33,611 bases of DNA from Clostridia bacterium (GTDB lineage: Bacteria > Bacillota > Clostridia > Lachnospirales > Lachnospiraceae), in assembly GCA_028722515.1 (NCBI GenBank), contig JAQYGS010000003.1:1-33611 (forward strand). The letters run 5' to 3'. Within the stretch, counting starts at the first letter, position 1; each line of letters starts with the position of its first letter. Made by a program: the position numbers and the translations under genes. Below are positions 1-33,611 of this stretch, piece after piece. The notes beneath the pieces were generated by a model, which was not told the DNA's origin, searched no databases, and saw nothing but the letters and a program-made list of their open reading frames with translations.

Positions 1-975
1 TCCTGCAGTCTGGCCGTATTCATCTACCACAATGGCCATATGGATCTTCCTTGCCTGCATGGAATGAAACAGGTCACCAATGCTCCTTGTTTCGGGAATA
101 AAAGATGCCTGGCGGATGATTCCCGGCAGTTCCTTCAATGGCTTGAATTTGGCCCATGGATTCTGGGTCATAAATTTCAGTGCATCCTTATAATGAACGA
201 TTCCCTTGATGTTGTCGATATTTTCCTCATATACGGGATACCTGGAATTACCCTCCTCAAGCATGGTATCGATCATATTTTTCAGCAGAATCTCCTGATC
301 AAATGCTACCACGTTCTTCCTGTGGGTCATGATATCCTGAGCATCCGTTTCATTAAATGAAATAATATTCTGGATCATTTCCGCTTCATTTTCTTCAATG
401 ACTCCCTGCTCATGGGCTTCATCCACAATGGAAATGATCTCTTCTTCTGTCACTGCAGCCTCCGTATGGTTCATCTCCACCCCAAAGGGAACTGCCGCAA
501 TTCTGGCAATCCAGGTAATCGCAAAGGTAAAAGGTTTCAGGATCATAACCCAGAAATGCACAAGTTTCAGATAGCGATATGCATATTTCTCCGGGTGGTA
601 AGTACCAACACGCCGGAAAGTAAGGATTCCCAGGCCTGCAAGCAGAATAACACAGACTGCAATCACAAGTACAAGAGCAGCTACATGCTTTATGTAGGGA
701 TGAAATGCGCTTAAAACCCAGGGAACAAAAAAAGCGCCAAAGCAGATACCGGTGGATAATGCGATCAAAGGGATAGCATTTACAAACTGAGCCGGATTAT
801 CCATAAAGGTAAGCAGAAGTCTGGCTTTTTGATCACCTTCCTGTGCTTTTTTTTCAGTTTCATTCTCACTTAAGTTTCTGACTGCAGCAGCAAATCCGTA
901 AAATATTCCATTAAGCCACAGCAGAAATACTAAAACCAACATGCCCCACAGGGGCACACTACTGCCATCTTCCAT
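1..975 (-). CDS. CNNM/CorC-type membrane protein with CBS domains (hemolysin family), C-terminus beyond left edge
   Basis: The reading frame opens with ATG at 975 and stays open for 325 codons to the window edge, so the C-terminal part is missing. The N-terminal ~165 residues are a CNNM/DUF21-like membrane region with hydrophobic segments such as PLWGMLVLVFLLWLNGIFYG and AALVLVIAVCVILLAGLGIL. Then comes the cytosolic linker EEEIISIVDEAHEQGVIEE, typical of CorC/YfjD/TlyC proteins, followed by a CBS pair (ITHRKNVVAF-like start at DIMTHRKNVVAF, then IHMAIVVDEYGQTAG in the second CBS). The CorC_HlyC domain expected after it lies outside. Members of this family are linked to Mg2+/divalent cation export; the older 'hemolysin' label is not evidence of toxicity. 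An AAAGGAGA ribosome binding site lies about 13 bases upstream. It sits 79 bp downstream of mazF on the same strand. Confidence 0.85.
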   Translation of the reverse strand, partial: MEDGSSVPLWGMLVLVFLLWLNGIFYGFAAAVRNLSENETEKKAQEGDQKARLLLTFMDNPAQFVNAIPLIALSTGICFGAFFVPWVLSAFHPYIKHVAALVLVIAVCVILLAGLGILTFRRVGTYHPEKYAYRYLKLVHFWVMILKPFTFAITWIARIAAVPFGVEMNHTEAAVTEEEIISIVDEAHEQGVIEENEAEMIQNIISFNETDAQDIMTHRKNVVAFDQEILLKNMIDTMLEEGNSRYPVYEENIDNIKGIVHYKDALKFMTQNPWAKFKPLKELPGIIRQASFIPETRSIGDLFHSMQARKIHMAIVVDEYGQTAG

Positions 976-1054
976 ATTATATGATTGGTCTCCTTTGTAT
1001 GAACATGCATAGTTACGGGAAAAATATATCACTTTATATCATATCCGTCAAGGC

Positions 1055-1402
1055 TTAAAAACTCAGCTCCAGGCTGATTTCAAGTGCGTGGTTGACTTTG
1101 TCAAGCATGGCATCATCCAGATGACACACTTTGTCCTTAAGCCTTCTTTTGTCAATTGTGCGAAGCTGTTCCAGCAATATTACGGAATCTTTCTCTATAC
1201 CGTATGTTCCTGCGTCAATTTCTATATGAGTAGGAAGCTTCGCTTTATTCATCTTTGAGGTAATAGCAGCACAGATTACAGTAGGGCTGTGCCTGTTTCC
1301 CACATTATTCTGAATAATAAGTACCGGTCGGATTCCGCCCTGTTCACTTCCCACCACAGGACGAAGATCCGCATAAAAGATATCCCCTCTTTTAATTACC
1401 AC
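1055..1402 (-). CDS. mazF: MazF/EndoA-type mRNA interferase (type II toxin), no visible antitoxin
   Basis: This 115-residue protein ([20 protein letters not shown] near the start, [11 protein letters not shown], then [10 protein letters not shown]) matches the length and motif order of Bacillus EndoA/MazF, a sequence-specific endoribonuclease. The start chosen is GTG at 1402, which follows GGAG by 8 bases and gives the usual MVIKRGD start; an alternative GTG at 1411 adds three residues (NCV) and has no room for a ribosome binding site. The gene lies 117 bp downstream of alr on the same strand, the same neighbourhood as in Bacillus. There the antitoxin EndoAI is encoded between alr and endoA; here the gap is too short for a ribbon-helix-helix antitoxin and holds no convincing ORF. 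Any antitoxin must be elsewhere. Confidence 0.9.
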
Positions 1403-1519
1403 ACAATTCACACTCCGATTCTTTTAAGGCTTTTCACCTTGTTTTAAGATAAGTATTTCCATCTTTTTCTTGTGTATACATGCGTGGTTTATAAAATCAG
1501 TTTATCCTGTATGAAAGCA

Positions 1520-2677
1520 TTAAAGGTATGCTTTTGTTTCTTTGCCGTCTTTTATATAAACTCTGGGTACCCTTGGACTGATATCACAGGCAAATTCGTA
1601 GGAAAAGCGTCCGCATAGATCTCCGATCTCTTCAATACTGATAAATTCCTGTCCGTCTCTTCCAAGCAGAGTAACCTCATCTCCCTCTTTTACGTTATCT
1701 ATATTGGTTACATCCACCATAAACTGGTCCATACAGACTCTTCCAAGAATAGGGGCTTTCTTTCCATGGATCAGAACCCATCCTTTCCCGGAAAGCTGTC
1801 TGGGATATCCGTCTGCATAGCCTACCGGAATGGTTGCCACACGAAGTCTTGAAGGTGCCACAAAGGTTCCGCCATAGCTGATGGCTGTCCCGGGTTCCAC
1901 ATTTTTTATGTAGGTTATATGGCTTTTCAGTTCCATTACAGGTGTAAGCTTCACAATATCCCGTTCCACTTCTGAAGAAGGATAGATTCCGTAGATAGTG
2001 ATCCCGGCTCTGACTACGTTTAGATTTGCCTCGGGGATCCGGATGATTCCCGCACTGTTGGAGCAGTGCTTCACAGGAATCTTCACACCGGCTTCTTCCA
2101 GAAGGTCTGCAAATTTCAGGTAGCGGTCAAGCTGTACCATAGCCGGACTTCTGTCATATTCGTCTGCCCTTGCAAAGTGAGTAAACATTCCTTCAATCTG
2201 AAGATTGGGAAGAAGAGAGATTTTCCTGATCTCCTCCACGCTTTCCATAGTATCCGCAAATCCGATTCTTGTCATTCCTGTATCCAGTGCAATATGAATA
2301 TGTACTGTTTTTCCCTGAGACTCTGCCTCCTGGGAAAGCTTTACTGCGGCCTCCCTCTGGCAGACTGCAGGCCGGATATCATACTGAACCAGCTCTGGAT
2401 AATATTCTTCAAATACAATGCCAAGGATCAGAATGGGTTTCTTAATTCCTGCCTTTCTGAGATTTATTGCCTCCTCAGCAGTTGCTGTGGCAAAGCCCCA
2501 GATATAGTCATAATTTTCTACCAGATGGGCAACAGGAATGGCACCGTGTCCATAGGCATCTGCCTTTATAACTGCAATCATCTTTGTATCTTCTGCAATA
2601 TTCTTTCTCATTTCCCGGAAATTGTTCTCCACTGCATCCAGGGAAATCACTGCTTTTACTCTGTTATTTTTTTCCAT
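1520..2677 (-). CDS. alr: Alanine racemase
   Basis: Alr interconverts L- and D-alanine with pyridoxal phosphate and supplies D-Ala for peptidoglycan. The 385-residue length is normal. The PLP-binding lysine is Lys38 in AVIKADAYGHG, and the second catalytic base is Tyr268 in TAISYGGTF. The barrel motif HCSNSAG (204-210) and the C-terminal VCMDQFMVDVT segment, which feeds residues into the partner subunit's active site, are present. The ATG at 2677 follows an AGAGGA site. The gene starts 5 bp after the stop of the NAD(P)HX repair gene, so the two are almost certainly cotranscribed; this order (repair enzyme, alr, mazF) is common in Firmicutes. Confidence 0.97.
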   Translation of the reverse strand: MEKNNRVKAVISLDAVENNFREMRKNIAEDTKMIAVIKADAYGHGAIPVAHLVENYDYIWGFATATAEEAINLRKAGIKKPILILGIVFEEYYPELVQYDIRPAVCQREAAVKLSQEAESQGKTVHIHIALDTGMTRIGFADTMESVEEIRKISLLPNLQIEGMFTHFARADEYDRSPAMVQLDRYLKFADLLEEAGVKIPVKHCSNSAGIIRIPEANLNVVRAGITIYGIYPSSEVERDIVKLTPVMELKSHITYIKNVEPGTAISYGGTFVAPSRLRVATIPVGYADGYPRQLSGKGWVLIHGKKAPILGRVCMDQFMVDVTNIDNVKEGDEVTLLGRDGQEFISIEEIGDLCGRFSYEFACDISPRVPRVYIKDGKETKAYL

Positions 2678-2682
2678 AATAT

Positions 2683-4191
2683 TTATCCTCTGCTTTTTAA
2701 TATTTCCGGCAAAAATTCATTAATATCTCTTGCCGTCATTCCCCTTGAACCAAGGTGATCTGCCGCAGCATCTCCTGCAAGTCCATGGATATAAACTCCA
2801 AGTGCAGCCTTCTCTGCCAGAGTCACATCCTTACCTGCCGATAAATACATGCATAAGATTCCGGAAAGTACACCGCTTAAAACATCTCCGCTTCCCGCAG
2901 TTGCCATTCCTTCGTTTCCGGACAGGTTCAGAAAAACCTCTCCGTCAAAACCGGCTGTTACTGTACAGGCATCTTTCAGCACACAGACACACTGTGTTTC
3001 CCTGGCATAATCAGACGCCGTCTTTATAAGGTCTTTCTGGATCTCTCCAATACTTTTGCCGCAAAGGCGGCTCATTTCCCCGATATGTGGAGTAACGATC
3101 ACATTTTTTCCCACATATTCCTTCCATTCCCTGTGTACAGAAAGAAGGTTCAGGCCATCCGCATCAAGAATAACCGGTTTCCCGGATTTGGCAGCTGCCT
3201 TAAGGAACCACTGGGCACGTTCCCTGCTCTGACCGGATACTCCAAGGCCCGGTCCGATCACCAGCACATCACACCAGTTCAATATATTTTCATTGGACGC
3301 CTCATCAAAATCACAGCATACCATAGCTTCCGGCAGAAGTGTCTGAAGAGGGATCCGGTTTTCTTCCACTGTCTGAATTTTGACCATTCCTGCAGAACTT
3401 TTCAGGGCAGCCTGGGCACTCAGAAAAGCCGCACCGCACATTCCGGGAGATCCGGCCACCAGAAGCACTTTTCCAAAGGTACCCTTATTTCCGTAAGGAA
3501 TCCTGTCAGGCAGAAGCGAAAGATCCTGTTTCTCAAGATAATGCGTAAAAGATTTGTTCAAAGGGTCCTGATATATTCCGATGTCAGCTATGATGATCTC
3601 ACCACCATACATCCTGCCCGGGTAAAAGCACAGTCCTCTTTTTCGAAATGCAAATGTAACCGTAAGATCTGCCCTGAATGCGATTCCCATTTCAAATCCT
3701 GTATCTGAATTTACTCCGGAAGGAATATCTACGGCTACCTTAAATGCAGATGCAGCATTCATTTCACTGATAACCTGTCCGTACCTTCCTTCAACAGGAC
3801 GGGTCAGGCCAACACCAAAAATTGCATCTACTATAGTAGTATATTCAGTGAAATTTAAGTTATGCACCTCCTGTGTTTCACAGTTTCGGGCAATAAGAAG
3901 CTGCTGTCTGGCCTGATCAGTCATTTTTTCCTCTGTACCCGTCAGGTAAAAGCAGGCACAATAACCTTCCAGACGTAAAAGTCTGGCAACGGCAAGGCCG
4001 TCTCCTCCATTGTTTCCGCTGCCACATACCACAAGAATTTTTTCTGCATTTTTATCTTTCAGGTGTTTTTTCATTTCCTCCACTACTTTTAAAGCAGCCC
4101 GTTCCATCAGAACAAGCGACGGAATTCCTATCCTCTCAATCGTGTGTTCATCAAGTTCTTTCATCTGAGCGCCTGTTACCACTTCTTTCAT
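2683..4191 (-). CDS. nnr: Bifunctional NAD(P)H-hydrate epimerase / ADP-dependent NAD(P)H-hydrate dehydratase
   Basis: A fusion of a YjeF_N-type epimerase (N-terminal ~210 residues) and a ribokinase-like dehydratase (C-terminal ~280 residues). It repairs hydrated NADH and NADPH: the first domain interconverts the R and S hydrates, the second dehydrates the S form using ADP. The epimerase carries the CGSGNNGGDGLAVARLL motif and the VDIPSGVNSDTG segment; the dehydratase carries VLLVAGSPGMCGA, VIGPGLG, DADGLNLL, VTPHIGEMSRL and the catalytic ATAGSGDVLSG motif. An upstream ATG at 4215 is in frame, but the ATG at 4191 is preferred because AGAGGTGAG lies 7 bases before it and the protein then begins MKEVVTGAQMKELD, as in homologues. 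The upstream ATG would fall inside the terminator that follows rex. Confidence 0.95.
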   Translation of the reverse strand: MKEVVTGAQMKELDEHTIERIGIPSLVLMERAALKVVEEMKKHLKDKNAEKILVVCGSGNNGGDGLAVARLLRLEGYCACFYLTGTEEKMTDQARQQLLIARNCETQEVHNLNFTEYTTIVDAIFGVGLTRPVEGRYGQVISEMNAASAFKVAVDIPSGVNSDTGFEMGIAFRADLTVTFAFRKRGLCFYPGRMYGGEIIIADIGIYQDPLNKSFTHYLEKQDLSLLPDRIPYGNKGTFGKVLLVAGSPGMCGAAFLSAQAALKSSAGMVKIQTVEENRIPLQTLLPEAMVCCDFDEASNENILNWCDVLVIGPGLGVSGQSRERAQWFLKAAAKSGKPVILDADGLNLLSVHREWKEYVGKNVIVTPHIGEMSRLCGKSIGEIQKDLIKTASDYARETQCVCVLKDACTVTAGFDGEVFLNLSGNEGMATAGSGDVLSGVLSGILCMYLSAGKDVTLAEKAALGVYIHGLAGDAAADHLGSRGMTARDINEFLPEILKSRG

Positions 4192-4216
4192 CTGCTCACC
4201 TCTCTTTTCCTGCAAG

Positions 4217-4245
4217 ATAAAAAGCTGTGACCGTCAAGATCACAG
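4217..4245 (-). terminator. Intrinsic terminator after rex
   Basis: On the minus strand the hairpin GCTGTGA / TCACAGC (about 9-base loop, 4224-4245) is followed by TTTTT. It lies 8 bp past the rex stop and 26 bp before the preferred start of the NAD(P)HX repair gene. Some read-through, or a promoter inside rex, must therefore serve the downstream operon. Confidence 0.75.
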
Positions 4246-4253
4246 CCTGCCTG

Positions 4254-4904
4254 TTAGTGCTGTCCTCCATGCTCTTTCCTGTATTCACTCAGATTATAGG
4301 ACAAAGTCATCAGGCTCTCTGAAAGATGTACATTCTCAACCAATACATCTTCAGGAGCATCCAGATCAATATGGGCAAAATTCCAGATTGCCTTTATTCC
4401 ATTATCGATCAAAACTCTTGCCATTTCTTTTGCTTTATTCTTGGGAAGAGTCAGTATGGCAATTTCCACTTCATTTTCTTTCAGAAACAGGGGAAGCTCA
4501 CTGATCATCTGAATCTCAATACCCCGCACTGCAATTCCTTCCAGAACAGGATTAATGTCAAAAATACCTACCAGTTTAAATCCGCGTTTCTCAAAATCCA
4601 CATAATTGGCCAGTGCCTGGCCAAGATTTCCTGCACCCAGGATGATCATTGGATGCACTGTGTCAAGTCCCAGGATTTTCCCTATTTCCGTATATAAATA
4701 TCTTACATTGTAACCATATCCCTGCTGACCAAATCCACCGAAATTATTTAAATCCTGACGAATCTGGGAAGCTGTAACGTGCATTTTCTTACTGAGATCA
4801 TTTGAAGAGATCCTCTCAACATTCTCCTCCATCAATTCACCCAGATAGCGGTAATAACGGGGAAGACGTTTGATGACCGCTTTTGAAATTTCCTTAGCTT
4901 CCAC
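4254..4904 (-). CDS. rex: Redox-sensing transcriptional repressor Rex
   Basis: Rex binds DNA when the NADH/NAD+ ratio is low and releases it on NADH binding; in fermentative Clostridia it controls NADH-recycling fermentation genes. The 216-residue protein has the typical N-terminal winged helix (KRLPRYYRYLGELM, then VTASQIRQDLNNFGGFGQQG) and a Rossmann fold starting IILGAGNLGQALANY with FDINP at the end of the second strand. The C-terminal domain-swap helix is present up to LSYNLSEYRKEHGG. The ATG at 4904 is preceded by AAGGAGGG. It is transcribed divergently from the ABC-F gene, from a good sigma-A promoter at 4934-4962. Confidence 0.97.
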   Translation of the reverse strand: MEAKEISKAVIKRLPRYYRYLGELMEENVERISSNDLSKKMHVTASQIRQDLNNFGGFGQQGYGYNVRYLYTEIGKILGLDTVHPMIILGAGNLGQALANYVDFEKRGFKLVGIFDINPVLEGIAVRGIEIQMISELPLFLKENEVEIAILTLPKNKAKEMARVLIDNGIKAIWNFAHIDLDAPEDVLVENVHLSESLMTLSYNLSEYRKEHGGQH

Positions 4905-4933
4905 AATATTCCCTCCTTATAATTCCTATGTCA

Positions 4934-4962
4934 ATTATACCGAGTTGTTATTTTACTGTCAA
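4934..4962 (-). promoter_or_regulatory. Sigma-A promoter of rex
   Basis: On the minus strand a perfect TTGACA (-35, 4957-4962) and a perfect TATAAT (-10, 4934-4939) are separated by 17 bp, upstream of rex. A partial inverted repeat, TTTTGT-N9-ACAAAA, lies just upstream at about 4968-4988 and is discussed as a weak Rex-box candidate. Confidence 0.85.
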
Positions 4963-5021
4963 ATTGATTTTGTACTTTTTAGACAAAATTTTTTGTTTTT
5001 TTTATTAATTTTGTTTTTTAC

Positions 5022-5050
5022 TTTCAAAAACCGGGAAATTCCGCTATAAT
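5022..5050 (+). promoter_or_regulatory. Promoter of the ABC-F gene
   Basis: TATAAT at 5045-5050 is preceded, with 17 bp spacing, by a weak -35 (TTTCAA at 5022-5027). It would start transcription about 50 bases before the ABC-F ATG. The -35 match is poor, so the call rests on the -10 and the position. Confidence 0.55.
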
Positions 5051-5105
5051 AAAAAACATACTGTTGCATTCTGTGCACAAATGAATTATATTTGGAGGAA
5101 TTTGT

Positions 5106-7016
5106 ATGATCTTATCATGCCAGAACATCTGCAAATCCTTTGGGGAACATGTTATACTTGAGAATGCCTGTTTCCATATAGAAGACCGTGAGAAGGCTGC
5201 TCTGATCGGTAACAACGGAGCCGGGAAAACCACTCTGCTGAAAATTATAATGCATGAAATTCCAGCGGATTCCGGTACGGTTGTTCTTGCAAAGGATAAA
5301 AAAATCGGGTATCTTGCCCAGTATCAGGACATTCACGGCCACCACACTATTTATGAGGAGCTTCTCTCTACAAAGCAGCATGTTATTGATATGGAAAGCC
5401 GTCTCAGAAGTCTGGAATCCCAGATGAAATCTGCATCCGGGGAAACTCTGGACAGTCTGATGAATACGTATACCAGGTTAAACCACGAATTTGAAATCGA
5501 AAACGGATATGCTTATGAAAGTGAAATCATGGGAGTGGTACATGGACTTGGATTTACCCGGGAAGACATAGACAGACAGATAGAAACTCTCTCCGGCGGC
5601 CAGAAAACCAGAGTGGCACTGGGTAAACTTCTTCTTTCAAAGCCTGATATCCTTCTTCTGGATGAGCCCACCAACCACCTGGACATGGAGAGTATCTCAT
5701 GGCTTGAAACGTATCTTATGAATTACCCGGGAGCTGTATTTATTGTATCTCATGACCGGTATTTTCTGGATAAGGTAGTGACCAAGGTGGTGGAGATCGA
5801 AGCCGGACAGATGCGTATGTATTTGGGCAATTATTCCGCGTATGCTCTGAAGAAAGCCAGCCTTAGGGATGCCCAGTATAAAGCGTACCTTAACCAGCAG
5901 AGAGAGATAAAGCACCAGGAAGCAGTGATCACAAAGCTTAAATCTTTTAATCGTGAAAAATCTATAAAAAGAGCAGAAAGCCGTGAAAAAATGCTTAATA
6001 AGATCCAGAGAATCGAGAAGCCTCTGGAAATTCAGAATCAGATGCGTATTTCTCTGGAACCCCGGTATATAAGCGGAAACGATGTGCTGACTGTAGAGGG
6101 GCTTTCCAAATCTTTTCCGCAGCAGATGCTGTTTAGCGATATTTCTTTTGATATCAAGCGTGGAGAGCGTGTGGCTCTCATAGGAAACAATGGTACGGGC
6201 AAAACCACCATATTAAAGATACTAAATGGGATCATTGACGCTGATGAGGGCAAATTTTCTCTTGGATCCAAGGTGAAGATCGGATATTATGATCAGGAAC
6301 ATCACGTACTCCATATGGAAAAGACTATTTTTCAGGAAATTTCTGACACGTATCCCACTCTTACGGAAACACAGATCCGCAATATGCTTGCTGCTTTTCT
6401 GTTTACTGGAGATGATGTATTTAAAGAAATTTCTTCCCTTTCCGGTGGTGAAAGAGGCCGTGTATCCCTGGCAAAGCTTATGCTTTCGGAAGCCAATTTT
6501 CTGATCCTTGATGAGCCTACCAACCATCTTGATATCGCTTCCAAGGAAATTCTGGAGGAAGCACTGAACAGTTACACAGGAACTGTACTTTATGTATCTC
6601 ATGACCGGTATTTCATTAATCAGACTGCCACCAGAATTCTGGATCTGACCAATCATACTCTGGTAAATTATATTGGAGATTATGATTATTATCTTGAAAA
6701 AAAAGAGGAACTGACTGATAAATATGCTCCTTCCACTGAGAAAGAGGCATCATCAGAAAAAAGCTCTTCTGACAATAAGCTTTCCTGGCAGCAGAAGAAA
6801 GAAGAACAGGCCCGCCAGCGTAAACGTGAGAACGACCTGAAGAAAGTTGAAAACCGGATCGAAGAACTGGAAAACAGAGACAGGGAAATTGATGAAACTC
6901 TGGTTCTTCCTGATATCTGTACAAACGTGGCTGAATGTACCAGGCTAAGCAGAGAAAAAGAAGCGATCGGTGAAGAACTTGAGAAACTGTATGAAAAATG
7001 GGAAGAACTTGCATAA
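5106..7016 (+). CDS. ABC-F family ATPase (ribosome-associated type)
   Basis: The 636-residue protein has two fused ABC ATPase domains and no membrane segment, the ABC-F layout. Domain 1 has Walker A GNNGAGKTT, signature LSGGQKTRVALGKLLL and Walker B ILLLDEPTNHLD; domain 2 has GNNGTGKTT, LSGGERGRVSLAKLML and LILDEPTNHLD. A charged linker (about 240-310) corresponds to the P-site tRNA interaction motif, and a C-terminal coiled coil rich in Lys and Glu (about 555-636) resembles YfmR/Uup proteins. ABC-F proteins act on the translating ribosome; some relieve stalling and others protect against antibiotics. Nothing in the sequence decides between those roles. The ATG follows TTGGAGGAATTTGT. It stands alone between rex (divergent) and icd (convergent). 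Confidence 0.92.
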   Translation: MILSCQNICKSFGEHVILENACFHIEDREKAALIGNNGAGKTTLLKIIMHEIPADSGTVVLAKDKKIGYLAQYQDIHGHHTIYEELLSTKQHVIDMESRLRSLESQMKSASGETLDSLMNTYTRLNHEFEIENGYAYESEIMGVVHGLGFTREDIDRQIETLSGGQKTRVALGKLLLSKPDILLLDEPTNHLDMESISWLETYLMNYPGAVFIVSHDRYFLDKVVTKVVEIEAGQMRMYLGNYSAYALKKASLRDAQYKAYLNQQREIKHQEAVITKLKSFNREKSIKRAESREKMLNKIQRIEKPLEIQNQMRISLEPRYISGNDVLTVEGLSKSFPQQMLFSDISFDIKRGERVALIGNNGTGKTTILKILNGIIDADEGKFSLGSKVKIGYYDQEHHVLHMEKTIFQEISDTYPTLTETQIRNMLAAFLFTGDDVFKEISSLSGGERGRVSLAKLMLSEANFLILDEPTNHLDIASKEILEEALNSYTGTVLYVSHDRYFINQTATRILDLTNHTLVNYIGDYDYYLEKKEELTDKYAPSTEKEASSEKSSSDNKLSWQQKKEEQARQRKRENDLKKVENRIEELENRDREIDETLVLPDICTNVAECTRLSREKEAIGEELEKLYEKWEELA

Positions 7017-7037
7017 TCTGCAGGCTCTTCCCTTTTT
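7000..7037 (+). terminator. Intrinsic terminator overlapping the end of the ABC-F gene
   Basis: GGGAAGA (7000-7006) pairs with TCTTCCC (7026-7032) and is followed by TTTTT. The left arm is inside the last codons of the ABC-F gene. The loop is long (about 19 bases). It separates the gene from convergent icd. Confidence 0.6.
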
Positions 7038-7041
7038 ATGA

Positions 7042-8250
7042 TCACAGCATTTTTTCCAGTCTGTCTTTAATCGCCAGGATAAAATCTCTGCTGTTTAATA
7101 CAGTTACATGCTTCAGGGATGTGATCAGTGCCAGATCCTTGGTCATTTTTCCACTTTCAATGGTTCCAAGTGTGGCCTTCTCCAGCTTGTCCGCAAAATC
7201 CATAAGCTGGCTGTTTGAGTCAAGCTCTCCACGTTTCCTTAAAGCACCTGTCCATGCAAAGATGGTTGCTACGGAGTTAGTGGATGTTTCCTTTCCCTCA
7301 AGGTGACGGTAATAATGTCTCTGAACTGTACCATGGGCAGCTTCATATTCATAATTTCCATCTGGTGACACCAGAACAGAAGTCATCATTGCCAGAGAAC
7401 CAAATGCTGAGGAAACCATATCACTCATTACATCGCCATCATAGTTCTTGCAGGCCCAGATAAATCCTCCCTGAGATTTCATTACACGGGCTACAATATC
7501 ATCGATCAGGCTGTAAAAATATTCCAGACCTGCCGCTTCAAATTTTTCTTTAAATTCTTTCTCATAAATTTCAGCAAAAATTTCCTTAAATCGGCCGTCA
7601 TAAGTCTTGGAAATGGTATCTTTGGCTCCCAGCCACAGGTTCTGCCTTGTATCAAGAGCATAATTAAAGCAGCATCTTGCAAAGCTTGTAATGGATGCAT
7701 CCAGATTATGCATTCCCTGAAGCACGCCTGAGCCATCAAAGTGCTGGATCAGCTCTTTCTTCTTCTCTCCATTCTCACCTTCAAAAACAAGGTAGGCATC
7801 TCCAGGGCCGTCTATATACATTTCTGTATTTTTATATACATCGCCGTATGCGTGACGGGCAAGCGTAATGGGCATTTTCCAGTTTTTCACACACGGTTCG
7901 ATTCCCTTCACAACTATAGGAGCACGAAATACGGTGCCATCCATGATCGCACGGATCGTTCCATTGGGACTCTTATACATCTTTTTTAAGTGGTATTCTT
8001 CCATCCTGGCCTTGTTTGGAGTAATAGTTGCACATTTAACGGCTACTCCATACTTCTTTGCTGCATTAGCGGCATCTACAGTTACTTTGTCATCCGTTTC
8101 ATTTCTGTGCACCAGGCCAAGATCATAATACTCTGTTTTCAAATCAATGTACGGAAGAAGAAGTTCCTCTTTAATTATTTTCCACAGGATCCTGGTCATC
8201 TCGTCTCCGTCCATTTCCACCAATGGTGTGCTCATTTGAATTTTTTTCAT
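7042..8250 (-). CDS. icd: NADP-dependent isocitrate dehydrogenase (class II, homodimeric type)
   Basis: It oxidatively decarboxylates isocitrate to 2-oxoglutarate, probably for glutamate synthesis in this anaerobe. The start ATG at 8250 is used because AGGAGGG precedes it by 6 bases; the ORF extends 11 codons further without a ribosome binding site. The 402-residue protein resembles the eukaryotic-type IDH family rather than the E. coli type: PLVEMDGDEMTR near the N-terminus, TITPNKARMEEYHLKKMYKSP for substrate binding, ARHAYGDVYK, and the NADP-binding EAAHGTVQRHYY followed by TSTNSVATIFAWTGAL. No citrate synthase or aconitase is adjacent. It has its own promoter at 8286-8314 and faces the ABC-F gene convergently. 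Confidence 0.96.
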   Translation of the reverse strand: MKKIQMSTPLVEMDGDEMTRILWKIIKEELLLPYIDLKTEYYDLGLVHRNETDDKVTVDAANAAKKYGVAVKCATITPNKARMEEYHLKKMYKSPNGTIRAIMDGTVFRAPIVVKGIEPCVKNWKMPITLARHAYGDVYKNTEMYIDGPGDAYLVFEGENGEKKKELIQHFDGSGVLQGMHNLDASITSFARCCFNYALDTRQNLWLGAKDTISKTYDGRFKEIFAEIYEKEFKEKFEAAGLEYFYSLIDDIVARVMKSQGGFIWACKNYDGDVMSDMVSSAFGSLAMMTSVLVSPDGNYEYEAAHGTVQRHYYRHLEGKETSTNSVATIFAWTGALRKRGELDSNSQLMDFADKLEKATLGTIESGKMTKDLALITSLKHVTVLNSRDFILAIKDRLEKML

Positions 8251-8285
8251 AATGTCCCTCCTCTTTAGCTTTAAATTTATCATAC

Positions 8286-8314
8286 ATTGTAGCGGATAGA
8301 ATTTGATTCGTCAA
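8286..8314 (-). promoter_or_regulatory. Sigma-A promoter of icd
   Basis: On the minus strand TTGACG (8309-8314), 17 bp spacing, TACAAT (8286-8291). The expected transcription start is about 30 bases before the icd ATG. Confidence 0.75.
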
Positions 8315-8334
8315 TGCTTTTATACATTAAAGTT

Positions 8335-9171
8335 TTACTGTTCTATAAAATGAACAAGATCAAGTTTTCCCCATCCCTGAAGATTTTTGGGAAGTCCCAG
8401 ATCCTGAGCACTTTCCATTAACTTCATCTTTATTTCCACATTGGAAATAAATGGGTTCTTTTCAAGCATAAGAGCGCAGGCTCCGGAAACCAGAGGTGTT
8501 GACATGGATGTTCCGCTTTTTCTCCCATATCCGTTATCAGGTCCGGGCGCACAGGACATGATATGACTGCCCGGTGCCACAATATCCGGTTTACAGATAC
8601 ACTCAAAAGTGGGACCCCTGCCTGAAATAGCCTCCTTGCCCATAAGCATATCGCTGCAGCCTACTGTAATGATCTTCCGGCTGCTTCCGGGTGCTGTAAT
8701 ACTTCCAGGTCTTGGTCCCTGATTCCCGGCTGCAGCTACAACTACCATTCCTTCATCCCAGAGTTTTTCCACGCCTCTTATGAGTATTCTGTGGTCTTTT
8801 ACAGTTCTGCAGGTTGTGCCTACAGATATATTCACGACCCGGATACCATACCGGATTTTATTTTCCGAAATCCAGGCACAGGCCTTCAGAACATCCTCTT
8901 TTTTTCCATTTCCCATGTGGTCCAGTACCTTTAATACAATAAGTCCACAGCCCGGAGCAATTCCTGTGATTCTTCCTCCTGAGCCGGTACCATCTCCGCC
9001 AATAATACCACTGACATGAGTGCCATGCGAATTATCATCATAAGGGGCTCTTCTTCCTGATATAAAATCGCGAAAAGCCCATATGCGTCCTGAAAAGTCC
9101 ACATGTGGATAAATCCCGGTATCAAGGACAGCAACTCCTATCCCTTTTCCCGTATATCTTGTTTTTTCCAC
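8335..9171 (-). CDS. Subtilisin-like serine peptidase (S8), no signal peptide or prodomain
   Basis: A 278-residue subtilase consisting of little more than the catalytic domain. The triad is Asp17 (VAVLDTGIYPHVDF), His49 (DDNSHGTHVSGIIGG) and Ser222 (SGTSMSTPLVSGA); the oxyanion Asn150 is in AAAGNQG. The start is a GTG at 9171, 8 bases after GGAGG; an overlapping ATG at the same spot is out of frame. There is no hydrophobic N-terminus and no chaperone-like propeptide, so it is probably cytosolic, like intracellular subtilisins, although the short N-terminal inhibitory extension of those enzymes is not evident. Substrates are unknown. It lies 84 bp upstream of icd, which has its own promoter, and is divergent from a 50-aa membrane protein gene. 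Confidence 0.92.
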   Translation of the reverse strand: MEKTRYTGKGIGVAVLDTGIYPHVDFSGRIWAFRDFISGRRAPYDDNSHGTHVSGIIGGDGTGSGGRITGIAPGCGLIVLKVLDHMGNGKKEDVLKACAWISENKIRYGIRVVNISVGTTCRTVKDHRILIRGVEKLWDEGMVVVAAAGNQGPRPGSITAPGSSRKIITVGCSDMLMGKEAISGRGPTFECICKPDIVAPGSHIMSCAPGPDNGYGRKSGTSMSTPLVSGACALMLEKNPFISNVEIKMKLMESAQDLGLPKNLQGWGKLDLVHFIEQ

Positions 9172-9322
9172 AGATACATCCTCCGAATATAAGAACAGAA
9201 CTTATTTTATTTTATTCGGAAAATATACTTTATGTTATTTTGCCAATTTTCCTGCATAAAATGTATCAAATCCCATGAATATGCAAATACTTCACATATC
9301 AGAATCAAAAAGGAGGAATTTT

Positions 9323-9475
9323 ATGATTCTTTTACTGGTCATTGCATTTTTCATATTTCAGACCTTTATCCTTCTGTGCTGTGTAGCTGCCGGGGATGAT
9401 GCCAGTTCCCAGGAAATTTCCGATCAGGAACAGATGGAGTTCATACAGGAATGGAAAAAAGCCCATCACCGATGA
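9323..9475 (+). CDS. Small single-pass membrane protein (50 aa), function unknown
   Basis: The ATG at 9323 follows a strong AAGGAGG (6 bases away), so this start is preferred over upstream in-frame ATGs that lack one. The protein has one N-terminal hydrophobic helix (MILLLVIAFFIFQTFILLCC) and then a short acidic and polar tail ending EWKKAHHR. No family is recognised. It is flanked by the divergent subtilase gene and the convergent glmS, with only 4 bp between its stop and that of glmS. Confidence 0.65.
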   Translation: MILLLVIAFFIFQTFILLCCVAAGDDASSQEISDQEQMEFIQEWKKAHHR

Positions 9476-9479
9476 ATAA

Positions 9480-11318
9480 TTATTCTACTGTCACACTCTT
9501 GGCCAGATTTCTTGGTTTATCCACATCCAGTCCTTTTGCCACACTGACATAATACCCCAGAAGCTGCAGTGGAATAATAGCAAGAGAAGTGGCAAAATGA
9601 GGATCTGTCTTTGGAATATATACAGTAAAATCAGCAGTATCCTCGATGTTATAATTTCCAAAGGTTGTAAGTCCCATAAGGTAAGCACCCCGGCTTTTGC
9701 ATTCTACCATATTGGAAACTGTCTTCTCATATAAGCCGTTCTGGGTCAGTATTCCAATTACAAGAGTACCCTCTTCAATCAACGAAATGGTACCATGTTT
9801 TAATTCTCCTGCAGCATATGCCTCGGAATGAATATAGCTGACCTCTTTCATCTTCAGGCTTCCTTCCATACTGATGGCATAATCAATTCCCCTGCCTATA
9901 AAGAAAACGTCTCTGGCATTTGCCTGTTTGGATGCGAACCACTGAATCCTTTCTTTATCTTCCAGAACCCGTTTGATCTTATCCGGAATCGTCTGAAGTT
10001 CCTCCAGAAGTTCATGATATTTTTCCTCTGTGATCTCTCCCCTTACCATGGCAAACTGAATTGCCAGTATATAAGATGCAACAAGCTGTGTGCTGTATGC
10101 TTTGGTTGTCGCAACTGAGATTTCCGGTCCTGCAAGAGTATAGAATACATTATCTGCTTCCCTTGCAATGGAAGAACCGACTACATTTACGATTCCAAGT
10201 GTTCGGATTCCTCTCTTTTTCGCTTCTCTTAATGCTGCCAGGCTGTCCGCAGTCTCTCCTGACTGACTTACAATGATCACAAGGCTGTCAGATGGCATAA
10301 TTGGGTTTCTGTAACGAAATTCTGATGCCAGCTCTACACGTACCGGAATTCTGGCCAGATCCTCAATCACATACTGGGCTTGCATTCCTACGTGATAGGC
10401 AGATCCGCATGCTACTATAAAAATCTGGCTGATTTTCTTAATATCCTCATCAGACAGGCCAACTTCCGAAAGATTGATCTCGCCATCTTTGATCACAGAA
10501 TTCATAGTATCTCTTACTGCCTTGGGCTGTTCATGAATTTCTTTTATCATGAAATGTTCAAATCCTGACTTTTCCGCCGCTTGTGCATCCCATTCGATCA
10601 GTTTGGGTTCCTTCTGGATCTCATCTCCATCCAGATTGTAAAATGTGATCTCGCCCTTTCTTACTCTTGCCATCTCCATATTGCCGATATAGTATACATT
10701 TCTTGTATATTTCAAAATTGCAGGGACATCAGAGGCAATATAAGATTCTCCATCTTCCACTCCAAGAATCATGGGGCTGTCTTTTCTGGCAACATAAATC
10801 TCACCCGGATAATCTTTAAACATAAGGGCAAGAGCATAAGATCCCCTGATCCGGACCATGGCATGGTTAATGGCATCTACAGGAGTTCCCAGGTATTTCT
10901 TATAATAATAGTCCACCAGCTTCACAGCTACTTCTGTATCTGTATTGGAATAAAAAGTATATCCCTTGCGGAGCAGTTTATCCTTTAATTCCTGATAGTT
11001 CTCAATAATTCCATTATGAACTGCAACTACATTGCCGTCATCACTCATATGGGGATGTGCATTGGTCTCTGACGGTTCCCCATGTGTTGCCCATCTGGTA
11101 TGGCCTATGCCGCAGGTTCCCGGAACAGACTCTCCATCGTTGGTCTTCTCAGCCAGTACCTTCAACCTTCCTTTCGCCTTTATGATCTCTGTATCTTTTT
11201 CTCCGTCACGGACAGCAAGTCCTGCTGAATCATATCCTCTGTATTCAAGTTTGGAAAGTCCATATAAAAGAACTGGCGCTGCCTGATGCTCACCTGTATA
11301 TCCAACAATACCGCACAT
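9480..11318 (-). CDS. glmS: Glutamine--fructose-6-phosphate aminotransferase (isomerizing)
   Basis: GlmS makes glucosamine-6-phosphate, the first step toward UDP-GlcNAc for the cell wall. The start is the ATG at 11318, because the mature enzyme must begin with the Ntn nucleophile Cys (MCGIVGYTG) and AGGGAGG lies just upstream; a longer frame to 11462 is spurious. The 612-residue protein has the glutaminase domain (GHTRWATHGEPS, NAHPHMSDDGNVVAVHNGII), two SIS domains (ACGSAYHVG, SQSGETADSLAAL, SVATTKAYSTQL) and the canonical C-terminus DKPRNLAKSVTVE. The leader (11319-11376) was checked for a glmS ribozyme and has none. Promoter at 11377-11405. Confidence 0.97.
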   Translation of the reverse strand: MCGIVGYTGEHQAAPVLLYGLSKLEYRGYDSAGLAVRDGEKDTEIIKAKGRLKVLAEKTNDGESVPGTCGIGHTRWATHGEPSETNAHPHMSDDGNVVAVHNGIIENYQELKDKLLRKGYTFYSNTDTEVAVKLVDYYYKKYLGTPVDAINHAMVRIRGSYALALMFKDYPGEIYVARKDSPMILGVEDGESYIASDVPAILKYTRNVYYIGNMEMARVRKGEITFYNLDGDEIQKEPKLIEWDAQAAEKSGFEHFMIKEIHEQPKAVRDTMNSVIKDGEINLSEVGLSDEDIKKISQIFIVACGSAYHVGMQAQYVIEDLARIPVRVELASEFRYRNPIMPSDSLVIIVSQSGETADSLAALREAKKRGIRTLGIVNVVGSSIAREADNVFYTLAGPEISVATTKAYSTQLVASYILAIQFAMVRGEITEEKYHELLEELQTIPDKIKRVLEDKERIQWFASKQANARDVFFIGRGIDYAISMEGSLKMKEVSYIHSEAYAAGELKHGTISLIEEGTLVIGILTQNGLYEKTVSNMVECKSRGAYLMGLTTFGNYNIEDTADFTVYIPKTDPHFATSLAIIPLQLLGYYVSVAKGLDVDKPRNLAKSVTVE

Positions 11319-11376
11319 ATTTAATTCCTCCCTTACCTGCAATATATCTGATCTGGTTTTAAGATTACTAAGCATT

Positions 11377-11405
11377 ATTAAAACATTAATAAGAATAATT
11401 GTCAA
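11377..11405 (-). promoter_or_regulatory. Sigma-A promoter of glmS
   Basis: On the minus strand TTGACA (11400-11405), 17 bp spacing, TTTAAT (11377-11382), giving a short leader of about 50 bases before the glmS ATG. Confidence 0.75.
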
Positions 11406-11421
11406 TCTTCCGTTTTTGCAC

Positions 11422-11466
11422 AAAAATACCGAGGTGCAGTTTTTCGTACTGCACCCCGGCATCTTT
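11422..11466 (-). terminator. Intrinsic terminator between the two-TM protein gene and glmS (symmetrical)
   Basis: GGTGCAGT pairs with ACTGCACC, extended by CCG/CGG across one mismatch (11429-11459). On the minus strand it is followed by TATTTTTG, which terminates the gene ending at 11510. T-rich sequence also follows on the plus strand, so it could act both ways. Confidence 0.8.
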
Positions 11467-11509
11467 TTGTCATTTAAACTTTCACTATGGATTTTTGTCT
11501 GTTTGTCTT

Positions 11510-12517
11510 TTATTCATAGTTCATAACAAGGAATATAGGCTTGATCGCCATAATCTCTTCATATTCTTCCTGTTCTACAGAAACACTGGAATTCAGTGCC
11601 TTAAGGTCTGATTTGAGTATTCCCAGTGACTCTGATATGGTCTCACTCCGTCCTTGCAGAAGGATATCTTTTATACGCTTCAAAACCACAGGATGAGCAT
11701 AACGGGCAGGTATTGGAAATCCGGGATATTTTCCCACATATTCTTCCATAGCTTCTACTGCTTTTTTCATACGGTTTTCAATATACTTTTTGTTATTTTT
11801 CGCCGTAGGCAAAACATGAGCACCGGAAAAAAGAAATATTGCAGCCAGCCCGAACAACAGGAAATACATAGCAGATCCTGCATGATTAACCAGAGAGTAA
11901 ATCCCGTAAGCCAGAGAAACTACACCCATAAGATTAATAAACAATGCTACCCACTTGTATGCAGGATTACTTTTATCATATATCCTTTTATTTTTGGCTG
12001 CATTACTCAGTTCATTGTACAGATCCGGTTCTTTTTCCAGATAAGAATAAGAATTTTCCAGCACGCGGAGGCTTTCCTGAGCCTTTGGAGAAATTACCGC
12101 GGCTTTCTTCTCTGAAAGCCTTCTTTCTTTTTCTGCCAGTCGTTTCTCTGCTTTCTTACTGTGAATGGAAATCTCGGGATGAGTACTTCCTATGTATGAA
12201 AGGAGCCTGTCCACATCTTCTTCATGCTTAAAGATGCACTGTTTCTCCTGTCCATTATCATATTCAACTACCAGATAGGACAATGTTGCAAAAAGTCCTT
12301 TACCGGTAAAACCGCCCTTACTCATGGCAACTCTCTTAAACACACGCTGAACGGATGTCAGCTTCACATAATATCTTCGGTCAAGATAAAAGCTGTTTAA
12401 ATAGATTGCTTTCTCTCCCACTCCACAGGGACCAAATTTTCTGCACTTCTTTTTATCTGCTGCCAGTTCTTCCTGATCAATGGAAATTTTTCCTAACTGT
12501 CTGGTTTTAAAAATCAT
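11510..12517 (-). CDS. Unrecognised membrane protein with two adjacent TM helices
   Basis: The 335-residue protein is not recognised. Its N-terminal ~105 residues look like a beta-rich, PH-like module (AIYLNSFYLDRRYYVKLTSV, LSYLVVEYDNGQEKQCIFKH). A highly charged Lys/Glu helical segment follows (about 120-150), then two hydrophobic helices separated by a short loop (WVALFINLMGVVSLAYGIYS and SAMYFLLFGLAAIFLFSGAH) and a helical C-terminal region. There is no signal peptide, so the bulk is predicted cytosolic, anchored by a hairpin. The ATG follows AAGGAA. It lies 56 bp after cstA on the same strand; no terminator is seen between them, so cotranscription is possible. Confidence 0.7.
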   Translation of the reverse strand: MIFKTRQLGKISIDQEELAADKKKCRKFGPCGVGEKAIYLNSFYLDRRYYVKLTSVQRVFKRVAMSKGGFTGKGLFATLSYLVVEYDNGQEKQCIFKHEEDVDRLLSYIGSTHPEISIHSKKAEKRLAEKERRLSEKKAAVISPKAQESLRVLENSYSYLEKEPDLYNELSNAAKNKRIYDKSNPAYKWVALFINLMGVVSLAYGIYSLVNHAGSAMYFLLFGLAAIFLFSGAHVLPTAKNNKKYIENRMKKAVEAMEEYVGKYPGFPIPARYAHPVVLKRIKDILLQGRSETISESLGILKSDLKALNSSVSVEQEEYEEIMAIKPIFLVMNYE

Positions 12518-12573
12518 ATAAATATTCCTTCTTGTTTCGTAATGTCACATAATTTATGCCATAAATATTTGTT

Positions 12574-14019
12574 TTACTGTGCTGTCTTCGGTGTCTTTTT
12601 CGTTGCATATAAGAAAATTCCGAAGAAAACAATTGCTGCGATAATACCAACCGGATATCCTATAGCTGTGCTCAGATGCAGGCATTCCGGTGCGATCACG
12701 AAGTATGTAATGGATACAGCGCTCATGAAAACAGCCGGTACAACGGTAATCCAATAGTTCTTCTTTTCCTTGAAGAGGAACATACTTGCTGCCCAGAGAA
12801 CGATCATGGCAAGTGTCTGGTTCGTCCAGCTGAAGTAACGCCAGATAATCTGATAATCAATCTTTCCAAGTGCATTACCGATACCAAGAACTGCGCCAAC
12901 ACCAAGAACCGGGATGCAAAGTTTCAGACGGTTCATCATAGGTTTCTGATCGATCTTGAACCAGTCAGCCAGTACAAGACGTGCACTTCTGAATGCAGTA
13001 TCACCGGAAGTGATAGGACATGCGATTACACCCAGCATAGCCAGAACAAGTCCTACAGAACCCATTGTCTTGGAGCAGATATCGTATACTGTAGCAGGAC
13101 ATCCACCGCCCATTTCAAGAAGCTTGGAGCCTTCATAAATTGCACATCCTGCAGCAGCCCATACAAGTGCAATGACACCTTCACTTACCATAGCGCCGTA
13201 GAATACGCAGTGTCCCTGACGTTCACTCTTCATACAACGAGCCATCAGAGGAGACTGGGTAGCATGGAAACCTGAAATAGCTCCACAGGCTACAGTGATA
13301 AACATAAAGCTCCAGATTGGTGTTCCTGACGGATGCATATTCCTGAAGTTATTCCAGATCTCAGGAATTACGTATTCGGAATTAGTCATTACACCAAAGG
13401 CCACACCTACTGCCATAATAATCAGGCAGATACCAAATACCGGATAAATCTTACCGATGATCTTATCAATGGAAATAAAGGTTGCAATGAAATAATAGAT
13501 CAGGATCAGTATCAGCCAGAAGAGCTTGCTGGAAAGAATGTTATCCATACCAGCATTCTGGAACAGAAGCTGAATCAGTCCGGCAGGTCCTACTGCAAAT
13601 ACAGTACCAACCATGATCAGAAGAACAACGCTGAATACACGCATTACATTCTTCATAGCTCCACCCAGGTAAATTCCGGTGATCTCAGAAACAGATGCAC
13701 CATTATTACGTTCGGAAAGCATACCGGCGAAATAATCATGTACACCACCGGCAAAGATGGTACCAAATGTGATCCACAGGAACACAACCGGCCCCCAAAG
13801 TGCACCGGTCAGAGCACCAAAGATCGGTCCAAGGCCGGCAATGTTCAGAAGCTGTACAAGGAACAGTTTCCACTGAGGCATAACTACATAGTCAACGCCA
13901 TCATTGATCTTAACAGCCGGAGTCTCTCTGTCATCCGGTGCAAAGGTATTCTCTACGATCTTACCATAGACGAAATACCCTCCAATTAAAAGAGCAAGAC
14001 AAATGATGAAACTAATCAT
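12574..14019 (-). CDS. cstA: CstA-family transporter (carbon starvation protein)
   Basis: The 481-residue polytopic protein has the CstA family layout: an N-terminal helix (ISFIICLALLIGGYFVYGKI), GPIFGALTGALWGPVVFLWI, the conserved FAGGVHDYFAGMLSERNNG segment, SGFHATQSPLMARCM and ITSGDTAFRSARLVLADWF. CstA/BtsT/YjiY proteins import peptides or pyruvate; the substrate cannot be read from this sequence. E. coli CstA is about 700 residues, so this is the short form found in Firmicutes. The ATG at 14019 follows AAAGGAGGG. The gene has a promoter at 14068-14095. A long open frame on the opposite strand (13333-13989) is a shadow of its codon usage. Confidence 0.92.
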   Translation of the reverse strand: MISFIICLALLIGGYFVYGKIVENTFAPDDRETPAVKINDGVDYVVMPQWKLFLVQLLNIAGLGPIFGALTGALWGPVVFLWITFGTIFAGGVHDYFAGMLSERNNGASVSEITGIYLGGAMKNVMRVFSVVLLIMVGTVFAVGPAGLIQLLFQNAGMDNILSSKLFWLILILIYYFIATFISIDKIIGKIYPVFGICLIIMAVGVAFGVMTNSEYVIPEIWNNFRNMHPSGTPIWSFMFITVACGAISGFHATQSPLMARCMKSERQGHCVFYGAMVSEGVIALVWAAAGCAIYEGSKLLEMGGGCPATVYDICSKTMGSVGLVLAMLGVIACPITSGDTAFRSARLVLADWFKIDQKPMMNRLKLCIPVLGVGAVLGIGNALGKIDYQIIWRYFSWTNQTLAMIVLWAASMFLFKEKKNYWITVVPAVFMSAVSITYFVIAPECLHLSTAIGYPVGIIAAIVFFGIFLYATKKTPKTAQ

Positions 14020-14067
14020 AAAAAACCCTCCTTTGAAGTTAAATAGTGTAATTTCCCCATGCTTTTT

Positions 14068-14095
14068 ATTATAGTATATTTTGTTGCAAAATCAA
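14068..14095 (-). promoter_or_regulatory. Promoter of cstA
   Basis: On the minus strand TATAAT (14068-14073) is preceded by TTGATT (14090-14095) with 16 bp spacing. The leader is about 40 bases long and ends in AAAGGAGGG. Confidence 0.7.
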
Positions 14096-14245
14096 GCTTA
14101 AATTTTGAATATTTTCAATTTTTTATCCTAAATTTTTTTATGTTTTTAAAATTATTTTGTATATTTTAGACATTATATCTGTTTGTACAATATTATAATT
14201 GTATAATTTCACAAGCATGCAAAAAGGAATTTCTTATTTGACAGC
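14096..14245 (-). other. AT-rich gene-free upstream region of cstA with one palindrome
   Basis: No ORF of note. Long A/T runs are interrupted by an inverted repeat, TACAAT-N6-ATTGTA (14186-14203), about 90 bp upstream of the cstA -35. It could be a regulator site, but no family-specific match is evident. Confidence 0.3.
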
Positions 14246-14288
14246 AAAAAGGCAGGAAGACCGGTCGGGCCAGTTTTCCTGCCTTTGT
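14246..14288 (-). terminator. Intrinsic terminator of the amino-acid ABC operon
   Basis: AAAGGCAGGAA pairs with TTCCTGCCTTT (arms within 14248-14285) and TTTTT follows on the minus strand. It lies 23 bp past the ATPase gene stop. Confidence 0.9.
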
Positions 14289-14310
14289 ATTTTTCTTTTG
14301 CCTGTTCAGT

Positions 14311-15057
14311 TTAAAGCACTTTATTCAGGAAATCTATGGTACGTTTTTCCTTAGGATTGAGGATCACTTCCTGAGGAGTTCCCTCTTCCACAATATATCC
14401 GTCATCCATAAAGATCACTCTGTCCGCCACTTCCCTTGCAAATCCTATCTCGTGGGTTACTACGACCATTGTCATGCCATCTGCTGCCAGCTGCTTCATA
14501 ACCTGGAGAACCTCACCTACCATCTCCGGGTCCAGGGCACTGGTAGGTTCGTCAAACAGCATGATATCAGGTTTCATACAAAGTGCCCGTGCAATTGCCA
14601 CACGCTGTTTCTGACCGCCGGACAGCATAGCCGGATACACTTCGGCTTTTTCTTCCAGGCCTACCTTTTTCAGCATTTTCACTGCCTGATCATGGGCTTC
14701 CTGTTTGGAAGCTTTCTTCAGATCTACAGGTGCAAGCATCAGGTTTCTGAGAACATTCATATTGGAAAACAGATTAAAATGCTGGAACACCATTCCGATA
14801 TTCTCCCGCATTTTATTGATATCGATCTTCTTATCTGAAAGATGAAATCCATCTACCACAATATCTCCTGCAGTAGCATCCTCCAGCTTATTCAGGCAGC
14901 GCAGGAACGTAGACTTGCCACTTCCTGACGGTCCAATGATAACTACTACTTCCCCTTCATAAATGTCTGTAGAAATATCAGACAACACTTCAAGATCACC
15001 GAAGCATTTCTTCAGATGAGATACATGAATCTTCACATTATCTTTATTAACGGCCAC
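14311..15057 (-). CDS. glnQ: Polar amino-acid ABC transporter, ATP-binding subunit
   Basis: The 248-residue ATPase powers import by the permease encoded just upstream. It has Walker [18 protein letters not shown], a Q-loop in [10 protein letters not shown], signature [15 protein letters not shown], Walker [16 protein letters not shown] and the H-loop VVVTHEIGF, all typical of the GlnQ/HisP family. It starts with GTG at 15057 after GGAGAGGAGG and overlaps the end of the permease gene by 11 bp, which indicates translational coupling. It is the last gene of a three-gene operon ended by the terminator at 14246-14288. The amino acid transported is not determined. Confidence 0.95.
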
Positions 15058-15715
15058 GGTTCAGCCTCCTCTCCAGTCTCTTGGCAACTACAGACAGAAT
15101 GGTAATTACGATAAGGTACATAATACCAACGATTCCCCATGTCTGGAAAGACATAAAAGTATTGGCCTGTACGTTCTTGGCAGTATTGACCAGTTCCGGA
15201 AAGCCGATAACAGACAGAATGGATGTATCCTTCAGAGTTATGATAAACTGGTTGATAATACTTGGAATCATTGTCCTTATTGCCTGTGGAAGCACAACTC
15301 TTACCATTGCTCTCCAATAGGGAAGGCCAAGGCTCCTTGCTGCTTCCATCTGACCCTTGTCTACCGACTGGATACCTGCACGGATGATCTCTGCCATATA
15401 AGCACCACAGTTTAAAGCCAGACAGATGGTACCTGCCTGCAGTGCAGACAGATTAAAGGACACCCCTACCATATTATTAAAGAAATAGGGAACGCCAAAG
15501 AAAACAAAATAGGCAAGAACGATCATAGGGACGCCACGGATCACATCTACAAAAATTCGTGCAATTACATTACAGGCTCTGTTCTTCAGAACACTGAGAA
15601 GTCCAAAGATCATACCAAGAATGCAGGCAAAAAACAGACCGCAGAGAGCCAGAAGAAGGGTCTGGCCCATTGCCCTGAGCAGCAGGCTGCCATATTTGGT
15701 CACAATTAAAGCCAT
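15047..15715 (-). CDS. Polar amino-acid ABC transporter, permease subunit
   Basis: A 222-residue His/Glu/Gln/Arg-family (HisM/GlnP) permease with about five membrane helices. The N-terminal helix [20 protein letters not shown] is followed by the family segment [17 protein letters not shown], and the EAA loop that contacts the ATPase is [27 protein letters not shown]. The ATG follows AAAGGAG. It lies between the binding-protein gene, with an attenuator-like hairpin in the 85-bp gap, and the overlapping ATPase gene. Confidence 0.94.
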
Positions 15716-15734
15716 TAATCAGAAGCTCCTTTCA

Positions 15735-15769
15735 AAAAGGGGCCCTGAATGAAATATCAGTGCCCCCTT
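15735..15769 (-). terminator. Intercistronic hairpin between binding-protein and permease genes (partial terminator)
   Basis: On the minus strand AAGGGG pairs with CCCCTT, with a bulge and further weak pairing in the loop, followed by TTT. Such hairpins after binding-protein genes usually let the binding protein be made in excess of the membrane parts. Here that is inferred from position. Confidence 0.55.
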
Positions 15770-15800
15770 GTATATTATTTCTATAACAAGATCACGCTTA

Positions 15801-16646
15801 TTATTCAGCCTTTTCTGTTGTTTCCTCTACTGCCTCTTCAGTTGTTTCTTCTGTAGTTTCTTCTTCTGAACCCTTAGCGCCTGCTACAGCTTCCTCGCCA
15901 AGATATTTGGCAATGATCTCATCATATTTGCCATTCTCTTTAATATCTTTAAGTCCTGCGTTAAATGCATCCAGAAGTTCCTGATTGTCAGCATTAAAGA
16001 TTGCAAAACCATAAGGAGCTCCTTCGTTCTCAGAACCTTCCACGATCTTCAGATCAAGATCACCATCCTTAATGGAAGCAGCCATAATAGGTGTATCCTC
16101 AAAGCATGCAGCAACCTGTCCTCCAAGAACTGCCTGATACATTGTAGGTGAATCCTCAAAGTATGTGATCTTGAAACCATTCTCATCTGCCAGGCTCTCT
16201 GCATACTCGGCACCCTGTGTACCTGTCTTTACGCCGACCGTCTTATCTTTCAGATCAGCAAATCCTGTAATATCAGAATCAGCTTTTACTGTCATGCTCT
16301 GTGTTGCATTATAATATCCATCGGAGAACAGCCATCCGCTCTCTTTTCTCTCATCTGTAATGGAAGCGCCTGCGATCATGCCGTCAGCCTGTCCGGACTG
16401 GCATGCTGCGATAGCTGCATCCCATCCAAGACTCTTTAAATCATATTCAAAACCCTGGTCTTCTGCTACAGCTGCAAGAATATCAACATCAATTCCTACA
16501 AAGTCGCCGTTCTCATCTGTATACTCAAACGGTTTAAATACAGTATCCGTAGCAATGGTCCATTTCTTGTCTGCTGCTGCAACAGGAACTGCCATTCCCA
16601 GAACCATAATACCTGCCATCATAAGAGAAATCACTTTTTTCTTCAT
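15801..16646 (-). CDS. Amino-acid ABC transporter substrate-binding protein with acidic Thr/Glu tail
   Basis: A 281-residue family 3 solute-binding protein: DTVFKPFEYTDENGDFVGID, IAACQSGQADGMIAGASITDERK, KTVGVKTGTQGAEYAE and AVLGGQVAACFEDTPI are the usual conserved segments. The N-terminal signal peptide ends in PVAAADKK with a normal signal peptidase I site and no lipobox Cys, although such proteins are usually lipoproteins in Gram-positives. After the folded domain there is a low-complexity acidic tail (about 255-281) made of repeated EETTEE units. How the protein stays near the permease is unclear. First gene of the operon; ATG follows AAAGGAG. The leader has an operator-like palindrome and an early terminator. 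Confidence 0.93.
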   Translation of the reverse strand: MKKKVISLMMAGIMVLGMAVPVAAADKKWTIATDTVFKPFEYTDENGDFVGIDVDILAAVAEDQGFEYDLKSLGWDAAIAACQSGQADGMIAGASITDERKESGWLFSDGYYNATQSMTVKADSDITGFADLKDKTVGVKTGTQGAEYAESLADENGFKITYFEDSPTMYQAVLGGQVAACFEDTPIMAASIKDGDLDLKIVEGSENEGAPYGFAIFNADNQELLDAFNAGLKDIKENGKYDEIIAKYLGEEAVAGAKGSEEETTEETTEEAVEETTEKAE

Positions 16647-16694
16647 AATTCATTACTCCTTTACTCTTTTACTCTGATGAACTACCTTAATACT

Positions 16695-16729
16695 AAAAAA
16701 AGGCGCAAATAAAAAATATCGACGCCTTT
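16695..16729 (-). terminator. Early leader hairpin with U-tract (attenuator candidate) of the amino-acid ABC operon
   Basis: On the minus strand AAAGGCG (16723-16729) pairs with CGCCTTT (16699-16705) across a 17-base loop and is followed by TTTT. It lies about 7 bases after the expected transcription start of the operon, and no upstream minus-strand gene needs it as a terminator. It is therefore either an attenuator or a protective 5' hairpin. Confidence 0.55.
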
Positions 16730-16742
16730 GTCTTGAATGTAT

Positions 16743-16770
16743 ATTATCACATTTCTTTGTGATTTGTCAA
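16743..16770 (-). promoter_or_regulatory. Promoter of the amino-acid ABC operon with an inverted repeat in the spacer
   Basis: On the minus strand TTGACA (16765-16770), 16 bp spacing, GATAAT (16743-16748) with an extended TG element. The spacer carries a perfect inverted repeat, ATCACA-N6-TGTGAT (16746-16763), so a repressor binding there would cover both promoter elements. Confidence 0.75.
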
Positions 16771-16807
16771 TAAATTTTATTTGTCCTGAATTTCTCTTAA
16801 ATTTCTG

Positions 16808-16836
16808 TTGACTCGAACATTTGTTCGGTGTATAAT
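16808..16836 (+). promoter_or_regulatory. SOS promoter with perfect LexA box
   Basis: TTGACT (-35, 16808-16813) and TATAAT (-10, 16831-16836) are 17 bp apart. The sequence immediately after the -35 is CGAACATTTGTTCG (16814-16827), a perfect match to the CGAAC-N4-GTTCG LexA (DinR) operator of Bacillus and Clostridia. LexA would block the promoter directly. Confidence 0.92.
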
Positions 16837-16867
16837 ACACTCAGAAATCATATTAGGAGAATTGGTT

Positions 16868-17155
16868 ATGAGAGTGATAAAATGCCCTCAGATGGAGAAA
16901 ATTTATGTAAAAGTAAATTCTGATTTTGATTCCACCGGATATATGCAGCCGAAATCCATTACTCTGAATGATGGAAGAACCTTTGCCATTGAGCAGGTCA
17001 AGGATTTCCGTCCGGCTGAGCTTACAGGACATTCCGGTGACTGTTATACCGTTGTCATCCAGGGTCAGGAGAAACATCTCTTTTTCGAGAGGACAGACCG
17101 GCTTTTTTCAGCCAGACTGGGGCGATGGTTTGTAGAACGCCCTGTTTCCACATAG
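16868..17155 (+). CDS. Small conserved protein upstream of Y-family polymerase (SOS operon)
   Basis: The start ATG at 16868 follows TAGGAGA; a longer in-frame start at 16808 would lie inside the SOS promoter and is rejected. The 95-residue protein is predicted mostly beta (KIYVKVNSDF, PKSITLNDGRTFAIEQV, DCYTVVIQGQEKHLFFE, RWFVERP) with no membrane segment. Small proteins of this look occur in front of UmuC/DinB-type genes in Firmicutes, but I do not know a function. It is first in an operon with the polymerase (46-bp gap) under the LexA-controlled promoter, so it is inferred to take part in, or regulate, damage tolerance. Confidence 0.8.
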   Translation: MRVIKCPQMEKIYVKVNSDFDSTGYMQPKSITLNDGRTFAIEQVKDFRPAELTGHSGDCYTVVIQGQEKHLFFERTDRLFSARLGRWFVERPVST

Positions 17156-17201
17156 TAACAGTGTTTACTATCTTTTCTGCAATCGCAAGGAGGCCGTATA
17201 A

Positions 17202-18749
17202 TTGGAGAAACAGCATACTTATGTCGCCATTGATCTGAAATCCTTCTACGCTTCCGTAGAATGTGCCGACCGGAATCTGGATCCACTGACTACCAATCTT
17301 GTTGTGGCAGATGAGTCACGTACAGCGAAAACAATCTGTCTGGCAGTTTCCCCTTCTCTGAAATCCTGGGGAATTCCAGGCAGGCCCAGGCTTTTTGAAG
17401 TAATACAGAAAGTCCGGGAGATCAATGCGATCCGCCGGGCAGATGCTCCTGGAGGCAGATTCTCCTCTTCTTCTTTTGATGCTTTGGCACTCAGGTCTGA
17501 CCCGTCCCTGAAACTCTCCTATATTACTGCTGTTCCACGTATGGCACGGTATATGAAAGTCTCTTCATCCATCTATGAGATTTATATGAAATATATAGCA
17601 CCTGAGGATATAGTTGTCTACAGCATTGATGAGGTTTTCATCGATGTGACACATTACCTTGAGCTTTATCATATGACTGCCCGTGAACTGACTATGACTA
17701 TGATCCGTGAAGTTCTGTATACAACAGGGATCACTGCTACGGCAGGTATCGGTACCAACCTTTATCTTGCCAAGATTGCCATGGATATCGTTGCCAAGCA
17801 TGTGCCTGCGGACCGTGACGGTGTACGGATTGCCCAGCTTGATGAACACACCTACAGAGAACAGCTTTGGACACATCAGCCATTAACTGATTTCTGGCGT
17901 GTTGGAAGGGGATATGCAGACAGATTACAGAAGAACGGAATTTTTACCATGGGGGATATTGCAAGGTGTTCTCTGGGCGGTCCTAATGATTATCATAATG
18001 AAGATCTGCTTTTCCGGTTATTTGGAATAAATGCCGAACTGCTCATAGACCATGCATGGGGATGGGAACCCACTACCATTGAAGACATCCGCAATTACCG
18101 TCCACGTTCCAATTCTCTTGGATCCGGTCAGGTATTACAGGAACCTTATGATTATAATAAGACCAAACTGGTAGTAAAAGAAATGACAGATCTTCTGGTA
18201 CTGGATCTTGTTGATAAAGGTCTTGTTACCAATCAGATCGTACTTACCATAGGATATGATGCCACAAATGTAACCAGTGGCAATTACCAGGGAGCTGTTA
18301 CCACTGACAGATACGGGCGCAGGATTCCTATGCATTCCCACGGAACCGGCAATCTTACAGGTTATACCAGCTCCACCAGACTGATCATGGAATGTATGAT
18401 GAACCTTTTTGAACGTATCGCCGACAGGAATCTTCTTGTCCGCAGAATCACCATTTCAGCCAATAATGTAATACCTGAGACAGACATTCCTGACGAAGAC
18501 TGTTATGAGCAGCTTTCTCTTTTTACAGATTACGATGCACTGGAAAAAAAGAAAGAAAAAGAAAAATCTGTTATGGAAAAGGAAAAGAAGCTTCAGAAGG
18601 CAGAATTGGATATTAAGAAGAAGTTTGGAAAAAACGCAATATTAAAGGGAATGAATCTGCAGGAAGGTGCTACAGCAAGGCAGAGAAATGCCCAGGTGGG
18701 CGGCCACAGAGCTGGGAATCCCACGGACGCATCAGGAGATTCTTCATGA
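17202..18749 (+). CDS. Y-family DNA polymerase (UmuC/YqjW-like), SOS regulated
   Basis: An error-prone translesion polymerase. The start is TTG at 17202, 8 bases after AAGGAGG. Catalytic acidic residues are Asp11 (AIDLKSFYASVEC) and Asp143/Glu144 (YSIDEVFIDV); the helix-hairpin-helix part is near TDFWRVGRGYADRLQKNGIF. The little-finger region (about 290-440) contains RPRSNSLGSGQVL. At 515 residues it is longer than DinB-type Pol IV and closer to the UmuC/YqjW group of Firmicutes. A Lys/Glu-rich helical tail starts near residue 445. No separate beta-clamp motif was pinned down, although QLSLF at about 437-441 is a good candidate. It is cotranscribed with the 95-aa protein gene from the LexA-boxed promoter and converges on a YolD-like gene. 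Confidence 0.94.
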   Translation: MEKQHTYVAIDLKSFYASVECADRNLDPLTTNLVVADESRTAKTICLAVSPSLKSWGIPGRPRLFEVIQKVREINAIRRADAPGGRFSSSSFDALALRSDPSLKLSYITAVPRMARYMKVSSSIYEIYMKYIAPEDIVVYSIDEVFIDVTHYLELYHMTARELTMTMIREVLYTTGITATAGIGTNLYLAKIAMDIVAKHVPADRDGVRIAQLDEHTYREQLWTHQPLTDFWRVGRGYADRLQKNGIFTMGDIARCSLGGPNDYHNEDLLFRLFGINAELLIDHAWGWEPTTIEDIRNYRPRSNSLGSGQVLQEPYDYNKTKLVVKEMTDLLVLDLVDKGLVTNQIVLTIGYDATNVTSGNYQGAVTTDRYGRRIPMHSHGTGNLTGYTSSTRLIMECMMNLFERIADRNLLVRRITISANNVIPETDIPDEDCYEQLSLFTDYDALEKKKEKEKSVMEKEKKLQKAELDIKKKFGKNAILKGMNLQEGATARQRNAQVGGHRAGNPTDASGDSS

Positions 18750-18769
18750 AAATTTAATGAAATTAATTT

Positions 18770-19204
18770 TTACAGATCCATATCACGAAAAATTTCTCCT
18801 TCCAGGCCACATATATCATCCATCCTTATACTCTGCCCTGTGACTGTAACAATGGATCTGGTATATTCGTCCACTTTTCTGATTCTGGCGGTAATTTTTC
18901 TGTATTGGCCCCCGCTTTTTTTCTCATCCGGAACGAAATAAGTAATATCAATCACAGGAAGCTGAGAGATCCTGTCCTCTATAACTTGCAGTTTCATGTC
19001 AAGACAGTTTCTGGCTGTCTCATCCAGATCAGTCCGGGCATCCGTGGTCCTTGCTGTTTCTGAAATCTCCTCCTCATATCCAGACAAAGCCTTAAAAGAA
19101 GCAAACTGAGCAGCACGATCTATTCTGTCCATGCGGACATGTTTTAATTCAAAAGGATACTGTGTATCAATAATATCAGCATAATCTTCTGGTTTCACAG
19201 CCAT
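18770..19204 (-). CDS. YolD-like protein, partner of Y-family polymerase
   Basis: 144 residues with the YolD-like pattern: an N-terminal motif RMDRIDRAAQFASFKALSGYE, a middle helix (LDETARNCLDMKLQVIEDRI) and a C-terminal beta domain (VIDITYFVPDEKK, GQSIRMDDICGLEGEIF). YolD-like genes typically sit beside umuC/dinB-like polymerase genes in Firmicutes and are thought to be UmuD-like accessories; the role here is inferred from that. ATG 19204 is preferred over 19210 because the GAGAGG site is 7 bases before it but only 1 base before the other; the ORF extends to 19237 without support. It converges on the polymerase (20-bp gap). No LexA box was found upstream, and the palindromic element at 19263 lies just 58 bp from the start codon. 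Confidence 0.8.
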   Translation of the reverse strand: MAVKPEDYADIIDTQYPFELKHVRMDRIDRAAQFASFKALSGYEEEISETARTTDARTDLDETARNCLDMKLQVIEDRISQLPVIDITYFVPDEKKSGGQYRKITARIRKVDEYTRSIVTVTGQSIRMDDICGLEGEIFRDMDL

Positions 19205-19255
19205 GGCCATACCTCTCTTTTTCACGTTAACTTGCAAACTGGATTAATTGGAACT

Positions 19256-19452
19256 ATAATAAGATGTTGGGGTCAAAAGATGCCATACGGATTGTTCCGT
19301 GCTTTGCACTCCCACAATCCTGCCCCGAATTCGGATATCGCGGGACTTACGTCCCGCTTTTATCCTCATTTGGGGCGGGTCAACAAGTCATAAAACCACT
19401 TATGTGCAAGCACACAGTGGTTTATGACCTTTTGACCCTGGCATCATAATAA
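19256..19452. mobile_element. MITE-like palindromic element with 17-bp terminal inverted repeats and 7-bp flanking direct repeat
   Basis: Positions 19263-19279 and 19429-19445 pair over 17 bp (14 Watson-Crick and 3 G:U if transcribed; the core GGGTCAAAAG is perfect). Both ends are flanked by ATAATAA (19256-19262 and 19446-19452), which looks like a target-site duplication. Inside are three more hairpins: 19289-19320 (GGATTGT/ACAATCC with GTGC/GCAC at the tip), 19322-19376 (GCCCC/GGGGC, GGATA/TATCC, GCGGGAC/GTCCCGC) and 19387-19428 (GTCATAAAACCAC/GTGGTTTATGAC). It is more GC-rich than its surroundings and encodes no credible protein. It is either a miniature transposable element or a structured RNA; both are possible. 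Confidence 0.7.
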
Positions 19453-19480
19453 ATAAAAATTATCTGTTGTGGGAGGAAAA

Positions 19481-20038
19481 ATGAAGAAAGAACTGTTTTC
19501 AATACCAAATTTAATGGGTTATTTCCGTATACTTATGCTGCCTGTATTTCTTGTATGCTACCACCGGGCAGAAACACCGAAAGATTTCGTATTTACTTTC
19601 CTGATTCTTGGGGTTATTTTCCTGTCTGATGCATTGGATGGGTACGTTGCAAGGAAATATAATATGGTAACAAACTTCGGGAAAATTCTGGATCCGGTAG
19701 CAGATAAGCTGGTTCAGGGCACGCTGGCACTGGCTGTTGCATCCAGACATCCGTTAATGAAAGTATTTTTCCTTGTCTTTATCATAAAAGAAGCCTATAT
19801 GGCTATTATGGGCTTATATCTGATCAAAGCCAAAAGTTCATTGAACGGAGCTCAGTGGTTTGGTAAGATATGCACCGCCGTAATAGACATAGGCGTACTT
19901 ATTTTATTGTTCATACCCCAAATGCCGGAAACCATCAGTAATGCCATAATTATTCTCATGCTTATAACAGAACTGTTCGTAACTATAAAATATATAATAT
20001 TCCATGTAAATATCATCAGGAAAAAATCTGAGCTTTAA
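19481..20038 (+). CDS. pgsA: CDP-alcohol phosphatidyltransferase (PgsA-like)
   Basis: A 185-residue integral membrane enzyme with the CDP-alcohol signature in DALDGYVARKYNMVTNFGKI followed by LDPVADKL, that is D-x2-DG-x2-AR-x8-G-x3-D-x3-D, which binds the metal ions and the CDP-lipid. Hydrophobic helices include MGYFRILMLPVFLVCY, FVFTFLILGVIFLSDAL, TAVIDIGVLILLFI and AIIILMLITELFVTI. It most likely makes phosphatidylglycerol phosphate from CDP-diacylglycerol and glycerol-3-phosphate, but other alcohol acceptors are possible and a second copy elsewhere is common. ATG 19481 follows GGGAGG; three upstream in-frame codons are ignored. Its stop overlaps that of the convergent glycosyltransferase by 4 bp. 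The palindromic element ends 35 bp upstream. Confidence 0.88.
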   Translation: MKKELFSIPNLMGYFRILMLPVFLVCYHRAETPKDFVFTFLILGVIFLSDALDGYVARKYNMVTNFGKILDPVADKLVQGTLALAVASRHPLMKVFFLVFIIKEAYMAIMGLYLIKAKSSLNGAQWFGKICTAVIDIGVLILLFIPQMPETISNAIIILMLITELFVTIKYIIFHVNIIRKKSEL

Positions 20039-20748
20039 TTTATAATCTTATTCAGCCTGCTGAAATCCTTTAGGGCTTTTCTGCCAATGGCAAAGATCTT
20101 CTTCATATTAATGGAATTGACTCCGCCCTGGCGGGGTCTGAAGGTAATGGGCAGATACTTGATCTTACAGTTTTTCTTTTTGTATATCACAGAAAGAAAT
20201 ACATTGGATAGATTAAAGTCCACCGGGATCAGACTGATATACTTTTTCAGAGTATCTGTTCTCATCAGCCGGTACGGCGTATTGGCATCTGTCAGGCTGA
20301 CCCTGAAGCAGAGTCTGATAACAAGCTTCAGTGTCTTAGTCACAACAATTCTTGAAAATCCGTCCTGTCTGTTTTTTCTCCATCCAATCACCATATCATA
20401 TTGATCTCTCAGTTTCCAGAAAGGTTCAAATTCTTCCGGAAGAGTCTGTCCATCTGAATCCGTCTGAAAAACATAGTCAGCTCCATGTACCAGAGCATAA
20501 TGATAACCATACAGAACAGTGGCTCCATGGCCTCCGTTTGGTTTAGTAAGCGGCATAAAAAGGGGTCTTGTCCGGGCATATTCTTTCATTTTATCATAAG
20601 TAGAATCCCTGCTTCCGTCATCGATGATCACGAGACGGGACTTTCCACCGCCGTTATGTTTCTCCACAACCGGATACCAGTCCTTGATCACCTGTTCAAT
20701 GTTGTCCTGTTCATTGTAGGCAGGGATAACTATGTATAAACTGTCCAT
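20035..20748 (-). CDS. Family 2 glycosyltransferase (DPM1/polyprenyl-phosphate glycosyltransferase-like)
   Basis: A 237-residue GT-A enzyme: YIVIPAYNEQDNIEQVIKDW at the N-terminus, LVIIDDGSRDSTYDKM for nucleotide-sugar binding, NGGHGATVLYGYHYAL, the metal-binding TDSDGQT (DXD) and DANTPYRLMRTD. It has no C-terminal membrane helices, so it resembles soluble DPM1-like enzymes that move a sugar from a nucleotide donor to a polyprenyl phosphate for wall or exopolysaccharide glycosylation; donor and acceptor are not known. The start is ATG 20748, preceded by AAGGAGG; the ORF extends to 20814 but that stretch lacks support. It is a single gene, convergent with pgsA. Confidence 0.9.
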   Translation of the reverse strand: MDSLYIVIPAYNEQDNIEQVIKDWYPVVEKHNGGGKSRLVIIDDGSRDSTYDKMKEYARTRPLFMPLTKPNGGHGATVLYGYHYALVHGADYVFQTDSDGQTLPEEFEPFWKLRDQYDMVIGWRKNRQDGFSRIVVTKTLKLVIRLCFRVSLTDANTPYRLMRTDTLKKYISLIPVDFNLSNVFLSVIYKKKNCKIKYLPITFRPRQGGVNSINMKKIFAIGRKALKDFSRLNKIIN

Positions 20749-20814
20749 AGTTGGCGCCTCCTTAATTGTCTTATGTCTATTATTATACCACAGTCGAAAT
20801 AAGAATAGTATCAT

Positions 20815-20858
20815 AAAAATACTCCGGGAGTGCTTAAGCTTTCTCCCGGAGTGTTTTT
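20815..20858 (-). terminator. Intrinsic terminator of the cobalamin-controlled operon
   Basis: ACTCCGGGAG (20821-20830) pairs perfectly with CTCCCGGAGT (20843-20852) over a 12-base loop. On the minus strand it is followed by ATTTTTATG; on the plus strand by GTTTTTTA. It directly follows the stop of the small secreted protein. Confidence 0.92.
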
Positions 20859-21385
20859 TATTCTTTCTCTTTTTCCGTTTCCTTTGTTTCTTCTAACTTC
20901 TGGACATTGGAAATCTTCACCTTATGATCATACCATTTGCCTTTTTTTCCTACAAGGGCAACATCAAATTCTTCATCAATGGCAGGAACCGGAATATCAA
21001 ATCCATACACTTCCTCTGTGGTTCCATCACTGTAGGTAACTGTATCCGTTGTAGGTTCAAGAAGTTCTGCTCCTTCTTTCTTTGCATCTTCTGCTTTTCC
21101 CACAAACAGATTCAGGATTCCCTTGGATGCAAGACTCACATGAATAGTCATCTTGCCATCTTTTACAGTTAATGTTCCCTTTCCATCATTGGCTTCACTT
21201 ACATGGAACATTCCACTGTCTGTATCAAAACTGACACTGTAAGTTCCATCTTCCAGGAGATTATCTTCAGACTCTGACGGCTTCTCCGTTGCCATAGGAG
21301 TAACAAGAGTATTCTGTGCAAAAACCGTACAGTTTCCTAACATAATAGCCAAAACAGATAACATAGCAACAATAGAACGTTTCAT
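20858..21385 (-). CDS. Small secreted protein, NEAT-like beta domain suspected, in cobalamin-riboswitch operon
   Basis: The 175-residue protein has a signal peptide (SIVAMLSVLAIMLGNCTVFA, cleavage near VFA-QN) and a beta-rich domain: LLEDGTYSVSFDTDSGMFHV, GTLTVKDGKMTIHVSL, SKGILNLFVGKAEDA, YGFDIPVPAIDEEFDVALVG, WYDHKVKISN. The pattern resembles NEAT/iron-transport-associated domains that bind heme or other tetrapyrroles, but I cannot confirm the fold or a ligand residue. It ends in a charged Glu/Lys/Thr tail without an LPxTG motif. It lies 21 bp after the chelatase gene and shares its riboswitch, so a role in corrinoid, heme or metal capture outside the membrane is inferred. Confidence 0.75.
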   Translation of the reverse strand: MKRSIVAMLSVLAIMLGNCTVFAQNTLVTPMATEKPSESEDNLLEDGTYSVSFDTDSGMFHVSEANDGKGTLTVKDGKMTIHVSLASKGILNLFVGKAEDAKKEGAELLEPTTDTVTYSDGTTEEVYGFDIPVPAIDEEFDVALVGKKGKWYDHKVKISNVQKLEETKETEKEKE

Positions 21386-21406
21386 GATTCTACTCTCTCC
21401 TTTAAA

Positions 21407-22639
21407 TTATTCTGCTGCTTCTGTTCCAAGAGAATCGATGGCTGCTTTTGTATGATCTACATAAATCTGTTTCACAGCATCAATTCTGCCAAGACCTGCA
21501 ATCTGAGCATCTACACTGTCAAAATTTCCAGATGCTATGAACAGGCTCTTCCATGAATCTTCCTCATCCCCTGCCATATCGTTGTTTGCATGATCACCTG
21601 CTACTACCATAAGGGGACGAAGAATTACTTTCTTATACCCTGCCTCTTTAACCTTATCAATAACAGCTTCACAGGAAGTATCTTCCGGTTTTCCTTCAAC
21701 AGTTCCTACAAATACATTCTTATATCCCAGTTCGTCCATCTGTGACTGCATCTGGTTGTAAGTAATGGCTGCTTTATGAGAAGTACCATGACCCATAAAT
21801 ACAAAGGCAGTGCCATCAGCTTCTGCTGCATCCAGACTGTCATAACCTGCTTCTTTTACAGCCTCATCTGTAATATCAACTGCCACAGCTTCCTTATCTT
21901 CATTTACAGTTGTCTGGTCTTCTCCAACTTCACCAAGGAGCGGCTCTGCAATTGCAATGGATTCAAATTTATCCTGATATTCATCAATAGCAGCCTTCAT
22001 TTCATCATATTCTGCCCCATGCATCAGATGTGTAGGCTGAACTACAAGATTCTTTACTCCATTTTCAACTGCACGGTCAAGTGCCTGCTGCATATTGTCA
22101 ATTTTTTCCTCATCTCTGGCCTGAATGTGATTGATGATGATCTGAGCTGTAAATGCTCTTCTTACTGACCAGTCCGGATATGCTTCCTGAAGAGCATCCT
22201 CTATACCTTTAATATCCTCAACACGGCTGTCATTAAAGGATGTACCAAAGCTTACCACAAGAAGCTCATTCTCACCGATCTCATCTGCGTTACGTGGATC
22301 ATCTTTGGAAGCATCGCCTGTATCACGTCCAAAGTATTCAGGACTTGCTTCTTCGCCTTCAACCAGTTCCTTCTGAGCATCTGTCAGCTGATTCCAGGCC
22401 TCTTTGGCTGCAGTACAGTCATCATCTGTTGTATCTGTTCTCTCCTGAACATAAATCTTATCAATAAGGGCTGCCACATTATCTGCTGCCGCCTGATCAT
22501 CAGATACCTCTGCAGCTTCTGTTGTCTCTTCTGCCGCCTCTGTGGTTTCCTCTGCCATAACCAGGGAACCAGTTGCTGCAGTCATCCCGCAGGTCATAGA
22601 TACTGCCAGTAATACAGCTAACATTGTTTTTCTTTTCAT
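21407..22639 (-). CDS. cbiK: Exported CbiK-like anaerobic cobalt/metal chelatase
   Basis: Residues about 122-400 match CbiK, the class II chelatase that puts Co2+ into sirohydrochlorin: ENELLVVSFGTSFNDSR, VRRAFTAQIIINHIQ, VVQPTHLMHGAEYDEM (His 204/207), AEPLLGE (Glu232), FVFMGHGTSHKA (His 284/288) and VVAGDHANNDMAGDEEDSW. Unlike biosynthetic CbiK it has an N-terminal signal peptide (cleavage near VMA-EET), a Thr/Glu-rich stretch (30-45) and an extra helical module (about 52-115) with CTAAKEAWNQLTDAQKELV. The nearest precedent is the periplasmic CbiK of Desulfovibrio. There is no anchor motif. It is the first gene after a cobalamin riboswitch; no cbi biosynthesis genes are nearby. It may handle cobalt or tetrapyrrole in the envelope rather than make B12. 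Confidence 0.87.
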   Translation of the reverse strand: MKRKTMLAVLLAVSMTCGMTAATGSLVMAEETTEAAEETTEAAEVSDDQAAADNVAALIDKIYVQERTDTTDDDCTAAKEAWNQLTDAQKELVEGEEASPEYFGRDTGDASKDDPRNADEIGENELLVVSFGTSFNDSRVEDIKGIEDALQEAYPDWSVRRAFTAQIIINHIQARDEEKIDNMQQALDRAVENGVKNLVVQPTHLMHGAEYDEMKAAIDEYQDKFESIAIAEPLLGEVGEDQTTVNEDKEAVAVDITDEAVKEAGYDSLDAAEADGTAFVFMGHGTSHKAAITYNQMQSQMDELGYKNVFVGTVEGKPEDTSCEAVIDKVKEAGYKKVILRPLMVVAGDHANNDMAGDEEDSWKSLFIASGNFDSVDAQIAGLGRIDAVKQIYVDHTKAAIDSLGTEAAE

Positions 22640-22683
22640 TGCTTTTATCCTCTTTTTCTTATATATTTCCGGATGTTAATATG

Positions 22684-22712
22684 CAAAAAAGCGGCTGCAT
22701 CTCTGCAGCCGC
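22684..22712 (-). terminator. Riboswitch expression-platform terminator
   Basis: GCGGCTGCA pairs with TGCAGCCGC (22691-22712, 4-base loop), followed on the minus strand by TTTTTT. It lies between the cobalamin aptamer and the chelatase gene, so ligand-dependent transcription termination is the likely control. Confidence 0.9.
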
Positions 22713-22716
22713 CGAC

Positions 22717-22985
22717 ATTCCCATACATACACGGTCTTTGTGTAACAAACGAAATTATATAAGCACTATGTATTGTTATGAGAATAAAGGTCATGTATTC
22801 CGCAGACCATGAATTCCACGCCAAGGCAGTTCTCCTGACTTTGTTCAACGTCTCTCTTCCTTCCCGGTTACCCAGTGGTTTTAAGAGAAACTCCCATACA
22901 CAGTGACGGTATCGTTCCGGATTCTCACCGGATTCTCTTTTGCACGCCATTATAATGACGTAACCTTTGCGTTATAACTATTGCA
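22717..22985 (-). promoter_or_regulatory. Cobalamin (B12) riboswitch
   Basis: Read on the minus strand it has the conserved cobalamin-aptamer blocks in order: the B12 box region GGTGAGAATCCGG then ACCGTCACTGT (22901-22930), the CCACTGGGTAACCGGGAAGG block (about 22859-22878) and the AAGTCAGGAGAACTGCC block (22825-22841). An intrinsic terminator follows. It controls the exported CbiK-like chelatase and the small secreted protein, which are expected to be off when cobalamin is plentiful. Exact aptamer ends are approximate. ORFs drawn across it are spurious. Confidence 0.95.
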
Positions 22986-23007
22986 CATATTCGATTCGGA
23001 TATTATC

Positions 23008-23036
23008 CTTTTACCACAAAAACAAGTATATGTCAA
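23008..23036 (-). promoter_or_regulatory. Promoter of the cobalamin-riboswitch operon
   Basis: On the minus strand TTGACA (23031-23036), 17 bp spacing, TAAAAG (23008-23013). The -35 is perfect and the -10 weak. It lies just upstream of the aptamer. Confidence 0.55.
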
Positions 23037-23046
23037 GATAAAACAA

Positions 23047-23547
23047 TTATTTTATTTCCGCCTTAAGTTTCATCAGAGCCCTGGTATGCATACGCTTAAT
23101 ACGTCCATAGGGAATATTCATATCTGAAGCAATGCTGCAAAGGGATCTTTCTTCATAATAATGAAGAATGATCAGATCCCGTTCCTCCTGGCTTAATTTC
23201 ATAAGAGCCTGAAGCAGCATCTCCTGTACTTCTTCCGAAATTATATTTTCCAGAATATCCAGTTCATCCTGAACAGGCTCATCAATCTCTTCCAGATCTG
23301 TATGCCTATGATGTGTGCGGTAAAAATCAATTACTGCATTCCTGGCAATGGTATAGATCCAGGTAGAAACTGATGCTTTCTGTGAATTAAAGGTATCCCA
23401 TTTATTACAGATCTTAATAAACACTTGATGAGTCAGATCTTCTGCATCTTCTTTACTGAAAATTTTATTATATATATATCCGTAAATTCTGGGATAATAT
23501 TCCTGATATAATTTTTCTATTTCAGTTTTTGTGTCAGTCTGCTTCAT
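23047..23547 (-). CDS. ECF-like RNA polymerase sigma factor
   Basis: A 166-residue sigma factor with only regions 2 and 4. Region 2 covers YPRIYGYIYNKIFSKEDAED with LTHQVFIKICNKW and STWIYTIARNAVIDFYR; region 4 covers LSQEERDLIILHYYEERSLC with IASDMNIPYGRIKRMHTRAL. ATG 23547 follows CAGGAGAG; the longer frame to 23580 is excluded because it would start inside the -10 element of its own promoter (23579-23611). No conventional membrane anti-sigma gene is next to it. Its promoter motif recurs in front of the NRPS-like gene at 28662, so it probably belongs to the same regulon, either as a target of a shared activator or by autoregulation. Confidence 0.9.
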   Translation of the reverse strand: MKQTDTKTEIEKLYQEYYPRIYGYIYNKIFSKEDAEDLTHQVFIKICNKWDTFNSQKASVSTWIYTIARNAVIDFYRTHHRHTDLEEIDEPVQDELDILENIISEEVQEMLLQALMKLSQEERDLIILHYYEERSLCSIASDMNIPYGRIKRMHTRALMKLKAEIK

Positions 23548-23578
23548 ATTTTTCTCTCCTGGAATAAAATTTTGAAGC

Positions 23579-23611
23579 ATTATATCATACCCTTTGTAAC
23601 CAAACCGTAAC
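23579..23611 (-). promoter_or_regulatory. Promoter with GTTAC direct repeats in front of the sigma factor gene
   Basis: On the minus strand GTTACGGTTTGGTTAC (23596-23611) lies 11 bp before TATAAT (23579-23584). The -10 has an extended ATGA preceding it, and no TTGACA-like -35 exists. The same arrangement occurs at 28694-28726. Confidence 0.75.
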
Positions 23612-23625
23612 TCAAAAGCCAGATT

Positions 23626-23817
23626 TTAAATTTCTTTAATACCCGGATTCTTCTTTTTTTCCATATCCATATCGCCGGCAGCATTTACATATTTAAGCTC
23701 ATCATCCGATATACATTCTCCATAACGTTTCTCTGTCTGTATGATCAGTTTCTCAAGCTCTGCATTGGGAATAAAGCGCTGAAAATCAAAAATATTTTTC
23801 AGAAATCTTTCCATCAC
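23626..23817 (-). CDS. Small protein of 63 aa between the MATE exporter and the sigma factor
   Basis: Starts at GTG 23817 (7 bases after GGGAGG) or ATG 23814. No family is confidently recognised. The N-terminus is a short amphipathic helix (MERFLKNIFDFQRFIPNAEL), then an acidic stretch with ISDDELKYVNAAGDMDM and a Lys-rich end. The DDEL-xxV-xAAG pattern is reminiscent of the end of some RiPP leader peptides, but there is no obvious modifiable core or modification enzyme, so it may simply be a small regulator. It lies 85 bp after the MATE gene on the same strand and just upstream of the sigma factor promoter, which suggests it is the last cistron of the NRPS-MATE transcript. Confidence 0.6.
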   Translation of the reverse strand: MMERFLKNIFDFQRFIPNAELEKLIIQTEKRYGECISDDELKYVNAAGDMDMEKKKNPGIKEI

Positions 23818-23902
23818 CCATAATCCTCCCTCTTCTTTTTATCGTAAGAGCTTAACTTTCTGTTCTTTTATACGAATAAGGCAGGAAAATGGCCGCTTTT
23901 GA

Positions 23903-25231
23903 TCATAAATTATATCTTTTTTTATTAAACAGTGTGACTGTGACCGTCACAAGAATGGACAGTATTTCTGACAGTACCAGGGAAAACCATACACCATCAA
24001 GTCCCCATATCTTTGAACAGGTAAACACGCATATTACCGGACATATAAGTGTTCTGACCACAGACAGGGATGCGGATATCAGTCCATTGTTTAAAGCTGT
24101 AAACAAGGATGAGCCAAAGAAGTTCAGTCCTGTAAAAATATAAGAAAGGGCATAGATTCTGAAACCATGTATAGCCAGCTCCTTTGCAGCCTGATCATAT
24201 CCAAGAAATGTGGAAACAAAGAATCCGGAAAACGCATAGGATACCACAAGGATCAAGAGAGAATAACCACCTATGATAATCAGGCTTTTGTGGAAAAGTC
24301 CCTTTAACTCATCTGTATTCTGAGCGCCGTAGTGATATCCGATAACCGGAACAATCGCTATATTATATCCCATAAAAATGCAGGCAAAAAGCAGAGTAAT
24401 ATAGAGAATCACCCCATACGCATCCACACCTACTTCTCCCGCCATTTTCAGAAGAATAAAGTTATACAGAGAGCTTACAACAGAAGTTGTAATGTTCATA
24501 ATCATCTCTGAAGAGCCATTCCCACATACCTTAAGGATAGCCCGGGGCATCATTCTGGCACGTACCAGTTTCAGGGTTGTTTTTTTACTGCGGAGGAAAT
24601 AAAGCAAAGGCCCTACTCCTCCTACAACCTGGCCAAGTACGGAAGCAACTCCTGCTCCAACAACACCCCATTTAAACACACATACAAATAATGCATCCAA
24701 AGCAATATTAGTGATACCGGCCATCATAGTAAAGACAAATGCCATAGCCGACTGGTCAGCTGCCACAAAAAATTCCTGGAATTCATACTGCATAACAAAT
24801 ACCGGAATTCCAGCAAGCATAATCACACCATATATAACACCCAGCTCCAGCATCTCTCCGGATGCCCCCTGGCTTACCAGGAAAGGCCTGGTAAACACAG
24901 CAGCTATAATGGCAATTACGATTCCCAGAATTACCGAAAAAAGAACAAGGGAAGAGAATACCTGATTTGCTTCTTCTTTTTTATTTTCGCCCAGCATCTT
25001 ACTCACAAGTGCATTTCCACCTGAACCGATCATAAACCCAAAGGACGGAAAAATCAGAATATAGGGATTGATCATATTTACTGCAGCAAAAGCAGTAGTT
25101 CCGCAGAAATTGGAAATAAACAGTCCGTCAACCAATGCATATGTAGAACAGAGTATAATGGTAATAATAGGGATTAAGGTAAATTTAAACAGCTTTTTCA
25201 GTGTAAAATGTTCTGAGATCTGTATATTCAT
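23903..25231 (-). CDS. MATE family multidrug/metabolite efflux transporter
   Basis: A 442-residue protein with about 12 membrane helices, in two related halves typical of MATE exporters: FTLIPIITIILCSTYALVDG, FISNFCGTTAFAAVNMINPY, FMIGSGGNALVSKMLGENKK in the first half; YNIAIVPVIGYHYGAQNTDE in the second. MATE proteins export cationic drugs or natural products by Na+ or H+ antiport. ATG 25231 follows AAAGGAG. It lies 26 bp after the NRPS-like gene on the same strand, so cotranscription from the GTTAC-repeat promoter is likely and the synthetase product is a plausible substrate. The real substrate is unknown. Confidence 0.92.
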   Translation of the reverse strand: MNIQISEHFTLKKLFKFTLIPIITIILCSTYALVDGLFISNFCGTTAFAAVNMINPYILIFPSFGFMIGSGGNALVSKMLGENKKEEANQVFSSLVLFSVILGIVIAIIAAVFTRPFLVSQGASGEMLELGVIYGVIMLAGIPVFVMQYEFQEFFVAADQSAMAFVFTMMAGITNIALDALFVCVFKWGVVGAGVASVLGQVVGGVGPLLYFLRSKKTTLKLVRARMMPRAILKVCGNGSSEMIMNITTSVVSSLYNFILLKMAGEVGVDAYGVILYITLLFACIFMGYNIAIVPVIGYHYGAQNTDELKGLFHKSLIIIGGYSLLILVVSYAFSGFFVSTFLGYDQAAKELAIHGFRIYALSYIFTGLNFFGSSLFTALNNGLISASLSVVRTLICPVICVFTCSKIWGLDGVWFSLVLSEILSILVTVTVTLFNKKRYNL

Positions 25232-25257
25232 AATCTTCTCCTTTAGTATTCATTCTG

Positions 25258-28200
25258 TTACTGTTCTTTGAGTGCAAGTATGGTTTTCATATCATCTGTT
25301 TCCAGCGCAATATTTAACATATGGTTGATATCCTCCAGCAGAGCATGCATTTTCTCTTCTGAATAAAGTTCTCCATGGTAATCCAGCACCCATCTGATAC
25401 CGGAAGGTGTTTCTTCTGCCTGAAAAACAGCAAGAGAATCTGAAGGCTGATTATCCTCCAGGAAGGTACCCTTTGCAACCGTACCTCCTATTTCAAAAGT
25501 GTCCTCATCCAGAGGCTGATAAATGTACGCTGAAGATAATATATCCATACATTTCTCAGAAAGTTGAATCAGCGGCATTGTGGGGAATATCATAAGATCC
25601 ATGATCTCTTTCTGAAATTCCTGTAAATATTTACTGAAAGAATCATAATCTCCCACATAACAGTATGCCATCAGTGTAGTAGCAATATATCCAAATGTAT
25701 CTTTCAGCTGAGAAGAATTTCTGCCATTATAGCCAAAAATATATGCAGAATTGCTATGCTGACAATATTTCGTAAAAGCCATTCCCAGAAGACCGGCCAT
25801 AAGAATATTAGGACTTACTCTGTTTTTCTTACAATACTCCTGAATTTTCTCCATAGATGCATCCAGATCACAGATACACCTCTTTGGTACAAATTCCTTT
25901 CCCTGAAGATCAAAAGGAATCATTCCGGGTCTTTCTATCCTTTCCATGTATTTCATGTACATCTGAGTACATTTTTCTCCTGCAGGTGTATTCCAGAACT
26001 CTGCCAGATCTTCTCCCAGCTCAAACATGGTATAACTTTCCGAAGTCAGTTCTTTTCCATCATATGCTTTACCAATATCCTCTGCTACAATACCTATAGA
26101 CCGGCCATCAGAATTTAAATGACTGAAATCTGTAAAAAGAAACTTCCTCTTTCCTGTTTCAATGATCTCAAAACAGAAAAGCCATTTATCCATAGGGCCA
26201 ATAGTTTTACTCAGATGCTTAGATTCCTCATCAAAGGTTTCATCATCCATATGAATGACCTTTATTTCATAGTCCCTGTAATCGTCCTGTGGAATCTGAT
26301 ATACAGCATGATCTTCTCCCATTTCCATTCTCATAGTAAGCCCTGGATGCGCTTCCATAGTCTTATAGATTGCTTCTTTCAGTCTCTCATTATCAATGGA
26401 CAGGTCCAATTGATAAAGAGTAGGCATATTTAAATTTGTTCCTTTTTGAAGCATTTCATAGAAAGTTGCAGTCTGGATCATAGTTGCAGGATATCTGTCT
26501 TTCTTTTCAAAAGTTTTCAGTTTCGGAGCATTTTTTACAAATTCTTCCAGTTTAAGAATATCTGTATGGTCATAAATATCTGCCACATTAATTCCAATAT
26601 TAAATTCATCACCGATCATAGATATAAGCAGCATAATGTCCAGGGATGAAACTCCCAGTTCCAGAAGGTTAGTGGTAATGCCTACTTTTCTGTCAGGAAG
26701 AACATTCTCAACAATTTCCACCAGTTTCTTCTGAACCTCTGTTTCAGGAGGAACAATTTCTTTTTCTTTGATCACAGGTCTGGGAAGAGCTTTCCTGTCT
26801 ACCTTCTGATTAGCAGTCATGGGCATTTCATCCATTCTCATCCAGATATCAGGCATCATGTAATGGGCCAGATGCTCATGGGCAAATTCATGCACTTCTT
26901 CTTCCGTAACAAAGGCCTCACATGCGTAATAAAGGCAAAGATATCTGTTATCGATCACTGCTGCAGTACAGATATTCATTCCCCGCATGGAAGACATAGC
27001 TGCTTCCACCTCACCAAGCTCAATTCTTAAGCCCCTGAGTTTTACCTGATTGTCCCTTCTTCCAAGATATTCTATTTCATCATTTTCATTGATACGGACA
27101 ATATCTCCGCTCTTGTAGCCTCTCATTCCGCCATACTCAATGAATACATCATTTGTCTTTTCAGGAAGGTTAATATAACCACGTCCCACGCCCCTGCCAC
27201 AGATCAGAAGTTCTCCTTTTTCTCCTTTTGGCACTTCTTTATTGTTTTCATCAATTACAAATACATAAACATTTGCATTAGGTACGCCAATGGTAACACA
27301 ATCCTCACTGTCAATCACTTTCATAGTACAGCTGATGGTGGCTTCTGTAGGACCATACCCATTCATAATCATTACATCTGGATTGTATTCCCTGATCCTG
27401 GTATACAAAGTTCCTGGGAAAGCTTCCGCGCCAAGATCAAGAACCTTCATTCTTCCAAATGCATCTTTCACTTTAGGAAGCTTCAGCAGACCGGACAGAT
27501 AGCTTGGAGTCACACACATAGCATCCACCTTATTTTTCTCCAGGAAATCGATCATCAGATTGGGATTCATGATTTCATCGTCCAGAGCATAGGCTACCGT
27601 ATTTCCGCTGATAAGAGGAATATACTCTTCCATCACAGACACGTCGAAGGTCATCTGGGCCATGGCCAGGCACACAGTTCCCCGTTCATATAATCCCATA
27701 AGCTCATAATTTTTTTCACTGGGATGAAGAAAATTGGAGAGATTTCCATGTTCGATCATTACGCCCTTGGGATTTCCTGTGGAACCGGAAGTATAAATAC
27801 AATAACAAAGATCATTTTCCTGTATATCCACATCTGGATTATCCTTATCCGGGCAGCTTAACAGATCCTCGATAAACTGTGGCCTTTTCTGCAGCTCGTC
27901 CACAAAAAGCTCAAGTCTGTCGTATACGATCTTTCTTGTGGAAATAATCTGTTTACAGGAAGCATCCTGGAAAATATATTTAATTCTTACATCTGGATAC
28001 TGGGTGTTGACAATGGTATAGGCCGCACCGGCTTTTAATACCCCAAGAGTTGCCACATAAGTACTGATGCCTCTCTCCAGCATAATGCATACCACATCCT
28101 CCGCGCCAACTCCCAGATAGATCAGGGAATGAGCAACACGGTTGGCAGCTTCATTTAATTCTCTGTAAGTGTAAGAGCCCTGAGAACTTACCACTGCAAG

Positions 28201-28662
28201 CTTGTCCGGATTTTTCTCCACCTGTTCTTCAAACATTCTGGTTACAGGAACAAAATCAAAATCCACAGTTGTGTCGTTGATTCCGGTCAGAGGTATATCC
28301 GGCTGGTATTTCTTTTCTCTTGTGTAATGAGTATGCAAAGCTTTAACTTCAGATTTTTTCTCAGCTTTCTTCTCAATGCCAAATACATCCATCATTCCGG
28401 TTATGGCAAATACTTCATATACCTCATCGGAAACATTTATGATAGAAAAATCAGTAATTTTCTTTCTGATCCTGAGCAAAATACGAAGTCCCACAGAAGA
28501 AATATAAGTCAGATCAGCAGCATCAAAAACGATTTTTTCAGGTGATGGAGTCAGGCTGCTCAGGTATTCCTCAAGTTCTTTTTCAATTTCAGGAGCATTA
28601 TCCGAAAATACCCTTTCCGGCAGAGTAACTGTTACAGTATTTTCTTTAAAAATTTTATCCAT
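25258..28662 (-). CDS. STAS-adenylation-carrier-condensation protein (single-module NRPS with N-terminal STAS domain)
   Basis: The 1134-residue protein joins four parts. Residues 1-98 are a STAS domain with the phospho-acceptor motif YISSVGLRILL (Ser55/56). Residues about 135-630 are an adenylation domain: TSGSTGNPKG 291-300, FDVSVMEEY 339-347 (Asp340 would contact an alpha-amino group), NGYGPTE 434-440, YKSGD 516-520, RGLRIELGEVE 543-553 and catalytic Lys620. Residues about 640-712 are a carrier domain, with Ser673 in LGVSSLDIM for phosphopantetheine. Residues about 722-1134 look like a condensation domain in which the first His of HHxxxDG is Ser but catalytic His848 remains (SHLNSDG). It would activate one amino acid and join it to an acyl or amino partner. 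There is no thioesterase or reductase. First gene of an operon with MATE; ATG follows AAGGGG. Confidence 0.9.
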   Translation of the reverse strand: MDKIFKENTVTVTLPERVFSDNAPEIEKELEEYLSSLTPSPEKIVFDAADLTYISSVGLRILLRIRKKITDFSIINVSDEVYEVFAITGMMDVFGIEKKAEKKSEVKALHTHYTREKKYQPDIPLTGINDTTVDFDFVPVTRMFEEQVEKNPDKLAVVSSQGSYTYRELNEAANRVAHSLIYLGVGAEDVVCIMLERGISTYVATLGVLKAGAAYTIVNTQYPDVRIKYIFQDASCKQIISTRKIVYDRLELFVDELQKRPQFIEDLLSCPDKDNPDVDIQENDLCYCIYTSGSTGNPKGVMIEHGNLSNFLHPSEKNYELMGLYERGTVCLAMAQMTFDVSVMEEYIPLISGNTVAYALDDEIMNPNLMIDFLEKNKVDAMCVTPSYLSGLLKLPKVKDAFGRMKVLDLGAEAFPGTLYTRIREYNPDVMIMNGYGPTEATISCTMKVIDSEDCVTIGVPNANVYVFVIDENNKEVPKGEKGELLICGRGVGRGYINLPEKTNDVFIEYGGMRGYKSGDIVRINENDEIEYLGRRDNQVKLRGLRIELGEVEAAMSSMRGMNICTAAVIDNRYLCLYYACEAFVTEEEVHEFAHEHLAHYMMPDIWMRMDEMPMTANQKVDRKALPRPVIKEKEIVPPETEVQKKLVEIVENVLPDRKVGITTNLLELGVSSLDIMLLISMIGDEFNIGINVADIYDHTDILKLEEFVKNAPKLKTFEKKDRYPATMIQTATFYEMLQKGTNLNMPTLYQLDLSIDNERLKEAIYKTMEAHPGLTMRMEMGEDHAVYQIPQDDYRDYEIKVIHMDDETFDEESKHLSKTIGPMDKWLFCFEIIETGKRKFLFTDFSHLNSDGRSIGIVAEDIGKAYDGKELTSESYTMFELGEDLAEFWNTPAGEKCTQMYMKYMERIERPGMIPFDLQGKEFVPKRCICDLDASMEKIQEYCKKNRVSPNILMAGLLGMAFTKYCQHSNSAYIFGYNGRNSSQLKDTFGYIATTLMAYCYVGDYDSFSKYLQEFQKEIMDLMIFPTMPLIQLSEKCMDILSSAYIYQPLDEDTFEIGGTVAKGTFLEDNQPSDSLAVFQAEETPSGIRWVLDYHGELYSEEKMHALLEDINHMLNIALETDDMKTILALKEQ

Positions 28663-28693
28663 AAGAATTCCCCTTTTATAATAATAATTTTAG

Positions 28694-28726
28694 ATTATAT
28701 CATGCCATACGTAACTAAACCGTAAC
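28694..28726 (-). promoter_or_regulatory. Promoter with GTTAC direct repeats in front of the NRPS-like gene
   Basis: On the minus strand GTTACGGTTTAGTTAC (28711-28726) lies 11 bp before TATAAT (28694-28699), with an extended ATGA before the -10. It is identical to the motif at 23596-23611 except for one base, at the same spacing. No usual -35 is seen. Confidence 0.75.
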
Positions 28727-28742
28727 CGGACTTATGTGAAAA

Positions 28743-28775
28743 TAAAAAAAACAGGACTTATGTCCTGCTTTTTTA
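28743..28775 (-). terminator. Intrinsic terminator after the STAS antagonist gene
   Basis: CAGGAC-ATAA-GTCCTG on the minus strand (28752-28767), followed by a run of eight T. It separates the STAS/HATPase transcript from the NRPS-MATE operon, which restarts at its own promoter. The A/T-run symmetry makes it potentially bidirectional. Confidence 0.9.
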
Positions 28776-28791
28776 CAAATTTCTTAATGAT

Positions 28792-29094
28792 TTATTCAAT
28801 GGTGAGGATATCGGCAAATCCTGTAACATCAAATACTTCCATAATCATTTCATTTACATGGCAGATCTTCATGGATCCCTGCTTGTTCATCTGTTTCTGA
28901 GCACCCAGAAGTACTCTTAAACCTGCTGAAGATATGTAAGCAAGATCAGAGAAATCAAGAATCAGCTCCTTTACTCCCTCTAAGCTGTTCTTAAGCTCGG
29001 TCTCAAGCTGTGGAGCTGTAGTTGTATCCAGTCTTCCTTCCAGTTTTAATGTTAACTTTTCTTCGCTCTGTTCCTTTGAAATTGTCATATCCAA
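28792..29094 (-). CDS. STAS-domain anti-sigma factor antagonist (SpoIIAA/RsbV-like)
   Basis: A 100-residue stand-alone STAS protein: KLEGRLDTTTAPQLETELKN, LILDFSDLAYISSAGLRVLL with Ser55/56 as the phospho-acceptor site, and the C-terminal helix MIMEVFDVTGFADILTIE. In partner switching the unphosphorylated form binds an RsbW-type kinase and frees the kinase's target; the phosphorylated form does not. Its acceptor site falls at the same residue number as in the STAS domain of the NRPS-like protein next door. It lies 17 bp after the HATPase-like gene and ends at a terminator. The ATG follows an AAGGGAG site. Confidence 0.94.
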   Translation of the reverse strand: MDMTISKEQSEEKLTLKLEGRLDTTTAPQLETELKNSLEGVKELILDFSDLAYISSAGLRVLLGAQKQMNKQGSMKICHVNEMIMEVFDVTGFADILTIE

Positions 29095-29111
29095 GTTCTC
29101 CCTTTCATATA

Positions 29112-29732
29112 TTAAAACTTTTTATAAACAACCATCTCGACTGTGTTTGCATGGACTCTCACACGTACATCATCTGCAAGTTTAGCAACAATGGACTTTT
29201 CCAGTTCGTCCTTTGCCTCTTCTGTTTCCTTATCGTCGGTCTTTCTGGAAAGTACAGCAACCTTATAGCTCTGCAGAGACCATTCATTCTTATTCTCTTT
29301 ACCGGCATCTTCCATATCAGACATTCCATAAGTCATCATGTTCACGCCGGATTTTTTCTGCTGTACGGAATTCTCCACGTAACCTGTCATGTACAGTTCA
29401 AGAATATTACGGATTTTACCCATAATGCCTTTCACAGTAACATGTTCTTCGCCTCTTGATGTATTAAGAAATTCCTGGTGTTTCTTTCTGTCCATCTGAG
29501 TACTCACACACAAATGAAGCTCACAGCAGCTTCCCGTATTCTCAGCCCAGAAGTCTGCCACAAACTCTCCGGCAATACTCTTTACCATACCCATCATTTC
29601 CTCTGTCAGAAGACGAAAACGAAGAGAATCTTTCTCAGACAGTTTCTGATGAACACAAAACTCCTCTACTTCCTGGAATGCCTTGTCTGCCCCATTCCAC
29701 ATATTATCAACTTTTACCACATCTGTTTTCAT
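29112..29732 (-). CDS. Degenerate HATPase-like protein between kinase and STAS genes
   Basis: The 206-residue protein is not clearly assigned. The region LRFRLLTEEMMGMVKSI (38-53) resembles the N-box helix of RsbW/GHKL ATPases, and FWAENTGSCCELHLCV the strand after it, but the metal-binding Asn is replaced (Gly48 or Met49) and the glycine-rich lid motifs are missing. The middle has charged loops; the end (VRVRVHANTVEMVVYKKF) is a beta hairpin. A protein of this kind could bind STAS partners without kinase activity, which is inference. It is first in a two-gene unit with the STAS gene, transcribed from a near-perfect promoter at 29789-29817. ATG 29732 follows AAGGAGG. Confidence 0.75.
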   Translation of the reverse strand: MKTDVVKVDNMWNGADKAFQEVEEFCVHQKLSEKDSLRFRLLTEEMMGMVKSIAGEFVADFWAENTGSCCELHLCVSTQMDRKKHQEFLNTSRGEEHVTVKGIMGKIRNILELYMTGYVENSVQQKKSGVNMMTYGMSDMEDAGKENKNEWSLQSYKVAVLSRKTDDKETEEAKDELEKSIVAKLADDVRVRVHANTVEMVVYKKF

Positions 29733-29788
29733 CGATTTCCTCCTTAAATGTATTTCAATATAATATGAACATCCACTTCCTTCTGGCT

Positions 29789-29817
29789 ATTATATTGTAT
29801 TATGACACTACTGTCAA
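29789..29817 (-). promoter_or_regulatory. Sigma-A promoter of the HATPase-like/STAS unit
   Basis: On the minus strand a perfect TTGACA (29812-29817) and a perfect TATAAT (29789-29794) with 17 bp spacing. It implies strong constitutive transcription of the antagonist pair, independent of the upstream kinase/phosphatase genes. Confidence 0.88.
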
Positions 29818-29846
29818 CTTTTTTAATGTAGAATGCATCTATATGG

Positions 29847-30257
29847 TCATCCAATATATTTGGTCATAGTCAGGATATTTTCTCCGTTCTCATATACATA
29901 ATACACCTCATCCATGGTTTTTTTCATCATATAAATGCCAAGACCACCAATCTGCCTTTCCTCAGCAGAGAGGGTAATATCCGGATCCTTTCTGTCCAGA
30001 GGGTTAAAAGGTATGCCATGATCGGCCATTCTGATTTTCATCTTTGTTTTTCCGCTGTCAAATTCAATTGAGATCTTTACCTGCCCTGGTTCATCCGGAT
30101 ATGCATAGTCTGCAACATTTACAAACATTTCTTCCATGACAACTGTGATCTGCATAATCTTCTTCATGGAACAGTCTGCTTTTTCCATTTCTGTGCTCAC
30201 AAAATCCAAAACATCATCTAAATTATTCTTATCAGCAGGAAATACTTTTTCAGTCAT
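29847..30257 (-). CDS. RsbW/SpoIIAB-like serine kinase / anti-sigma factor (HATPase)
   Basis: 136 residues with all main GHKL ATPase motifs: N-box VVMEEMFVNVADYAY (Asn47 for Mg2+), G1 box MADHGIPFNP (Asp79) and G2 box IGGLGIYMMKKTMD. RsbW-type proteins phosphorylate a STAS antagonist and sequester a target, classically a sigma factor. The local candidates for phosphorylation are the stand-alone STAS protein and the STAS domain of the NRPS-like protein. It starts 12 bp after the SpoIIE-type phosphatase stop, so they are cotranscribed. No group 3 (sigma-B type) sigma factor is encoded in the window. Confidence 0.92.
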   Translation of the reverse strand: MTEKVFPADKNNLDDVLDFVSTEMEKADCSMKKIMQITVVMEEMFVNVADYAYPDEPGQVKISIEFDSGKTKMKIRMADHGIPFNPLDRKDPDITLSAEERQIGGLGIYMMKKTMDEVYYVYENGENILTMTKYIG

Positions 30258-30269
30258 GCTGTACGCCTT

Positions 30270-32027
30270 TCATTTTTTTAAATCCATGATCAACATAGTG
30301 ATATCATCAAACTGGGGTGCGCCATCTGCAAATTTATCAATATCCCCTCTCAGACTGTGGAGCATATCCTCAACCGATTTTTCCATATTATGGTTCATGA
30401 AATCTTTCAGACGGTCTTCCCCATAGAGTTCTTCTTTGGAATTACAGCTTTCTGTTACGCCGTCCGTATAAAGAAACAATCTGTCGCCAGGCCCAAGAGT
30501 AATTTCATTTCTCCGGTATCTGATATCTTCCATACCGGCAAGCACAAATCCCGGACGACTGACAAGATATTCAAAGTCTCCCCCATTAGTTCTTAGAAGA
30601 GGCGGATTGTGTCCTGCATTGGCAAAGCAAAGCTTTCCGTCTGAAAGATTCAAAATACCCATCCATGCTGTTACAAAAAGTCCCGCATCATTTCCCTCAC
30701 AGAGTAAATTATTTACTTTGGTAAATACCTGTTCCGGTTCCAGACCCATCTGGGCATAGTTTTTGATCAGTGTCTTGGCTATGACCATAAACAGCGCAGC
30801 TGGAACACCTTTACCGGATACATCGGCAATGACCAGTGCCAGATGTGTATCATCTGTCATAAAGAAGTCATAGAAATCTCCTCCAACTTCCTTGGCTGGT
30901 GTCATTGTGGCATAAAGATCAAACTCATTATGATCCGGGAATGGCGGAAAGATAATGGGAAGCATATGGGCCTGAATACTGGATGCCAGACTTAACTCCG
31001 CATTGATCCTTTCCTTTTCGGCAGTGATCTTCTTAAGATTGTCCACATAGTTTTCCAGATTCTGTGCCATTGAAATGTAAGATCTTGCAAGACTTCCTGC
31101 TTCTGTATTGTCATTTTTATATTTCTCACATCTTGAGATCATGTTTTTTCTCTGTTCATCTGTAGAGCTCTCATGATAATAGCTCTCGGCTATATCAGCA
31201 AGATCTTCTACCGGATCAGCAATCTTCTTTTCGGTAAACCACATAAACCCAATGGAAAGCAGAAAATAGCAATTAAGCGCAATAGTCTGAAACAGATACA
31301 TCTGTCCCCAGATTCCGACAGGCATACCTTTTACACCGATTTTATTTGAAAGATAAACAGACATACCCACCAGAATACAGATTCCAAGGCCTATAGCAAT
31401 TGTATTCAGGATCATTCTCTCATTTAAAGAAAATACAAATATTTTTTCCTTTTCCCCGTTTGTAATATTGGTCAGTTTCTTCTGGATAAGATGACAAAGG
31501 ATTACCAGAGGACAGCCAAAAAGAAGACCTGAATCAAATACATTAAAAAAGAGATACAGACTGTTCAGTGAAATAAAGTCAGACACAGAATATGCATGGT
31601 TAATAATTCCTGTAAACAAGACAGCCAGAATGGCATCAATGAACATAACAAGGCAGAATTTCAGCATTCTTTCAATACTGTCAAGCCTGAATTCCTGTCC
31701 ATTACGTTCCTTATTTAATTTCTTCCACAGAAAATAAGGAATCATTCCATATACGATCTGCTGAATAAAGCTAAAGCATGCATAGGTCAGTCCATAACCG
31801 GAGATCATATCTGCCAGGAACGCACCTGCCCCGCAGCCTAGGGCTGCAGGGATACCAAAGATCATTCCCAGAACAGGCGTAAGTGCAGAGCTGGGGCGCA
31901 TATCCGTAATTTCTGCTGCCGAAAGCCAGACTCTGAAAGGCATAGTCAGAATCATAAACAAAGCCAGGCTGGCAACAAAAATAACCGGCAACAACCATTG
32001 TCTTTTTGTTTCTTTTCTCAAAATCAT
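30270..32027 (-). CDS. Membrane SpoIIE/RsbU-family protein phosphatase (PP2C)
   Basis: 585 residues. The N-terminal half (1-265) has about seven membrane helices; SSALTPVLGMIFGIPAALGC with GAGAFLADMISG looks like an S-component-type (ECF transporter) small-molecule binding fold. Next is a juxtamembrane segment and a coiled-coil signalling helix (about 320-355) ending in the SIQAHMLP motif typical of RsbU-like enzymes, then a PP2C domain with metal-binding motifs KEVGGDFYDFF (380-387), ADVSGKG (402-407), FANAGHNPPLL, YTDGVTE (521-526) and FDDITM (573-578). It is expected to dephosphorylate phospho-STAS partners in response to a membrane signal. ATG follows AAAGGAG. It is in one transcript with the RsbW-like gene and probably with the upstream SH3 protein gene. 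Confidence 0.93.
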   Translation of the reverse strand: MILRKETKRQWLLPVIFVASLALFMILTMPFRVWLSAAEITDMRPSSALTPVLGMIFGIPAALGCGAGAFLADMISGYGLTYACFSFIQQIVYGMIPYFLWKKLNKERNGQEFRLDSIERMLKFCLVMFIDAILAVLFTGIINHAYSVSDFISLNSLYLFFNVFDSGLLFGCPLVILCHLIQKKLTNITNGEKEKIFVFSLNERMILNTIAIGLGICILVGMSVYLSNKIGVKGMPVGIWGQMYLFQTIALNCYFLLSIGFMWFTEKKIADPVEDLADIAESYYHESSTDEQRKNMISRCEKYKNDNTEAGSLARSYISMAQNLENYVDNLKKITAEKERINAELSLASSIQAHMLPIIFPPFPDHNEFDLYATMTPAKEVGGDFYDFFMTDDTHLALVIADVSGKGVPAALFMVIAKTLIKNYAQMGLEPEQVFTKVNNLLCEGNDAGLFVTAWMGILNLSDGKLCFANAGHNPPLLRTNGGDFEYLVSRPGFVLAGMEDIRYRRNEITLGPGDRLFLYTDGVTESCNSKEELYGEDRLKDFMNHNMEKSVEDMLHSLRGDIDKFADGAPQFDDITMLIMDLKK

Positions 32028-32054
32028 CTGCTCCTTTGTAAATCAGTTATGTTA

Positions 32055-33131
32055 TCAATACCATTCCTTACCATTTTCGTCAACCCAGGCACCGTCTTCC
32101 CTGTGGAAATAGGACATTTGATTTTTATCATAGTAAAGACCGTCTTCTCCTCTGGTGAGAGTATTAGATTCGCCTGTGCTCTCATCTGTTACGACTATAG
32201 TGGTATCATTTGGATCATAAGTAGTAAATTTCTCACCATCGCTTAATCTTTTCCACATATCTCCACTGCCGCCACTGATCTCATAAGCTTCCCCGTCTCC
32301 GTCATAATAATATCCATCTGTGTAAGGATATATACCAAAAGTAGAACCATCTGCTCTGTACAGAATCAGTTCTTCACCTTCATCTCTTGAGAGAGGCTCA
32401 CCGCCCGGCACCTTATTTCCGTCAGTTTCAGAACCTTCTGTGGTCTGTTTTTTTGGTTCTTCCTTCTGTGCAGAAGGCTGTTGATCAGAAACAAATTCTC
32501 CGTAAATGTAGCCCACAGAGCCATTCAACGCCACACGATACCACTCTGTACCTGCTCCGTCAATCACAACCTGGCCTGTCACCTGAACTGCATCTCCATA
32601 ATCCAGTTCGCCAATGATGTAATCCTCAGTAGTATGTCCGGCACGTACATTAAGTGTGTCCACGGCCACGTACACGGTTTTATTCATTTCTTCGATCTTA
32701 AAACTGCTCTTGTCAATGTTTTTGGAAGATTTTACTGCTTTTTTTGTATTGTATTGTTTAATTTCAATACTGTCAACTGCTTTTTTCACTGCATCAAAAT
32801 GATCCTCTTTCTCTGAAAGTCCAAGAAAGACAAATACTTCATTTTTATTGGAAATAACCTTTTCATAAACCCATTCATAGGTTTCATCTGCTTCAGCTAC
32901 AGCAGGAAGCTCTTCGCCGTTACTGTAATGCAGCATAGCCACTGCATCATATCCGTTGGAGAAAATTGCCCATCTCTGTGGATCTGATACTTCCTTCCAT
33001 GTTTCATCCGGAAGCTCGATCTGAGCTACACCGTCTGATGTTTCAGCTGTTTTTGCATAAACTGTTGTCCCTCCTGCCATTAATACTGCTGTTGCAGCAA
33101 AGGCAGCTGCAAACATTAAATTTTTTTTCAT
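32055..33131 (-). CDS. Secreted SH3-domain protein upstream of the phosphatase
   Basis: 358 residues with a signal peptide (LMFAAAFAATAVLMAGGTTV, cleavage near VYA-KTA). An N-terminal domain (about 28-125: IELPDETWKEVSDPQRWAIF, DAVAMLHYSNGEEL, EVFVFLGLSEKEDHFDAVKK) resembles export-associated alpha/beta modules of unknown role. A bacterial SH3 domain follows (about 150-215: LNVRAGHTTEDYIIGELDYG with VGYIYGEFV), which usually binds peptidoglycan peptides. The C-terminal half has repeated acidic, Tyr/Gly-rich strands (ILYRADGSTFGIYPYTDGYY, LYYDKNQMSYFHREDGAWVD). It is 27 bp upstream of the SpoIIE-type gene, so it may be the extracytoplasmic part of the same signalling unit; that is inference. 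ATG follows AAGGAGG. Confidence 0.88.
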   Translation of the reverse strand: MKKNLMFAAAFAATAVLMAGGTTVYAKTAETSDGVAQIELPDETWKEVSDPQRWAIFSNGYDAVAMLHYSNGEELPAVAEADETYEWVYEKVISNKNEVFVFLGLSEKEDHFDAVKKAVDSIEIKQYNTKKAVKSSKNIDKSSFKIEEMNKTVYVAVDTLNVRAGHTTEDYIIGELDYGDAVQVTGQVVIDGAGTEWYRVALNGSVGYIYGEFVSDQQPSAQKEEPKKQTTEGSETDGNKVPGGEPLSRDEGEELILYRADGSTFGIYPYTDGYYYDGDGEAYEISGGSGDMWKRLSDGEKFTTYDPNDTTIVVTDESTGESNTLTRGEDGLYYDKNQMSYFHREDGAWVDENGKEWY

Positions 33132-33165
33132 TATTTTATCCTCCTTTTTTTGATTTCAGGGTCAA

Positions 33166-33297
33166 TCAGGCTTCCAGTTTAAAGTCAGAAATTTTAAACC
33201 GGATTCCTTCACTAAGTTCACAGGAAAATCCCTGAGAACGGATCAGTTCCGCTATCTTCTTTGCATATGCATCACCACCTTTTACCTGTTTATACGA
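33166..33297 (-). other. Coding-like remnant without a start codon (43 codons)
   Basis: Between the SH3 protein gene and the cell-wall-binding gene, the minus strand holds an open stretch from just after a TAA to TGA with protein-like content (GGDAYAKKIAELIRSQGFSC, RFKISDFKLEA). No ATG, GTG or TTG start is in frame and it is not in frame with either neighbour. It could be the tail of a decayed gene or chance; low certainty. I see no clear promoter or terminator in this 190-bp gap. Confidence 0.25.
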
Positions 33298-33322
33298 TTA
33301 TCTTCCATCAGATGGCCATATT

Positions 33323-33611
33323 TTATTTTTTCCTTACTTTTTTTAGATATTTTCCCTTTTTATCAAAGTAGTAGTATGTTTTATTTTTTTTATTATAAGC
33401 TTTCCCAGTAACCAGCTGCCCTTTCTTTACAGCATTACTTTTTATGGAAGTATCTCCGGTCCAGAAATAAAACTTGTTTCCTTTTGTACTGGTGACCCAT
33501 CCAGTACACATCTGGCCCTTCTGTCTGGCGGACGTTTTCACGGCAGAATTTTCTTCTTTAAAATAGAATCTGGAACCGTCCTTCATGGTAACCCATCCGG
33601 TACACATCTGG
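33323..33611 (-). CDS. Cell-wall/choline-binding repeat protein, C-terminal part (N-terminus beyond right edge)
   Basis: The frame is open to the window edge; an internal ATG at 33607 is not the start. The visible 95 residues are about three and a half glucan/choline-binding-type repeats, each with a GW pair and aromatic strands (TGWVTMKDGSRFYF, TGWVTSTKGNKFYF, TGKAYNKKNKTYYYF), ending in a Lys-rich tail. Such repeats anchor secreted enzymes or adhesins to teichoic acid or wall glycans. The catalytic or functional part lies outside the window. Confidence 0.8.
   Translation of the reverse strand, partial: QMCTGWVTMKDGSRFYFKEENSAVKTSARQKGQMCTGWVTSTKGNKFYFWTGDTSIKSNAVKKGQLVTGKAYNKKNKTYYYFDKKGKYLKKVRKK

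Follow-up and report, generated by a model that had tools for sequence, protein, structure and literature searches.

The partner-switching systems RsbU/RsbP-RsbV-RsbW-SigB and SpoIIE-SpoIIAA-SpoIIAB-SigF of Bacillus subtilis share with the locus described here a PP2C phosphatase, a HATPase_c_2 kinase and a STAS domain with an acceptor serine. Unlike these two systems, the present locus has no sigma-B/F/G target that we could find, carries a second STAS domain fused to an NRPS, and encodes an extra protein of 206 residues, p206.

Partner switches that act on targets other than sigma factors have been described. In Pseudomonas aeruginosa, SiaABCD is a phosphatase-kinase-antagonist switch that acts on a diguanylate cyclase rather than on a sigma factor (PMC8457831, PMC7647112). 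As described there, SiaABCD resembles the present locus, as we interpret it, in having an enzyme as its output, and SiaB matches the structural model of p206 at Z 9.0; it differs in having SiaC as a protein of its own and in acting on an enzyme other than an NRPS, whereas here a STAS domain is fused to the enzyme. The STAS protein MlaB of MlaFEDB directly regulates a transport machine, which unlike the exporter here is an ABC transporter, and a kinase-phosphatase pair is not mentioned in the accessible part of that report (PMC7367683). As described, SiaABCD and MlaB are earlier examples of proteins of this kind with an enzyme or a transporter as the target. SypA/SypE, BtrUVW, RbaVW and HmpUVW are partner switches with an unknown or non-sigma target, and none of them is described as NRPS-borne or MATE-fused (PMC8256260). 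In the open-access literature we found no description of an NRPS-borne partner switch.

Here, we analysed a stretch of 33,611 nucleotides (the window) from a Clostridia bacterium of the family Lachnospiraceae. The window is all of contig C3 from a metagenome-assembled genome that comprises 256 contigs and 2.42 Mb, with a completeness of 83.6% and a contamination of 5%. We propose that it encodes a partner switch whose output is not a sigma factor and which may act directly on a biosynthesis and export machine.

Results

The genes of the locus lie on the minus strand in the 5' to 3' order SH3 protein (32055-33131), phosphatase, kinase, p206, free STAS protein, STAS-A-PCP-C NRPS, MATE exporter and ECF-like sigma factor. 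The phosphatase (30270-32027) is a membrane-anchored SpoIIE/PP2C-type protein of 585 residues (Pfam SpoIIE, 3.8e-51). A motif check found GGDFYDF, DVSGKG, TDGVTE and FDDITM together with the metal-binding aspartates of PP2C/SpoIIE phosphatases, and the N-terminal membrane region resembles the S component of ECF transporters (ECF-ribofla_trS, 5.7e-9, above its cut-off). The RsbW-type serine kinase (29847-30257, 136 residues; HATPase_c_2, 2.4e-26) retains all of its boxes (N-box EEMFVN, G1 DHGIPF, G2 GGLGIYMM), and its nearest solved structures are RsbW and SpoIIAB. The free STAS protein (28792-29088 from an ATG, or to 29094 from a TTG; Pfam STAS, 9.3e-18) has the acceptor motif YISSAGL. The initial annotation had described phosphatase, kinase and STAS antagonist as all intact; indeed, the three were located as claimed, with their motifs kept and with scores well above the Pfam cut-offs. 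Its account of the region 28792-32027 was correct for these three parts and overlooked p206 (29112-29732), which lies between the kinase and the STAS gene.

Downstream, the single-module NRPS of 1134 residues (25258-28662) has adenylation, carrier and condensation domains that all score above the Pfam cut-offs, with LgrA and GrsA as the nearest solved structures. A STAS domain (28348-28662; Pfam STAS, 6.1e-10) forms its N-terminus and conserves the acceptor serine as Ser56. A MATE-family exporter without a HATPase domain follows (23903-25231; Pfam MatE, 3.4e-32), and after a gap of 322 bp comes a two-domain ECF-like sigma factor (23047-23580), which we count outside the module. Two pattern matches divide the region: a sigma-A consensus promoter (TTGACA-17-TATAAT, 12/12 match) at 29789-29817, 5' of p206, and a terminator-like hairpin of 13 pairs with a T run at 28745-28774, between the STAS and NRPS genes, both on the minus strand. 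Because of these two sites, the module is probably not one transcription unit. At least three units are probable: phosphatase-kinase, p206-STAS with its own promoter, and NRPS-MATE after the hairpin.

In total, the locus encodes two RsbW-fold proteins, the kinase and (as predicted) p206, together with a free and an NRPS-borne STAS domain. The switch that the initial annotation proposed as an alternative, in which two STAS partners compete, may operate here, and it takes no account of p206. The acceptor sites of the two STAS domains had been placed at the same residue numbers, which depends on the choice of start codon. The acceptor of the free STAS protein is Ser54 when translation starts at the ATG at 29088, and becomes residue 56 only from the TTG at 29094. 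The ATG has the better ribosome-site spacing and agrees with the starts of most homologues, and the TTG start appears unlikely. The acceptor serines are at equivalent positions in both domains, and their equal numbering arises by coincidence from the start codon. We also considered a recent duplication of the free STAS gene into the NRPS and found it unsupported, as the tree was poorly resolved and left the fused STAS on a long branch without a clear placement. In this tree, the STAS-adenylation fusions of loci L062, L133 and L134 group together with support, and the NRPS STAS of the window does not visibly join them.

The 206-residue protein p206 gave no significant match in Pfam, NCBIfam or PDB sequences. 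An AlphaFold2 model built from five relatives (pLDDT 75, pTM 0.75) was compared with solved structures using VIA-align, and the ten best matches were all RsbW, SpoIIAB, UsfX or SiaB at Z 8.8-10.5 (RsbW 10.5, SpoIIAB 9.7, SiaB 9.0), with an rmsd of 2.4 over 104 residues for 6m36 chain C; the next match, a histidine kinase, was at Z 4.7. Foldseek agreed on the fold with a probability of up to 0.99, though its E-values were not significant. Profile-profile comparisons were weak, with probabilities of 9% against the kinase and 33% against MATE-HATPase fusions and the N-box in register in both, so that the predicted RsbW/SpoIIAB fold of p206 rests on the fold comparison. A locally built p206 profile matched the HATPase end (residues 459-509) of the MATE-HATPase fusion in locus L134 at E=4e-6. 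All 29 p206 members lack the N-box Asn, none has a Pfam HATPase match, and in an alignment by eye the G2 box has a conserved DELEKSIVA in place of GGLG. Judged from these sequences, p206 is probably a pseudokinase that has apparently lost its ATP-site motifs, and we regard it as a predicted RsbW-fold member of an undescribed family.

The family occurs in 24 of 299 genomes of the bacterial family and in 30 of 391 genomes of the class. Among 39 p206 loci (including five short stretches), 17 have a same-strand STAS gene no more than 83 bp from p206, mostly without an NRPS. Four loci have p206 fused to an MscS-type channel, and two have it fused to an alpha/beta hydrolase. It could be that p206 is the real effector, switched by the free STAS protein, and that the NRPS-borne STAS is a side target or scaffold. 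The kinase and phosphatase would then control the phosphorylation of the free STAS protein, this protein would bind p206, and p206 would act on another cellular target. The recurrent p206-STAS pairs are in favour of this explanation, as are the fusions to channels and a hydrolase, which would be expected of an effector-control domain, and the consensus promoter and terminator that p206-STAS has of its own. However, both the STAS-NRPS fusion and the excess of partner-switch genes around NRPSs in loci without p206 (below) are left unexplained, and we consider it unlikely that p206 is the real effector.

As had been noted from the sequence, the ECF-like gene is the only sigma gene nearby, and we found no other in the window. 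The sole sigma-B/F/G gene over the family cut-off in the same genome is SigF on contig C1, which adjoins SpoIIAA and SpoIIAB. Using SigF as the query, we found no sigma-B/F-type gene in 38 neighbourhoods of related NRPS genes. A sigma census was then made of 38 genomes, namely the 37 with the NRPS loci plus G041. No genome exceeds the two sigma-B/F/G genes over the cut-off that a spore former would be expected to have, and 12 of the 38 have none. Partner-switch parts are nevertheless present in 8 of these 12 genomes (G252, G298, G168, G238, G135, G052, G041 and G233), and two of them, G252 (100% complete) and G041 (92%), encode a motif-complete kinase, phosphatase and STAS protein yet have no such sigma over the cut-off. 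Since the genome of the window is 84% complete, the argument from the absence of a sigma factor rests mainly on these relatives, and the partner-switch parts in genomes without a sigma-B/F/G gene over the cut-off are what most strongly favours an output other than a sigma factor. The non-sigma output suggested by the initial annotation is supported by these results: SigF has its own regulators, comparable modules exist in genomes without a sigma-B/F/G gene over the cut-off, and no sigma-B/F gene that accompanies the module turned up in a search of the same genome and related genomes. Because the defining sigma target was searched for and not found, we do not file the module as a SigB or SigF system.

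These data also bear on a conventional anti-sigma role of the kinase, directed at SigF/SigG or at a sigma-B missing from the assembly, with the NRPS merely a nearby or downstream regulated gene. The textbook-like kinase, phosphatase and STAS protein, the RsbW and SpoIIAB structures nearest to the kinase, and the 84% completeness of the genome are all consistent with such a role. On the other hand, SigF already has SpoIIAA and SpoIIAB, none of the 38 genomes is above the two sigma-B/F/G genes of a spore former, and the motif-complete modules of G252 and G041 weaken the case further. We therefore regard an ordinary anti-sigma role as improbable.

To place the locus among its relatives, the 38 NRPS neighbourhoods, chosen by similarity to the NRPS of the window, were compared with 40 control stretches, 20 taken from contigs that also carry NRPS genes and 20 surrounding genes for acyl-CoA ligases. 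STAS, HATPase_c_2 or SpoIIE genes were found in 16 of 38 NRPS loci versus 1 of 40 controls (Fisher p=1.5e-5, where p-values are guides, as the sampled gene clusters are partly related and the loci not all independent). At least two kinds of these genes were present in 10 NRPS loci, and all three kinds in six (L096, L098, L102, L107, L121 and L125), versus none of the 40 controls in either case; MATE-HATPase fusions were likewise found in 9 of 38 versus 0 of 40. The lone control match, a HATPase gene next to one resembling SigF, is a SpoIIAB gene. Such genes are absent from the other 22 of the 38 NRPS loci, which counts against control of the NRPS by the module.

In several related loci, these domains occur as fusions with effectors. 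STAS-adenylation fusions were found in L020, L062, L133 and L134, a STAS-condensation fusion in L126, an adenylation-HATPase fusion in L194 (with the HATPase match below its cut-off), and MATE-HATPase fusions in at least 13 loci. These effector fusions look independent in origin. Locus L062 brings together a kinase, a phosphatase, p206, two STAS genes, a STAS-adenylation fusion and a membrane acyltransferase. Within the order, MATE-HATPase fusions gave about 40 full-length matches among 295 genomes. We considered the MATE-HATPase fusion as an NRPS-specific marker and rejected it, since only 2 of 20 independently chosen fusions were near an NRPS; the fusion is a wider theme. The MATE-fused HATPase domains often lack G-box residues, a trait apparently shared with p206. 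The recurring pattern is one motif-complete kinase, effector-borne RsbW-fold domains with degenerate sites, and STAS.

Could an orphan partner switch lie beside the NRPS by chance, with no functional link and with the NRPS-borne STAS as an inert fusion? That 22 of the 38 related NRPS loci have no such gene, and that p206 is found in only 24 of 299 family genomes, would fit chance neighbours. Against this, partner-switch genes are enriched over the controls (p=1.5e-5, again as a guide), physical fusions recur, and the NRPS STAS keeps its acceptor serine, so that a chance arrangement seems very improbable. Least probable of all is control of the nearby ECF-like sigma factor by the kinase: its gene is on the strand of the module, and L062 has a like ECF gene 62 bp from p206, but here a gap of 322 bp and intervening genes separate the two, the only ECF-like gene in the 38 NRPS neighbourhoods is at the edge of L109, which has no partner-switch parts, and we know of no case of an RsbW-type kinase holding an ECF sigma factor.

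Discussion

We propose that the locus encodes a partner switch that, instead of freeing a sigma factor as such switches normally do, would act directly on a biosynthesis and export machine, a reading to which we assign a probability of about 0.5. Since related loci put the same domains on a MATE exporter, a stand-alone adenylation enzyme or a condensation domain, the comparison suggests control of the assembly or activity of the synthetase and exporter. In the proposed mechanism, the membrane region of the phosphatase would sense a ligand. The kinase would phosphorylate the STAS serines, and the phosphatase with its sensor engaged would strip the phosphate from STAS. A STAS domain without phosphate could then dock on an RsbW-fold partner. 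What is freed or recruited would be the synthetase through its own STAS domain, possibly also p206 or the exporter, and not RNA polymerase. The free STAS protein and the NRPS-borne STAS would compete for the kinase and p206, and the signal would thereby determine the state of the NRPS as free, sequestered or recruited. Further observations speak against this reading: the promoter and terminator that separate p206-STAS from the NRPS, the frequent occurrence of p206-STAS without an NRPS, and the small share of independently chosen MATE-HATPase fusions (2 of 20) that lie near an NRPS.

More tentatively, in Lachnospiraceae and the wider Clostridia, partner switching may have been uncoupled from sigma factors and may now serve as a general post-translational control of small-molecule synthesis and membrane transport. 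Such rewiring would have proceeded by the shuffling of STAS, RsbW-type and p206 domains onto NRPSs, AMP ligases, MATE exporters, MscS channels and hydrolases.

The regulation of NRPSs is usually regarded as transcriptional. If the proposed mechanism is true, a phosphorylation switch on the synthetase would mean a direct, signal-driven control of a natural-product enzyme in a gut bacterium, and the fused STAS domain would be a handle for testing the control of the NRPS. The finding would also bear on the role of orphan RsbW/STAS systems without a sigma factor, for which the p206 family, with its channel and hydrolase fusions, may provide a second test case.

Predicted RsbW-fold protein p206, a probable pseudokinase, occurs in MscS-p206 fusions with a mechanosensitive-channel domain (L075, L077, L078 and L080), in p206-hydrolase fusions with an alpha/beta-hydrolase domain (L074 and L079), and as tandem pairs (L070 and L071). 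STAS-AMP-ligase fusions were found at L062:10484-13609 and L020:6696-9797, and in both loci a membrane acyltransferase gene adjoins the fusion, with p206 and STAS genes alongside; the acyltransferase in L062 matches HGSNAT_cat. Another STAS-AMP-ligase (L134:2312-4219) has lost the acceptor serine of its STAS (YISLAGI), and its locus also holds a MATE-HATPase fusion.

Two MATE exporters in the window's own genome bear a HATPase_c_2-like domain at the C-terminus, one on contig C144 (L088:1882-3684), where adenylation and condensation genes adjoin it, and the other on contig C201 (L195, from 3461). At L194:5974-7980, an adenylation domain carries a C-terminal HATPase-like domain, and this gene has a MATE-HATPase fusion on one side and an A-PCP-C NRPS on the other.

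At the contig edge, window 33323-33610 encodes a protein's end with choline-binding-like repeats (GW...FYF), the gene being interrupted by the contig end. The N-terminal membrane region of the window's SpoIIE/PP2C-type phosphatase (30270-32027, minus strand) gives a match to ECF transporter S components over the Pfam cut-off. Possibly this region senses a ligand and descends from a protein of vitamin uptake.
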